From Schwartzia sp. (in: firmicutes) (GTDB taxonomy: Bacteria > Bacillota > Negativicutes > Selenomonadales > Selenomonadaceae): a stretch of DNA of 64,000 bases. How positions within the stretch are numbered: the stretch's first letter is position 1; the number at the start of each line of letters is the position of its first letter. Both the position numbers and the translations under genes were made by a program. Positions 1 to 64,000 of the stretch are shown here, one piece after another. Below the pieces are notes generated by a model. That model did no database searches. It was not told the DNA's origin and saw nothing but the letters and a program-made list of their open reading frames with translations. The stretch covers positions 1-64,000 of the forward strand of contig JAFVAI010000036.1 in assembly GCA_017480545.1 (NCBI GenBank), written 5' to 3'.

Positions 1-2056
1 TCTCGCGCTTCGGCGCCGTTTCCTCCCGTTTCGGCGTCGCCGACGGCTTTTGCGTCTGCGTCTGCGTCTGCGCCGGCTGGTTCGACGGGCGGCTCTGCCG
101 CGGCTGTTGGTTCCGCTTGGAATTCTGGCTCGCGCCTTCCTCTTTCAGCTCGTCCATGGCGTCGTTCCGGCTGCTTGAGCCGGGCGCGAACTGGCGCACC
201 GGCATATTCGCCGTAGCCTTTTCCATGAAAGCCTGCCAGACGAAGGCCGGCAAATTACCGCCGGTCATCCCGTCGAGGTCGCTGTTGTCGTCGCAACCGA
301 TCCAGACGCCCGCCACAAGATCGGTCGTATAGCCGACAAACCACGCATCGCAATAGTCGCTGGTCGTTCCCGTCTTGCCCGCCGCCGGGCGGTCAAGGGC
401 CGCGCCCGTGCCCGTGCCGCGCTCAATCACGCCTTGCAGCATGGACGTCAAATCGTTCGCGCTGGCCTCGTTGATGACATTCTTCTGCTTCGGCTTCGCC
501 TGCTCCAGTATTTTGCCGTTGCGGTCAAGCACCTTGAGGATTGCCGTCGCTTCGATATGGATTCCCTGGTTCGCAAACGTGCCGTAAGCGCTCGTCAGCT
601 CCAGCGGCGTCACGCCGCGGGTCAGCCCGCCGAGGGACGTGGCGAGCCCCCGGTCGTTCGTCGGCCCGTCCAGCACAAACGTCGAAATGCCCATTTCCTG
701 CGCGTAATAAATAGGCCGATCCATACCGATTTTCTGCGCGATTTTCACCGTCGGCACGTTCAGGGACTGCTCCGCCACATAGCGCAGCGTCACCTTGCCG
801 TTGAAATTCCGGTTGTAGTTCATCGGCTCCCAGTCGCCGACCATGATCGGGCTGTCCTCGATGATCGTATTCGGCGTGAAACGGTTTTCCAACGCCGCCG
901 CGAACACGAACGGCTTGAAAGCCGAGCCCGGCTGCCGCTCCGCCATCGTCGCGCGGTTGAACTGGTCGGTGCCGCGGCCGCCGACCATCGCCTTGATCTG
1001 CCCGGTGTGCGGGTCGATGGCCACCAGCGCGCCCTGCGGCTGCGCGAGCCCGTTCTTGTCCGTCTCAAAGGTCGGCAGCATACGCATCGCGGCTTCCGCC
1101 GCCCGCTGCATATCCATGTCGATGGTCGTGTAAATCTTGAGCCCGCTCTTGTAGACGGCGTCCGCGCCGTACTTGTCGATCAATCCCTGCACCACATAGT
1201 CGATGAAATACGCCGCTTCCGTCGATTCCCCGGCCTGCGGGCGGGCCAGCTTCAAATCCTCCCGTTTCAGGCGGCTGGCCTCGGAATCGCTGATGTAATG
1301 GTACTTCGCCATCTGCTCCAGCACCGTCGCCCGGCGCGCCCGCGCCGCCTCCAGATTGTTGAAGGGCGAATAATAATTCGGGCTCTTCGGGATTCCCGCC
1401 AGCATCGCGCACTCGTTCAGCGTCAGCGCGCTGACGTCCTTGCCGAAATACGTCTTTGCCGCGGCCTCGACGCCGTAAGCGCCCTGCCCGAAATAAATCT
1501 GGTTCAGGTAAAACTCCAGGATTTCCTGTTTCGTGTATTCGCGTTCCAACTGGAGCGCGAGAAACATCTCCTGGATCTTGCGTTTCAGCGTACGCTCCGG
1601 CGTCAAATAGGCGTTCTTCGCCAACTGCTGCGTGATGGTCGAGCCGCCCTCGGACACGCCGCCGCCGGAAATGTTCGCCCAGAGCGCGCGCAAGATGCCT
1701 CTCGGGTCGATGCCCGAATGCTCGTAAAAGCGCGCGTCCTCCACCGCGATAAACGCGTTCTGGAGATCCTTCGGGATCTGCGCGATTTTCACCGGCATCC
1801 GGTTTTCCGTCGCGTGGATGTTCGCGATCTCATTGCCGTTGATGTCGTAAATCTGCGACGACGCCGAAGGCGTAAGATCCTCCGCGAGATTCGGCCTCGT
1901 GTTCATGCTGGCCGTCAAAAAGCCGCAGCCGATGCCGGTCAGCATCACAAGCACCACGAGAAAAAAGCCGCCGATAATCCGCCAGAAGCGCCCGCCGCCC
2001 TTTTTCGCGGCGCGGGACCTTTTCGCGTGCGCAGCCCTCGCCGGTTGCTTCGTCAT
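1..2056 (-). CDS. Class A penicillin-binding protein (PBP1A-like), C-terminus cut by window edge
   Basis: Bifunctional peptidoglycan synthase, with a glycosyltransferase 51 domain followed by a transpeptidase domain. The 685 visible residues start at the ATG at 2056, behind a strong GAGGAGG. A short basic cytoplasmic tail precedes one membrane segment (about residues 22-45). The glycosyltransferase motif EDARFYEHSGID and GGSTITQQLAKN follow. The transpeptidase shows SAFKPF (nucleophile Ser and Lys), SLN and KTGT. The visible end is a Ser/Gln/Thr/Pro-rich low-complexity tail containing tandem QT dipeptides; such tails are common in Firmicute PBP1 enzymes. The gene is monocistronic as far as can be seen, with a promoter at 2134-2162. 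The true C-terminus lies outside the window. Confidence 0.93.
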   Translation of the reverse strand, partial: MTKQPARAAHAKRSRAAKKGGGRFWRIIGGFFLVVLVMLTGIGCGFLTASMNTRPNLAEDLTPSASSQIYDINGNEIANIHATENRMPVKIAQIPKDLQNAFIAVEDARFYEHSGIDPRGILRALWANISGGGVSEGGSTITQQLAKNAYLTPERTLKRKIQEMFLALQLEREYTKQEILEFYLNQIYFGQGAYGVEAAAKTYFGKDVSALTLNECAMLAGIPKSPNYYSPFNNLEAARARRATVLEQMAKYHYISDSEASRLKREDLKLARPQAGESTEAAYFIDYVVQGLIDKYGADAVYKSGLKIYTTIDMDMQRAAEAAMRMLPTFETDKNGLAQPQGALVAIDPHTGQIKAMVGGRGTDQFNRATMAERQPGSAFKPFVFAAALENRFTPNTIIEDSPIMVGDWEPMNYNRNFNGKVTLRYVAEQSLNVPTVKIAQKIGMDRPIYYAQEMGISTFVLDGPTNDRGLATSLGGLTRGVTPLELTSAYGTFANQGIHIEATAILKVLDRNGKILEQAKPKQKNVINEASANDLTSMLQGVIERGTGTGAALDRPAAGKTGTTSDYCDAWFVGYTTDLVAGVWIGCDDNSDLDGMTGGNLPAFVWQAFMEKATANMPVRQFAPGSSSRNDAMDELKEEGASQNSKRNQQPRQSRPSNQPAQTQTQTQKPSATPKREETAPKRE

Positions 2057-2133
2057 GGAAATCCTCCTCTGCCCGTTCGGGACATAATCTATTGCTTCCA
2101 AAGGAAAAGATGATACAAAAACCCATAGTAAAG

Positions 2134-2162
2134 ATTCTAAGCCTTATTCCCGTTTCTGTCAA
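2134..2162 (-). promoter_or_regulatory. Promoter of the PBP gene
   Basis: On the minus strand TTGACA (2157-2162) is separated by 17 nt from TAGAAT (2134-2139), about 75 nt upstream of the start codon. This is a near-consensus sigma-A/sigma-70 promoter. Confidence 0.75.
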
Positions 2163-2190
2163 ATTGTGCGCGCCTCCTTCCCGCACCCAT

Positions 2191-2225
2191 AAAAAAACCG
2201 GGGCGAAACACCCGCCCCGTTTTTT
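2191..2225 (-). terminator. Terminator downstream of autotransporter 1
   Basis: Stem CGGGGCG/CGCCCCG flanked by A and T runs, so it could work on both strands. It lies after the autotransporter stop and before the PBP promoter. Confidence 0.8.
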
Positions 2226-2243
2226 CCGGTCTCCGTGCCGTTG

Positions 2244-2282
2244 AAAAATTTTGAGGTAAGAAATTCTTACCTCAAAATTTTT
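2244..2282. repeat. Palindromic repeat P1 (GTAAGAAWTTCTTAC family)
   Basis: A 39-nt perfect palindrome with an odd central A. Outer arms are A/T rich, then GAGG/CCTC, then the core GTAAGAA-A-TTCTTAC. First of six copies in the window (others near 7837, 17895, 44044, 53834, 58776). It lies between autotransporter 1 and the 2191 terminator. The A/T flanks would give a U tract on either strand, so it may act as a terminator. Confidence 0.85.
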
Positions 2283-2367
2283 CTTGTGTACGATATGCGA
2301 GAGAATCATTTGCGGGTGATCTCTGCCGAACGCCCCCGTCAACTGCGCTGACAGCCCCCTTTTATCC

Positions 2368-5300
2368 CTAGAACATCCACGCCACGCTGACGCCGCCCAT
2401 GACGCCCTGCTTTTTGCCAGCGAAGCCTGTCACGTTGAGGTCGAGGCTCCAGGGGCTGTGCTTGTCCGGCACCATCGTCGCGCCGATTTCCAGCCGTCCG
2501 CTGCCGCCGCTGATGTCGGCGCTACGGATGGACGTGTTGAGGCCCGGCGCGGTTACCGTGCCCGACGCCTTGCCGTCCATCTCGTGCTCATAGGCGAGAC
2601 CGCCGTAAAAGTTCCACCGCTCCCGCTTCATCGTGTACCGCGCCCCCACGCGGAGCACACTGCTCGTCACCGCGCCGAGGTCGTAGACGGCGCCGTTCGC
2701 GTTGAAGTCCACGCCGTTCTTGCGGTTGTGGAAATATTTGCCGTAGACGTCCACGCTGTCGCCGTTCGCGAGGGCGATTTCCTTGCCCACACCGATATGG
2801 GCGCCCCAGTAGCCCGCGTTCGTCTCGTAGCTGTGGGGCGTGCCGTCCGCTTCGCGGAGCACGTTCCTCGCGTCGTCGTGGACGCTGCCCGCCCGGAGGC
2901 TGCCCTCCACATAGAGGCCGTCCCGCTTCTGCCACTTCGCCAGAAGGCCGCCGCCCGTGTAGCGCGTGGAGCCGTCGCCGCGCTCATTGCCGTTGTGCGT
3001 GGTGTAGTTCCCCGTGCCGTACTCGAAGAACGCGCCGTATTGGAAGGAGGACTTTTCCTTCTCGTTCTTGTGGCCGAGGGCGAGGATCGCGTTCCATGTG
3101 TGGGTGTCCACATGGCTGCCCGTCTCCTGCCGGATGGAGCCGCCGCCCATCCGGGCGAAGGTGGAGACGCCGTCCGCGCCGATGTTCGAGGCGAGGGACA
3201 GCCCCTCCGTCGCCGTGCCGATGAATTCATTTCCCGCCGCAAGGGCCGCCATGCCGACTTCCGCGCCCATCAGGGTATTGTGGGCCATTTCCTCGTCGAG
3301 GGCCGCTTCCGAGTTGGCGGTGAAAATCAGGTTGTCCCCATCCATGGACGCTTGGCCCTGTCCCGTGACGCCCGTGCCCACCGAGTAGACGGCGCCGCTG
3401 ATGGAGCCGGGGGTGCCGCCGTAATTCGCCACGAGGATCTTGTTCCCCTCCACAAGCTCGTCCAAATCGGTGAAACAGATGTTCGAGGTGTCCACCTTCG
3501 CGCCGTCGAAGGAGACGTTGGAAAGGGCCGCGCTGTGGTCGAGGAACGCCGCGCCGCCGTCCCATTGCATTTCGCCGAAGGTCAGCGCGGAAGCCTTGTT
3601 GGATTCGACGGTGTAAGCGACGTTGTTCCCGCTTTTCGCGAGGCTCCCCGTAATCTTGCCGTCGATGGAAAGCCCCGGAACGGCGGCCACGCCCGTGTAG
3701 GCGCTTTCCTTCGTCTGCGCCGCGAAGTCCGCCAGCGTTTCGTTCGCCGCGAGGAGCGTCATGCTGTCGTTTTCTGTGACGGTTTCGGGCGAAGTGAAGG
3801 AAACGGCGAGGCTGTCCGTGCTTACGTTTGCGCCCGCGTAGCGGTACGCCTCCCCGTCGGCTTCGTAGAGCGTCCCGCCTTTCGCGAAATCCACCGCGCC
3901 GAGGGCGACGCTTGTCACCTTCTTGTCCGTTCCCGCTTCGTAGACGATGGCGGATTTGTCCGCGTTCGTGGTTACGCCTTTGGTCTGGGTGACGGAGAGG
4001 GTGACGCCGTTTTTGCCCTCGGTGGAGGTTGTTTCCTTGTAGGTGTTCTCGCCGCTGATGGTGGCGTTGGCGAAGTAGTTCGCCGCCCCGGTCAGGATGT
4101 TTTTCGTCGTGTCCGGCAGAGTGGTCATGTTGTCCGTCTGGACGGCGATGCTGTCCGCCGCCTTCCATTCCGACACATCGTAGGCCGTGCCGTTCCAGTC
4201 CGCGAGGTTGGCGCCGGAAAGCTCCTTCGTCTCCGCGTAGTAGGTCAGCTTCGCGTTCTCCGTCGTGCCGTTGGCTTCGGCCTTGACGCCGCCGACTTTC
4301 GTGCCGGAGAGCACGACGCCGTTCTGCGTCTCGGAATGTTCGCCCTCTGTATAGACCCGGTCGCCCGTCACCGTGCCGAAGAAATTGGCCGTGTCCGAGG
4401 TCAGGATGGTGGTCGTGGCGGTCGGCGCGGTGAAGCTTCCCGTCTCGACGGGGATGTTCGTGCCCGCGTAGGCCGCCGCGAGGTCGTAGGCGTCGCCGTT
4501 CCAGTTCGAGAGGTCGATGCCCTTTACGCTGCTGTCGCCCGCGATGGTATAGAGGACGTTCTTGTAGCTGTTCGCCGCGTCGAGGGAAACGGTGTGGGTG
4601 GTGCCGCCCGTGGTCAGGGCAACGCCGTTCGTCAAGTTCGTCGTGCCGCCCTCGGTGGAGGATTTGACGACTTGGCTGGTGTTGCTCTCGTTCAGCATTG
4701 CCGTGCCGTCGGAATATTTGAGGGAAAGCGTGGAGAAATTGTTCTCCGTGCCCGAAGCGAGCAAGGTCATCTTGCCCGTTGCCGTCGCCGAGGAAAGGCC
4801 CGTCGCGCCCGAAATGTCCAGCGTTTCCAAATCGGAAAAACCATTCATATATTCATTACCATTAGATGTTAATACGGTCGCGCCGTCGGCAAAGGCTACG
4901 TCCTCCATGACGGCGACAGTTTGGAAAGCCGAAACGCCTTGTTCGCCGACCGTCACGCCCGTCGTGCCGAGGTTCAACGTGTTGCCGGTGGACGTACCGC
5001 CGGTGACGCATTCACCGCCAATCAAGTAAGCCGTGCTAATGGGAGACAAAATCTTCACGACATTGTTGCTGGCCGTTCCACTTACTGTCTCTGTAACCGA
5101 GGTCAAAACACCATCTACTATTTTATAGGACACGCTCGAATAACCTGCGGCACCGCCATGAATGCCCTTGGTCGCTTGAAACGTCACATCACCGCTGATC
5201 GTAACCTCGTTATTGCTGGCCGATGTCCCGCCTTGGCCGCCCCAAATATCCGCGTTGATGGTTCCGCCCGTAATGGTGACAAAATTTCCGTCCGCAGCGC

Positions 5301-6030
5301 GAGTTTCCGATTTGCCGCCTCGGATACCGGCCCAGCCTGCCGCGTCCCCCACCGTGCCGCCGCTGATGGTTACGGTGTTGCCCGTGGCGTTGCCGCTGTT
5401 CGCTTTGCCGCCGTAAACATCGCTAGCAATATTTGTCGTGTCGCCGCTGATGTTGACGGTGTTGTCGTCCGCCTTGCCTCCATTGGAATAACCACCGTAA
5501 ATGGATTTGGTATTGTCCGTAAAAGTCCCGCCTGCAATCATGACGGTATTATTCGTGACGGTAGCATTGTTGCCGCTATAGCCGCCATAAACAGCGGTGC
5601 TAATCTGTGCGCCTTGGAAAACATTGACTTCGTTGCCGCTAAATTCACCGTCTCCGTTGCCCTGACCGCCAGCAATCTTTGCGGCGGCAGCAATATTAGT
5701 CACGGCACCATAGATATTCCAAATATTATTTTTTTCACCTCCATAATTGGCGTAACTTCTGAACTCGCCGCCAACCATCAGATTGAACTTGTTGCCGGAT
5801 TCAGGCGACCAAACGGCTCCGACCTTGCCGCCGTTTTCGACCGTGAAGGTAATTCCTGATGCGCTCAGTCTGTAACTATTTGCCGATTGGTCGTCACTGA
5901 TCGTGGTACTTTCTGTGACCCAATTTTCCACCGCCTCCGCCGACGGCGACCATGCCAATCCCCCGCCCGTCGCCATCAGCGCCGCCAAAATCAGCCGCGT
6001 CAATTTCCGCTCCTTTTTTCTCGTTTTCAT
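2368..6030 (-). CDS. Type V autotransporter adhesin-like protein 1
   Basis: 1220-residue secreted, outer-membrane-anchored protein. The start is the ATG at 6030 (AGGAG 10 nt upstream); another ATG 8 nt upstream is out of frame and opens only a 3-codon ORF. The signal peptide has a basic stretch, a hydrophobic core LILAALMATGGG and a probable cut after PSAEA. The passenger is rich in Gly, Asn and Thr, with repeated units of the type NTVTISGGT...YGG, expected to form a beta-helix. The last 270 residues form an autotransporter beta-barrel ending GGVSVAWMF, with an aromatic C-terminal residue as needed for barrel insertion. That barrel is closely matched by the protein at 54677-58776, so the two are paralogues. 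No catalytic motif is visible; adhesion is a family-based guess. Confidence 0.88.
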   Translation of the reverse strand: MKTRKKERKLTRLILAALMATGGGLAWSPSAEAVENWVTESTTISDDQSANSYRLSASGITFTVENGGKVGAVWSPESGNKFNLMVGGEFRSYANYGGEKNNIWNIYGAVTNIAAAAKIAGGQGNGDGEFSGNEVNVFQGAQISTAVYGGYSGNNATVTNNTVMIAGGTFTDNTKSIYGGYSNGGKADDNTVNISGDTTNIASDVYGGKANSGNATGNTVTISGGTVGDAAGWAGIRGGKSETRAADGNFVTITGGTINADIWGGQGGTSASNNEVTISGDVTFQATKGIHGGAAGYSSVSYKIVDGVLTSVTETVSGTASNNVVKILSPISTAYLIGGECVTGGTSTGNTLNLGTTGVTVGEQGVSAFQTVAVMEDVAFADGATVLTSNGNEYMNGFSDLETLDISGATGLSSATATGKMTLLASGTENNFSTLSLKYSDGTAMLNESNTSQVVKSSTEGGTTNLTNGVALTTGGTTHTVSLDAANSYKNVLYTIAGDSSVKGIDLSNWNGDAYDLAAAYAGTNIPVETGSFTAPTATTTILTSDTANFFGTVTGDRVYTEGEHSETQNGVVLSGTKVGGVKAEANGTTENAKLTYYAETKELSGANLADWNGTAYDVSEWKAADSIAVQTDNMTTLPDTTKNILTGAANYFANATISGENTYKETTSTEGKNGVTLSVTQTKGVTTNADKSAIVYEAGTDKKVTSVALGAVDFAKGGTLYEADGEAYRYAGANVSTDSLAVSFTSPETVTENDSMTLLAANETLADFAAQTKESAYTGVAAVPGLSIDGKITGSLAKSGNNVAYTVESNKASALTFGEMQWDGGAAFLDHSAALSNVSFDGAKVDTSNICFTDLDELVEGNKILVANYGGTPGSISGAVYSVGTGVTGQGQASMDGDNLIFTANSEAALDEEMAHNTLMGAEVGMAALAAGNEFIGTATEGLSLASNIGADGVSTFARMGGGSIRQETGSHVDTHTWNAILALGHKNEKEKSSFQYGAFFEYGTGNYTTHNGNERGDGSTRYTGGGLLAKWQKRDGLYVEGSLRAGSVHDDARNVLREADGTPHSYETNAGYWGAHIGVGKEIALANGDSVDVYGKYFHNRKNGVDFNANGAVYDLGAVTSSVLRVGARYTMKRERWNFYGGLAYEHEMDGKASGTVTAPGLNTSIRSADISGGSGRLEIGATMVPDKHSPWSLDLNVTGFAGKKQGVMGGVSVAWMF

Positions 6031-6397
6031 GTTTTCATGACTCCTTTCTTTTTTTGAAAAGTTGTGAAAAAATTTTGCGCATGCTTCGACGAAAAATTTT
6101 CTGTCCCTTCTTTTTTTGAAAAAAATCCTTTTTTCCTGCCTGGAGGGGGTATAGGTTTTTGCGTTAGGGCATATAGGTTTTTCATTTTTTCGCCGTTTAT
6201 TAGGATAATAAACCCCAGAGTATGCAGACATTAGACCCTAGATACCGGCCTTTTGACCCACGATAGTGGCCTTTATATCTATGGTTTTTACAGACTTTTT
6301 GATTGGATTTCTTCTTCCTTTTCCAAGGAGTACGCATTGGAAAAAATGCGTAATTTTGCTATAATTGAATAAAGATTTCGTCACGGGAGGCAGGACA
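6031..6397. other. Divergent regulatory region between autotransporter 1 and the MFS/LuxR gene
   Basis: 367 bp without a gene. It holds the plus-strand promoter at 6337-6365, a 19-bp inverted repeat (GTTTATT/AATAAAC, 6195-6213), and two sets of direct repeats about 21-22 bp apart. TATAGGTTTTT occurs at 6150 and 6172. ACCCnnGATAnnGGCCTTT occurs at 6235 and 6256, with a weaker relative near 6212. The spacing of about two helical turns suggests protein binding on one DNA face. No consensus minus-strand promoter is obvious. Confidence 0.55.
6337..6365 (+). promoter_or_regulatory. Promoter of the MFS/LuxR gene
   Basis: TTGGAA (6337-6342), 17-nt spacer, TATAAT (6360-6365). Start codon 33 nt downstream behind GGGAGG. 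Confidence 0.75.
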
Positions 6398-7837
6398 ATG
6401 GACGCACGTTTGTTTGTTTTGCATATTTCTTCCTATTTTTATTTGGTTCTCTCCTACATGGCGGCGCAGGGGGCGTTTTCGTGGTTGGTCCCGTTCGTTC
6501 CCGGCGGGCGGACGGCATTGAACCTTTTGTATATGGTTTTCGCCTCGGCGGGGATGCTGGCCTTCGGTTTTTTCCATCGGCATTTGGAAACGCGGGGGCG
6601 GCTTTTCGCGCTGCTTTTGGCAAACGGCGCGGCGCGGGCGGCGATGGAGCTTTTGCCCGCGGGCGCGGCGCGGACGGCGGCGGCATTGTTGTTCCTTTTG
6701 GGCTGCGGCTGTCTCGTGGGGCTTGTGTTTTTCCTGACGGCGCGGCGCGTTCCCCGCAGCATTTTGGGGCGTTTCGTGGGCGGCTCGATGGCGGCGGCGA
6801 CGGGCTTGATGTTTTTGCTGTCGCTGGCGGGGGACGTTTTGCCGACGACGGCTTTGGCCACGGCGGTGGCTTTCGGCGCGATGGCGCGGCTGCTTGGGAC
6901 GGACGGCGGGGAGTTTTTGTCCCCGGGATCCCACGCCGTGACGGAAACGACGGGAACGATGCGCTTGCCGCTGCTCGCGGGCGTCGCCGCGCTGCTGTCC
7001 TTTGCCTACGGCATCAATGACAGTACCAGCTACCTGCGCTTCGAGGAATTTCAGGACGCTTTCGGCCTGTCGCGGCTGGCGCTGTGCGCGGGGCTTCTCT
7101 TGGCGGGGCAGTTGGCGGACCGTCGGCGGGCGCATCTGCCGTTGGCGGCGATGCTCGGCGGCGCGGCGACGATGGTTTTCCACGCGATGACGCTGGAGGG
7201 TTTTCCCGCGTGGGCGCTGTTCTACGCCAACGAGTTTTTCTGGTCATTCAGTTTTTTGTTCATCCTGTTGGTGTTCATGGAGACGTCGCTTCGGACGGAA
7301 CGCCCGCAGCTTTGGGCGGGCATGGGGCGGCTGATCGAGATGCCCGCCGAGGGCTTGGGCGCGGCGCTGGGAACGGCAATGATGGCGGCGTTTCCTCCTT
7401 CGGCGGTGCTGACCGCCTACACGTTGGTATTGACAGCGGCGGCGGGGCTGCTGTACCGGGGGCTGCTTTTCGATGCCGAGGCGGCGAGGCGCATTCCGCC
7501 GTGTCCCCCGATGTTGCGGGCGGCACGGCTGTGCCCGGCGACGGAGGACGTCGCCGAAGCGGAAGAGATCGCCGGGGAAGAAGAGGAAAAATCGCCTCCG
7601 TCGCCGGAGGATATCCTCGCAAGTTGGCGGGAACGGTACGCGCTGACAAACCGGGAAACGGACATCCTGCGGGAGGCCGCCCTCTCCGACGGAACGGCGA
7701 CGGACATCGGCAAGGTGCTGTTCATCGCCACCAGCACGGTGCGTTTTCATCTGTCGCATCTTTTGCGGAAAACGGGATTTTCGACGCGAAAGGAGTTGGC
7801 GGAAGCCTTCCTCGCGGAGATGGAAGAACACGCTTGA
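6398..7837 (+). CDS. Membrane protein with MFS-like domain and C-terminal LuxR helix-turn-helix
   Basis: 479 residues. The ATG at 6398 follows GGGAGG. The first 400 or so residues form many hydrophobic segments in a 12-helix MFS-like layout, for example VLHISSYFYLVLSYMA and LLFLLGCGCLVGLVFF. A charged linker follows (EAEEIAGEEEEK), then a LuxR-type DNA-binding domain in the last 65 residues (LTNRETDILREAALSDGTATDIGKVLF split around the recognition helix STVRFHLSHLLRK). This architecture, a membrane sensor fused to an output HTH, is known in anaerobic Firmicutes and Actinobacteria; the ligands are mostly unknown. It is divergent from autotransporter 1, so local regulation of that gene is possible but unproven. 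The palindrome at 7837 overlaps the last base of its stop codon and may terminate it. Confidence 0.8.
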   Translation: MDARLFVLHISSYFYLVLSYMAAQGAFSWLVPFVPGGRTALNLLYMVFASAGMLAFGFFHRHLETRGRLFALLLANGAARAAMELLPAGAARTAAALLFLLGCGCLVGLVFFLTARRVPRSILGRFVGGSMAAATGLMFLLSLAGDVLPTTALATAVAFGAMARLLGTDGGEFLSPGSHAVTETTGTMRLPLLAGVAALLSFAYGINDSTSYLRFEEFQDAFGLSRLALCAGLLLAGQLADRRRAHLPLAAMLGGAATMVFHAMTLEGFPAWALFYANEFFWSFSFLFILLVFMETSLRTERPQLWAGMGRLIEMPAEGLGAALGTAMMAAFPPSAVLTAYTLVLTAAAGLLYRGLLFDAEAARRIPPCPPMLRAARLCPATEDVAEAEEIAGEEEEKSPPSPEDILASWRERYALTNRETDILREAALSDGTATDIGKVLFIATSTVRFHLSHLLRKTGFSTRKELAEAFLAEMEEHA

Positions 7838-7875
7838 AAAAAGTTGAGGTAAGAATTTCTTACCTCAACTTTTTT
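7837..7875. repeat. Palindromic repeat P2 directly after the MFS/LuxR stop codon
   Basis: Perfect palindrome with core GTAAGAA-T-TTCTTAC, inner arms GTTGAG/CTCAAC and a run of T on the right. Its first base is the A of the TGA stop. It probably acts as the terminator of the upstream gene. Confidence 0.85.
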
Positions 7876-7961
7876 TATCCGTATCGAATTTTTACGTCGC
7901 AACGCTACAATCCATACGTATCTTCGATCCAAATTTTATATCCTACGATACATATGATTCT

Positions 7962-8948
7962 TTACAGCAGCGATGCCCGGAGCTCTTCGCCCGTTTTCGG
8001 CGAAAGATACGCGGGCGGAATGTCGAGGACCGTCTTCGCGCCCTTTTGCCCTTCTGCGGCGAGACGATGCGCGGCCCGCGCGTAGGCGACGAGGACGCTG
8101 GCGGTAAATTCGGGATTGGAATCCAGCTTCAGGCTGAACTCCACGACGTGCTTGTGCGCGCCCTTCTCCCCCGTCGCGCCGGAGCGGATGACAAAGCCGC
8201 CGTGTGCGAGGCCGCTGTGCTTTTCCTGAAATTCCTTTTCGTCGATGAAATGGACGGTGGTGTCGTAATCGGCAAAATAATTCGGCATCGTCACGATTTC
8301 GCGCTCGATGCGCGCTTTATCCGCGCCTTCCTCCGCGACGACGAAGCACTCCCGCGTGTGCTTTTCCCGCGTCGAGAGCGCCGGATTCTTCCCCGAGCGC
8401 ACGGCCTCCAAAGCCGCCTCCACGGGCACCGTGTACTGCTTCGCGTTTTTCACGCCCTCGATGCGGCGGATCGCGTCGGAATGTCCCTGGCTGACACCGC
8501 GCCCCCAGAAGGTGTAGTCGCTGCCGTTGGGCAAAATGGCACCGGCGTAGGCGCGGTTCAGGGAAAAGAGCCCCGGATCCCAGCCGACGGAAATCACCGC
8601 GACCTTGCCGCCCGCTTTTGCCGCCGCGTCCACCGCCGCGAAATGCTCGGGGATGCGCGCGTGGGTGTCAAAGCTGTCGATGACGTTGAAATCCTTCGCG
8701 TATTGCGGCGTCTGCACCGGCAGGTCGGTGGCGCTGCCGCCGCAGAGAATCAACACGTCGATTTTGTCCTTCCATTGGCCGATTTCTTTGACCGATACCA
8801 CAGGGACGTCCTTTCTGCGGATGGACAGCGAGGACGGCCCGCGGCGCGTAAAGACCGCCGCCAGCGCCATATCCGCGCACGCTTCCGCCGCGTACTCGAC
8901 GCCGCGCCCAAGATTGCCATAGCCCAAGATTCCGATCCGAATGTTCAT
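7962..8948 (-). CDS. ddh: meso-diaminopimelate D-dehydrogenase
   Basis: Catalyses the NADPH-dependent one-step reductive amination of tetrahydrodipicolinate to meso-diaminopimelate, supplying lysine and peptidoglycan precursors in the cytoplasm. The 328 residues match the family length. The N-terminal Rossmann motif GYGNLGRGV is followed by LCGGSATDLPVQTPQYA and SVGWDPGLFSLNR, both typical of Ddh. ATG start behind GGAAGG. It is followed 25 nt upstream on the genome by the HD-domain gene, in the same direction. Confidence 0.93.
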   Translation of the reverse strand: MNIRIGILGYGNLGRGVEYAAEACADMALAAVFTRRGPSSLSIRRKDVPVVSVKEIGQWKDKIDVLILCGGSATDLPVQTPQYAKDFNVIDSFDTHARIPEHFAAVDAAAKAGGKVAVISVGWDPGLFSLNRAYAGAILPNGSDYTFWGRGVSQGHSDAIRRIEGVKNAKQYTVPVEAALEAVRSGKNPALSTREKHTRECFVVAEEGADKARIEREIVTMPNYFADYDTTVHFIDEKEFQEKHSGLAHGGFVIRSGATGEKGAHKHVVEFSLKLDSNPEFTASVLVAYARAAHRLAAEGQKGAKTVLDIPPAYLSPKTGEELRASLL

Positions 8949-8973
8949 TTTGATCGCCTTCCTTCTGTTCCTT

Positions 8974-9543
8974 CTAGTCTTTTCCTAAATTCAGTTCCGC
9001 TTCATGCGCCTGCATCCCTTGGACGCAGAGCTCCATCACGACGCCGAGGTCGAGGCCGAGCCCTTCCACGCCCTTTTGGATCAACTCGCGGTCGCACTTC
9101 GCGGCGAAGCGTTTGTCCTTGAATTTTTTCTTCAGGCTCTTGACCTCCATGCCCTTCATGCCCTCGGGACGCATCAGCGCGTAAGCGTGAACGATGCCCG
9201 TCAGCTCGTCGACGGCGAACAGGCTTTTTTCCATGTCCGTCGTCGGCTCCTTCTCGTCGGTGACGAGGCCGTAGCCGTGGGAGATAATCGAAACGATGTC
9301 TTCCTCGTCCACGCCCTCCGGCGCGAGCAGCTCCCGCACATGACGGCAGTGCTCCTCCGGATATTTTTCATAGTCCACGTCGTGCAGCCAGCCGATGGCC
9401 GCCCAATGCCCCGGATCCCCGCCGAAGTGCCCGGCCATCGCTTCCATCGCCGCGCTGACCGCCGCCGCGTGGGTAAACAGATGCTCCTCCGTGGTGTGCT
9501 TCGCGAGAATTTCCTTCGCTTTTTCCAATGACAACGTGCTCAA
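8974..9543 (-). CDS. HD-domain phosphohydrolase family protein
   Basis: 189 residues with an HD-type metal site: His in HLFTHAAAVS (residues 21-30) and the HD doublet in GWLHDVDYEKYPEEH (about 51-65). The pattern LHDVDYEKYPEEH is characteristic of small HD hydrolases in Clostridia and Negativicutes. Substrate unknown. It lies between rpoC and ddh in the same direction. The rpoC terminator separates it from rpoC, and the 30-nt gap to ddh suggests a two-gene unit. ATG start behind AAGGAGGCGG. Confidence 0.8.
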   Translation of the reverse strand: MSTLSLEKAKEILAKHTTEEHLFTHAAAVSAAMEAMAGHFGGDPGHWAAIGWLHDVDYEKYPEEHCRHVRELLAPEGVDEEDIVSIISHGYGLVTDEKEPTTDMEKSLFAVDELTGIVHAYALMRPEGMKGMEVKSLKKKFKDKRFAAKCDRELIQKGVEGLGLDLGVVMELCVQGMQAHEAELNLGKD

Positions 9544-9575
9544 AAGTTCCGCCTCCTTATGGGAATACTTATATA

Positions 9576-9615
9576 CAAAAACGGTTCGCGGCGTCCGACG
9601 CCTGCGAACCGTTTT
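9576..9615 (-). terminator. rpoBC terminator
   Basis: Long stem AAACGGTTCGC/GCGAACCGTTT with an inner GGCGTC/GACGCC helix and a U tract on the minus strand, 13 nt after the rpoC stop. Confidence 0.88.
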
Positions 9616-9628
9616 CGTGTCTTACGGA

Positions 9629-12600
9629 TTATGCTTCCTCCGTCGGCTCCGCCTCGGATTCCTTCGACGTGTCCGCGCTTTCCGGCGGAGCCCCGTCTTC
9701 TGCGGGGGCGGGAGCATCCCCGGCGTTCCCGCCTTCCAAGGATGTCTCGCTTTCCTCCGGCACAGCTTCCGCCGCGTCGGGATCGACGACGCCGATGTTG
9801 CGATAACGGCCCATGCCCGTGCCCGCAGGAATCAGCTTGCCGATGATGACGTTTTCCTTGAGGCCGATCAGCGGATCGACCTTGCCCTTGATGGCCGCGT
9901 CGGTCAGGACGCGGGTCGTTTCCTGGAAGGACGCCGCCGACAGGAACGAATCCGTGGCGAGGGAGGCCTTCGTGATGCCGAGCAGGATCGGCTTTGCCAC
10001 CGCCGGCTCGCCGCCGTTTTCGATGACGCGGGCATTGACGGCCTCAAAGGCATTGATGTCGATATACTCGCCGGGCAGGAAATGCGTGTCGCCCGAATCC
10101 TCGATCTTGACCTTATGGAGCATCTGGCGCACCATGACTTCGATATGCTTGTCATTGATGCCGACGCCTTGGGACTTGTATACCTTTTGGACTTCGTAAA
10201 CGAGGTAGCGCTGCGTCTCTTTGAGGCCGCAGACGCGAAGAATGTCATGCGGATTGATGGAGCCTTCGGTGATTTTGTCGCCGAGCTTCATCTTCATGCC
10301 GTTCTGCGCGACCATGCGCGCGCCGTAGGGGATTTCGTATTCGCGCGGCTCGCCGTCCTCCGAGGTAATCGTGACTTTCCGCAGGTCGTCCTGCACCGTC
10401 GCCACGCCCTCGTTTTCGGCGATAATCGCGTGATGCTTCGGCTTGCGCGCCTCGAAGAGTTCCTCGACGCGCGGAAGGCCCTGCGTAATGTCGTCGCCGG
10501 CGACGCCGCCCGAGTGGAACGTACGCATCGTGAGCTGGGTGCCCGGCTCGCCGATGGACTGCGCCGCGATGATGCCCACCGCTTCGCCGACGTCCACCTC
10601 GTTGGCGTTGGCGAGGTCGCGCCCGTAGCACTTGATGCAGACGCCGTACTGGGATTTGCAGGTCAGGACGCTGCGAATCGACACTTTATCGCGAACCTTG
10701 CAAATCTTTTCCGCCAGTTCCTCGTCCACCGTTTGATTCAGGGAAGCAATCTTTTCGCCCGTCGTCGGATCCACGATGTCCTCCGCCAGCACACGGCCGA
10801 TAATGCGCTCCGCCAACGGTTCGATGATGCCGTTGCCTTCCTTGATGGCTTCGACCTCGATGCCGCGGACGTTGTTGTTGCGAACGCGGATTTCCCGCGC
10901 GTCGCTTTCCAGCGCGCGCTGCGCGTCCTCCTCGGAAATTTCCGTATCGGCGGGAATCAGGACTTCCCCGTCGCCGGAAACGACCGCCTCCGTCGCCTTC
11001 TTCCCCGCGATTTCATGCAGGAACGAATGGAGCGCGGCTTTGCGCGCTTTGGCGTCCGGTGTGCCGAGCACAATCGTCTCGGACATCATCGCGTTGCTGA
11101 TGACCGCCTCGGAGTATGCCAAGGAACCGCGAATCACGAGCTCCGGCACACGCCGCTCGCCCAGCATTGCAAGATGGCTCTCGGTCAGCACCGTATCCCG
11201 CGGCAGGAGCACTTCGCCCGTCTCGGGATCGACAATAGGCGCGCCCAAGACGCGATCGACCAACGACTCGCCCAGGATATCCAAAGCTTCCGCCGTCGAC
11301 GGCGCAAGGTGCGCACGCTCGCGGGCGAGGTCGATGCTCATGATATCGCAGTCATCCTCCCGCACAATGACATCCTGCGCGACATCCACGAGACGACGGG
11401 TCAGATACCCGGAGTCCGCCGTGCGGAGCGCCGTATCGGCAAGACCCTTGCGGGCGCCGTGGGAGGAAATGAAGTAATCGGAAACCGTCAGCCCTTCGCG
11501 GAAGTTCGCCGTAATCGGAAGGGCGATAATCTTGCCGGACGGGTCGGACATCAAGCCGCGCATGCCGGCGAGCTGACGCATCTGTTGCGCGTTGCCTCGG
11601 GCGCCGGAGTCCGCCATCATGAAGATCGGGTTGAATGAATCCATGTTGTGCATCATGGCTTTGCCGACGTCCTCGGTCGTCTGCTGCCAGAGGGCGACGA
11701 CTTTGTTGTAGCGCTCCTCCTCGGTGATGAGGCCGCGGCCGTATTGATGCTCGATTTTGTTGACGGCCTCGGTGGTCGTGTCAATCATCTGTTGCTTTTC
11801 CGGCGGCACGATGACATCCGAGATGGCGACGGTCATGCCCGCGAGGCAGGCGTAATGATAGCCGAGGTTCTTTACATTGTCAATGACGACGGCGGTCTTG
11901 CCCGCGCCGAAATGCTTGAAGCACTTCGCGACCAAGCGCTCCAGTTCCTTCTTGTTCATGCGGATGCCGTATTCCCAAGCGCCCGTCTCTTTATTCTTCA
12001 CATAGTAACGGATTTCCGGGGGCAGGATTTCATTGAAAATCATGCGCCCCAAGGAAGTCTTGACAAGGCCGTAGCCCTCGATGCGCGTCGTGATGGAGGC
12101 TTGCAAATCCAGTTCGCCATGCTGATGCGCGAGCAAGGCTTCCTCAATGCCCGTGACGAACTTGCCCTCGCCTTTCGCGCCGGGGCGCAGGATGGTCAGA
12201 TAATAGGAGCCGAGCACCATGTCCTGCGTCGGAACGATGATCGGATTCCCGTCTTTCGGCGCGAGGATATGATGCGCCGCCAGCATCAGGATACGGGCCT
12301 CCGCCTGCGCCTCCGCCGACAGCGGCAAATGGATCGCCATCTGGTCGCCGTCAAAGTCAGCGTTGTACGCGGTGCAGGCCAACGGGTGCAGCTTCAGCGC
12401 GCGGCCCTCGGTCAGCACCGGCTCAAAGGCCTGAATCCCGAGACGATGAAGCGTCGGCGCACGGTTCAAAAGCACCGGATGCTCCTTGATGACATCCTCC
12501 AGCACGTCCCAGACCTCCGGACGGACGCGCTCGACGGCGCGCTTCGCGGCCTTGATGTTGTTCGCCGCGCCGCTGTTGACCAATTTTTTCATGACAAACG

Positions 12601-13702
12601 GCTTGAACAGTTCCAACGCCATTTCTTTCGGCAGGCCGCACTGATGCAGTTTCAGCTCCGGACCGACGACGATAACCGAACGTCCCGAATAGTCGACGCG
12701 TTTGCCCAAAAGGTTCTGGCGGAAACGCCCCTGCTTGCCCTTGAGCATATCGGAGAGGGATTTCAGCGGGCGGTTGCCCGGCCCCGTGACGGGACGGCCG
12801 CGACGGCCGTTATCAATCAGCGCGTCCACAGCTTCCTGAAGCATCCGCTTTTCATTTCTGACAATGATATCCGGCGCGTCAAGGTCGAGAAGACGCTTCA
12901 GCCGATTGTTGCGGTTGATGACGCGGCGGTACAGATCATTCAAATCGGAGGTCGCGAAACGGCCGCCGTCGAGCTGCACCATCGGGCGAAGCTCCGGCGG
13001 GATGACCGGCACCACATCCATGACCATCCACGAGGGCTTGTTGCCGGACTTGCGGAAGGCCTCCACGACCTCCAGCCGACGAATCGCGCGCACCTTTTTC
13101 TGCCCGCTGACTCCGGCGAGATCGGCGCGAAGCTCTTCGCTCAAGACATCAAGGTCGATCTCCCCCAACAGTTCCTTGATGGCTTCCGCGCCCATGCCGA
13201 CGCGGAAATTCGTGCCGCCGTTCTCGCTATATTCCTGATACTCCGCCTCCGTCAAGAGGTCCTTTTTCTTGAGCTTCGTATCGCCCGGGTCAAGGACGAT
13301 ATACGACGCGAAATAAAGCACCTTTTCCAGCGCCCTCGGGGAAATGTCGAGAATCAGGCCCATCCGGCTGGGAATTCCCTTGAAATACCAGATATGCGAT
13401 ACCGGGGCAGCCAATTCGATATGACCCATGCGCTCGCGGCGAACCTTGGAGCGCGTGACCTCAACGCCGCAACGGTCGCAGACGATTCCCTTGTAACGGA
13501 TACGCTTGTACTTGCCGCAATGGCACTCCCAATCGCGGGTCGGGCCGAAAATGCGCTCGCAGAAAAGCCCGTCGCGCTCCGGCTTCAAGGTACGATAATT
13601 GATCGTCTCCGGCTTCTTGACCTCGCCGTACGACCACTCGCGGATTTTCTCCGGCGACGCGAGGCCGATCCGCATCGAGTCAAAATTATTTACATCCAGC
13701 AA
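9629..13702 (-). CDS. rpoC: RNA polymerase beta-prime subunit
   Basis: 1357 residues. The N-terminal zinc site has Cys60, Cys62, Cys75 and Cys78 ([19 protein letters not shown]). The catalytic Mg-binding loop [12 protein letters not shown] lies near residue 450. A second Cys cluster ([11 protein letters not shown]) lies in the C-terminal third, and [18 protein letters not shown] is the conserved trigger region. The C-terminus ends in an acidic, Pro/Ala/Glu-rich tail of about 45 residues. It follows rpoB by 18 nt and is cotranscribed with it; the next element is a strong terminator. Confidence 0.99.
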
Positions 13703-13720
13703 AGGGCTGCACTCCCTTCC

Positions 13721-17470
<3,750 letters not shown>

Positions 17471-17856
17471 GAAAACCTTCACTCCTTATACCAGAAACCA
17501 TCAAAACGCCCGGAAGAAGCTTTTCCGGTTTCTGCATTTAGGAACTGTCCCAAAGCCAATTTTGCTCCAGTTCCTTATACGACATTTGAGCCTTCGGTAC
17601 CAATGAAAAGCGTGTGTCACGCAGATGCATGGGGTTCATTTGCGGTCGGTATATGCCCAATACAGGGTGGCAACACAAAGAGAAGCGCACAAAAGCGGAC
17701 AGAAAACACGAAAAGACAAGGCCCTTTTCGCTCAAAACCTTGCCGCAAGCTCTTCCCTGTTCCGTTTTTGTCCGTTATTGTTCATATTCCGCTGGCCCAC
17801 GCGATCATTTTTCGGATAGCAGAAATACTACCATGCTTCACTTTCTGCGATCACAT

Positions 17857-17885
17857 ATATTATCACACAACAATTTTCATGTCAA
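17857..17885 (-). promoter_or_regulatory. rpoBC promoter
   Basis: Minus-strand TTGACA (17880-17885), 17-nt spacer, TAATAT (17857-17862). It lies downstream of the rplL terminator, so rpoBC can be transcribed independently of the ribosomal-protein operon. Confidence 0.85.
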
Positions 17886-17894
17886 TCGAAGAGC

Positions 17895-17933
17895 AAAAAT
17901 TTTGAGGTAAGAAATTCTTACCCCAAAATTTTT
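17895..17933. repeat. Palindromic repeat P3
   Basis: 39-nt palindrome with core GTAAGAA-A-TTCTTAC and A/T arms. One arm position differs (GAGG facing CCCC). It lies just upstream of the -35 box of the rpoBC promoter, after the rplL terminator. Confidence 0.85.
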
Positions 17934-17995
17934 CATCGTCACGAAACGCATGATACAAGCGCGAAGCATACACCGCATCAAAATTTTTCCGCCGC

Positions 17996-18028
17996 AAAAA
18001 AATCGGAGGACGTTTCCGCCCTCCGACT
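17996..18028 (-). terminator. Terminator after rplL
   Basis: Minus-strand stem TCGGAGG/CCTCCGA followed by seven U, 17 nt after the rplL stop. It separates rplJL from rpoBC. Confidence 0.88.
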
Positions 18029-18045
18029 CGTTGGTTTGGATTCGA

Positions 18046-18420
18046 TTATTTTACCTCGACCTGTGCGCCGGCTTCTTCGAGCTTCGCTTTCAGTTCCTCG
18101 GCCTCCGCCTTCGCAATCTTCTCCTTGACCGGCTTCGGCGCCTCGTCGACGAGAGCCTTCGCTTCCTTCAGGCCAAGGCCCGTAACTTCACGGACGACCT
18201 TGATGACGCCGATCTTCTTGTCGCCGGCGCTCTTCAGGATGACGTCGAACTCCGTCTGCTCCTCGGCAGCGTCACCGCCGGCAGCCGCCGGAGCGGCAGC
18301 AGCAACAGCGACCGGAGCCGCAGCCGAAACGCCGAATTTCTCTTCCATGGCCTTGACCAGTTCGGAAAGCTCGAGAACCGTCATGCTCTCAATAGCCTGC
18401 ATAATTTCTTCTTTCGTCAT
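18046..18420 (-). CDS. rplL: Ribosomal protein L7/L12 (bL12)
   Basis: 124-residue stalk protein of the large ribosomal subunit. It shows the N-terminal dimerisation helix ([19 protein letters not shown]), the Ala/Pro hinge ([10 protein letters not shown]) and the C-terminal factor-binding domain ([20 protein letters not shown]). It is last in the rplJL unit and followed by a terminator. Confidence 0.98.
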
Positions 18421-18485
18421 TTGTAAAAACCTCCGTTTTCATTTCTATTGTTGCCATTCGAAAAAGTTGGGAAACACCGGACGCT

Positions 18486-19043
18486 TTACGCCGATTCCTT
18501 CTGCTGGCGGATCGCGTCAAGCACATAGACGGCGTTCCTGATAACGCCCTGCAGCACACCAACCGTGCCGCTGATCGGGGACTGCATGCTGCCGAGCAGC
18601 TTCGCGATAAGGACCTCACGGGACGGCAACGAAGCGAGCGCCTCGACTTCCTTCGCGCCGATGACCTTGCCGTCAACCAAACCTGCCTTTACGGTGAGAA
18701 TTCCCGCGTCGGCCAATTTGTTCTTCTTGATGAATTCGCTGATAACCTTCGCCGGAGCAACCGCGTCCTCCTTCGACGACGCCAATGCTGTCGTACCGGC
18801 CAGATGCTCGACGAGACCGTCCATGCCGACCTCTTTCGCCGCAATCGTGGTCAGCGTATTCTTGACGACATGGTACGAAACGCCCGCTTCGCGAAGCGCA
18901 CAGCGCAGCTGCGTATCCTGCGCGACCGTGAGCCCTCTGTACGACGTCAGAACCGCGCCCTTGGCGGAAGTCAATTCCTCTTTCAAGGAAGCGACAATAT
19001 CCTTCTTCTCTTGAGAAACCTGCTTGTCATGGATAGCGGACAT
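18486..19043 (-). CDS. rplJ: Ribosomal protein L10 (uL10)
   Basis: 185 residues from the ATG at 19043 behind GGAGG. It anchors L7/L12 dimers on 23S rRNA and in many bacteria represses its own operon by binding an upstream leader. The pattern AVLTSYRGLTVAQDTQLRCALR and VVKNTLTTIAA is typical. The L10-type leader lies directly upstream. Confidence 0.97.
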   Translation of the reverse strand: MSAIHDKQVSQEKKDIVASLKEELTSAKGAVLTSYRGLTVAQDTQLRCALREAGVSYHVVKNTLTTIAAKEVGMDGLVEHLAGTTALASSKEDAVAPAKVISEFIKKNKLADAGILTVKAGLVDGKVIGAKEVEALASLPSREVLIAKLLGSMQSPISGTVGVLQGVIRNAVYVLDAIRQQKESA

Positions 19044-19064
19044 CAAATACACCTCCTTCCGCTT

Positions 19065-19190
19065 GGATTCTATGAAAAAATGTTGAAACCTAAAACTGCG
19101 GCTTCCGGCCAAAGACCCGGAAGCCGCAGGAAAAACGCAGCGTATCCGGCCTCGGCTGGACTTACGGATTGAACCCGCCTGCTGTCTTCG
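19065..19190 (-). ncRNA. Ribosomal protein L10 leader RNA
   Basis: The region between rplA and rplJ contains the conserved minus-strand segment GAAGACAGCAGG and, near the other side of the fold, CAGCCGAGGCC, as in the L10 leader family. It ends with a strong attenuator-like hairpin with a U tract (19091-19129, stem CTGCGGCTTCCGG/CCGGAAGCCGCAG). By family knowledge the L10-L7/L12 complex binds it and lowers rplJL expression. Confidence 0.82.
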
Positions 19191-19215
19191 GCCTATGTTA
19201 TGCAGTTATAAAGGA

Positions 19216-19911
19216 TTATTCCGGCTTTGCCGCCAGTTGCACCGGGACACCCGGCCCCATCGTGGCAGCCAACGTCAGGGATTTGATATACTGGCCCTTC
19301 GCGCCCGCCGGTTTCGCTTTGATCAGCGTATCCACAAGGGTACGATAGTTCTCGGCCAGCTTCTGGGACTCAAAGGACGCCTTGCCGATCGGGCAATGCA
19401 CATTGCCTGCCTTGTCCGTGCGGTACTCAACCTGTCCGGCCTTGATGGCCTTGATTGCCTTTTCCAAATCCATCGTGACCGTGCCGAGCTTCGGGTTCGG
19501 CATCAAGCCGCGCGGGCCAAGGATTTTGCCGAGTTTGCCGACAACGCCCATCATGTTCGGCGTGGCGACAGCAACATCAAAGTCGCACCAACCGCCCTGG
19601 ATCTTCGTCACCAACTCGTCGGAACCCACGAAATCGGCTCCCGCCGCTTCCGCCTCGGCTACCTTTTCGCCCTTCGCGAAAACGAGAACGCGCTTCGTCT
19701 TGCCTGTACCGTGCGGCAGCACCACCGCGCCGCGAACCTGCTGATCCGCGTACTTCGGGTCGACACCGAGACGGACATGAAGCTCAATCGTCTCGTCAAA
19801 TTTCGCCGTGGCGGTCTTCTTGACCAGTTCCACCGCTTCGGAAAGCCCATACTGTTTGCCTTCCTCAATCAGCTTCACGGCCTCCTGATACTTTTTGCCT
19901 GCTTTTGCCAT
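19216..19911 (-). CDS. rplA: Ribosomal protein L1 (uL1)
   Basis: 231 residues, full length. It forms the L1 stalk of the large subunit and often autoregulates. The typical motifs PNPKLGTVT and [17 protein letters not shown] are present. It lies 60 nt downstream of rplK and is separated from rplJ by the L10 leader. Confidence 0.98.
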
Positions 19912-19971
19912 TCAAATACTCCTTTCGTGGTACGAACGGTTTTGCCTCCCACGCTCTCCACGGGCCTGCCG

Positions 19972-20397
19972 TCAGTCGACGATCTCAATGCCCATGCTGC
20001 GCGCCGTGCCCTCGATCATGCGAGTGGCCGCTTCAATATCGGCGGCGTTCAGATCCTGCATCTTGAGCTGCGCGATTTCCTGCGCCTTCGCTCTCGGAAG
20101 CTTCGCGACCTTCGTCTTGTTCGGCTCGCCGGACGCCTTCTCGATATTCGCGGCCTTTTTCAAAAGCACCGCCGCCGGAGGCGTCTTCGTGATGAACGTA
20201 AACGAACGATCCTCGAACACGGTAATCTCAACCGGGATAATCAGGCCGGCCTGCTTTGCCGTCCGCTCGTTGAACTCCTTGACGAACGCCATGATATTCA
20301 CGCCCGCCTGGCCGAGCGCCGGGCCTACCGGGGGAGCCGGTGTAGCCTTGCCTGCCAAGACCTGCAGCTTGACGAGCTTCGCAACCTTCTTTGCCAT
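19972..20397 (-). CDS. rplK: Ribosomal protein L11 (uL11)
   Basis: 141 residues. It binds the GTPase-associated 23S rRNA region and is needed for the RelA response. The hallmark [19 protein letters not shown] is present. It lies downstream of nusG, with the 168-bp hairpin element in between. ATG start behind GGAGG. Confidence 0.98.
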
Positions 20398-20446
20398 CTA
20401 TGCTTACACCTCCTTACAATGACTGTCTATCCAAATCCAAAAAATC

Positions 20447-20614
20447 TTAAGGAAACACCGAACAAGTCCCACCGCGCCCCTGCCGGGTCTTTTTCCGTCA
20501 TGCCGCGTCAGATGCCGTTCGACGTAGCGATGCTACGCCTTCACGCCATCTTCCTTGCCTGACGAAAAAATCCCTCGGCAGGGTCACGACTTGACTTATT
20601 CGTCGTTTCCTTAA
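20447..20614. repeat. 168-bp near-palindromic element, copy 1 (between nusG and rplK)
   Basis: Bounded by TTAA with inverted ends TTAAGGAAAC/GTTTCCTTAA. The whole element folds as one long imperfect hairpin: outer arm ACCGAACAAGTC against GACTT...ATTCG, middle CCCTGCCG/CGGCAGGG and GTCTTTTTC/GAAAAAATC, and apex GTAGC-GAT-GCTAC. It carries no ORF. The right-hand TTAA provides the nusG stop codon. A second copy of exactly the same length lies at 37409-37576, in the same orientation relative to transcription. It resembles a MITE or palindromic unit. Confidence 0.85.
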
Positions 20615-21180
20615 ATCTTTTCCACTTGGTCGAAATCCAGCTCGGCGACCGTCTCGCGCCCGAACATCTCGACCACGGCCTTGAGCTTCCCTCGTTCGCG
20701 GTCAATCTCGGAAACCGTCGCCGGAAGGCTCTCAAAAGCGCCGGAATTGATCAGCACCTGCTGCCCGGGCTCGACGTCCAACGTCGGGCGCCTTCTCGCA
20801 CCTTCGCCCTCGGGACGCAGGATATTGTTGACCTCTTCCTCCGTCAGCGGAATTGGTTGCGTCGAAACAGATCCGACAAAGCCGGTAACGCCCGGCGTGT
20901 TGCGGACGACATACCAAGACTGGTCGTCGACCACCATCTGCACCAACACATAGCCGGGAAACACCTTCCGCTTGACGATCTTCTTGCGGCCGTTTTGCAT
21001 TTCGACATCGTCATCCAAGGGGACGACAATGTTGAAAATCTTGTCCCCAAGACCCATCGAGTGGATTTTCCGCTCCAGATTTGCCTTGACCTTGTTCTCA
21101 TACCCGGAATAGGTATGAATGACATACCATTTCTTCGGCTCTTTTGTTTCTTCCGCGATTTGCTGCTTTTCTTCTTCCAT
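20611..21180 (-). CDS. nusG: Transcription termination/antitermination factor NusG
   Basis: 189 residues from the ATG at 21180. The N-terminal NGN domain (KKWYVIHTYSGYENKVKANL, FPGYVLVQM, VRNTPGVTGFVG) is followed by a C-terminal KOW domain (EPGQQVLINSGAFESLPATV). NusG binds RNA polymerase and couples it to Rho or the ribosome. It lies 14 nt after secE. Its TAA stop is the edge of the 168-bp repeat element. Confidence 0.98.
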   Translation of the reverse strand: MEEEKQQIAEETKEPKKWYVIHTYSGYENKVKANLERKIHSMGLGDKIFNIVVPLDDDVEMQNGRKKIVKRKVFPGYVLVQMVVDDQSWYVVRNTPGVTGFVGSVSTQPIPLTEEEVNNILRPEGEGARRRPTLDVEPGQQVLINSGAFESLPATVSEIDRERGKLKAVVEMFGRETVAELDFDQVEKI

Positions 21181-21194
21181 CGTCCCGATCCGCC

Positions 21195-21437
21195 TTATCG
21201 TAAAATGAGCGTGAACAATCTGGAAAAGAACGTATCGCAGACCCAAATCAGCGCACAAACGATGACGACCGCGACGGCGACGACAGCGGTGTCCGTCAGG
21301 AGCTCCTGCTTCGTCGTCCACGATACTTTCCCCATCTCGGCCTTGACTTCGCCGAGAAACTTTATGAGATTGAATCCAGACTCCGACGAGACCGCCGACG
21401 CCTTCTCTTCCGCCAAAACCTTCACATCCTCAAACAC
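21195..21437 (-). CDS. secE: Preprotein translocase subunit SecE
   Basis: About 80 residues. It has the conserved cytoplasmic amphipathic segment (FLGEVKAEMGKVSWTTKQEL) and a single transmembrane helix (AVVAVAVVIVCALIWVCDTF), part of SecYEG. The start is uncertain: the GTG at 21437 has AAGGG 7 nt upstream, while a TTG two codons earlier is also possible. It follows rpmG by about 10 nt and precedes nusG, the usual order. Confidence 0.92.
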   Translation of the reverse strand: MFEDVKVLAEEKASAVSSESGFNLIKFLGEVKAEMGKVSWTTKQELLTDTAVVAVAVVIVCALIWVCDTFFSRLFTLILR

Positions 21438-21447
21438 CGGCAAGCCC

Positions 21448-21612
21448 TTACTTCGTCTCCTTGTGCGGCGTATGCTTCTTGCAGAACTTGCAGTATTTGC
21501 TAAGCTCGATCCGGTCCGGATCGTTCTTCTTGTTCTTGTTGGTCCTGTAATTGCGGTTCTTGCAAACCGTACAGGCCAACGTAATCGCGTTGCGGTTCGC
21601 ACTCTTGGCCAT
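21448..21612 (-). CDS. rpmG: Ribosomal protein L33 (bL33)
   Basis: 54 residues, first gene of the rpmG-secE-nusG-rplKA block. Two CxxC pairs (CTVCKNRNY and [10 protein letters not shown]) make this the zinc-binding form of L33. ATG start behind AGGAAGGAG. Confidence 0.97.
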
Positions 21613-21675
21613 CGTATGCACTCCTTCCTGGGGAACTTACACAAAAATAAAACGCGAACAAAACGTCGCTGATAT

Positions 21676-21704
21676 AATGTAGCACACTTGTCCCCGCATG
21701 TCAA
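21676..21704 (-). promoter_or_regulatory. Promoter of rpmG-secE-nusG-rplKA
   Basis: Minus-strand TTGACA (21699-21704), 17-nt spacer, TACATT (21676-21681), about 60 nt upstream of rpmG. Confidence 0.78.
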
Positions 21705-21744
21705 CAGAAAGATTGCGGAGAAGGAATTTTTCCGGCGCACATAT

Positions 21745-24700
21745 TCATACCTCGACCGTATCGCCGTCGGAAAGCCGATAGATATAAGTCTCGTCGACCT
21801 CCATGCCCGTGACGGTCCGAATGGCCCGCGCGTATAAATCCAGCTGTTTTCGGTAACGCCGCCGGATCAAGTCCGGCGTCGTGCCCCGGTCGGTCTTGTA
21901 ATCGAGCAATACCATCCGCCCTTCCGCGTCCTCGAAAAATGCGTCGATGGTCCCCTGCAAAAAGATTTCGTCCCCTGCGGAAGCGCGCGGCTCCATCTCT
22001 GAAGCGGGAAGCAGCAGACTGAACGGCTGCTCCCGCCAACACCTTTTCGCGGCTTTCATGCGGAGCCCAAGGGACGACGCAAAAAAAGCCGCGATCGGCG
22101 GAACGCGCACGGCGCGCCGCTCTTCTTCTGTCATCGTCCCCGCTTTCACCCAATCGTCAAGCTGTCCTTGGATATCCGCCTCGTCCAGTGCGCCGTCCAG
22201 ACGCAGCTTTTGCATGACCGCATGCATCAGTGTGCCGAAGACGACGCCGCGTTTCACGATTTCCTCCGTCTGCAGGAACGCGGGCGGCGGAAAATTTCTC
22301 TGTATGGCGTCTTGTTTGTCTTCCGCAGCTTCCGGCATCAACGGCACGAACAACGCCGACCCGTCCGCCTCTTCCGTGCGCCGCTTGATTTCCGTGACGG
22401 TCATCTTGGCGGGAATATCCGTATAACGGCCATACTCCCACGACAATGCCGAGGCTGCACCGCCGGGCTCCCGGATGGGAAGCGCCTCCAAGTTTTGTAT
22501 GCGTTCCTTCCACTCGTCGGCGTTTTGTTGTTCTCCGTTTTCCGTTTTGGGAGATGCGGCGGAAACAAACCGCACGGAAAAATTCGGTTCCCCGAAAGTC
22601 TCCGACGGATAACCGATGCACGGCGACTCCGACGTGCCCGCCGCTTCACGAATTTCCACGCCCGCAGCCTCGTCGCGGGCGACAGCCGTCCCAATCCAGT
22701 CCAGCCAATTTTTCGCGCCGAGCACCGCGTAGCCGGGAAGCGCCAAGTCTTTGCGCCCCGCGTAGCGGCACCATGCCTTCGCGCATTTTTCAGTGGATTT
22801 TACGCTGCCGACGAGAATCAGTTTTTCCCGCGCGCGCGTAAGAGCCACATACAGGACGCGAAGTTCCTCCGCTTTCGCTTCGTTCCGGATGGCTTCCCTC
22901 AGGGCGCGCCACGCGATGGTCGGATATTGCCATGCGAGGGTTCCTGCCGACCTTGTGCAGTACAGGCCAATTCCAAGGTCCTTATGGATCAGCAGCCTGT
23001 TCTGCGCGTCCTGCAAATTGAACTTCTTGGACAGGTCCGCGAGCACGACGACCGGAAATTCCAGACCTTTGCTCTTGTGGACGGTCATGACGCGGACCAC
23101 GTCTTCTTTTTCTCCCAAGGTGCGCGCGACGGAAAGGTCGGTGTCGCGGTCCTTCATCCGGCGAACGAATTTCAGGAAGCGGAACAGTCCGCGAAAGTTG
23201 GTCTTCTCATAGTCGGCGGCCCGATCGACCAGCATGCGGAGATTGGCCTGCCGCACAAGGCCGCCCGGCTGGGCGCCGACGTAATCGTAATAGCCTGTAT
23301 CCCGATAAAGCTGCCAAAGCAGCTCGGGAACGCCGACACGGCGCGAGAATTTGCGCCACCTGTCCAGCTTCCCCAAAAAGAGTGCAGCTTTGCCGCCGGC
23401 ATCGGTTTCAGCCTTCGCGGAAAGCGCCGTGCAAAAGTCGGCCGTATCCCCGGCGTCGGCGCGAATCTCGGCCAAATCCTCCGCCGTCATGTTCCCGATG
23501 ATCGAATGAAGCACCGCCGCCAACGGGATATCCTGATGTGCATTGTCGATGACGGCGAGCAGAGCGAGGACGAGGCTCACTTCCTTTTCCTCGAAATATC
23601 CCGCGTCCACTTCCGCATACGCCGGAATATCATAGGCCCGAAGCTTTTCCAGCAGGACCTGCGATTTCCCCCGGACCGCCCGCAAAAGGACGGCCATGTC
23701 CTGCCAACGGAGCGGGCGATACATTTTTTTGTCTTTGTCGTAAACGGAAACGTCGCTGTCCTTCAGTTCACGAAGTTTACGGGCGATCACTTCCGCCTCC
23801 GCGGCAAACCCCCGCAATTCCTCCGCCTCATCGTCTCCCAACGCGGCGCCGTTCCCCACCAGAAGCAATTCTGCCGGGGCCCCGGCGAAACTCCCGCCGT
23901 CCGCCGCCGGGTAATCGGCCTTCGGGTAGAGCGCGGCCCGCTCATCATACGGCAGTTCCATCTCCGGGGCAATCATCAGCTGGGAAAAGAGAAAATTCAC
24001 CGCCGCCAGCACCTCGCGTCGGCTCCGGTAATTTTCGCTCAATTCAACGCATACGCCTTTTTCCCCGTGCGCCCGGTATTCCTTTTGCTTGCCTGCAAAC
24101 AAGGTCGGGTCGGCCAGACGGAAACGGTAAATGCTCTGCTTCACATCCCCGACCATGAAAAGGTTGCGGCCATTCGTGATTCGCCCGAGAATCGCCTCCT
24201 GCACACCGTTCGTGTCCTGGTATTCGTCGACCATGATTTCCTTGTAATGGTTTCGGATCGCGTCGAGCGTTTCCTCCCGCCGGAGGACGGCCAAAGCGAA
24301 ATGCTCCAGATCCCCAAAATCGAGCGCCGTTTTTTTCCGTTTCGCCGCGTCGAAAGCGTCCATGAAATCCAGCGTGAGGCGGCACAGCTCCGCCGCTTCC
24401 CCGCCGGAGGCGCGCAAATCCTCGAGCATCGCGGCTTCCTCGTCCATGAAATACGCGTCCCGCAAAGTTTCCAACGGTGCCTTGATTTGCTCCTTGCGGC
24501 CGTCCTTGTAAAAATCGGCCGTCGCCTTTTCGATTTCCGTTTTGGCGGGCTTTTTGAGATTTTGGAATTTCAGCTTCCCGGAAAACGCAACCCGCATGGC
24601 TTCCCACGAATCCGTCGCCGCCGCCCGAAGAAGCTCGTCGATGAGAAAGCCGTCCTGCGCAAATGTTTCCGCATAGGTCGATATGCCGTCGGCCTCGGCC

Positions 24701-25404
24701 CGGCCGACGAAATACCGCGCAGCTTCTTTGCACGCGATCAGCGTCCGGCGAATTTCGCCAATCACATAAGAATACCACGAAGCTTGCGTGACGGAAGACA
24801 GGCCCTCGCCGCAAACGCGCTCCATGATGCCGGCCACCCACGCCTTCGGCTCCGGCTGGCTTTCCGCGAACGTGTGCAAATCCAGCACCATTTTATACAG
24901 CGCCTCGTCGCCGCGGTCCGTGCCGCAGCTTTCGGCGAAGTGCAAAAAGGCTTCGTCCCGCGCCTCGTATTTTCGTTCCACCAACTCCCGTACAACCCGC
25001 TGACGCATCAGTTCCCTCTCCTGCTCGCCCAGCAGCCGGAACTTCGGGTCGACGTCAATCGCGGTGAAGTTTTCCCGAATCAAGCGCTGGCAAAAAGAAT
25101 GCAATGTGGAAATGGAAGCGTTGGAAAGCAGGATAATCTGATGGGCAAGCTCCGGATGGGCCTCCAACTCGTCCGTCAGCTTCTTCTCGATCCGCTCACG
25201 CATTTCCGCCGCCGCCGCGTTTGTAAAGGTGACAACCAAAAGCTCGTCGATCCGATAGTTTCCCTCGATGATGTTTTGGACGATCCGTTCCACCAACGTG
25301 TACGTCTTGCCGGAGCCGGCGGCCGCCGAGACGAGCAGATTGCAATCCCGCTGCTCAATCGCGCAACGCTGCCCAGATGACGGCGCGTTATTGTCCGTTC
25401 CCAT
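21745..25404 (-). CDS. addA: ATP-dependent helicase/nuclease subunit A
   Basis: 1219 residues, UvrD/RecB-like helicase with a C-terminal nuclease domain, the AddA half of the AddAB end-processing complex for double-strand break repair. Walker A SAAAGSGKT is at residues 26-34, VDEYQDTNGVQ is the Walker B region, and LLDYKTDRG near the C-terminus is the RecB-type nuclease motif. The ATG at 25404 follows GGGAGG and overlaps the end of addB by 17 nt, implying translational coupling. Confidence 0.96.
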   Translation of the reverse strand: MGTDNNAPSSGQRCAIEQRDCNLLVSAAAGSGKTYTLVERIVQNIIEGNYRIDELLVVTFTNAAAAEMRERIEKKLTDELEAHPELAHQIILLSNASISTLHSFCQRLIRENFTAIDVDPKFRLLGEQERELMRQRVVRELVERKYEARDEAFLHFAESCGTDRGDEALYKMVLDLHTFAESQPEPKAWVAGIMERVCGEGLSSVTQASWYSYVIGEIRRTLIACKEAARYFVGRAEADGISTYAETFAQDGFLIDELLRAAATDSWEAMRVAFSGKLKFQNLKKPAKTEIEKATADFYKDGRKEQIKAPLETLRDAYFMDEEAAMLEDLRASGGEAAELCRLTLDFMDAFDAAKRKKTALDFGDLEHFALAVLRREETLDAIRNHYKEIMVDEYQDTNGVQEAILGRITNGRNLFMVGDVKQSIYRFRLADPTLFAGKQKEYRAHGEKGVCVELSENYRSRREVLAAVNFLFSQLMIAPEMELPYDERAALYPKADYPAADGGSFAGAPAELLLVGNGAALGDDEAEELRGFAAEAEVIARKLRELKDSDVSVYDKDKKMYRPLRWQDMAVLLRAVRGKSQVLLEKLRAYDIPAYAEVDAGYFEEKEVSLVLALLAVIDNAHQDIPLAAVLHSIIGNMTAEDLAEIRADAGDTADFCTALSAKAETDAGGKAALFLGKLDRWRKFSRRVGVPELLWQLYRDTGYYDYVGAQPGGLVRQANLRMLVDRAADYEKTNFRGLFRFLKFVRRMKDRDTDLSVARTLGEKEDVVRVMTVHKSKGLEFPVVVLADLSKKFNLQDAQNRLLIHKDLGIGLYCTRSAGTLAWQYPTIAWRALREAIRNEAKAEELRVLYVALTRAREKLILVGSVKSTEKCAKAWCRYAGRKDLALPGYAVLGAKNWLDWIGTAVARDEAAGVEIREAAGTSESPCIGYPSETFGEPNFSVRFVSAASPKTENGEQQNADEWKERIQNLEALPIREPGGAASALSWEYGRYTDIPAKMTVTEIKRRTEEADGSALFVPLMPEAAEDKQDAIQRNFPPPAFLQTEEIVKRGVVFGTLMHAVMQKLRLDGALDEADIQGQLDDWVKAGTMTEEERRAVRVPPIAAFFASSLGLRMKAAKRCWREQPFSLLLPASEMEPRASAGDEIFLQGTIDAFFEDAEGRMVLLDYKTDRGTTPDLIRRRYRKQLDLYARAIRTVTGMEVDETYIYRLSDGDTVEV

Positions 25405-28400
25405 GACCGTCGCCTCCCTTCTGTTCCATTTCCCGCAGGAAGGAAATCGTATCGTCGAGTTCGCGATACGCAAAACCGCCCAGCTTGCTGTCAAAGCCGC
25501 ACACGTCCCCATACGGGCAAAACGCGCAGGCGCTCCTGTTCTTTACATGAAAGGGACGGATTGCGACATCGCCGGAAAGCACCTTGTCGCCCGCTTCCCG
25601 CAATTTCCGCATGGTGTAGGCCGCCAACGTCTCCAATTCCGATGCCGTCTTGACGTTTCCTTTATACTTCCCGTCGATGGCCCCGTCCTTGGTCATCTTC
25701 ACGCGGATATGCCGACTTGTCCCGTCGACCTTTTGGATAACCTTCGCGTCGCTCAGGAGCCAGCCTTTCATGCGGAGCTTTTCCAGCCATTTCTTCTCGG
25801 CCTGCGCCGCGTCCAGATTGCCGTTTTCGCTCAGGGCCGGATTTTTGAGCAGGCAATACAGTACGCCCGCGGGCCGCGCCCCGCCGTTCCCGCGCTTATC
25901 GAAAAACCGCTTCGCGGCTTCCAGATATGTCAGGAGCTGGAGCCGCAATCCATAATAGACATCCAGCAGCGACAAATCCGCCTCGCCGGTCTTGTAATCC
26001 AAGATCAGAAAATACGGACGGCGTTCCCCGCTCTCATCTTCTATCTCCCCGCAGTCGATGCGGTCAATCTGGCCGGTAATATCCAGCCTGACGTCGCTTT
26101 CGGGCATCGGCCACGACATCAGCGCCCCCATTGATGTGCCCTCTCCGAACGAAAGCTCAAAATAACGGGGCGCGAAAGCGCTGTCGCCAGCCCAATCCGA
26201 AAGACGCGCAATCGAGCTTTCCGCCGTGCGTCCTATCCGGGCGGCCAGGTATTGATATTGCGCCGTACTGCCGAGGATGGCGGTTTTCATATCCAAAGCC
26301 GCGTCCCGCATAGCGTCGCGCACAAAAGCGCCGCGCTCCTCCGCCGATACGCTCGGCCAAGGCCGTCCTTCCTGCCGCAGGACTTCCCCGAAGCCGCGCA
26401 TCATCGTATGCAGCAGCGTCCCCATATCGATCGGCCGGAAGCTGTATTCCGCCCGTTCCTCCAAACGGAGGCCGCTGTACGCGAAATGATGGAACGGGCA
26501 TTGATAATACCGCTCGAAACGCGTCACGCTCCCGGACAATCGACGGTCCCGCACAAACAGCCGTTTCGCCAAAAGCGGCGGCAGCCGCCCTTCGGTTGTT
26601 CCCGCAAAAAGCCCCCGGCAGATCACCGACAGCCGATCCCGCGCATGGTCGAGCGCCCAGTTGTAAACCTCGCCCCAAGCCCCTCGCCTGCCCGCCCCGG
26701 GACAGGCGACATATTCCCGAAGGATGGGAACGAGGCGTGACAAAGCGCGCTTCCCTGCGGAAAACAGCATCTCCTCTTCCTGCTCTTTTCGCATACCTTC
26801 CAACGGAATGCTCTGAATCCCTGTACCCGGCAAAAGCTTCAACAGGCGCGTGACGACGGACGACCGCCCGACCCCCTTGCCTTCGCTGTCCGCCAACGCA
26901 TACGATATCCACACGTATTCCCGCGCTTCCGTGAATCCGTGGTACAAAAGATAATTCTCGCCGCAGCTCTCCTCTGCTGCGGTCTTTGCCAGTTCCAACC
27001 GCGCTTCATCTTTTTTCGCGGCCAGCAGCGCACGATCCGCGTCCGAAAGGATGCCGCCCGACGACGGACGCTTGGGCATGACGCCATCGTTCGCGCCCAG
27101 AATGTAAAGGGCGCGGACATTGTTCAAACTGTTTTGGTCGAAGTCGGCGATTGTCACCGAATCGATTTTTTGCGGAATCAACGACAATTCCAGCGCGTCC
27201 AGTCCATCCGCCAAAAGCTCCGCGTAATCGGACAGGGAAATCTTCTCGTCTCGGCTGACAGATACCATCTGATCCAAAAGCTCCATAGCCGCCTGCCAGA
27301 TCATGCGGTGTTCCCTGGCTTCTTCCAGCGCCCCGGCCGTCTCGGCTTCTTCCGTCCAGTGCGCCAATGTCTCCGGCACATGGAGCGTTTCCAAAAAATC
27401 ATAAAGAGCGCGCGTCTTGTCCTGAACGCTCTCCGCTTGCAAAGCGTCCGACAACGCCAAAAACGGCTCCGCGACTTTCCTGCGAGTCTGATTGACGGAT
27501 TGCAGGAATGATTCGGCCTCTTCCGCTCCGTGCGCACGGCGGCGCAAATAAGGCCAGTCCTTTTTCCATCCGCTCTCGCCTCGAATGCCGAATTCGAGCA
27601 CATAGTTTTCCAAAACGTCCGCCTCGTCGTTTTCCAACGGCAGCAGGCCCGTCTTGACGCAGCGGAACACGGCGTCGTACGTCCATCCCTCCGTTACGGT
27701 TTCCAACGCGGAACGAATCAGCTCGGCCAACGGGTGATGGGTCCCCGCCCGCTTTCTGTCCGTAAAAAACGGAATCCCGTATTCCTTCAGCGTGAATTCC
27801 AGCAGTTCTCCGTAATTTTCACCGTCCCGAAGCAAAACCCCGATATCGCGCCAGCGGAAGCCTTCCTCGCGGCAAAGGCGCAGCATATCCGCGCCCGCCG
27901 CCTCCATTTCCAGCCGCCGCGTCGCCGCCTCCGTGACCCGGACCCCCCGCGCTGTGTCTCCTCCTTGTTCCGCGCGAACGGGAAAATCAAAAAGCCCCCG
28001 TTCCAAGGCGGCAATCCCATGAGCTTCCGGGGAAAAACGCCGCGGCGTTCCCAACACCCGCACCGTATAGGGAATCCCCATTTCCTCCGCCACGCGCTTC
28101 AGCCGCTGGAGCGTATGCGCGGCACGATAAAAGAGTTCCGACGGCGCGACGGGCTCCCGCGCCGAAACATCCCTGCCCATCGGCAGCGTAATATGCACCG
28201 CGCCTGCTGTCCGAAAAAAGGCGCGCAGGATTTCCCGCTCCTGCGGATTGAAAAACACAAAGCCGTCCAGCCAGACCTCCGCGCCCGCAAAATCCGGGCT
28301 TTGCCGCACGGCATCCGCCAATGCCGCCATGCGGTCTTCCGCGTCCTCGAACCGGTTTTCGGTCGCCCGCAAAAAATCTTCATATAATAAGGAAAGGTCT

Positions 28401-28864
28401 TCCAACTTCTTGCTTAAATAGCCATCGTCGACGACAGCCGCCGCTGCCCGGAGATTCTCCGGCATGCCATGATAGCTTTTCAGCTCCTCGATCATTTCCG
28501 CGAGGGAAACCGTAAAGCCGCGCTGCCCGGCGCCCCGCGCAAGAACCGAAAGCTCGTCCGCGCGGTTTTTGACGATTTTTTTCAGAATCAGCCGCTTCCC
28601 GATTTCCGTCATGCGAGGCAAACGGCTCTGTTCCGCCGCCCGCCATGCCAAGCGGCGGAACCCGGAAACAGTTCCCCGCATCGTCCCCCCGCTCCGCGTC
28701 CGCGCCGCGAGCTCGCGCTCCGCCTGGTAAGTCATGTGCTCCGGCACCACCAAGAGCAGCATCTTTCCCAGAGGCTCCCGCTCCATCGCGTCGCACATAG
28801 CGCGCAAACAAGCCTCGGTCTTTCCTGTCCCCGCGCGCCCCAAAATAAATTCCAGCCTTGCCAT
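25388..28864 (-). CDS. addB: ATP-dependent nuclease subunit B
   Basis: 1158 residues from the ATG at 28864 behind GGGAGGCG. Walker A GRAGTGKT is at residues 9-16. The C-terminal nuclease motif is ILDYKTGEADLS. Four cysteines fit the AddB iron-sulfur cluster: one in YYQCPFHHF and three in CAFCPYGDVC near the C-terminus. It partners AddA, encoded next. Its own consensus promoter lies at 28922-28950. Confidence 0.95.
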   Translation of the reverse strand: MARLEFILGRAGTGKTEACLRAMCDAMEREPLGKMLLLVVPEHMTYQAERELAARTRSGGTMRGTVSGFRRLAWRAAEQSRLPRMTEIGKRLILKKIVKNRADELSVLARGAGQRGFTVSLAEMIEELKSYHGMPENLRAAAAVVDDGYLSKKLEDLSLLYEDFLRATENRFEDAEDRMAALADAVRQSPDFAGAEVWLDGFVFFNPQEREILRAFFRTAGAVHITLPMGRDVSAREPVAPSELFYRAAHTLQRLKRVAEEMGIPYTVRVLGTPRRFSPEAHGIAALERGLFDFPVRAEQGGDTARGVRVTEAATRRLEMEAAGADMLRLCREEGFRWRDIGVLLRDGENYGELLEFTLKEYGIPFFTDRKRAGTHHPLAELIRSALETVTEGWTYDAVFRCVKTGLLPLENDEADVLENYVLEFGIRGESGWKKDWPYLRRRAHGAEEAESFLQSVNQTRRKVAEPFLALSDALQAESVQDKTRALYDFLETLHVPETLAHWTEEAETAGALEEAREHRMIWQAAMELLDQMVSVSRDEKISLSDYAELLADGLDALELSLIPQKIDSVTIADFDQNSLNNVRALYILGANDGVMPKRPSSGGILSDADRALLAAKKDEARLELAKTAAEESCGENYLLYHGFTEAREYVWISYALADSEGKGVGRSSVVTRLLKLLPGTGIQSIPLEGMRKEQEEEMLFSAGKRALSRLVPILREYVACPGAGRRGAWGEVYNWALDHARDRLSVICRGLFAGTTEGRLPPLLAKRLFVRDRRLSGSVTRFERYYQCPFHHFAYSGLRLEERAEYSFRPIDMGTLLHTMMRGFGEVLRQEGRPWPSVSAEERGAFVRDAMRDAALDMKTAILGSTAQYQYLAARIGRTAESSIARLSDWAGDSAFAPRYFELSFGEGTSMGALMSWPMPESDVRLDITGQIDRIDCGEIEDESGERRPYFLILDYKTGEADLSLLDVYYGLRLQLLTYLEAAKRFFDKRGNGGARPAGVLYCLLKNPALSENGNLDAAQAEKKWLEKLRMKGWLLSDAKVIQKVDGTSRHIRVKMTKDGAIDGKYKGNVKTASELETLAAYTMRKLREAGDKVLSGDVAIRPFHVKNRSACAFCPYGDVCGFDSKLGGFAYRELDDTISFLREMEQKGGDGHGNGQ

Positions 28865-28921
28865 CCCGCGCCTCCCATCGGCGTTATGCACCGCATTCCG
28901 CGCATGAAAAGAATATTGTTT

Positions 28922-28950
28922 ATTATAGTATAAAGGAAGACAAATAGCAA
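28922..28950 (-). promoter_or_regulatory. addBA promoter
   Basis: Minus-strand TTGCTA (28945-28950), 17-nt spacer, TATAAT (28922-28927), directly after the terminator of the riboswitch-led RNA 1. Confidence 0.82.
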
Positions 28951-29282
28951 AAGCGTCTGACAAAATGCCAGACGCTTGTTTGAAAAAGGAGGGGCCCGGC
29001 GCACGTACCGCCGGGCATTCGCCGCAAAACGGCAAACCCAAAAGGAATGTGTATGAGCAATGCTTCTCTATGGAGCTGAAACCATAGAGAAAACTTTTTG
29101 CCTAGGAGGTGTCCCGGAGCTGTCACCAGACTCCGGGACTGCTGCCAAACGGCAGCGTTCTGAATGAATTATGGTAAATCGTGGACCATCAAAGGAGGGG
29201 GACAACTCCCCCGTAGAGTTGCCCCGGCTACTGTCTGCCACCGCGCTTGGAAGAAAAAACACGGTGAAGAGAAAAAGCAAAA
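28951..29282 (-). ncRNA. Candidate structured RNA 1 downstream of a cobalamin riboswitch
   Basis: About 330 nt between the riboswitch terminator and a second terminator (stem AAGCGTCTG/CAGACGCTT, 28951-28977). Minus-strand hairpins in order: CAACTC/GAGTTG, CTGCC/GGCAG, a nine-pair stem GTCCCGGAG/CTCCGGGAC capped by an inner CUG-GUGA-CAG (a GNRA loop), TTCTCTATGG/CCATAGAGAA, GCCG/CGGC and CCCGGCG/CGCCGGG. The pyrimidine motif CCTCC follows three of the stems. The order, loops and motifs recur in RNA 2 at 39199-39643. No convincing ORF. Function unknown. Confidence 0.65.
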
Positions 29283-29283
29283 C

Positions 29284-29315
29284 AAAAAGCTCTTTTCCGA
29301 GCAAGGGAAAAGAGC
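29284..29315 (-). terminator. Riboswitch-associated terminator, RNA 1
   Basis: Minus-strand stem GCTCTTTTCC/GGAAAAGAGC followed by TTTTT, about 90 nt after the B12 box. Probably the expression platform of the riboswitch. Confidence 0.8.
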
Positions 29316-29399
29316 AGAATATCAAACATCCGCGATACACAAAACAAAACGCCTATCGCATGATCCCTTCCCTGTCGCTCGCAGGTCAAACAGAAACCG

Positions 29400-29556
29400 C
29401 TGATCAGGCAGGTCTCCTGGCTCCAGCCTTTCCCTCCCCGGCGCCTTCCCATGCTCTCGCACAGTGGCACTGCCGGGTCGCTGGCTGTTACAGTGGCGGG
29501 ACCGCTCCGGACTTCAACCGGCTTCCCTATTAAGTCTTGCGACGCCTAATCCAAAC
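29400..29556 (-). promoter_or_regulatory. Cobalamin riboswitch 1
   Basis: The minus strand carries the B12-box GCCAGGAGACCTGCC (about 29408-29423), the upstream core GGTCCCGCCACTGTAA, and GGGAAGCCGGTTGAAGTCCGG. These are the defining blocks of the adenosyl/methylcobalamin riboswitch aptamer. It is led by its own promoter and followed by a terminator, then by structured RNA 1 instead of a transport or synthesis gene. Confidence 0.92.
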
Positions 29557-29593
29557 AATATGAACTTTTCAAAGATGAATTGCTTATGGACGT

Positions 29594-29622
29594 ATTATAA
29601 ATGATTATGATTTTACTGTCAA
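29594..29622 (-). promoter_or_regulatory. Promoter of cobalamin-riboswitch RNA 1
   Basis: Perfect consensus on the minus strand: TTGACA (29617-29622), 17 nt, TATAAT (29594-29599). Transcription would start near 29587. Confidence 0.85.
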
Positions 29623-29693
29623 GCGTTTTTTGAAAAAATTCATATTCCCATGGAATCCATTTTGCAAAAAACAATTTCATGTGCCGCTTTTTC

Positions 29694-29722
29694 TTGACAA
29701 TCCATGCCCCATGCCGTATATT
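29694..29722 (+). promoter_or_regulatory. Promoter of the PAS-GGDEF gene
   Basis: TTGACA (29694-29699), 17-nt spacer, TATATT (29717-29722), divergent from the RNA 1 promoter. Confidence 0.75.
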
Positions 29723-29808
29723 TGACTTGAATATAAAATCTGTTTTTTCATATTTTCTTGCAACAAAAACGCAACGGGTTATGTAGTATGGAAGGGAGAC
29801 GTGCGGGC

Positions 29809-31608
29809 ATGGAATGGGCAACGGACTTGGAAATGTATCGGGAGGCGCTGCGCGCCGAGCGGATCGGCGTGGCCCGATGGGATCTCAAGCTTGACCGCGT
29901 TTTCGGCGACTCGACGATGATGGTGCTTTACCCCGACCATCTGACCAACGGGGCGTATTCCGAGTTTTTGCTGCGCCGCCCCGACCTGCACCCGAACGAC
30001 GTGAAATTCTTCGAGGCGCTGGTGCGCTTCGTGCAGGCGCCGCATCACGAATACGCCGGCAAATCCCACGAAATTGTCGTCGACTTCCGGCTGGCGGACG
30101 CGGGGAACCGCGAGCAATGGTTTCACGCGCACTATACCATTCATTTCGAGAAGGAACAGCCCCGGAGCGCCGTCCTGTTGCTCCGCAGCACGGACTCCGA
30201 GCACCGGCAGGCGGAAACGCTCCGGCAGAAGGCCGAGCGCGACGCCCTGACCGGGCTCTACAACAAGGGCCACGCCCGGGAGCTGATCGACGAGGCGTTG
30301 GCCGTCCCCGGCACGACGAAAGCCCTGCTGGTGCTGGACATGGACGGCTTCAAGAAAGTGAACGACAACCTCGGCCATCTCTTCGGCGACGCGGTGATTT
30401 CCGACATGGCGCTGTCGCTGGCGGAAGTCTTTTCCTCGGAGGGCGACATCATCGGCCGGGTGGGCGGCGACGAGTTCGTCGTGCTGCTGCGGGACATCGG
30501 GAGCCGTGACGCGGTGGTGGCTAGCTGCGAAAAGCTCCGGGACATGCTGCGCCGCAGCTTCGAGTACGGGAAAAACCAGACGCTGAACGTCAGCGGCAGC
30601 GTCGGCATCGCCCTGTCGCCGGAGTTCGGCGACTCCTTCGAGGCGCTTTTCTCCTGCGCGGACAAGGCGCTCTACGAGGCCAAGCGGAGCGGGCGGGACA
30701 CGCAGGTCTTTTACACGGACGAGCTGCGCGAGGGCGAGAAAAAGAACGCGGGGGAAAACGAGATTGTCGAAGGGCGGCAAGCGCTCCTTGATCATCCCGT
30801 GGAATTTATTTTCCGAATGCTCTACGAAACGAGGAACCAGCGCATCACCGTGCAGACCCTTTTGTCGCTTTTCGCGAAATATTTTATGGTGCAGCGGGTC
30901 GTGATTTACCAGAGCCAGGGCGAGAACCCCGGCTGTTGGTTCGAGTGGTGCGCCGACGGGACGATACCGACGGCGGAGGCCCATGAGGGCGCCGTCGGCG
31001 AATTTCTCAACCGGACGTACCGAAAAGAAATCTACGGGCGTTTCCTGGAGTTCTCGGACACGTCGAAAGTCAACGGCCCCATGGGGACGCTGATGCCGGA
31101 GCGGAACATTTTCGCGCTGCTCTATGTGAACGTCATGGACGGGGAGAAGCGGATCGGCTGCGTCGGCTTCGAGGATTGCCGGGGGACGCGGATATGGACC
31201 AAGCGGGAGCATGAAATCCTTCGGACTTTCGCCGACATCCTCGGCACCTTCCTGATGGACCAGATGCGCTACAAGATGGTGCGGCGGGGCTACCGCCGCT
31301 TGCAGGGGCTGCTGGACGCCGTCGCGGGGCGTTTTTGGGTCGTCGACACGACGGACGGCCATATCGCCTATATGAACCGGGCGACACGGACGATGCTCGC
31401 CGACAGCGGAAACGACGAAACGAAAAACTGCTACAAGGTGCGCACCGACACGAACCGCCCCTGCGTCCGCTGCGAGTACGCGGATCTCCACGCGGACTGC
31501 CCCGGCGCGCTGCCCCTGCGGCAGGAAGCGGAGCGCCGCGGCCTCGCCCCTATCCCGATCCGTTGGAACGAGGGGCTGGACGGGCGGCTTTACCTCATCG
31601 ACGCATGA
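29809..31608 (+). CDS. PAS-GGDEF-GAF-type diguanylate cyclase with Cys-rich C-terminal sensor
   Basis: 599 residues, no membrane segment. The N-terminal 125 or so residues look like a PAS fold. The GGDEF domain (about 140-300) has DALTGLYNK, VLDMDGFKKVNDN and an intact active site RVGGDEF; no RxxD inhibitory site is seen five residues upstream. A GAF-like region (about 330-490) follows. A C-terminal PAS-like segment carries CYKVRTDTNRPCVRC and a further Cys (ADCPGA), a layout common in Negativicutes GGDEF proteins that could bind a metal or haem (inference). Predicted to make c-di-GMP. The ATG at 29809 follows GGGAG; an upstream ATG at 29788 is possible. Confidence 0.85.
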   Translation: MEWATDLEMYREALRAERIGVARWDLKLDRVFGDSTMMVLYPDHLTNGAYSEFLLRRPDLHPNDVKFFEALVRFVQAPHHEYAGKSHEIVVDFRLADAGNREQWFHAHYTIHFEKEQPRSAVLLLRSTDSEHRQAETLRQKAERDALTGLYNKGHARELIDEALAVPGTTKALLVLDMDGFKKVNDNLGHLFGDAVISDMALSLAEVFSSEGDIIGRVGGDEFVVLLRDIGSRDAVVASCEKLRDMLRRSFEYGKNQTLNVSGSVGIALSPEFGDSFEALFSCADKALYEAKRSGRDTQVFYTDELREGEKKNAGENEIVEGRQALLDHPVEFIFRMLYETRNQRITVQTLLSLFAKYFMVQRVVIYQSQGENPGCWFEWCADGTIPTAEAHEGAVGEFLNRTYRKEIYGRFLEFSDTSKVNGPMGTLMPERNIFALLYVNVMDGEKRIGCVGFEDCRGTRIWTKREHEILRTFADILGTFLMDQMRYKMVRRGYRRLQGLLDAVAGRFWVVDTTDGHIAYMNRATRTMLADSGNDETKNCYKVRTDTNRPCVRCEYADLHADCPGALPLRQEAERRGLAPIPIRWNEGLDGRLYLIDA

Positions 31609-31766
31609 TGCAATCCTATAGAAAAATTTTCACGATTTCATATTGACAGACAACTTTCGGTGTGCAAAAATGAAAATGTCATTTCCATATTCAAAAATTC
31701 CGGGCGCATACCCGATGAAATATATCCTTTCGGCCTCATACATTTTAAGAAACGGGGGAAAACACG

Positions 31767-33500
31767 ATGAATCAATTTTCAATCAAGGCAAGGCTGATGA
31801 TGGGCTTCGGCGCCATCGTCGCGCTGTTCATTCTCTTCGCCGCGTTCGTTTACAAGGAAATGATCGACGTGGACGAGAATCTGGAATTGATTACCGAGGA
31901 TCTCACAGAAATCACCGAGCAGATCAACGAAATCGACCGCGCGGCGGGCGACGGCCGCCGCTCCATGCTGGTGGTGCTCGCGCTCCGCAACACCAACGAG
32001 GCGAGCAAGAAGGTGGCGGAAATCCAGGCGGCGCATGACGAGGCGAACCAAAGCATCGCGAAGGCAAAGAGCCTGATCGAGAAAGCGGAGTACGGCACCG
32101 AGTCCGACCGCAAAAACGACATCGCCACCCTCGACAGCATCGACAAATTCTGGAAGGTCTACGAGGCCGACGAGAGCCAAGCCATCCAGCTCGCGGCGGC
32201 GGGGGACTTCGACGGCGCCCTGCGCTTGGTCGCGCAAGGCGAAGGACGCAAGGCTTACCAGCAGATGAACAAATTGGTGGACGGGCTGATCGAAAGGTGC
32301 GACAAACTGGCCGACGAAGCAGGAAAAACGTCGCAGGAAGATGTCCACAACATGATGCACTACGCGCTTGCCGCCGCCGTCATCGCGGTCATTCTCTCCG
32401 TTGTCATCGCGTTCCTGCTCATTAAGACCATCCAGAGCGGCTGCGAGGAGCTGCTCCGCGTCTCGGAGCTCGTGGCGAGGGGCGACCTGACGCAGCGGGC
32501 GGATATCGACGGCGACAACGAATTCGCTTCCCTCGCCGCCAGCAACAACACGATGATCGCGAATATGCGCAAGCTCATCAAGCAGATCCAGGATTCGGCG
32601 CAGCAAGTCGCCGCTTCCTCCGAAGAACTGAACGCGAACTCCCAGCAGTCCGCCGAAGTTTCCCAGACCATCGCCCAGTCCGTCACGGATATGTCGGCGG
32701 CGGCGACGGCGCAGCTGGAGACGATGGGCGACACCGTCAACATGACGAGCGAGGTTTCCCGCGACGCGCAGGCCACAGCGGAGGTCGTGCGCACCACGGC
32801 GGAGCAAACGAAGCACGCGCTGGAGCAGGCGCAGGCGGGCAGCGAGCTCGTCGGCACCACCGTCTCGCAGATGCAGCAGGTCGCGCAGGAAGTGGACGAG
32901 TCCGCCAAGGTCGTCGAAAAGCTCGGCGAACGCTCGAAGGAAATCGGCCAGATTGTCGAAAGCATCTCGGCCATCGCCGACCAGACGAACCTCCTCGCGC
33001 TGAACGCCGCCATCGAGGCCGCCCGCGCCGGGGAAGCGGGACGCGGCTTCTCCGTCGTCGCCGAGGAAGTCCGGAAACTTGCGGAGCAGTCGCAGGATTC
33101 CGCCCAGCATATCAGCACATTGATCGGCTCCATCCAGAGCGACACGGCCCAAGCGGTGGACGCGATGGCGCGCGGCACCGCGAAGGTCAAGGAAGGCTCC
33201 GCCAGCGTCGATTCCCTCGGCTCGGCCTTCGAGTCCATCCGCAGCGTCGTCGAAGATTTGAGCCGCGAGGCCACGGCCTCCCTCGGCACCTTCGAGGCGT
33301 TGGAGCAGAAAATCGACGGCATCGCGTCCTCGGCACGGGACGTCGCAAGCTCCGCGAAATCGGTCAACGACGAAGCCCAGTCCGCTTCCGCTTCCGTGCA
33401 GGAGCAGTCAGCGGGCATGGAAGAAATCGCCTCGGCCTCGTCCAGCCTCGCGACGCTGGCGAACAGCCTGAACAGCGCCGTAGGGCAGTTCAGGGTATAA
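31767..33500 (+). CDS. Methyl-accepting chemotaxis protein
   Basis: 577 residues. Membrane segments lie at about 10-28 and 192-212 and flank a four-helix-bundle periplasmic domain; a HAMP domain (about 212-265) and the long cytoplasmic coiled-coil signalling domain follow. The highly conserved hairpin tip reads [20 protein letters not shown] followed by [17 protein letters not shown]. No C-terminal CheR/CheB pentapeptide. ATG behind GGGG; monocistronic, with a strong terminator after it. Its presence suggests a motile or surface-responsive organism. Confidence 0.95.
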
Positions 33501-33520
33501 CCGCAACAACGCAAAAACGA

Positions 33521-33566
33521 AGGGCTGGCGGCAAGAAGAATTTTCTTCCTGCGCCAGCCCTTTTTT
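33521..33566 (+). terminator. Terminator after the chemoreceptor gene
   Basis: Stem AGGGCTGGCG...CGCCAGCCCT with inner AAGAAGAA/TTCTTCTT pairing and a TTTTTT tail. Confidence 0.9.
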
Positions 33567-33620
33567 GCGGCCAAAGATGATTATCCAAGGCCTCTCTAGA
33601 TACCTCCAAAGCCATCCTAA

Positions 33621-33649
33621 TTGACAGTAAATAAGGGAAAAGGTATGAT
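33621..33649 (+). promoter_or_regulatory. Promoter of the small two-gene unit 33685-34388
   Basis: TTGACA (33621-33626), 17-nt spacer, TATGAT (33644-33649). Confidence 0.75.
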
Positions 33650-33684
33650 AAAGGAAAGAAAAATATAGAAAGGAGTTGGACATA

Positions 33685-33936
33685 ATGGAAAAACGCATGA
33701 CGTGGAAAGAGATACAGGAGACGTATCCCGATCAATGGGTAGGGCTATCCAAAGTGGAATGGGACGCTCCCGATGGAGCAAATGTCGTATCGGCGATAGT
33801 AAAATACACGAACAAAACAAATCCTGACGAACTCTATGGAATGCAAATCAGCGGCCAGGATATCTATACAACATATACCACACCGCAAAACTTTCCATAC
33901 GGGCAAGTTTTGATTTGGGGGTGCGACGAAGATTGA
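33685..33936 (+). CDS. Small protein of unknown function, paired with a retropepsin-like protein
   Basis: 83 residues, acidic at both ends (MEKRMTWKEIQETYPDQWV; C-terminus GCDED). No signal peptide or membrane segment. Not recognised. ATG at 33685 with AAAGGAG 9 nt upstream. It has its own consensus promoter and is followed at once by the aspartic-protease-like gene, with the two coding ends almost touching. They probably form one operon, and the first protein may be a partner or substrate of the second (inference only). Confidence 0.7.
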   Translation: MEKRMTWKEIQETYPDQWVGLSKVEWDAPDGANVVSAIVKYTNKTNPDELYGMQISGQDIYTTYTTPQNFPYGQVLIWGCDED

Positions 33937-33941
33937 AGCAG

Positions 33942-34388
33942 ATGACATTAAAATTGATAGAAGCTTATCAACGTCCCGTAATCAAGTTGGCTGATTTCTT
34001 CGGTTTGGAAGCACTCTTGGATACAGGCGCGGTCTATCCTATATGGATGAACGGCGAAGAAACTCTTCGTCAATTCAAGACAACCAAGGTAAAAGGCCCT
34101 GTCGAATTTGGCGGCCTCGGCGGCATGACGAGAGGCTCGCTTTATGAAATACCCGTCTTTCAGCTTGGCGGTCTCATCTATCCGCGCATGAGGATTATCG
34201 CCCATCGGTCAAATTTTCCCGTGCCCATTTTGCTCCCCGCCACCATGTTCAATAATCTCATCTACGAAATCGACAATCAGCATCACCGCTTGAATATCAC
34301 CGTTCCCGACGGCGAATCGGTCAGCCGCAATCTCACCATCAAGGACGAAAACGGACGGTTGCACGTCTTTTGCAGCTCCGCCGAATAA
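33942..34388 (+). CDS. Retropepsin-like aspartic protease family protein
   Basis: About 148 residues. The segment EALLDTGAVYPIW carries the DTGA catalytic triad motif of single-domain aspartic proteases, which work as dimers. A hydrophobic-Gly segment (PVFQLGGLIYPRMRIIA) follows as in that fold. No signal peptide or membrane anchor, so probably cytosolic. The start is uncertain: the ATG at 33942, or in-frame non-ATG starts from 33915 that would overlap the gene before. A terminator follows. Confidence 0.68.
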   Translation: MTLKLIEAYQRPVIKLADFFGLEALLDTGAVYPIWMNGEETLRQFKTTKVKGPVEFGGLGGMTRGSLYEIPVFQLGGLIYPRMRIIAHRSNFPVPILLPATMFNNLIYEIDNQHHRLNITVPDGESVSRNLTIKDENGRLHVFCSSAE

Positions 34389-34396
34389 CATACATT

Positions 34397-34429
34397 CTGC
34401 CCGCAGGCAATGCCTGCGGGCAGTTTTTT
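34397..34429 (+). terminator. Terminator of the retropepsin unit
   Basis: Stem CTGCCCGCAGGCA/TGCCTGCGGGCAG with a TTTTTT tail. Confidence 0.9.
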
Positions 34430-34473
34430 GGATCAAGTTTTGTATTACTCCGGCCAGTAAAAATAATCAAACT

Positions 34474-37353
34474 TCACGCGCATTCGTGCGCCTCGATAAA
34501 TTCCACAAACTTTTCGTTGTGCATGGGGCGGGAGAACAGGAAGCCTTGGCCGTAGGTGCAGCCGTTGTCCAACAGGAGCCGCTCTTGTTCCTCGGTCTCG
34601 ATGCCTTCGCAGAGCACCAGCATATTGAGGCTGGTGCCGAAGTTCACCACGTTGTTGAGGATTTTCTGCCCCCGGGGCGACTCTTCGGAGGCCAGGAGCA
34701 TGCTCCGGTCGATTTTCATGATGTCCATCGGCAGCTTTTGGAGCATGGCGATGGACGAATAGCCCGTGCAGAAATCGTCCATGGCGATCGCGTACCCCAT
34801 CTCCCGGAGCGCCGCCACAATCGCCGTCGCGCTGGTGCTTTCCTCTTTCGTGTCATAGTCGATGAAGGCGGTCTCGGTGAGCTCCAGCTCCACCGCGCCG
34901 TGAGGCAGCGCGAAGCTGTCCTTGATCTCCCGCATTCGTTCGAGGAAGCCCGCCTCGCGCATATGCAGCCCGGAAAGGTTCACCGCGATGGGAACGATTT
35001 TCTTTCCTTCCGCCAAGAATTTCTGTTGCAGCTTGCAGACGTGCTCCAGCATATAGTAATCGAAGGGGATGATGAAGCCGTTTTTCTCGAAAAGGTCGAT
35101 GAACCGGTACGGCATCAGGAAACCCAGTTCCGGGCTTTGCCAGCGGACCAGCGACTCCGCGCCGATGACCTTGTGGGTGCGGAGGTCGTATTTCGGTTGG
35201 AGCCAGACCTCGAATTCCTCGTTTTCGAGCGCCTTGCCCATCAAATCCTCGATCTTCTTTTCCAACACACGCCGGTTTTGCAGTTCCTCGTCATAAACGC
35301 CGATGGCCTCCCCATGCTGCACAGCCTCGTTCCGCGCCACGGCGGCGTTCGTCATCAGCGTCGGCATATCCACGGGCAGCTTTGCCGGAATGTCGCAAAT
35401 GCCCGCCCGGTAGCTCATGCGGATGGACACGTTGTCGCCCTCGATCTCGGCCCCGCCCGCCATGAGCTTTTCCACTGCCTCATAGGGCGTCATGCCCTCC
35501 GCTTTCCGGCAGACCAGATACATTTGCGAAAGCTCCGAGCTGATAGAGTCGTAAAGAATCCAGTCGTGTTTCTCCCGGATATCCGCCACCAGATTTTTGA
35601 GGCCGGAGAAAAGGACGTTTTGGTTGTAGGTCGCCCGCAGGAGGTCAAAGCGGTACACGCTGCAATTCAAAAGGAACAGCCGGCCCGCGAGCAAATCGTC
35701 CTTATGGTTCTTCCTGAGGAGGCTCGGCACGAATTTTTCCAGCCAGCTCATGGTATGCGTCCCGGTGAAGGGATTCCGGTAGGCCGCATCAAAAAGCTTC
35801 AGCGAGTTTTTCTTGCGGATGCGGCTGATATAGGCAAGAACGCCGATGACGGCGGCGGCAACCGTCAGCACCGCGCCGAGGACACCCAAGGGATTTTCGT
35901 ACACATAGGTTTTCCAGCTTTTTTCCGCCGCGACTTGGTTCATGTATTTCTGCACAATCTGGCGGATTTTCGCTTGGCCGATATGGGCGATTTCCTTGTT
36001 CATGATGCTGAGGAGGCGCGGATCCTCGCCCTCGCCGACAGCCATCGCCATGCGCGTTTTCGCCACGCCATGGCCGGTGGTGTAAAGGTCGTTGTAATGT
36101 ACGAGCTCCTGCCGGACACTGAGGGACTTCGCGAAGAGCAGATCAGCCTGCCCCCGGCTCACCGCCTCGAAACAATCCGAAAAGGTGGCGCACCAAAGGA
36201 TTTTGTCCTCGGGGTAATGCTGCGTGACATAGTTTTGGATGAAAAAATGCTTGCGCGGGCAAGCCACCCGGGGCGAATCCGGCAAATCCCCGTACCGGCG
36301 CATGACCGGCACATACTCATATTCCAAATACGCGTCCGTGATGTTCGCGTTGTATTCCTCGGCCCGATTGTGGTTCGCGTTGATATGGGTAACGACATCG
36401 ATGTCCCCGTCCGCCAGCATTTCCATCATTTTCGCGTTGTTCTTGACCTTTTTCAGGTCAAAGCGAACACCCAAGTCTTCCCCGGCGAGATCCAAGATAT
36501 CCCGGATGATGCCCTTGACCTCGTCGCCCTCTAAATAAGTCAGCGGCGGCTGGTTGCCGGAGCTGGCGGCGGAAATCACCGGATGCTCGCGCAAGTACTC
36601 CCGCTCCTCGCGGCTCAGCACGAGGGGAACGCCGTCCTCGAAATGCAGGGAATCGGTGCGGAAGCCGGGGTCGATGAGCAGGGCCTGCCGGATGCCCGAC
36701 GCGACCGCCTGCTTGACGGCCATATTGCCGCGCTTCACCATCAGGAAAATATTGGAAGGAAACAGGATGCGCTCCACGGGCGCCGTATCGTCGAACCGGA
36801 AACTGCTGGTGATATAGCCGCCGATCTCCCCGTTCCGGTAGTCCCGGCGCAAAAGCTCCTCGTCATGGTACGGCACGAACTCGAATTCCTCGAGAAGCCA
36901 CCGCTCGGAATCGTCGGGATGGTCCCGCAGGAAACCGAGCAACAGGTCGTACACCGGCGCGTAATAACCGACGCGGGTTTTCCCCGTCGCTACGCCGTCT
37001 CTCTGCGGGCACGCCAAATACACGGTGGTCGGGGCGATGAACCAACCGATGGGCTCGACGGCTTCCGTCCCGTATTCCCGGCGCACCATGAGCCCCGCAA
37101 ACACGTCGATCTCCCCGGAAAGCAAGGCGCGCTCGGCATCCCCCGGCGCGGTTTCCCGGTACGCCGCGGTGTACCCCGTGTACGCCAAGGACTTTTCGAG
37201 ATTCTCGTAAATCGCCCCGGCGTAATCGCCGTTCTCGTTTTTCGTGAAATACCCCGGCGAATTCACATACCCGATTTTCAGGACGGGCTCGGCCCCGCAG
37301 GGGCTCGCGAAACAGATGGCCGCCGCCAGAAGGACGCACAGTCGGCGCAACAT
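34474..37353 (-). CDS. Two periplasmic solute-binding domains, TM, degenerate GGDEF and EAL phosphodiesterase
   Basis: 959 residues. A signal peptide (LCVLLAAAICFASPCGAE) is followed by two tandem SBP_bac_3-like domains (about 20-255 and 260-500), a transmembrane helix (about 517-540), a GGDEF-like region lacking the GGDEF signature, and an EAL domain (about 705-955). EAL residues present: ESLVRW (EAL to ESL, Glu kept), VNLSG, ELTET, MDDFCTGYSS (usual Gly replaced by Cys), MKIDRS, CEGIETEEQ and YGQGFLFSRPM, so c-di-GMP hydrolysis is plausible. It probably senses an amino acid or similar ligand in the periplasm. It lies downstream of the GGDEF gene at 37573, with repeat element copy 2 between them. 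Confidence 0.88.
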   Translation of the reverse strand: MLRRLCVLLAAAICFASPCGAEPVLKIGYVNSPGYFTKNENGDYAGAIYENLEKSLAYTGYTAAYRETAPGDAERALLSGEIDVFAGLMVRREYGTEAVEPIGWFIAPTTVYLACPQRDGVATGKTRVGYYAPVYDLLLGFLRDHPDDSERWLLEEFEFVPYHDEELLRRDYRNGEIGGYITSSFRFDDTAPVERILFPSNIFLMVKRGNMAVKQAVASGIRQALLIDPGFRTDSLHFEDGVPLVLSREEREYLREHPVISAASSGNQPPLTYLEGDEVKGIIRDILDLAGEDLGVRFDLKKVKNNAKMMEMLADGDIDVVTHINANHNRAEEYNANITDAYLEYEYVPVMRRYGDLPDSPRVACPRKHFFIQNYVTQHYPEDKILWCATFSDCFEAVSRGQADLLFAKSLSVRQELVHYNDLYTTGHGVAKTRMAMAVGEGEDPRLLSIMNKEIAHIGQAKIRQIVQKYMNQVAAEKSWKTYVYENPLGVLGAVLTVAAAVIGVLAYISRIRKKNSLKLFDAAYRNPFTGTHTMSWLEKFVPSLLRKNHKDDLLAGRLFLLNCSVYRFDLLRATYNQNVLFSGLKNLVADIREKHDWILYDSISSELSQMYLVCRKAEGMTPYEAVEKLMAGGAEIEGDNVSIRMSYRAGICDIPAKLPVDMPTLMTNAAVARNEAVQHGEAIGVYDEELQNRRVLEKKIEDLMGKALENEEFEVWLQPKYDLRTHKVIGAESLVRWQSPELGFLMPYRFIDLFEKNGFIIPFDYYMLEHVCKLQQKFLAEGKKIVPIAVNLSGLHMREAGFLERMREIKDSFALPHGAVELELTETAFIDYDTKEESTSATAIVAALREMGYAIAMDDFCTGYSSIAMLQKLPMDIMKIDRSMLLASEESPRGQKILNNVVNFGTSLNMLVLCEGIETEEQERLLLDNGCTYGQGFLFSRPMHNEKFVEFIEAHECA

Positions 37354-37408
37354 GCCAGTCTCTCCTTTCTCCGCTTGTCCACTTATCCACTTATCCACAA
37401 AGCGCCTG

Positions 37409-37576
37409 TTAAGGAAACGCCGAACAAGTCCCGCCGCGCCCCTGCCGGGTCTTTTTCCGTCATGCCGCGTCAAAGTGCTCTCGACGTAGCGATGCTACGC
37501 CTTCGAGCCCTTTTCCTTGCCTGACGAAAAAATCCCTCGGCAGGGTCACGACTTGACTTATTCGGCGTTTCCTTAA
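37409..37576. repeat. 168-bp near-palindromic element, copy 2 (between two c-di-GMP genes)
   Basis: Same length, TTAA ends and fold as copy 1 at 20447-20614. The apex GTAGC-GAT-GCTAC and the outer arms are conserved. The inner stem differs (AAAGTGCTC/GAGCCCTTT here, GATGCCGT/ACGCCATC in copy 1), yet pairing is kept with a single mismatch at the same position. The right TTAA supplies the TAA stop of the upstream GGDEF gene. Confidence 0.85.
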
Positions 37577-39132
37577 TAACGTATCGCGGTCTCCCTCCGG
37601 TTCTGCTTTGCCTCGTACAGGCATTCGTCCGCCTTGTGCATCAGGGCGGATATGTCGGCCCCCGGTGTGCAGACGAAGGAGGTCGCCCCGATGGAAAGCT
37701 CCACATAGTACGGCTTCTTGCTTTCCGCGTTGTAGTCCCGCATCAAGGCTCTTGTCCGCTCCACGGCTTCGACACCGTTCCCGTGCGCCGCGCAGAGGAA
37801 AATCACGAATTCGTCGCCGCCCACGCGGCCGATGATCGCGCGTTCCCCGAATCCCGAGCGCAGCATCCGCGCCGCAGCGGAAATGGCATCGTCCCCTGCC
37901 GCGTGGCCGATCTTGTCGTTGATGTGCTTCAGATGATCCAAGTCGGCAAAGACGAGCACCGCCTCGTTGCCCGCGTATTCCTTCATGGCTTCGCCGACTT
38001 TTTCCTTGAAACCGTACCGGTTCAAAAGCCCGGTCAGTTCGTCGGAGGAGGCCTTGCGCTCCAACTGACGGCTCTTGTCGTGCAGGGAACGCAAATGCTC
38101 GATGCCCTCTTCCAACGCCCCGATCTCGTCCGTCTCGCCATCGTCTTCGGCGGTTCCCTCGAGACTCCGGAATTCGCGGGCCACCTTGTTCAGCGGCGCC
38201 GTTATGGTTTCCGCGAAGAAACGGACAATCAAAAACGCCAGCAGCACAGCAACGAGGAACACCGCCGCCACCACCTGCAACAGGCGGCGAATCTCTCCGT
38301 CGATCCGCTCCAGCGGATAGCAGGAAACGACCGCCCAACGGTTCCCCGCGATCTGGAACGGCGTCACGGCGCCAAAACGCTCCGAACCGTCCAACGCGCG
38401 AAACGCGGTGAAGGTCTGCTCCTCCGTGGCGAGAGACGTGCGGATCGCGTAAGCCAGCCGTTGGTCGGGCGAGCCCTCGCCCATGAGATTGTCACGCCCA
38501 ACCATTTCGGAAAGCTCGTTGGCACCGACCACAAGCCCGTCCTCGTCGATGATATAGAGATTCTCGTCCGAGAAGATCGCGTTCGCCACCACCCGATCCA
38601 CCAACGTGGAAAGATGAACCGAGGCGAACAGCACACCGCCAAGCTCGCCATTCTCGAACACCGGCTGGAGCACCATCGTCTGCATCTTTTTCGTCGTCTC
38701 GCCGAGGAACGGCTTGGAAATGTACGGCTCCCCGGTGCGGAGCACCTGCCGGAAATACGCCCGCGAGCCGCGGTCGAGATGCTTGCCGTCGGCGCGCAGC
38801 GTCTGCCCGTCGGGCCGCGCGAAAAGCGTCTGCCCGATCAGCGGGCTCGTCCTCTTCAGTTCGTTCAGTTCCCGCAGGATCGCGTCCTCATCCCCCGAAA
38901 GAAACGCCTCGGGGTGCGCCGCCGCCACCTTCAGCGGCAGCTGGATATCCGCCACGGAAATCTGCATCCGGAGCGCCGCCTCGTTGCCGAGGCACCGTGC
39001 CACCAGCACGCCGCCCTCCGACAGGGATTCACGGGCCATATAGTAAGTGAGGCCGGAAATCAGCACAAAGCAGAGCGCCAAAAGCGGCAAAAGCACCATC
39101 ATGAACCGGGCATGGACCGACTTGATCGTCAT
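37573..39132 (-). CDS. Membrane diguanylate cyclase with periplasmic dCache-type sensor and HAMP
   Basis: 519 residues. TM helix 1 (about 10-30) is followed by a periplasmic Cache-like sensor (FARPDGQTLRADG, SRAYFRQVLRTGEPYIS, AVVSCYPLERID), TM helix 2 (about 290-310), a HAMP segment and a GGDEF domain (about 365-519) with DELTGLLNRYGF and an intact RVGGDEF. No RxxD inhibitory site directly upstream. Predicted c-di-GMP synthase responding to a small extracellular ligand. It lies just after the terminator of riboswitch RNA 2; no strong promoter of its own is visible, so readthrough from that RNA is possible. Confidence 0.88.
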   Translation of the reverse strand: MTIKSVHARFMMVLLPLLALCFVLISGLTYYMARESLSEGGVLVARCLGNEAALRMQISVADIQLPLKVAAAHPEAFLSGDEDAILRELNELKRTSPLIGQTLFARPDGQTLRADGKHLDRGSRAYFRQVLRTGEPYISKPFLGETTKKMQTMVLQPVFENGELGGVLFASVHLSTLVDRVVANAIFSDENLYIIDEDGLVVGANELSEMVGRDNLMGEGSPDQRLAYAIRTSLATEEQTFTAFRALDGSERFGAVTPFQIAGNRWAVVSCYPLERIDGEIRRLLQVVAAVFLVAVLLAFLIVRFFAETITAPLNKVAREFRSLEGTAEDDGETDEIGALEEGIEHLRSLHDKSRQLERKASSDELTGLLNRYGFKEKVGEAMKEYAGNEAVLVFADLDHLKHINDKIGHAAGDDAISAAARMLRSGFGERAIIGRVGGDEFVIFLCAAHGNGVEAVERTRALMRDYNAESKKPYYVELSIGATSFVCTPGADISALMHKADECLYEAKQNRRETAIRY

Positions 39133-39198
39133 CCGTTTTCATCGCCTTTCGATACGCTTGTCTGTCCGTTGCTTCATCGCATCGATTCCGTATACAGG

Positions 39199-39643
39199 AA
39201 AAAGCGCCTGACAAAAAGGCCAGACGCATGTTTGAAAAAGGAGGTGGGCGCCCGGCGTACGTACCGCCGGGAACCCGCCGCGAAAGAAAGCGGCAAACCC
39301 CAAAAAGAAATGTATGAGCAATGCTTCTCTATGGAGCTGAAACCATAGAGAAAACCTTATGCCGATGGGTGGGAGCCCCCGAAATCCTTCCAAAGGCCCC
39401 CGAAAAGGAAAGGAATGTATGAACATGCTTCTTTATGGAACCAAGCCATAAAGAAAACCTTTTGCCTGAGGAGGGGCGCGCGGAGAAGAACCCACGCGCC
39501 TGCTGCCGTCGGCAGCGAATTGAATGAATGTATAGTTAGAGGTGACTACCGTCCAAAAGGAGGGTGTCCCGTCTCCCCCTATGAAGGCGGGACCATGATG
39601 ACCGCCGCGCTTGGAAGAATGGCGCGGAGAGAAGAAAACAAAA
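39199..39643 (-). ncRNA. Candidate structured RNA 2 downstream of a cobalamin riboswitch
   Basis: About 445 nt, paralogue of RNA 1. Shared blocks on the minus strand: CTTCCAAGCGCGG, CCTCC after three stems, ATTCATTCA then CTGCCG-CGGCAG, the module with stem TTCTYTATGG/CCATARAGAA followed by AGCAT and TCATACAT, GGGTTTGCCG, and CCCGGCG-GTACGTA-CGCCGGG. The TATGG module is present twice here (39408-39474 and 39302-39370) but once in RNA 1. It ends at a terminator with five U (39199-39227). The stem near 39285 changed from GCCG/CGGC to GCCGC/GCGGC, keeping pairing. No convincing ORF. Confidence 0.65.
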
Positions 39644-39677
39644 GAAAAAGCTCTTTTCCGCGAACAGGAAAAGAGCT
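39644..39677 (-). terminator. Riboswitch-associated terminator, RNA 2
   Basis: Minus-strand stem AGCTCTTTTCC/GGAAAAGAGCT followed by TTTTTC, equivalent to the terminator at 29284-29315. Confidence 0.8.
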
Positions 39678-39756
39678 GATCTGGCAAAGCCACGCCGTCA
39701 CCAAACAAACAGCGCATGATCCCCCTCCCCGTCGCTCGCGGGTCAAACAGAAACCG

Positions 39757-39912
39757 TTGATCAGGCAGTTCTCCTGGCTCCAGCTCATCGCTTCCCGGCG
39801 TCTTCCCATGCCATAGGCACAGTGACGCTTGCCGGGTCGCTCGCTGATACAGTGGCGGGACCGCGCCGGACTTCCACCGGCTTCCCTATTAAGTCTTGCG
39901 ACACCTCATCCA
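39757..39912 (-). promoter_or_regulatory. Cobalamin riboswitch 2
   Basis: Minus strand contains B12-box-like GCCAGGAGAACTGCC (about 39763-39778), GGTCCCGCCACTGTA and GGGAAGCCGGTGGAAGTCCGG, matching riboswitch 1 and the family. No terminator is seen between trpG and this riboswitch, so trp readthrough would also meet it. Confidence 0.92.
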
Positions 39913-39953
39913 ATCGTTATGAAATTTTGAATCTGAAATTCATTGCTGTATAG

Positions 39954-39982
39954 ACCATATCATAATTTCAGTCGCGTGTCAA
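39954..39982 (-). promoter_or_regulatory. Promoter of cobalamin-riboswitch RNA 2
   Basis: Minus-strand TTGACA (39977-39982), 17 nt, TATGGT (39954-39959). The -35 box lies inside the last codons of trpG. Confidence 0.75.
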
Positions 39983-40534
39983 GAAATTTTTTAACAGTTT
40001 CCGCCCGTCCGGTGTCAAAATGGATTCCGGGTGAAACTGCACACCCTCCACGTCGTACTCTTTGTGACGAACCCCCATAATGATTCCGTCCTCGGTTTCG
40101 GCGGTGACGGCGAGACAATCGGGGAGCGTGTCGCGTTCCAGAATCAACGAATGATAGCGGCCCACGGAGAACGGCCGGGGCAATCCGCTGTATATGCCCT
40201 TGCCGTCGTGGCGGACGGGGGATGTCTTGCCGTGGACAATTTTCGGCGCGCGAACGACCTTGCCGCCGAACACCTCGCCGATGGCCTGATGGCCGAGGCA
40301 AACCCCGAGGATCGGCACACGGCCTTTCATCTCCCGAATCAAATCCTCGGTCACGCCCGCGTCCTTCGGCTCGCCGGGGCCGGGGGAAATCACGATGCCG
40401 CTGTAGCCCCGGTTCGCCAATTCGCCGACGGTTGCCGCGTCGTTCCGCACGACCTCAAGGGCCGCGCCCAGTTCCGCGAGAATCTGGTAAATATTATAGG
40501 CAAAGGAATCGTAATTATCCAAGAGGAGCAACAT
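39968..40534 (-). CDS. trpG: Anthranilate synthase glutamine amidotransferase subunit
   Basis: 188 residues, class I glutamine amidotransferase. Nucleophile Cys79 in GVCLGHQAIGE, His/Glu in GVQFHPESILT, and SPGPGEP early. It supplies ammonia to TrpE for anthranilate formation; in some bacteria it also serves PabB. The ATG at 40534 follows GGAGGTGG and overlaps the end of trpE by 20 nt. It is last in the operon; trpD, which usually follows, is absent. Confidence 0.94.
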   Translation of the reverse strand: MLLLLDNYDSFAYNIYQILAELGAALEVVRNDAATVGELANRGYSGIVISPGPGEPKDAGVTEDLIREMKGRVPILGVCLGHQAIGEVFGGKVVRAPKIVHGKTSPVRHDGKGIYSGLPRPFSVGRYHSLILERDTLPDCLAVTAETEDGIIMGVRHKEYDVEGVQFHPESILTPDGRKLLKNFLTRD

Positions 40535-42026
40535 CGTTTTCCACCTCCTCGACGACCTTGAACAGCGCTTTCGCTTTCTGCAAAAATTCATTGTACTCGG
40601 TTTCCGGCACGGAATCCGCGACGATGCCCGCCCCCGCCTGGATATAAGCCGTATCGTCGTTCTCGATCCGCAGGGTGCGGAGCGTGATGCAGACATCCAT
40701 GTTGCCGGAATAATCCATGTAACCGACAGCTCCGGCGTAACTTTTGCGCGGAACCGGCTCCAGCGAGCGCACGATTTCCATCGCCCGGAGCTTCGGCGCG
40801 CCGCTGACCGTCCCCGCGGGGAACGAGGCCCTGAGCACGTCCATCGGCGCAAGGTTCCTTTTCAGCTTGCCGATGACTTCGGAGACCATGTGCATGACAT
40901 GGCTGAATTTTTCTACCGCCATCAGCTTCGTCACCGCGACGCTGCCCGGCTCGGAGATGCGCCCGATGTCGTTTCGCGCGAGGTCCACGAGCATCGCGTG
41001 CTCGGCGCGTTCCTTCTCGTCGGCCTTCAGTTCCTCGGCGAGGGCCGCGTCCTCGGCATCGTTTTTACCGCGCCGCCGCGTCCCGGCAATCGGGTAAGTG
41101 CAGACGACACCGTCCACGACTTTGACGAGCCGCTCCGGCGACGCGCCGACCAGCTTCGTCGAGCCGAAGTTCATATAGAACATATAGGGCGAGGGGTTCA
41201 CCTGGCGCAGCCGCCGATAAAAGAGGAACGGCGGGCGCGTGATCTTTTCCTCGAAGCGGAAGGACGGCACCGCCTGAAAGATATCCCCCGCGAAGATATG
41301 CTCCTTGATGGTGCGAATCATGTCAAGCACACGAGCCGGCGGCTGCTCGTATTTTTTCAGGAAATCGACCTTCTCCGCGCGGGGCGGGAAGGAAGACGGC
41401 CCCGTCGGAATCGGGCCGCGCATTTTCGCGAGCAGCGTTTCCATTTTCCGCTCCGCCTCCGCGTAAGCCGCCGCCGCGCCGCCCGAGGCATCGGTCAAGC
41501 AGATGAGCCGCGCGGTGTTTTTCAGCGCGTCAAAAACCACAAGCACACGGCAGACCATGAACTCGCCGAGCAGTTCCTCCTCGCCCGCCTCCATGCCGCG
41601 CACCCGGTCGAAGGTCGAGACGATTTCATAATTGAAATACCCGACAAGACCGCCATTCGCCAGCGGAATATTCTCGCCGAAGGCGGCGGGACGACGCGCC
41701 GCCATATACTGTTTCAGCGCGTGGACCGGGTCGCCGTCGATGCACTTCATCAAATCCCTGTCCTTGATCATCAAGCGGTTTCTGAATACCTGCAAGCGGA
41801 TAAACGGCTCCGCCCCGATGAAAGAGTACCGCGCCAACGTCTGGCTGCTGGTGTCCACCGATTCCAGCAAAAAGCCCTTCGCGTCCCCGACCAGTTTGTA
41901 ATAAATCGAGACGGGCGTGTCGAGGTCGATGGAGATTTCCGTACTGACAGCAATCAGCGGGGTTTCCGCCGCGCATTTTTCATAATCTTCCAGGGAGGGG
42001 CGCAGCTTCAATTTGCTTTCCGGCAT
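40515..42026 (-). CDS. trpE: Anthranilate synthase component I
   Basis: 503 residues. The N-terminal feedback region contains LLESV, the usual Trp-binding segment. The C-terminal chorismate-binding domain shows GTVSGAPKLRAMEIV, YAGAVGYMD and IQAGAGIVADSVPETEY. It converts chorismate and ammonia to anthranilate. The ATG at 42026 follows GGGGAGGGG, close behind trpA. It lies after trpBA rather than at the head of the operon. Confidence 0.95.
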   Translation of the reverse strand: MPESKLKLRPSLEDYEKCAAETPLIAVSTEISIDLDTPVSIYYKLVGDAKGFLLESVDTSSQTLARYSFIGAEPFIRLQVFRNRLMIKDRDLMKCIDGDPVHALKQYMAARRPAAFGENIPLANGGLVGYFNYEIVSTFDRVRGMEAGEEELLGEFMVCRVLVVFDALKNTARLICLTDASGGAAAAYAEAERKMETLLAKMRGPIPTGPSSFPPRAEKVDFLKKYEQPPARVLDMIRTIKEHIFAGDIFQAVPSFRFEEKITRPPFLFYRRLRQVNPSPYMFYMNFGSTKLVGASPERLVKVVDGVVCTYPIAGTRRRGKNDAEDAALAEELKADEKERAEHAMLVDLARNDIGRISEPGSVAVTKLMAVEKFSHVMHMVSEVIGKLKRNLAPMDVLRASFPAGTVSGAPKLRAMEIVRSLEPVPRKSYAGAVGYMDYSGNMDVCITLRTLRIENDDTAYIQAGAGIVADSVPETEYNEFLQKAKALFKVVEEVENDVAPLG

Positions 42027-42040
42027 GCCTTCCCCTCCCC

Positions 42041-42829
42041 TCAAAAAGCCGCGTCAAGCGCGTGGCGAAGCGACGCGATGAAATCCTCCGCTTCCCGCGT
42101 CTGGCCGTCCATCAGCCGCCGCACCACGGCGCTGCCGACAATGACCGCTTCGGCGTCCTTCGCGGCGTCCACCGCCGCCTCCGGCGAACCGATGCCGAAG
42201 CCCACGGCAATCGGCACGTCGGTCTCGCGGCGCACCTTGCGGGCGACGCTTCCGATCATCGAATAGTCGATTTTTTTCTCCCCGGTAACGCCGTTCACCG
42301 ACACCGCGTAAATGAAACCATTGGCGCTTTCGCAGGTCTGCGCGAGACGGCCGGGGGTCGTGCCCGGCGTCACGAACTCAATCAAGCGGAAGTCGTGCGC
42401 CTTGCAAATTTCGCGCAATTCCGCGCTTTCCTCATGGGGAACGTCGGGCAGGATTGCTCCGTCCAGCCCCGCCGCTTTCGCGTCGGCAACGAATTTCTCC
42501 GCGCCGTAATGGAGCACGTTGTTGATGTATCCCATGCCAATCAAAGGGATTTCGGTAAAGGCTCGGATCTCTCTCGCCAACCGCAGCACCCCCGCCAGCG
42601 TCATGCCGCCTTTCAGCGCACGGATGCCCGCCGCTTGGATCACCGGCCCGTCCGCTAACGGGTCGGAAAACGGCAGGCCGATCTCGATGAAATCCGCCCC
42701 GGCACGCGCCGCCATTTTCACCGCTTCTATCGTTCCCTTCGCGTCAGGAACGCCCGCCATCAAGTAAATGACAAGTCCTTTCTTCTTCGCGTCTTTCAGT
42801 GCGGCAAATTTCTTTTCTATGCGCGTCAT
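42041..42829 (-). CDS. trpA: Tryptophan synthase alpha subunit
   Basis: 262 residues. It cleaves indole-3-glycerol phosphate to indole. Catalytic Glu in ADFIEIGLPFSDPLADGP (which also holds the second acidic residue), plus the phosphate-binding YAVSVNGVTG and GFGIGSPEAA. It starts 3 nt after trpB. Confidence 0.97.
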   Translation of the reverse strand: MTRIEKKFAALKDAKKKGLVIYLMAGVPDAKGTIEAVKMAARAGADFIEIGLPFSDPLADGPVIQAAGIRALKGGMTLAGVLRLAREIRAFTEIPLIGMGYINNVLHYGAEKFVADAKAAGLDGAILPDVPHEESAELREICKAHDFRLIEFVTPGTTPGRLAQTCESANGFIYAVSVNGVTGEKKIDYSMIGSVARKVRRETDVPIAVGFGIGSPEAAVDAAKDAEAVIVGSAVVRRLMDGQTREAEDFIASLRHALDAAF

Positions 42830-42832
42830 TGT

Positions 42833-44014
42833 TCACAGCTCCTCTCCCAACGCTTTCGCGACCATCTGCACGTCCTTGTCGCCACGGCCCGACAAGCAAA
42901 TCACCACGACCTCGTCCTTTTTTGTCTTCGGCATCAATTTTTCAAGATACGCAAGGGCGTGGGCGCTTTCCAGCGCGGGAATGATGCCCTCGATCCCGGA
43001 CAATCGGCGGAAGGCGCCGAGCGCCTCCTCATCAGTGACGGAAACGTACTCGACGATACCCGCGTCCTTGAAATAGGAATGTTCCGGCCCGACGCCCGGA
43101 TAGTCGAGCCCCGCCGAAAGGGAATAAGCCTCCACGATCTGCCCGTCGCCGTCCTGCAAGACATAGCTGTACGCGCCATGGAGCACACCGGGCATTCCGG
43201 TGCCGGAAAGCGTTTTCGCGTTGTCCCCCTCGGCCTCGCCCCGGCCTCCCGCCTCGACGCCGATTTTTTTCACCGCCTTGTCATCGCGGAATTCGTAAAA
43301 TGTACCGATGGAATTGCTGCCGCCGCCGACGCAGGCCAGAAGATAATCAATGCGTCCGCCCGTTTCCCCTTCCGCCTGCGCGCGAATCTCATTTCCGATG
43401 CAGGACTGGAAATCGCGCACGATGGTCGGATACGGGTGCGGCCCCACTGCGGAGCCGATGATGTAGTGGGTGTCCTCGATGTGCGCCGCCCAATAGCGAA
43501 TCGCCTCGCTGGTAGCATCCTTCAGCGTACCGGTGCCGCTGGACACGGGAATGACCTTTGCGCCGAGAAGCTTCATGCGGAACACGTTCAGCTTCTGCCG
43601 CTCAATGTCCGTCGTCCCCATGAACACATGGCACTCCATGCCGAACAATGCCGCCGCCGTCGCCGTCGCGACGCCATGCTGCCCCGCGCCGGTTTCGGCG
43701 ATCACGCGCTTCTTGCCCATGCGCTTCGCCAACACCGCCTGCCCCAGCGCGTTCGTGATTTTGTGCGCGCCGGTGTGCAGCAAGTCCTCGCGTTTCAGAT
43801 AAATTTTCGCGCCGCCGTAATGCTCGGTGAGCCGCTTCGCGTAATAGAGCATCGTCGGCCGCCCCGCGTAGCGCTCCAGATAGCCGCGCACCTCCGCCTT
43901 GAAGCCCTCGTCATCCTTGTATTTTTCATACGCCGCCTGCAACTCCGTCAGCACCGGCATCACAATCTCCGGCACAAACTGCCCGCCATAGCTTCCGAAT
44001 CTTCCCGTCGCCAT
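42833..44014 (-). CDS. trpB: Tryptophan synthase beta subunit
   Basis: 393 residues, PLP enzyme that joins indole to serine. Lys in [13 protein letters not shown] is the PLP anchor. [15 protein letters not shown], the Gly-rich phosphate loop [12 protein letters not shown] and the C-terminal CLSGRGDKD are canonical. It follows trpC with palindrome P4 in the 77-nt gap. Confidence 0.98.
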
Positions 44015-44043
44015 CCGTAAAACCTCCCATTGTCATTGCATCG

Positions 44044-44082
44044 AAATTTTTTGAGGTAAGAAATTCTTACTTGGAAATTTTT
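44044..44082. repeat. Palindromic repeat P4 (degenerate), inside the trp operon
   Basis: Same core GTAAGAA-A-TTCTTAC, but the right arm is altered (TTGG instead of CTCA), so the stem is weaker. It lies between trpC and trpB, where full termination would cut off trpBAEG. Confidence 0.8.
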
Positions 44083-44091
44083 CAACCGGGT

Positions 44092-44886
44092 TCAAGCGCT
44101 TTTTCTCGCGGCCCCTGCCGCAAAAGACAACCGCCGCGTCATTTCCGCCACATTCGGTGCCGTCACCAGCCCTTCGCCGACGAGAATCCCGTCGCAGCCC
44201 GCCTCGCGGAGCCTCTCCGCGTCCTCCGCATTTTGTACGCCGCTCTCGCTGATGACCGTGCGCCCTTCGCCGATATTCGGCAACAGCGCCATCGTGTTCT
44301 CCAACGAGGTTGTGAACGTCGTCAGATTGCGATTGTTGACGCCGATGAATTCCGCCGGGGTGTCCAACGCCATCTTCAAATCCGTCTCGTCATGCACCTC
44401 CACCAGCGCGTCCATGCCCAACCCCCAAGCCAGATACAGGAACTCCATAAGCCGCCTCGGAGAAAGAATCCTCGCGATCAGCAGCACCGCGTCCGCGCCC
44501 AACATCCTCGCCTCGTAGATCTGGTACTCGTCAATGATGAAATCCTTTCGAAGCATCGGCAGATCCGTCATCTTCCGCACAGCGGCGAAATCCTCGTTGG
44601 ATCCAAGGAAATGCGGGTCGGTGTGCACCGAAAGGGCGCTTGCGCCGCTTTCCTCATAAATCTTCGCCAGCTCCGTCACCGAATACGCGCGGCACAGGCG
44701 CCCCTTCGCCGGGGACTGGAGCTTGCACTCGGCGATCAGGCTCCACGCTTCTTTGCGCACACGATGGGAAAGCCGGAACCCCCCGGGACGCGCCGCCCTT
44801 TTCACCTCGTCCAACGGCATGACCTTTTTCGCCGCCGCCACGATTTCCTTTTTCTTCTCCACGATCTCCGCCAGTATATTTCTCAT
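44092..44886 (-). CDS. trpC: Indole-3-glycerol phosphate synthase
   Basis: 264-residue TIM barrel. Substrate residues in ECKLQSPAKG, LRKDFIIDEYQIYEAR, GVNNRNL and SESGV. The start ATG overlaps the trpF stop as ATGA (4 nt), indicating coupling. Confidence 0.96.
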   Translation of the reverse strand: MRNILAEIVEKKKEIVAAAKKVMPLDEVKRAARPGGFRLSHRVRKEAWSLIAECKLQSPAKGRLCRAYSVTELAKIYEESGASALSVHTDPHFLGSNEDFAAVRKMTDLPMLRKDFIIDEYQIYEARMLGADAVLLIARILSPRRLMEFLYLAWGLGMDALVEVHDETDLKMALDTPAEFIGVNNRNLTTFTTSLENTMALLPNIGEGRTVISESGVQNAEDAERLREAGCDGILVGEGLVTAPNVAEMTRRLSFAAGAARKSA

Positions 44887-45524
44887 GTCGATCCCTCATT
44901 TCTCATTTCATTGATCGCCCGCATGAACGACCGGATTTTTGCCGGCGACTTCTCGCCGTTTTCCTCCAAGCTCCCCGATACATCCAACGCGAAAGGAGCC
45001 AACGTCCGCGCCGCTTCTTTGGCGTTTCCCTCCGAGATGCCCCCCGCTAGCAGCAGCGGCTTGTTCAGTTTTCGCACGTCCTCCGCCGCCTCGCGCCACA
45101 GAAATGCTTCTCCCGTGCCGCCCGCCATCCCTTTTTTGAAAGTGTCGAGCAGAATGTAATCGGCAGGGTACTCATTCGCCGCCTCGACGGAAAAATCATC
45201 ACGCCACCGGAACGCCTTGATGATTCGCACATCCGCCGAATCGCGGAGCCGCTCCGCGTATTCCGGTGGCTCGTGCCCGTGCAGCTGGATCACGTCGAAC
45301 CGGCATCTTCGCGCCAACGCCGCAACCGTCCCCACGGGCTGGTCGACGACAACGCCGACAACGCGCGCGGTGCCCGAAAGCGCCCTAATCATGTTCGCCG
45401 CTTGGCTTGCCGAAACGAAGCGGCGACTTTCCGGCCAGAGAATGAAGCCGAGAAAATCCGCGCCCGCGCGCTCCGCAGCCCGTGCCGCCTCCAAAGTCTT
45501 GAGGCCGCAAATTTTAACTTTCAT
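44883..45524 (-). CDS. trpF: Phosphoribosylanthranilate isomerase
   Basis: 213 residues, TIM barrel. Catalytic Cys in VKICGL, Asp in LDVSG, phosphate site LAGGISEGN. First gene after the T-box leader. Confidence 0.95.
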   Translation of the reverse strand: MKVKICGLKTLEAARAAERAGADFLGFILWPESRRFVSASQAANMIRALSGTARVVGVVVDQPVGTVAALARRCRFDVIQLHGHEPPEYAERLRDSADVRIIKAFRWRDDFSVEAANEYPADYILLDTFKKGMAGGTGEAFLWREAAEDVRKLNKPLLLAGGISEGNAKEAARTLAPFALDVSGSLEENGEKSPAKIRSFMRAINEMRNEGST

Positions 45525-45552
45525 GATGCCTGTCCTTTCTTTCCATTCATAA

Positions 45553-45929
45553 AAAATGCCCCGACAGAAGAATTCCTTCCGTCGGGGCGAAAAATTTTCG
45601 CGGTGCCACCCTGGTTTCAGCCTATGCCGATGCGAAAAATAAAATCCGCCTCATCCCTCGGGACGAAACGGATTCGCTATGCCACCCTGCTAAGGCCTCT
45701 CTGTCGGATACAAACGTACTATATCCCAGCCCTGTAACGGGGGCAACCGTTCCCATCTACTCGCGAAACGCTTTCAAAGGACGCTCACAGAACCATTCGC
45801 CTTGCGCCTCCGGCTGACCGTCCCACCTCCGGCATCCCGGTCGTCAGCTCGCTGTGCGGATTGCGGAACCGGCTATCTGCCAATCCCTGACAAGGGTACT
45901 TTTTCTGCTCAACGCTTTGGCTTTATATT
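45553..45929 (-). promoter_or_regulatory. Trp T-box leader with two consecutive T-box/terminator modules
   Basis: About 375-nt leader of the trp operon. Stem I includes an AGUAC segment and, on its 3' side, GAAUGGUUC with UGG (45793-45795) as the Trp specifier. A first T-box-like motif AGGGTGGCATAGCG (about 45674-45687) is followed by a terminator (AATCCG/CGGATT, then TTTT). A second, canonical AGGGTGGCACCGCG (about 45599-45612) is followed by terminator GCCCCGAC/GTCGGGGC with TTTTTT. Uncharged tRNA-Trp would favour readthrough into trpF. Confidence 0.9.
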
Positions 45930-45935
45930 GCGTTC

Positions 45936-45964
45936 ATTATAATCCTACGAAATCTGTATGTCAA
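45936..45964 (-). promoter_or_regulatory. Promoter of the trp operon
   Basis: Perfect consensus: TTGACA (45959-45964), 17 nt, TATAAT (45936-45941), 8 nt after the tkt stop codon. Confidence 0.88.
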
Positions 45965-45971
45965 CGAAAAC

Positions 45972-47966
45972 TTACGACAAATTTTTCAAAACGTCCTTCA
46001 CTGTCTCAGCCACACGCTCCTTGGTGAAACCGAACTTTTGGAACAGCGTGCCGCCCGGCGCGGACGCGCCGAAGCTTTCCATCGCCACTGTCCGGCCGTC
46101 GAGGCCGACATAGCGCTCCCAACCGAAGGAGGAAAGCGCTTCCACCGCCACGCGGGCGCGGATTTTCTTCGGCAGGATCGTTTCACGATAGGCCGCGTCC
46201 TGGGCCTCGAAAAGCTCCATGCAAGGCATACTGACCACCCGCGCGTCCACGCCCTCCGCCTTCAGAAGCGCCTGCGCATCGACAGCCAGAGCAACCTCGG
46301 AGCCGCTGGCAATCAAAATCGCGTCCGGCGTCTCCTTTTCGGAAGGCGAAACGATATAGGCGCCCTTCAGCGCGTCTTTGCCGCTGCCGGGAAGCTGCGG
46401 GAGATTCTGGCGGCTCAATACCAACACCGTCGGCGTCTCCGTGCTCGTCGCGGCGACGAGCCAACCCGCCGCCGTTTCGTTGGCGTCCGCCGGGCGGAAC
46501 ACATTGACATTCGGCTGGGCACGGAGCATGGCGAGCTGCTCGATCGGCTCGTGGGTCGGACCGTCCTCCCCGACGCCGATGCTGTCATGGGTGAAAACAT
46601 AGGTCACCGGCAACTTCATCAGCGACGCGAGACGAAGCATCGGCTTCGTGTAATCGCTGAACACGAAGAACGTCGCCACATAGGGCCGCAGGCCGCCATG
46701 CAGTGCAAGACCGTTGGCGACAGCCGCCATCGCCAGCTCGCGGACGCCGAAATGGATATTCCTGCCCGCATAATCGTCCTTTGAAAAATCGCCCGCGCCG
46801 TCCATCGCCGTCTTGTTCGACGGCGCAAGGTCGGCGCTGCCGCCGAAAAGCTGCGGCAGTTTGTCTTTCAGTCGGTTGATGTATTTGCCCGAAAGGCTGC
46901 GCGTCGCCTGCGCCTTGTCCTCATTGGCCCAATACGCCGCGTCATCGAGCAGCGCTTCTTTGTCGACGGGCCCATGGCATTTCTCCCAGAGCGCTTTCAT
47001 CTCCGGGAATTTCCCCTGATAGTCCGCGAACAGCGTGTTCCAGTCCTGCTCCGCCTTTTCGCCCGCCTCAGCCAGCTTCGCAAAATGCGCGTAAATTTCC
47101 TCCGGCACGTCAAAAGGCTCTTGGGAGCGCCAACCCAGCGTCTTGCGGAGCGCCGCCACGTTTTCCTCGCCCAACGGCTCGCCGTGGGCACCGGCCTTGC
47201 CCTGCTTCGCCGGGCAGCCGTATCCGATCTGTGTCTTGATCGTGATGAACGAGGGACGGGACTTTTCCGCCTTCGCTCCCTCGATGGCCGCGCCGATGTC
47301 CGCGAGATCGTTGCCGTCCTCCACGGTCAGCGTCTGGAAACCGAAAGCTTCCATGCGCTTTTCCACGTTTTCGGTAAACGCGAGGCCGGTGCTGCCTTCA
47401 ATGGTAATCGAATTGCTGTCGTAAAGCACAATGAGCTTCGAAAGCCCCAACGTTCCCGCCAGCGAAAACGCCTCGGAGGAAATGCCCTCCATCATGCATC
47501 CGTCGCCGCCCAGCACAAAGGTGTAATGATCGACGACAGGATAGCCGGGACGATTGAACATCGCCGCCAGATGTGCTTCCGCCATCGCCATGCCGACCGC
47601 CATGCCCATGCCGGCGCCCAACGGCCCCGTCGTGGCCTCGACGCCGACCGTATGGCCGTACTCGGGGTGTCCCGGCGTCAGCGAGCCGTCCTGCCGAAAA
47701 TTTTTCAGGTCGTCCATCGTCAGGCCATAGCCGAAAAGGTGGAGCAGCGAATATAAAAGCATCGAACCATGGCCGCCCGAAAGGACAAAACGGTCGCGGT
47801 TCTCCCATTTCGGGTTCTTCGCGTTGTGCTTCATGTGCCGAGCCCAAAGCTCGTACGCCATCGGCGCCGCGCCCAGCGGCAGCCCCGGATGACCGGAATT
47901 CGCTTTTTGTATCGCGTCCGCGGAAATCACCCGGATCGCGTTCACGCTCGTCGCATCCATCGACAT
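45972..47966 (-). CDS. tkt: Transketolase
   Basis: 664 residues, full length, thiamine-diphosphate enzyme of the non-oxidative pentose phosphate pathway that makes erythrose 4-phosphate for aromatic synthesis. Motifs: [19 protein letters not shown], the GDGCMMEG diphosphate/Mg loop, and the pyrimidine-domain [15 protein letters not shown]. It is last of a same-direction run with ridA and aroH, 30 nt after ridA. Confidence 0.97.
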
Positions 47967-47996
47967 TCCTGCATCGCCCTCCTATATCAATATTTT

Positions 47997-48374
47997 TTAT
48001 CGCGCCGCAATGACGTCGATTTCCACCAGCGCGCCTTTCGGCAGCTTGCCGACCTCAACGCAGACCCGCGCCGGCGGATTTTCTTGGAAATACTGCCCGT
48101 AAATGCCATTGACTTTCACGAAATCATCCATATTCGTGATGTAAACCGTCGTCTTGACCACGGCCTCCAACGATGAGCCCGCCGCGCCAAGAATCGCCTT
48201 GAGATTCTCCAGTACGCGCGCCGTCTGCACCTCGACGCTGCCCTCCACCAGTTCCCCGGTGGCGGGAATCAACGGAATCTGCCCCGAAACGAAAATAAAA
48301 CCGCCCGCCTCGATGGCCTGCGAATACGGTCCAATCGCCTTCGGCGCCTCCGCCGTGGAAATCACTTTCTTCAT
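47997..48374 (-). CDS. ridA: RidA family enamine/imine deaminase
   Basis: 125 residues from the ATG at 48374 behind GGGAGG. It has GPYSQA, FVSGQIPL, and the key Arg in NPPARVCVEVGKLPKGALVEIDVIA. By family it hydrolyses reactive 2-aminoacrylate and similar imines formed by PLP enzymes such as threonine or serine dehydratase. It lies between aroH and tkt. Confidence 0.93.
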   Translation of the reverse strand: MKKVISTAEAPKAIGPYSQAIEAGGFIFVSGQIPLIPATGELVEGSVEVQTARVLENLKAILGAAGSSLEAVVKTTVYITNMDDFVKVNGIYGQYFQENPPARVCVEVGKLPKGALVEIDVIAAR

Positions 48375-48396
48375 CTGCAAAAAACCTCCCGTGATA

Positions 48397-48777
48397 TTAT
48401 TCTTCGTCATCCGGCTTCTTCATGACAAGATCCTGCCGAAGAAGCGCCGCTTCGCCGAGATAGACGTGGCGAATATCCTTTTGCGGCTTGTCCGTGTCAG
48501 CCAAGACCAGTGCGCGAATGCAGAGCGGCAGGCTGTCCTTTACCGCCATCTGCCGCGTATCAAAAAGCGGCACCGCGTCGAAGCCCGGAATCTGTCGCGC
48601 GCCCGCCGCGGGGAATGCCGCCGTGATATCCTCCGTCGCGCTCAAAATCACCGCGCCGACATCCTCCGGCTTCACGCCGTTGTGCCGGATCATCTCCGTC
48701 ACCATCCAGCGCACCGCCGCCACAATTTCATTCTCGGTATCATTCTTGATCGTAATCGCCCCGCGGATTCCCCGCAT
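48397..48777 (-). CDS. aroH: Chorismate mutase, AroH type
   Basis: 126 residues. It starts MRGIRGAITI, the AroH signature, with NDTENEIVAAVRWMV and a C-terminal region RHVYLGEAALLRQDL. The trimeric monofunctional enzyme converts chorismate to prephenate for Phe and Tyr. Its neighbours tkt and the trp operon place several aromatic-pathway genes together. Confidence 0.92.
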   Translation of the reverse strand: MRGIRGAITIKNDTENEIVAAVRWMVTEMIRHNGVKPEDVGAVILSATEDITAAFPAAGARQIPGFDAVPLFDTRQMAVKDSLPLCIRALVLADTDKPQKDIRHVYLGEAALLRQDLVMKKPDDEE

Positions 48778-48811
48778 AAAGAATACCTCCTTTGATGAAG
48801 TTCCATAAATC

Positions 48812-50422
48812 CTAAGACTTCCGTAATATATTCCATAGCAACCGCCCGCACAGGACGAGCGCCGCCAAATACCCGAACACGCCCAAAAGCGGAATCTCCA
48901 TGATCTTCGGCGTCATCTGCGTCGTACAGATGACGCTGGATCCCAGAAGCAGCGCCGAACCGATCATGCCGAGGACGAGCTTGTTCATCATCCCGTCAAT
49001 TCTCTGCAACGGCTCCTCGGAACCCGTCAAATCAAGATTGACCTTCGTCTGCCCCTGCATCGTCATTTGCAGGATATCGGAAATCTGCTCCGGCAGCCGC
49101 ATGGTTTTTTTGAAGAAGACATAGCCTTCCCGCTTCATGCGGTCCAGCTCCACGCGCCAGTTGAAATCCTTCTGCATATTGAGTTGGATGCTCCGCGCGA
49201 AAATCTCTACGAAGCTCACATCCGGGCAATAATGCCGCATCACGCCCTCGATTGTCAGAACTCCCCTCGCGAACATACTGAGCCCCGGCCCGATTCCGAT
49301 GCGGTGCGCGCGAAGCACATTCATGATCTGCTGCGTCAACGTTCCCATCTGGAACTTGCCAAAATCGAGATCCCCATAGGTGGTCATCATCGCGTCGAGA
49401 TCCTCGTACAGCCGGTTATGATCGACACGCCCCTGTGGGATGCCCAGCGCCAACACCGCCGCCTTCATGTCCAGCGTATCGTGGTTTGCCAGTGAAAACA
49501 CAGCCTTGCGTATCGCCCGCCGGTCACGGTTGGAAATCCGCCCCATCATGCCGAGATCGAGCCAGACGATTTTCCCGCCCCGTACGCGGATATTGCCCGG
49601 ATGCGGATCGGCATGGAAATAGCCGTCCTCGACCAACTGTTTCACATAGTTCGTGGCGAGCCGACGCCCCAACTGATTCATATCGAAGCCCTTGTCATGG
49701 AGCCCCGCCAAATCGTCAAAACGTATCCCGTCCACATACTCCATCACGAGAATCTGCGGCGTCGTCAAATGATGGTAAACCTTTGGGCAGTCGACGTACT
49801 CCTCGCCCGCGTTCAGATGGCGAAATTCATCGATATGGTCGGCCTCCATCAGGAAATCCAGTTCCTGCTTGGCGATCCGCCACATCTCGTCCAACAGCAT
49901 TGAGATATCGAGTACGCCCTGCTCCGCGCCCACGACACGGATCAAAGCCGCCGCGCGCTTCAGCAGGACGATGTCCTGCTCCATCACGGCGTAAATGCCC
50001 GGCCGCTGCACCTTGACGACGACTGCCTCGCCCGTCGTCAGCACCGCGCGATGCACCTGCGCGATAGACGCCGAGCCGAGGACATCCGGCGAGATGGACG
50101 AGAACTTCTTCCGCCATGGGCATTTATACGCCTGCTCCATAACGGAAATCACCGTATCAAAAGCCATCGGACGCACATCCGTCTGAAGCTTCGCCAACGC
50201 GTCGCAATACTCCTGCGGCAGGAAATCGGGGCGCATACTCATCATCTGCCCGAGCTTCACGAACGTCGGCCCCAAATCCTCCAAAATCAGACGGATTTTC
50301 TCCGGCGTAACACCGTCCATCAAGTCCCGGTTCCTCAAAACGCGAACCATCTCGCGAAAGCGCTTGGTCGGAATCCGTCCCAACTCCCCGCTATTCGATT
50401 GTGCCATCAGGCTTTTCAGCAT
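48812..50422 (-). CDS. AarF/UbiB (ABC1) family atypical kinase
   Basis: 536 residues. The family motif KLGQMMSMR (KxGQ) lies at about 55, then SASIAQVHRA, VVVKVQRPG (ATP-site Lys), QELDFLMEA, HADPHPGNI and LDLGMMG. Two hydrophobic helices at the extreme C-terminus anchor it to the membrane. In aerobes UbiB serves ubiquinone synthesis; the role in an anaerobic Firmicute is unclear, possibly menaquinone or lipid metabolism. It starts 17 nt after the glucosaminidase gene. Confidence 0.9.
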   Translation of the reverse strand: MLKSLMAQSNSGELGRIPTKRFREMVRVLRNRDLMDGVTPEKIRLILEDLGPTFVKLGQMMSMRPDFLPQEYCDALAKLQTDVRPMAFDTVISVMEQAYKCPWRKKFSSISPDVLGSASIAQVHRAVLTTGEAVVVKVQRPGIYAVMEQDIVLLKRAAALIRVVGAEQGVLDISMLLDEMWRIAKQELDFLMEADHIDEFRHLNAGEEYVDCPKVYHHLTTPQILVMEYVDGIRFDDLAGLHDKGFDMNQLGRRLATNYVKQLVEDGYFHADPHPGNIRVRGGKIVWLDLGMMGRISNRDRRAIRKAVFSLANHDTLDMKAAVLALGIPQGRVDHNRLYEDLDAMMTTYGDLDFGKFQMGTLTQQIMNVLRAHRIGIGPGLSMFARGVLTIEGVMRHYCPDVSFVEIFARSIQLNMQKDFNWRVELDRMKREGYVFFKKTMRLPEQISDILQMTMQGQTKVNLDLTGSEEPLQRIDGMMNKLVLGMIGSALLLGSSVICTTQMTPKIMEIPLLGVFGYLAALVLCGRLLWNILRKS

Positions 50423-50439
50423 GGAAGCACCTCATCGCG

Positions 50440-51237
50440 TCAATTCTTTACAGGCTCCTGCAAAATCTGTTGAAAAATAGTCATGATCCGCTGCCCGTAA
50501 GTATTCCCCGGCACCGCCCAACGGCCATTCAGGTCCACCCAATGATCGAGCGTCATGTTGCCGTAAGTGTCACGCACCAGCGAATACCGCGGGTCGACAA
50601 TCTCCTCCATCGGCAGCCGTGTTGTCGCATAAGCCAGAAGATGCTGGATATGCGCGCGCACACCGATCTGCGCCGACGGGAAATAACCGCCCTGCACATA
50701 TTCGCTCGTCGTCCCGAGGCCGCAGTAATTGTTCTGGTCCGGTGTCACCGTGCCGCCGTAACTGAAATTCCCCGTCTCGTGCAACGCCTGCGCGAACGCC
50801 ACATCCGGGCGCACACCTTCCCGCGTCGCTTCCTTATAGTAATAGGAAACGAGTTCCTCCGGCGTCACCGAAATATTCGGTTCGGGATTAATCTTCAAAA
50901 GATAATTGACACACTGCGCCTCCGTCGCCATCGGGCCGCCAAGGATATCCTCATTGTCGAGATCCACGGGCAAAAGCTTGTAGTCCGTCGTGCCCCGTTC
51001 CGTGCGTTCCGGTGCCTCCACTTTTGGATGCAAAAGCGCGTCGATCCGGTCACGTATACCGCGCCTGCCGGCGCCCGTCGAGACAGCCGTCTGTCCCTGC
51101 GCCGCTTTTGCAGCGCCGACATGAATCGCCTGATCGTGAAGCCGCTGCCCCGCGTCCGCAATTCCCGAAGCCGAAAACAGACAAGCGCCCGCCAAAACGA
51201 GAGCGCCCAAGAACCTCGCACCTCCGAGCTTTCCCAA
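50440..51237 (-). CDS. Secreted glucosaminidase (GH73-type peptidoglycan hydrolase)
   Basis: 265 residues. The TTG start at 51237 has GGAGG 9 nt upstream. Signal peptide FLGALVLAGACLFSASG with a likely cut after IADA. The C-terminal 150 residues carry EATREGVRPDVAFAQALHETGNFSY, whose HETGNF with the Glu is the catalytic region of beta-N-acetylglucosaminidases, and the distal Tyr/Trp-rich DHWVDLNGRWAVPG. It probably trims septal or lateral peptidoglycan. First gene of the run to tkt; a possible promoter lies at 51260-51300 (TTGGCA, 18 nt, TAAAAT). Confidence 0.85.
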   Translation of the reverse strand: MGKLGGARFLGALVLAGACLFSASGIADAGQRLHDQAIHVGAAKAAQGQTAVSTGAGRRGIRDRIDALLHPKVEAPERTERGTTDYKLLPVDLDNEDILGGPMATEAQCVNYLLKINPEPNISVTPEELVSYYYKEATREGVRPDVAFAQALHETGNFSYGGTVTPDQNNYCGLGTTSEYVQGGYFPSAQIGVRAHIQHLLAYATTRLPMEEIVDPRYSLVRDTYGNMTLDHWVDLNGRWAVPGNTYGQRIMTIFQQILQEPVKN

Positions 51238-51323
51238 AACCTATCCCCTCCGTTAGAGAAATCTGCACATACGAATATTATTTTACCACAGATAAGCCGC
51301 AAATGCCAACACCAAGACACAGC

Positions 51324-51578
51324 CTATAAGCGGCGCGTTTCTTGAGCGGGGGGAGCCCGCCGTTCGCCGAGCATATCCTGCGATTGTTCCAATAGCTCAT
51401 GCAATATGCCGCCGACCATGATGCATAAAAAATACGCCGACAGCCTGTACGAGTGCCCTGACAGACCATTCGACGCAACAGAAAAACCTTATTGGGAATC
51501 TCAAAAAATATCTGAAGGCCGCGAGCTTTCCTCCCATGAAAATAAACCGCGGCTATGGATAGATTCCCAAAACAATCC
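51324..51578 (-). pseudogene. Possible decayed C-terminal continuation of the HD-domain gene
   Basis: Reading on past the HD gene's TGA in the same frame gives protein-like sequence interrupted by only TGA, TGA and TAA, then 50 open codons (for example GHSYRLSAYFLCIMVGGILH and LLEQSQDMLGERR) ending at TAG in 51324. Each internal stop is one C-to-T change from Arg or Gln (CGA, CGA, CAA). A competing 46-codon ORF (51397-51537, start MGGKLAAFRYF) overlaps in another frame. The call is tentative. Confidence 0.3.
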
Positions 51579-52097
51579 TCAGCTTTGTGCATCGGCCATA
51601 CGTAATAACCGAAGCTCCGGTGAATCGTCCTTCGCCGGAGCTTTATGATGTTTGCGGATGATGTCCGCTTCCGCCGCAAAGCCCAACGCTTCCAAGATAT
51701 CCGCGCCAATCTCTGCGTGATGGAAATAAATGCGCATTTTCTTATGCAAAATGCTTTCGCTATTATTGGCGCACGAATATGCATATTGGGGGAACATGGT
51801 CGCAAAAAGAACAGCAACGGATTTCCCTATGGTTCCAAGGTCGCCTTGTTTTCTCCCAATATCATGCAAAAGTGCGCAACGTGTCAAAAACGAAGAATCA
51901 ACCGGTTTCTGGATTTTAGACATGAGCCTTTGCGCGCATCGAGCGGTACGAAGTGCGTGGCATTGGTCGGGAACAGACATCGCAAAAAACAAGTTCTGAA
52001 GTATCGGCACGAGCATTTTTTCGACAAATTTCCTGTCTTCCATGGAAACGTGGGCTGATAGCGCCCACAGGAACTGCCGGACTCTTCCTGCCCTCAT
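51579..52097 (-). CDS. HD-domain protein, possibly C-terminally truncated
   Basis: 172 residues up to the first stop. HD residues: CHALRTARCAQ (first His), LLHDIGRKQGD (HD doublet) and YFHHAEIGADILEALG (further His). This layout is typical of small HD hydrolases acting on nucleotides or phosphates; substrate unknown. The start ATG overlaps the hisZ stop as ATGA, so it is coupled to hisZ. The same frame continues protein-like beyond the stop (see 51324-51578), so the gene may be shortened. Confidence 0.65.
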   Translation of the reverse strand: MRAGRVRQFLWALSAHVSMEDRKFVEKMLVPILQNLFFAMSVPDQCHALRTARCAQRLMSKIQKPVDSSFLTRCALLHDIGRKQGDLGTIGKSVAVLFATMFPQYAYSCANNSESILHKKMRIYFHHAEIGADILEALGFAAEADIIRKHHKAPAKDDSPELRLLRMADAQS

Positions 52098-53278
52098 TCC
52101 ACATAAACGAGTTCGCGATAACCCCTCGTCTTTTGATGCCGGGATGCCTCGTCCCTTGTTTCCTCCGACGGCGAAAGCTCGACTATCTCGCCTTCTTCTC
52201 GCCGCGCAGCAGCAAGTTTGATGGCTTTATTTCGTTGTCCTGTTGCATAAGAAATATATGTGTCCTTGGGCGGCGTCGGCGATTTCAAATGCTCTCGCTC
52301 AAGTGCCAACATGATGCGTTCTATTCCCAACGCAAAACCGGTAGCCGGGCATGCGCTACCAAAATCGGAAAGCATATGGTCATACCGACCGCCTCCGCAC
52401 AAAGGAAACCCGAGCCCCGGCGTATACGCCTCGAACACCATCCCCGTATAGTAACCAAAATCGCGAATAACGCCAAGGTCGAATTTTACATATTCCTCTG
52501 CTCCGTATATTTCCAGCAGCCGGTAGATTGATTGGAGATTGTCAAGCGCGCGCCGGCTCTGCTCATTTGTAACCAGACTTCTGGTTTGTTTTAAGATTTC
52601 CGGTCCTCCGTGCAAAAGAGGAACTCCAAGCAATTTATTTTTTTCGCTCTCTGTCAGATCTGATTGATCCGCAAGTGTGCGCAAACCGACAAGGTCATGC
52701 TCCTCCAATGCCACTTTGACAGCTTCCTGCGCCTTGGCATCAAGATGAAGTTCACGCATCAAGCCGTGGATAAAATCAACTTGGCCGAGACAAACTTGGA
52801 AATTTTTCAGACCCGCATTTTTCATGGATGAAATTGACAATGCGAGAACTTCCGCATCGGCCGCCTCGGAATCAGAGCCCATAAATTCGACCCCCGCCTG
52901 ATAAAATTCGCATTGCCGTCCTGTCTGTGCCTGTTCATAACGATAGACCGGGCTCAAATAAAAAAATTTCAGAGGCAGGTCCGCCCCATTCATGCGACTT
53001 GCCGCAACACGCGCGATTGGCGTCGTCATTTCGTGACGAAGCGCCACAGTGCGATTTTGGCGGTCAAAAAATTTGAACATATACGGCTCTATACTTCGCC
53101 CGTTTCCCATGGTCAATGTATCCAAAAACTCGAAGACCGGCGTCACAATTTCATCGTAACCCCAACGCATAAAATTTCGCACGATCAACGATTCAATCGC
53201 CCGTTTTTCTTTTGCCTCTGCGGGCAAAAAATCCCTCGTTCCATAAGGAATACCCAAAACGCTTTTCCTGATCCGCAT
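52094..53278 (-). CDS. hisZ: ATP phosphoribosyltransferase regulatory subunit
   Basis: 394 residues, related to the histidyl-tRNA synthetase catalytic core. It shows GIPYGTRDFLPAEA, VALRHEMTTPIARVAA, YRYEQAQTGRQCEFYQAGVE split over motif 2, and FGYYTGMVFEAY. HisZ works with a short HisG to start histidine synthesis. No hisG is adjacent; the following gene is the HD protein. Codon use is visibly more A/T-rich than in tkt or alaS. ATG start 9 nt after yerC. Confidence 0.9.
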   Translation of the reverse strand: MRIRKSVLGIPYGTRDFLPAEAKEKRAIESLIVRNFMRWGYDEIVTPVFEFLDTLTMGNGRSIEPYMFKFFDRQNRTVALRHEMTTPIARVAASRMNGADLPLKFFYLSPVYRYEQAQTGRQCEFYQAGVEFMGSDSEAADAEVLALSISSMKNAGLKNFQVCLGQVDFIHGLMRELHLDAKAQEAVKVALEEHDLVGLRTLADQSDLTESEKNKLLGVPLLHGGPEILKQTRSLVTNEQSRRALDNLQSIYRLLEIYGAEEYVKFDLGVIRDFGYYTGMVFEAYTPGLGFPLCGGGRYDHMLSDFGSACPATGFALGIERIMLALEREHLKSPTPPKDTYISYATGQRNKAIKLAAARREEGEIVELSPSEETRDEASRHQKTRGYRELVYVE

Positions 53279-53287
53279 ACTGTTTTC

Positions 53288-53593
53288 TCACTTTCCGTTC
53301 GATTTCTGGCGCAACCGTTCCAAAACAATTTTATAGCCGTCCGCACCATAATTCAGACAGCGCTTCACACGGCTGATAGTCGCTGTGCTTGCTCCCGTGC
53401 GTGCCACAATATCTTCATAAGTATGCCCGGCTTCCAGCATCCGGGCTACTTCCAATCGTTGAGCCAAGGCTTTCAATTCGCTGATGGTACAGATATCCTC
53501 AAAAAATTGGTAGCACTCCTCGGGATTACGCAAAAGAAGAACGGCCTCACAAACTTGGTCTGTCAAGTTATCTTTCAGTTTCGGATTGACCAT
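53288..53593 (-). CDS. YerC/YecD family TrpR-related regulator
   Basis: 101 residues. The TrpR-like fold has a helix-turn-helix at GHTYEDIVARTGASTATISRVKRCLN. The YerC family is known from Firmicutes; its ligand is not established. It lies directly upstream of hisZ in the same direction, so a role in histidine gene control is possible (inference). Confidence 0.85.
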   Translation of the reverse strand: MVNPKLKDNLTDQVCEAVLLLRNPEECYQFFEDICTISELKALAQRLEVARMLEAGHTYEDIVARTGASTATISRVKRCLNYGADGYKIVLERLRQKSNGK

Positions 53594-53833
53594 GGAAACC
53601 CCCGCCTCAACTTTACTCCTTTACTCTATGAAAATACAGCCTTATTATATCATATTTATCTTGGGATGCAAGAAAAAACAGCGCGAAGATTTCTCCCGAA
53701 GCCTTCTTCGTGCTGTTTTGTCATGCAAGGGAATTTCGAAGTTCCCCAGAGTTGTTTCAACAGCCGCCTGACGTGCAGGCGATTTTAAAGCACACCCCCG
53801 GAGTCGTACGAATCGCGTACATCCTCGCCATGC

Positions 53834-53871
53834 AAAAAAATGAAGTAAGAATTTCTTACCTGAAAATTTTT
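53834..53871. repeat. Palindromic repeat P5
   Basis: Core GTAAGAA-T-TTCTTAC with A/T-rich arms. Outer pairing is imperfect (GAA facing CTG). Confidence 0.78.
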
Positions 53872-53957
53872 GAAACAGTTGAAACCGCGTGTTGATAGGC
53901 AAGATGCTACTATATCATAGTAGAAAACAACAAATAGCAACAAAGCCGCCCGCCTCC

Positions 53958-53986
53958 TTGACTTTCGATTTTTGTGATTTTATAAT
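53958..53986 (+). promoter_or_regulatory. Promoter of the toxin-antitoxin operon
   Basis: TTGACT (53958-53963), 17 nt, TATAAT (53981-53986). The nearest inverted repeat that could be an operator is 34 bp upstream. Confidence 0.78.
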
Positions 53987-54042
53987 GGCAACCAGAAACG
54001 CTTTTGCGAGAAAAGCGAGGCAAAAGAAAAGGAGGCAACGCC

Positions 54043-54318
54043 ATGACCTACACCCTCGCCATGAGCCCCGCCGACGAGGCACTCATTGAGCGATACGCCG
54101 CGCGGGAAAATCTCAGCGTGCCGGACTTCATTCGCCGGACGGTGATGGACGCCATCAAAAGGCGCGCCCATGTGCCGCGCCCGAAAGCGCGGGACGAAAT
54201 GACAGACGAGGAATTTTATGCCATGATTGACCGGAGCATGGAGGATGCTCGGTGCGGAAGAGTGGCACCGGCAGAGGAAGTCTTTGCGGAACTTGAGAAG
54301 GAGTTCGCGGTTGAATGA
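54043..54318 (+). CDS. RelB/DinJ-type antitoxin
   Basis: 91 residues, ATG at 54043 behind AAAGGAGG. The N-terminal part (MTYTLAMSPADEALIERYAA) followed by NLSVPDFIRRTVMDAIKRR resembles a ribbon-helix-helix DNA-binding domain, and the acidic C-terminus (AEEVFAELEKEF) would bind the toxin. It overlaps the toxin start by 4 nt (ATGA). Confidence 0.82.
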   Translation: MTYTLAMSPADEALIERYAARENLSVPDFIRRTVMDAIKRRAHVPRPKARDEMTDEEFYAMIDRSMEDARCGRVAPAEEVFAELEKEFAVE

Positions 54319-54647
54319 AAGCATATAAAATCGGGATTTCCCATGAGGCAAAAGAACATATGCGACGAATTTCAGCCTATATTTCCCATCAACTGAAAGC
54401 ACCACAAGCGGCAAAAAATGTGCGGAGTGATTTGCGGGACGCGATGGATTCGCTTCGGACGATGCCGGAGAGGATTCCTTTGTCTCGCGACGCGTTATTG
54501 AAGAAACGCGGTCTGCATTGCATGGTCGTTAGAAAATACTTGGTTTATTTTCAAATTGACGAGCCTGCAAAACAGGTCAATATCCTTGCCGTCCTCTACG
54601 GCAAGCGCGACCAAGGGGCGCAGATGGAAACCATCGTCGAGAACTAA
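54315..54647 (+). CDS. RelE/ParE-type toxin
   Basis: 110 residues. It shows the typical N-terminal ISHEAKEHMRRISAYISHQL helix pair, a central DSLRTMPERIPLSR, and C-terminal strands YLVYFQID and VNILAVLYGKRD. RelE members cut mRNA at the ribosome and ParE members poison gyrase; sequence alone does not decide which. Its stop lies 29 nt before the start of the phase-variable autotransporter. Confidence 0.85.
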   Translation: MKAYKIGISHEAKEHMRRISAYISHQLKAPQAAKNVRSDLRDAMDSLRTMPERIPLSRDALLKKRGLHCMVVRKYLVYFQIDEPAKQVNILAVLYGKRDQGAQMETIVEN

Positions 54648-54676
54648 CGTATAATCATTGAAAGGGAGGATTATTC

Positions 54677-57600
54677 ATGTCCAAAAAAGTACATGCCCAC
54701 AAGACAAAACTCGGGGGGGGGGGGACGCTCCGCGCGCGATAGCAAAGCCCTCCTGCGCGCCCCGCTTTGCCGGCGGGAAATCCCGCGCCGCCCTCGCGGT
54801 CGCTACCTCGCTGTGGATGGCGATCGGCGGGGTGGCGTCCGCGGAAGACCAAACGGCTGGCGACGGCCAAACCGTCGAAATGTCGACGATGAGCTCTGGC
54901 GATACGCAAACTATAAACAGCGGCGGCACAGGCACGGTGGAGATGATGGGAGACGGCGTTCAAGAGATATGGGGACTCGGCACGGTGGAGATGATGTACG
55001 GCGGCCGGCAGCTTGTGCATAACGGCGGCAGCGGCACGGTTGACACAATGGACGGCGGCTGGCAGGTTGTGGATGACGGCGGCAGCGGCACGGTTGACAC
55101 AATGGACGGCGGCGAGCAGGATGTGTATCCCGGCGGCAGCGGCACGGTTTACATGATGAACAACGGCGTGCAGGTGGTAATCAGAGGCACAGGCACGGTT
55201 GACACGATGAACGGCGGCGTCCAACAAGTGCGCGGCGGCAGCGGCACGGTTGACACGATGAACGGCGGCGTCCAACAAGTGCGCGGCGGCAGCGGCACGG
55301 TGGAGACAATGACCGACGGCATACAGTATGTGTATGAAGGCGGCAGCGGCACGGTTTACACGATGAACGGCGGCACACAAGTCGTATCTAGCGGCGGCAC
55401 AGGCTTTGTCGGAGTCATGGCGGGCGGCACCCTTTCGCTGGAAGCGGGGGCGAAGGTCGAATCCTCTGTGCGGGGCCATGGTGCCATCTCCGGCGGCGTG
55501 AACCTGTCAACGAACCAAGTGAGTGTTTCCGGCGGCACGATGAAAGCCGACGCGCTGACGGCGGCCGGCGTCGAAGTCGCCGACGGCGGCGCGCTTCTGG
55601 AGGTGACGGGCGATCTTGCCACGGAGAAGCTCACGTTTTCCGCCGTGCCTACGACAGGCGTTCTCGTCTCGGCGGGCGGGGCGGTCAATGCCGCAAGCAT
55701 CGACATCAGCGGCCTCGACATGGGCAATCGGACGCGTGCCGACCTGATGCGCGCGAACACGATCGGGGATGCGACGCTCATCTGCGCGGACGGCACGGCG
55801 ACGCTGGACAGCGCCCACAGCAGCCAAATCGTGAAGGAAACGGCGAAGCAGTCCGACGAAGCGGGCGTGACGCTGGACTACAGCGAAACGCACACGGTTT
55901 CCTTGACCGACAGCGGAACGACCTTGGCGTACGCCGTCGCGAACACGGCAACCGCCGTCACCTTCGGCGAAATGACATGGGGCACGGGGCGGGATGCCGA
56001 CGGGATTTGCGACTTTGCGAATATCGGAAACGAAACGATCGACGCGACGAATCTCAAATTTACGAATCCCGAAGACGCGACGGGCAGCATGACGCTGCTT
56101 TCCAACGCAACCGGATTGACGGCGGGGGACAACATCGCCCATACGCAAAATTTCACGAAGGACGCCAACGGCGCGACCCTTTCGGCGACGCTCTCCGGCA
56201 ACGTGATTCGCACGACGGCGGACGAAATCGGCTACGAGGCGACGGGCACGACGCTGGACAGCGTTGACCTCGCGGCATGGAACGGCACGGCCTCGGCAGT
56301 CCCGACGGGCTGGACGGCGAACGCAAGCGGCGTTGTCGTGGCGGGGAACGCGGCGAATCCGGGGCTTGGCGTCGGCGAATCGACAAACATCCTGACGGCG
56401 ACGGAGGGCTACTTCACGAACGCGGATATTGACGAAGCTGTCCGTTACAAAGAAAACGTCTTCGCGGACAGCGTGGCAAACGGCGTCACGCTTTCGGGCA
56501 AGACCACCGGCGGCGTCAAAGCCACGGAAAACGGCGCGGCACTGGCCTATTACGCGACGGCGCAAACCGTCGAAACCGTTTCCCTCGGCGCTATGGCATG
56601 GGACGAGAAGCGCGCGGCGGAGGACGCCTTTGACTTCCGCAGCGTTTCCGCCATCGACGCGGGCGATCTCTCCTTCACCTTCACCGACGAACAGAAAGCC
56701 GCCCTCTCGGCAACAAGCAACATGACGCTCCTCGACAACGCGACGAACCTCACGGCGGGCAAAACTGTCGCAAACGCAAACCGCACGCAGGCCATCGACT
56801 TCGCCGCATCCAACGGCGCGGCCCTCTCCGGCACACTTGCGGGCGCAGTCGCCACCACGGCGGGCGCGGTGAACTACCAAGCCGCAAGCATGACCCTCGA
56901 CAGCGTGAACCTTGCGAATTGGAACGGCACGGCCTCGGCAGTCCCGACGGGCTGGACGGCGAACCTCGGCGACAATTCCATCACGGCGACAGGCTTCACC
57001 GCGCCGACCCTCGCCCCTGAAACGACTACGGACATCCTGACCACGGAAACGGCAAACTTTTTCGCGGACAGCCAAATCACGGGCGAACACCAATACAAAG
57101 CCCACGCCTTCACCGAGGACACGCCGACAAACGGCGTCGCCTTCTCCGGCACCCAATCGAGAGGCGTGAAAGCCTCCGAGGACGGCATGAACCTCGTCTA
57201 CGCGGTGGAATCCTTCGACGTGGAAACCGTTTCCCTCGGCGAAACGGCATGGAACGAAGGCCGCACGGCGACGGCGGGCTACAACTACACGAACGCCAAT
57301 ATTGATTTTTCCAAGTTTGCCTTCGAGAATCCCGAAACGATTTCTGCGGGGACGACGACGCTTTTGCAGGCGAACAATACCTTGGCGGACATCGCGGCGA
57401 CGGAGAAAAATCTTTCCTATATTTATGCGCCCGTCGCGGGCGTCACGATGGACGGCAAAATCACGGGAAGCTATGAAGCCACGGGCGGCAATCTGTCCTA
57501 CACCGCTACGGCGAACCAAGCGACCAAGCTGACCTTCGCCGACGTGGAGTGGAAGGACAGCGGCGCGCTCCTCGACCATGCGGCCACGCTGACGAGCGTA

Positions 57601-58776
57601 TCCTTCAACGGCGCGGATGTGGATACGTCGAATATCAACTTCACGAATCTGCAAGCGTTGCAGGACAACAAAAAAATGACCCTCGTTTCCTCCTTCGGCG
57701 ATACCGTTGGAACAATCACGGGCACGAAATACAAGGTCGGCTCGACACTCGAAGGCACGGGCAAAGCGTCCCTCGTCGATGGCGACCTGATTTTCACCAC
57801 CGATGCCGTGCCGACGGACGACGGCGGGACGGATGACAGCGGAAATAGCGGCGGCCTCACCGTGCAGGAGCAGACCCACAACACCGTCATGGGGGCGACG
57901 GTGAGCCTCGCCACACTCTCCGCCGGAAACGATTTCATAGGCTCGGCAACGGAAGGGCTTGCCCAAGTGGCGAACATCGGCGACGACGGGATATCAAGCT
58001 ACGCCAACATCGGCGGCGGCACCATGCGGCAGGAAACGGGGAGCCATGTGGACACCCACCATTGGAACGCGATTCTCGCCATCGGGAAAATCAACAAGAA
58101 GGAAAAATCCACCTTCGAATACGGCGCGTTCTTCGAGTACGGCAGCGGCAATTATACCACCCATAACGGCGACCAGCGGGGCGACGGCTCGGCGCGTTAC
58201 GCGGGCGGCGGCCTTCTCGCGAAATGGACGGCGAAGCATGGCCTTTACGTCGAGGGCAGCCTCCGCGCCGGAACCGTCCACGACGACGCGCGGAACGTAC
58301 TCCGTAACGCGAACGGCGTACCGTACAGCTACGAGACGAACGCCAACTATTTCGGCGGCCATGTCGGCATCGGAAAGGAAATCCCGCTAGCGAACGGCAA
58401 CACGGTAGACGTGTACGGAAAATATTTCGTGAACCGCAGGAACAGCGTCAGCTTCAATGCGGGTGGCCACTACGACCTCGACGCGGTGACCAGCCAAATC
58501 GCGAGAATCGGCGTGAGGTACACCGTCAAGGGCAAAAAGTGGAATTTCTACGCGGGCGCGGCCTACGAGCACGAGCTGGACGGAAAGGCCACAGGCAAGG
58601 CCGACGGCATGGCGATCCGGGGCGCGGATCCCTCGGGCGCGAGCTTCCGCGGCGAACTCGGCGCGACGATGACGCCGGGAGAAAATTCCCCGTGGAAACT
58701 CGACCTGAACGTAACGGGCTTCGCCGGAAAGAAGCAGGGCGTAACCGGCGGAGTGAGCGTAGCGTGGATGTTCTGA
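54677..58776 (+). CDS. Autotransporter adhesin-like protein 2 (phase-variable; frame broken at a G12 tract as sequenced)
   Basis: The start with a ribosome site (AGGGAGG, then ATG at 54677) reads MSKKVHAHKTKL, then the G12 tract, then stops after a few codons. The long frame encodes the signal core SRAALAVATSLWMAIGG with a likely cut after VASA, AIDA-type repeats of about 17-19 residues (GGSGTVDTMNGGVQQV), a long Gly/Thr/Asn passenger and a C-terminal beta-barrel ending GGVSVAWMF. It is reachable with 10 or 13 G. Without a frame change, the only entry is a TTG at 54658 with no ribosome site. The barrel is closely similar to that of autotransporter 1. Function is probably adhesion or aggregation (family inference). 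Confidence 0.85.
54713..54724 (+). repeat. Homopolymer of 12 G in the signal region of autotransporter 2
   Basis: Twelve consecutive G at codon 13 of the gene counted from the ATG at 54677. Lengths of 10 or 13 would put the start in frame with the adhesin; 12 gives an early stop. This is the classic layout of slipped-strand phase variation. Confidence 0.85.
55198..55299 (+). repeat. Exact 51-bp tandem duplication in the AIDA-like repeats
   Basis: Two identical 51-bp units (55198-55248, 55249-55299), each coding a 17-residue repeat VDTMNGGVQQVRGGSGT. Other repeats around them (54900-55420) are diverged. Confidence 0.9.
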
Positions 58777-58818
58777 AAAAATTTTTGGGGTAAGAAATTC
58801 TTACCCCAAAAATTTTTT
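58776..58818. repeat. Palindromic repeat P6 directly after the autotransporter 2 stop
   Basis: 43-nt perfect palindrome with core GTAAGAA-A-TTCTTAC, inner arms GGG/CCC and A/T ends. It begins with the A of the TGA stop, as P2 does. Confidence 0.88.
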
Positions 58819-58860
58819 CAATCCCATGTTGCCTTGGAGCAACAGCAAGATATTTATAAA

Positions 58861-58899
58861 AAAAAACAGCTCCCCTCGGATTTTTTGGGAGCTGTTTTT
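58861..58899. terminator. Bidirectional terminator between autotransporter 2 and the HlyD-like gene
   Basis: Stem AAAACAGCTCCC/GGGAGCTGTTTT flanked by A and T runs, between convergent genes. Confidence 0.88.
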
Positions 58900-58970
58900 G
58901 CTATCTGTTATGTGTAATCTATAACCTCTAATCCTGCTCCCAAATTGGAAAATCCAATTGGAAAGGCGTA

Positions 58971-59963
58971 TCAATACAGCGATATTCTGACCATGGTGCG
59001 TTCGGCCGGGCGAATCAGCACTCCGTCATGTGCCGGAATGGAAATACGAACCGTCAATTTGGCCGCATGAAGCTCTTCGGGTTTGACCCCTTCCGTTCCT
59101 TGTGCCATTTCCTGTTGTTCATTTTCACGCGGTTCAAGAATTTCTGTCACATTTCCCAGTAATTTTTGGCCATCCAAAATATAAGCAGCGGTTTGCCCGA
59201 CACTAAGAAGATTGCGGTACTCCGGAGACGCGTATGCTTCCAGCCATAGCCGTTCCGCATCGCCAATCCGAAATACAACTTCTCCTGGATGTACTTCGCT
59301 CTCTTCCCGCACGTCAGCTAAATATACCACACCTGCTACTGGCGCCGTCAATTCCGTGGCTCCTGAAGCCTGTTGTGCAACCGCAAGGGCAGCCTCCGCC
59401 TGCCGCACCTGAAGCTCGGCGCGCCGAATGGCTTCCGGGTTTCCCGGAAGCGTCACCGTTTGATAGGATACCCCCGCTGCGGATGAAGCCTCGTATGCCG
59501 CCGCAGCCTCGTCCCGTTCTTTCGCGCTGACAGCTCCCATATCGTAAAGCCGTTGCATTCGCTCCAAGTGTGCGTACGCATTTGCGTCACCGCCACCTCC
59601 TCCGGAAATCGGCTGAACAGTTACAATTCCGGCTCGCAATTCCTCTAAATTGCGTTTGGACAATACAAGGTTCGCCTCTAACTGCTGTATCTGTTCCGGC
59701 GACACCTTGACTTTGATTTTTGCCAAGACTTGTCCTTGTTGCACCACATCACCGTCGTGGATCAAAATTTCGGAAAGTGTCCCTGCTGCTCTAGCCCGTG
59801 TCTGTACCATCGATCCGACGACTTCCGCTTCGACCAAGGAGAGCGTTCGATGCCCAGATTGATAAAACCAAACGATGCCCGCACACAAAACAGCTACAGA
59901 AAGCAAGAAGACAAAACCATATTTTATAACAGCATGCGCTTTTTCGCTGATATCGACTTCCAA
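58971..59963 (-). CDS. HlyD-family membrane fusion (periplasmic adaptor) protein
   Basis: 330 residues. The TTG start at 59963 has GGGAGG 8 nt upstream. One N-terminal membrane helix (YGFVFLLSVAVLCAGIVWF) is followed by the split biotinyl-lipoyl-like domain (GTLSEILIHDGDVVQQGQVL ... LTAPVAGVVYLADV), a coiled-coil hairpin rich in Gln/Glu/Ala between, and a beta-barrel C-terminal part. Adaptors of this kind link an inner-membrane pump to the outer membrane. No pump or TolC-like gene lies next to it. Codon use is more A/T-rich than its neighbours. Confidence 0.85.
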   Translation of the reverse strand: MEVDISEKAHAVIKYGFVFLLSVAVLCAGIVWFYQSGHRTLSLVEAEVVGSMVQTRARAAGTLSEILIHDGDVVQQGQVLAKIKVKVSPEQIQQLEANLVLSKRNLEELRAGIVTVQPISGGGGGDANAYAHLERMQRLYDMGAVSAKERDEAAAAYEASSAAGVSYQTVTLPGNPEAIRRAELQVRQAEAALAVAQQASGATELTAPVAGVVYLADVREESEVHPGEVVFRIGDAERLWLEAYASPEYRNLLSVGQTAAYILDGQKLLGNVTEILEPRENEQQEMAQGTEGVKPEELHAAKLTVRISIPAHDGVLIRPAERTMVRISLY

Positions 59964-59997
59964 ATCACGTTCCTCCCACTATCGGTCCATCGCTTGG

Positions 59998-60030
59998 AAA
60001 AAGACGCGCAAAGAAATTGCGCGTCTTTTT
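59998..60030. terminator. Terminator after alaS
   Basis: Stem AAAAAGACGCGCAA/TTGCGCGTCTTTTT, 7 nt after the alaS stop and upstream of the HlyD-like gene. Confidence 0.9.
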
Positions 60031-60037
60031 CCCGTTT

Positions 60038-62668
60038 TCAATCCAGTCCAAGCTGGTTTTTGAGTGCTTTATGTGCCGCTTCCATTGCCTGCGGGATTTT
60101 CTCCGGATCCTTGCCGCCAGCCTGCGCCATCTCAGGACGTCCGCCGCCGCCGCCGCCGACCGCCTTCGCAGCCTCCTTGACCAGCTTCCCGGCATGGACA
60201 CCCTTCGCCACGGCATCCTTGGACGCTTTCGCGACGATGCTCACCTTGCCGTCCATAACCGCGCAAAGCAATACGACGCCGTTTTGGAGCTTCGTCTCCA
60301 TGAGATCGGCCATCTCGCGCAACGCTTCCATGCTCTCGACATTCGCCTTGCCCGTCACTAACTGCACTTCGCCATATGTTTGCACGGCCATCAGGAGCTT
60401 TTGCGCGTCAGCCTTCTCTTGCATCCGATGCACTTCGTCCAACTTCTTCTTCATTTCCTTGTAATCTGTCGCCAACACGGAAAGTTTCTGCACGACTTCC
60501 ATATCGTGGCACTTCAACAGTTCCGCCGCTTGCACAAGAGCCATTTCCCGTTCGCGCGCCCACCGGAGAGCCGCGCCGCCCGTAATCGCCTCGATACGGC
60601 GGACGCCTGCCGCGACGCCCGTCTCGCTGACAATCTTGAACATCCCGATTTGCCCGACGTTCGACACATGGGAGCCGCCGCAAAGCTCCATGCTGAAGCC
60701 CGGCACGGTCACGACGCGCACAATGTCGCCGTACTTTTCGCCGAACAGCGCCATCGCGCCTTTCGCTTTCGCCTCGTCCTGCTTCATCCGGGCGATCTCT
60801 ACGTCCTGCGCCCGCAAGATGACTTGATTGACCATTTCCTCGACATCCGCGAGCTGCTGGGGGGAAACCGGCTCGAAATTCGAAAAGTCGAAACGCAAAC
60901 GCTCCGGCGTAACGAGCGAACCGGCCTGATTGACTTGATCGCCGACCACGCGCTTCAAAGCCGCCTGCAAAAGATGCGTCGCCGTATGGTTGCGGGCAGA
61001 GGCCAGTTTCTTTTCCCGATCCAACGTGATTTTTACAGTGTCGCCGACTTTCAGCAATCCCTCTTCCACATAGCCGATATGGTAAATCGTGCCATCGGGC
61101 AGCTTCTTCGCGTTCGACACCTGCACACGGCCAAGCTCCGTCGTGAAGAGGCCGACGTCGCCGACCTGCCCGCCGCCTTCCGCGTAGAACGGCGTCACAT
61201 CGAGGATGATGCCCGCTTCCTCGCCGTCGGAAAGCGTATCGGCAAGCGCGCCGTCTTTCCAAAGGGCGACAACCTTCGCTTCGGTTGCCGCCATATCCTG
61301 CCGCAAATTTTTGACATCAATGCCGCTCAAATCCGGCACAGCGACACGTTGGTTTTCCTGCCGCGCCGCGCGCGCACGGTCGCGCTGCACCTGCATCGCC
61401 TTGTCGAAACCTTCATGGTCGAGCGTCAAGCCGCTCTCGTGCAAAATCTCTTCGGTCAGTTCCCATGGAAATCCGTAAGTATCGTAGAGCCTGAACGCGC
61501 TTTCGCCGTCCAGTTCTTTCTTGCCTTTCGCCTTGACCGCTTCAATCTCTGCGTTCAAAAGCTCCATGCCTTGCGCCAGCGTCGCGTGGAAACGTTCCTC
61601 TTCGAGCTGAATGACCTTTTTGATGTAGTCCTGCCGTTCCGAAAGCGCCTCGAAATCCGGCGCGCCCTTGTAAATTTTGATGACCGCGTCCACCGCCCCC
61701 ACGAGGAACGGCTTGTCCATGCCGAGAAGCCGCCCGTGGCGCACCGCGCGGCGCAGGATGCGGCGAAGCACATAGCCGCGTCCCTCGTTCGACGGCAAAA
61801 TGCCGTCCATGATCATGATTGTCATGCTCCGCGCATGGTCGGCAATGACTTTCAGCGAAATATCCTTCTGCGCGTCCTCGCCGTACTTCACGCCTGACAC
61901 GCCGGACGCGTACTCGATAATCGGGAACAGCAAATCCGTCTCGAAATTCGTTTTCTTGCCTTGGAGCACGGACGCCAACCGCTCCAAGCCGCAGCCTGTA
62001 TCGATGTTCTTGTGCGCCAGTGGCTTGTACTCTCCGTCCTCTGTACGGTCGTACTGCGTGAACACGAGGTTCCAGATTTCGAGGTAACGGTCGCAATCGC
62101 AGCCCACGGCGCAGGTCGGCTGGCCGCAGCCACGCTCTTCGCCGAGGTCGATGTAAATCTCCGAATCCGGACCGCAAGGGCCGGGGCCGATTTCCCAAAA
62201 ATTATCCTCAAGTTTCACAATATGGTCGGCGAGGAAGCCCGGCTGCTGCTTCCAGATTTCCGCCGCCTCGTCGTCCTTCGGGTAAATCGTCGCGTACAGC
62301 TTCTCCTTCGGAAGCTCGACGACCTCGGTCAAAAATTCCCAAGCCCAAGCAATCGCCTCTTTCTTGAAATAGTCGCCGAAAGAAAAATTGCCGAGCATCT
62401 CAAAATACGTCTGATGGCGCGCGGTCCGGCCGACATTCTCGATGTCGCCCGTGCGTACGCAGCGCTGGCTCGTCGTAATACGCGTGCGGGGCGGCTTCAT
62501 CTTGCCGGTGAAAAAAGGCTTGAAGGGCGCCATGCCCGCGCCGATCATTAAAAGCGTCGGATCGTTTTCGGGAATCAGGGACGCGCTGGGAAGGCGCAAA
62601 TGCCCCGCCTTTTTTTCAAAAAAATCGAGATACGCTTCGCGCAACTCATTGCCCGTCATGAATTTCAC
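60038..62668 (-). CDS. alaS: Alanyl-tRNA synthetase
   Basis: 876 residues, full-length class II synthetase. It has the N-terminal catalytic core (GAGMAPFKPFFTG, TTSQRCVRTGDIENVG, FFKKEAIAWAWEF shifted by one), the editing domain with HTATHLLQAAL and LCGGSHVSNVGQIG (zinc ligands), and the C-Ala domain with GGGGGGRPEMAQAGG. The GTG start at 62668 has AGGAG 9 nt upstream; an ATG three codons later is the alternative. Own promoter at 62709-62738. Confidence 0.98.
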   Translation of the reverse strand: MKFMTGNELREAYLDFFEKKAGHLRLPSASLIPENDPTLLMIGAGMAPFKPFFTGKMKPPRTRITTSQRCVRTGDIENVGRTARHQTYFEMLGNFSFGDYFKKEAIAWAWEFLTEVVELPKEKLYATIYPKDDEAAEIWKQQPGFLADHIVKLEDNFWEIGPGPCGPDSEIYIDLGEERGCGQPTCAVGCDCDRYLEIWNLVFTQYDRTEDGEYKPLAHKNIDTGCGLERLASVLQGKKTNFETDLLFPIIEYASGVSGVKYGEDAQKDISLKVIADHARSMTIMIMDGILPSNEGRGYVLRRILRRAVRHGRLLGMDKPFLVGAVDAVIKIYKGAPDFEALSERQDYIKKVIQLEEERFHATLAQGMELLNAEIEAVKAKGKKELDGESAFRLYDTYGFPWELTEEILHESGLTLDHEGFDKAMQVQRDRARAARQENQRVAVPDLSGIDVKNLRQDMAATEAKVVALWKDGALADTLSDGEEAGIILDVTPFYAEGGGQVGDVGLFTTELGRVQVSNAKKLPDGTIYHIGYVEEGLLKVGDTVKITLDREKKLASARNHTATHLLQAALKRVVGDQVNQAGSLVTPERLRFDFSNFEPVSPQQLADVEEMVNQVILRAQDVEIARMKQDEAKAKGAMALFGEKYGDIVRVVTVPGFSMELCGGSHVSNVGQIGMFKIVSETGVAAGVRRIEAITGGAALRWAREREMALVQAAELLKCHDMEVVQKLSVLATDYKEMKKKLDEVHRMQEKADAQKLLMAVQTYGEVQLVTGKANVESMEALREMADLMETKLQNGVVLLCAVMDGKVSIVAKASKDAVAKGVHAGKLVKEAAKAVGGGGGGRPEMAQAGGKDPEKIPQAMEAAHKALKNQLGLD

Positions 62669-62708
62669 TGTTATCAGCTCCTACAAAATGCTTTCATGAA
62701 ACTTAATA

Positions 62709-62738
62709 ATTATATCTTAATCGGCCGCAGAAAGTCAA
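62709..62738 (-). promoter_or_regulatory. alaS promoter
   Basis: Minus-strand TTGACT (62733-62738), 18-nt spacer, TATAAT (62709-62714). Confidence 0.78.
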
Positions 62739-62798
62739 TTTTCAAGCCAACATTCCCTGACATTTTTCGGCCCGCTTTTTCCCTCCCCGTCTTTTTGC

Positions 62799-62804
62799 TA
62801 TAAT
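62799..62804 (+). promoter_or_regulatory. -10 box of the gene at 62844
   Basis: TATAAT preceded by TGC (extended -10). No clear -35 box. 39 nt upstream of the start codon. Confidence 0.55.
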
Positions 62805-62843
62805 AAGGGCGAAAAATCACTTCTTGGAAATGGAGGCATCGTT

Positions 62844-63629
62844 ATGGGCAAAGAAATAATCAGTCGAGCTGAGGATATGAGCCAAACACAACTTGCCGAA
62901 TACTCTATTGACCTTTTGCACCGAATGGCGGTGCACCACACGCTTTGGTTTCGCGAGGTCGAGCACCAGCTTGGATTCAAAAAAGCGCTCGCGGCGATGG
63001 ACGAGGCTTGGAAAAAGACGCGCGCCATCGCCGTGCAACGCTTTTCAGAGGAACTTGGCGTTTCGGAAACGAACGGCGTTCCCGACGTGCTTCTTTCGAT
63101 GCCAAAGGAACGGCAACTCCGCCTAATCGATGCCATTGCAAAAAATTGGCTGGCGCAGGACGGCGTTTGGTTCCAAGCCGTGGAAAAAGCGCACGGCATG
63201 AACGACGCAAAGCGATGCAACGATTCCACGTGGAGCCGCTTCTCCCCCTTCGAGGCCCACGCTGTCAAGAATTTGCTCGGGCTTGGCGAACGCCCGGGCT
63301 TGGACGGCTTGGAACGTGCGCTGAATTTTCGCATGTACAGCCGACTGAACCGCCAATCCTGCTGTCGCGAAAACGGCGCGCTGATTTTCGAGATGAACGA
63401 TTGCCGTGTGCAGTCCGCCCGTGTCCGAAAAGGCCTCGCCGATTATCCGTGCAAGAGCGCCGGGCTCGTCGAGTACGCGCGATTCGCCGAGGCTATCGAC
63501 GAACGCATCCGCACCGAATGCATCGGCTGCCCGCCCGACGCTCATCCCTCCGAATGGTTCTGCGCTTGGCGGTTCACGATAGATGACCAGAAAACAAAAG
63601 AGGCAGGCTGCCATGAATCTCGTTCATAG
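62844..63629 (+). CDS. Cysteine-containing cytosolic protein of unknown function (DUF6125-like)
   Basis: 261 residues, no signal peptide. The N-terminal half is helical (LAEYSIDLLHRMAVHHTLWFREVEHQLG). The C-terminal half has NRQSCCRENGALIFEMNDCRVQSAR and a Cys pair in ECIGCPPDAHPSEWFCAWRF, which could bind a metal or cofactor. The pattern, including MNDCRVQSARxRKGLxDYPCKS, resembles a family of anaerobe proteins; the DUF number is from memory and should be treated as tentative. ATG behind GGAGG. Its 3' end overlaps that of radC by 6 nt. Confidence 0.7.
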   Translation: MGKEIISRAEDMSQTQLAEYSIDLLHRMAVHHTLWFREVEHQLGFKKALAAMDEAWKKTRAIAVQRFSEELGVSETNGVPDVLLSMPKERQLRLIDAIAKNWLAQDGVWFQAVEKAHGMNDAKRCNDSTWSRFSPFEAHAVKNLLGLGERPGLDGLERALNFRMYSRLNRQSCCRENGALIFEMNDCRVQSARVRKGLADYPCKSAGLVEYARFAEAIDERIRTECIGCPPDAHPSEWFCAWRFTIDDQKTKEAGCHESRS

Positions 63630-63644
63630 GCAGTCTGCCTCTTT
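63597..63644. terminator. Shared terminator of the convergent genes at 62844 and radC
   Basis: Stem AAAGAGGCAG-CTGCC/GGCAG-CTGCCTCTTT with one mismatch, formed from the overlapping 3' coding ends of both genes. Confidence 0.75.
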
Positions 63645-64000
63645 CAATGACAAAAATCCGTCGCCGGCGATGATGACATGATCGAGCACGGGGATTCCCA
63701 TGATCTCCCCCGCTTTCATCATCTGCCTCGTGAGTTGCATATCCTCCCGGCTCGGCGTCGGGTCGCCGCTGGGGTGATTGTGGATCAGGATCATATTGGC
63801 GGCGGAATATCGTATCGCCTCTCGAAAGATTTCCCTCGGATGGGCCACCGACGCCGTCAGGCTCCCAACGGAAATCGTCGGCATAGCGAGCACCCGGTTG
63901 CGCACATCGAGCAACAGGACGAGGAAATGCTCTTTTTGCTCAAACCGCAGGATGGGCGACGCGTAACGCGCGACGTCCTCCGGCCCCTCGATTTTTTCCA
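63624..64000 (-). CDS. radC: RadC family JAB/MPN-domain protein, N-terminus outside window
   Basis: The visible 125 C-terminal residues form the JAB metalloprotein-like domain. HNHPSGDPTPSREDMQLT is the RadC signature (His-His, Asp metal ligands), with LLDVRNRVLAM and VLDHVIIAGDGFLSLKE. The frame is open to the window edge (for example EKIEGPEDVARYASPILRF). RadC proteins are widespread in bacteria; the old DNA-repair link is not firmly supported. Confidence 0.93.
   Translation of the reverse strand, partial: EKIEGPEDVARYASPILRFEQKEHFLVLLLDVRNRVLAMPTISVGSLTASVAHPREIFREAIRYSAANMILIHNHPSGDPTPSREDMQLTRQMMKAGEIMGIPVLDHVIIAGDGFLSLKEADCL

Follow-up and report, generated by a model that had tools for sequence, protein, structure and literature searches.

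What is controlled by a cobalamin riboswitch that is followed by a series of stem-loops in place of a protein gene? The question is raised by a predicted minus-strand transcription unit (29622-28951) in the window, by which we mean the whole 64,000-nucleotide stretch of Schwartzia sp. DNA that was analysed. The original prediction described this unit as a stand-alone, riboswitch-controlled structured RNA, and both its anatomy and its homologues support that description. We identified the following features.

29594..29622, minus strand: RNA promoter, TTGACA-N17-TATAAT, 12 of 12 consensus bases
29390..29564, minus strand: cobalamin riboswitch aptamer, RF00174 (107.0 bits, E 8.2e-26; gathering cut-off 31.5)
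29289..29315, minus strand: terminator T1, the riboswitch expression platform (terminator scan)
29190..29267, minus strand: module 1, two hairpins and then arm CCCCCTCCTTTG (CCTCC 29198-29194), read from the sequence; arm unpaired in the minimum-energy fold
29102..29189, minus strand: module 2, linker CATAATTCATTC, hairpins (one with a GUGA loop) and arm ACCTCCT (CCTCC 29109-29105), read from the sequence; arm unpaired in the minimum-energy fold
29046..29101, minus strand: module 3 core, the family-wide element, a conserved hairpin and linker GCATTGCTCATACACATTCC (model R1, 78.9 bits, E 1.1e-15; covariation)
28986..29045, minus strand: remainder of module 3, GC hairpins and arm CCCCTCCTTTTT (CCTCC 28992-28988), read from the sequence; arm unpaired in the minimum-energy fold
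28951..28977, minus strand: terminator T2, the RNA 3' end, a 12-bp stem and T tail
28922..28950, minus strand: addB promoter, outside the RNA, TTGCTA-N17-TATAAT, 10 of 12 consensus bases

The perfect promoter, the full-length aptamer, its terminator with a T tract, the second terminator and the separate promoter of addB (identified by a Pfam ADDB_N match) had all been proposed from the letters alone, and all were recovered here. Comparable promoters lie 5' of the riboswitch in relatives. Right behind the aptamer, GGGAAGGG could pair with the 5' arm of T1 as an antiterminator, as read from the sequence. About 310 nt of stem-loops separate T1 from T2 in the window copy, and the GUGA loop claimed for one of them is present (GGTGACA, at about 29127-29121 on the minus strand). 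The G-U pairs of the core stem fit the minus strand only and the T tracts agree, which fixes this as the RNA strand, as had been proposed. The claim that the riboswitch has no evident protein target also stands: the longest ORFs of ten homologous regions are mutually unrelated, so no conserved protein is hidden in the stem-loop part. With no ORF common to the ten regions, a hidden protein was rejected.

We searched the part after the riboswitch against Rfam 15, and no family reached the gathering threshold (the best E was 1.6 with the threshold removed). From 22 sequences we built R1, a covariance model that spans the core hairpin and linker. This core consists of GKCGAAARGUUUU, a covarying hairpin and UUGCUCAUACAUUUCAUUC; in the R1 alignment, compensated changes on both sides occur in 4 of the 11 stem pairs. 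Within the family, R1 identified the RNA in 105 of 189 genomes, which belong to 15 of 30 genera. In the wider class it added four genomes, each from another Negativicutes family and each with its copy behind a riboswitch and terminators. A broader sequence model had matches in 117 genomes out of the 380 of the class, from 22 genera, but the four outside genomes are in its training set and are therefore independent through R1 only. In the second model, R2, indels blurred the stem, which left a model of sequence alone. The search for covarying homologues in Negativicutes that the original prediction had proposed thus returned them, nearly always behind a cobalamin riboswitch. The extent of the family goes beyond that prediction, as do the tandem array with CCUCC arms in the window's genus and the link to mutA.

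The family consensus is GKCGAAARGUUUUYCC-hairpin-GGRRANCAUUGCUCAUACAUUUCAUUC. Copies for this alignment were picked by the string TGCTCATA, so the invariance of TGCTCATA there is partly ascertainment. In each of 45 diverse copies, a hairpin folds at one and the same position between the conserved flanks, although the stem sequences differ. A mutual-information scan of the free alignment, dominated by misaligned loops, gave no clean additional helix. In five genomes of genus g8, weak matches have a cobalamin riboswitch directly on one side and mutA directly on the other. By sequence criteria, the RNA is a widespread family absent from Rfam. No prior report of it was found by a literature search from whose coverage subscription journals were mostly missing. 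The transcription unit and its conservation are well supported, and the existence of a conserved, B12-riboswitch-linked non-coding RNA unit is very likely.

The same riboswitch precedes homologues in more than 100 genomes. When about 100 loci were inspected, only four had no RF00174 riboswitch closely upstream. One of these lies at a contig edge (L013) and another, L082, is a duplicate whose aptamer is truncated; the remaining two, L174 and L175, are orthologues without a riboswitch. In the duplicated case (G184:C8), an intact riboswitch-module copy lies ~15 kb from one keeping only the riboswitch 3' end, and by its sequence the pair is a duplication with aptamer loss. In L174 (G001:C49:914-969) and L175 (G006:C24:34531-34586), the module lies between an AraC-like gene and a terminator. 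This suggests that the module may be able to work apart from B12 control.

Genes 3' of the RNA include CitMHS-like permeases (25 loci), cbiK operons (16) and mutA-type genes (12), as well as serS, convergent genes and unrelated genes. Many single-module copies stand alone, and others sit before mutA, cbiK or the permease. In two relatives (L007, G010:C10, and L010, G007:C39), the stand-alone RNA is immediately followed by a second cobalamin riboswitch, and this one leads into mutA. There is no gene to control in cis in g12 (Quinella-like), g42 or the window's genus. Because the downstream context is variable, the RNA and not the neighbouring gene is the constant unit.

Copies that do precede genes could mean that the stand-alone RNA is an ordinary riboswitch with a long 5' region that has lost its gene and its function. 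The riboswitch copy with a truncated aptamer at L082 is also consistent with decay. However, the core keeps its sequence and structure across five families and in the stand-alone copies of many genera, the core covaries, and the array has expanded rather than decayed. We consider such a relic very improbable.

A second cis reading is that the B12 riboswitch is followed in tandem by a further cis-acting attenuator or aptamer, formed by the module and T2, and that stand-alone copies are derived or degenerate. T2 does lie between promoter and gene in the cbiK and mutA leaders, and in some genera T1 of these leaders has no T tract. In g3, g42, g8 and some of g41, the 3' portion of the linker (CAUUCAGUUCUAU) has a pairing partner 5' of the T1 hairpin (e.g., AUAGAACUGAAUG), in most cases with 11-14 pairs that are kept through G-U changes. 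This pairing, absent from the window copy, places the conserved strands in a multi-branch junction that encloses two hairpins, with the conserved sequences as joining strands. Changes in the junction partners preserve pairing, mostly by G-U. Against this, T2 is followed by a convergent gene or one with its own promoter in Quinella-like g12 (about 30 species), g42 and the window's genus, and thus nothing remains in cis to control. Furthermore, the T2 arms do not pair with conserved parts, and gene-less tandem arrays are hard to explain. A cis attenuator is therefore an improbable account of the RNA.

The RNA in the window's genus is a tandem array, with three modules in the window copy and as many as five in relatives. 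A module is made up of a hairpin, a linker of the CAUACAUUCAUUC type, GC-rich hairpins (one or two) and the arm (A/C)CCUCCUUU, which is single-stranded. A second copy in the same genome (39982-39204, minus strand) has the same layout, and a GGDEF gene follows it. Its features are as follows.

39954..39982, minus strand: promoter, TTGACA-N17-TATGGT, 10 of 12 consensus bases
39747..39923, minus strand: cobalamin riboswitch, 109.9 bits
39649..39677, minus strand: terminator T1, located in the sequence
39412..39465, minus strand: core module with divergent loop and linker TGTTCATACATTCC (R1, 62.5 bits)
39307..39362, minus strand: canonical core module (R1, 85.1 bits, E 3.1e-17)
39204..39227, minus strand: terminator T2, located in the sequence
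39563, 39474 and 39244, minus strand: CCTCC arms, from the sequence

Five cobalamin riboswitches were identified in this genome, and the module follows three of them. The third module-bearing riboswitch is within the leader of a cbiK operon; of the two that are module-free, one precedes mutA. Genes for GGDEF proteins and chemotaxis receptors flank both RNA copies in the window (29758-33500, plus strand; 37573-39132, minus strand). In one relative (L025, G003:C46), an unrelated ~170-nt insert, partly inverted repeats, splits a module between the linker and the GC hairpins.

The arm (A/C)CCUCCUUU is identical to the 3' tail of 16S rRNA (CACCUCCUUU). Ten arrays of the window's genus contain 31 CCUCC motifs, versus 8.3 +/- 2.9 expected from dinucleotide shuffles, where the highest of 300 shuffles had 16. 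In the minimum-energy fold, none of the three CCUCC arms of the window copy is paired. The RNA thus has a feature of anti-Shine-Dalgarno multi-site sRNAs: repeated unpaired C-rich arms with complementarity to Shine-Dalgarno sites.

Our best reading, a tentative one, is that this is a B12-repressed, trans-acting RNA that may act antisense on the translation starts of mRNAs, with mutA as lead target. With cobamide bound, the riboswitch would halt transcription at T1. When cobamide is scarce, RNA polymerase would pass T1 and yield a structured non-coding RNA ending at T2, which could then pair in trans with translation starts. The mRNA proposed first among these is that of mutA, the B12-dependent methylmalonyl-CoA mutase. 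In many relatives with a single module, it is the conserved linker (UUGCUCAUAC) that would pair, covering the start codon of mutA. Pairing in the window's genus would be mainly via the reiterated CCUCC arms on the strong mutA Shine-Dalgarno site. The predicted outcome is that the mutase, lacking its cofactor, is no longer made under B12 shortage.

Several observations point to mutA. The module is immediately 5' of mutA in g41 and g8 (Selenomonadaceae) and in two other families, and RNA and mutA co-occur (41/5/15/10; Fisher p 0.006, with kinship ignored). We ranked targets against sampled genome stretches. The mutA start ranked first of 48-72 sampled starts for the linker in 6 of 10 genomes and second in 2 of 10; these genomes were partly picked after the complementarity was seen, so a combined p would be too good. 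In genera with a complementary mutA, the linker covers the start codon, of the GUAUGAGCAAUG type. One genome (G160) has linker variant CAUAUAUU together with mutA AAAUAUGAGC, so that linker and mutA have changed together there. On inspection, mutA was also among the linker-complementary starts in g3 and g10.

In the window's genus, mutA starts with ATGGAAGAA, which has no fit to the linker, and its Shine-Dalgarno sequence (AUGCAAAGGAGGGUU) fits the CCUCC arms. Arm 1 of one genome (G010) has 12 nt of complementarity to mutA. Among the best three arms of each genome, mutA ranked 2, 2 and 2 of 116 in G010 and 10, 1 and 6 of 107 in the window's own genome (G000); it ranked low for the remaining arms. 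Since CCUCC fits any strong Shine-Dalgarno site, specificity for mutA is unproven.

Other comparisons weaken the case. The linker is nearly invariant also where the mutA start is non-complementary (the window's genus, g9, g13, g15 and g39), which makes a second linker function (a protein or another target) likely. Equally complementary mutA starts occur in genomes with no detected RNA (G203, G204, G153, G154 and G042). Across all genomes, linker-mutA pairing was not better in RNA carriers than in non-carriers (Mann-Whitney p 0.12; 0.03 minus the window's genus). A search for long mRNA complements of the linker (17 nt, 3 mismatches) gave scattered matches only, with no common gene. Across the family, start sites complementary to the linker were modestly more frequent than those for the reversed pattern, and mutA apart, no one gene was conserved among them. 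For the cofactor-sparing reading, the riboswitch supplies the control that would be expected, and pairing with mutA is strong in some genera and absent in others. We take mutA as a lead only; trans action on it may be the main role of the RNA, with the balance somewhat against.

Invariant flanks that stay unpaired around a sequence-variable hairpin resemble a protein site, and amplification to 3-5 tandem modules would suit a sponge. The B12-gated RNA could accordingly be a decoy that binds a protein through the conserved hairpin flanks, with tandem modules adding sites. The precedent is an ANTAR antiterminator: Rli55 of Listeria and EutX of Enterococcus are both sRNAs under a B12 riboswitch, and each sequesters an ANTAR protein (PMC8934654; PMC5821096); the hexaloop motif of these sRNAs has A1 and G4 (PMC8934654). 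The host genome encodes one REC-ANTAR regulator (E 5.4e-22) next to a histidine kinase, and two relatives within the genus (L021 and L025) each have a lone A1/G4 hexaloop on a 12-bp stem. However, the loops of the family-wide hairpin vary in length and lack A1/G4, which is found nowhere in the window copy and almost nowhere else. The original prediction doubted that the hairpins match an ANTAR target as in Rli55 and EutX; the missing hexaloops largely bear this out, and the ANTAR regulator of the host leaves such a decoy some probability. No known protein recognises the conserved flanks. We regard a decoy role as unlikely. The REC-ANTAR and histidine kinase genes lie near a gyrA/parC-like gene (L420, G000:C105, about 9.5-10.1 kb).

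The linker of the window copy, UUGCUCAUACACAUUCC, resembles the boxA of phage lambda. A boxA-type antitermination site (rrn or lambda nut-like), in which the hairpin and GCUC-containing linker would let polymerase through T2, was considered as well. The real rrn boxA of the family is UUGUUCUUUGAAAACU, with which the linker agrees only in UUGYUC, and the host rrn boxA (TTGTTCTTTGAAAACT) is unmatched by the linker. This candidate was rejected as highly improbable.

The RNA resembles Rli55 and EutX in that a cobalamin riboswitch governs a non-coding RNA predicted to be made under low B12. It differs in sequence, lacks dual A1/G4 hexaloops in the conserved element and the window copy, has no eut genes nearby, and is found across Negativicutes with tandem modules that carry CCUCC arms. 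The proposed logic is that of RyhB-type sRNAs, in which a scarce cofactor leads to an RNA that leaves a cofactor-using enzyme untranslated; here, however, B12 is the cofactor, and sensing falls to a riboswitch within the transcript itself and not to a repressor protein. As in LhrC- and RsaE-type RNAs, there are several unpaired C-rich arms per RNA that are able to cover ribosome-binding sites, but the window RNA is riboswitch-controlled and its arms follow GC hairpins in tandem modules. AspocR of Listeria, an antisense RNA under a B12 riboswitch, is cis-antisense to pocR. The likeness is a riboswitch-controlled antisense-type RNA; the candidate target of the window RNA, unlike pocR, is mostly at another locus. 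To our knowledge, few cases of riboswitches governing non-coding RNAs exist.

A cobalamin riboswitch upstream of methylmalonyl-CoA mutase also occurs in Veillonella, another of the Negativicutes. In a reporter, corrinoids repressed the V. parvula mutA riboswitch along with others, according to the accessible sections of one paper, which treat it as a plain cis switch and do not discuss an element between riboswitch and mutA (PMC9600662). A riboswitch before the mutase is also noted in the accessible part of another, which likewise contains no description of this RNA (PMC7160235). It is possible, if doubtful, that a cobalamin-sparing RNA operates class-wide, such that riboswitches before mutA control not mutA itself but a trans sRNA that silences mutA under cobamide scarcity; the junction may also bind a second ligand or a protein. 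If true, this would explain the puzzling presence of a B12-repressed riboswitch before a B12-dependent enzyme. Control of the mutase would also link B12 supply to propionate output. The more than 110 genomes in which the riboswitch-governed RNA is conserved are those of gut and rumen bacteria that form propionate, and carriers include cultured, named strains (Selenomonas ruminantium and Anaerovibrio). The loop of T2 in many relatives (L017, L057, L068, L083 and L404) is often GUGGAG or GUGGAAG, and GGA within a hairpin loop, as in T2, would be CsrA-like.
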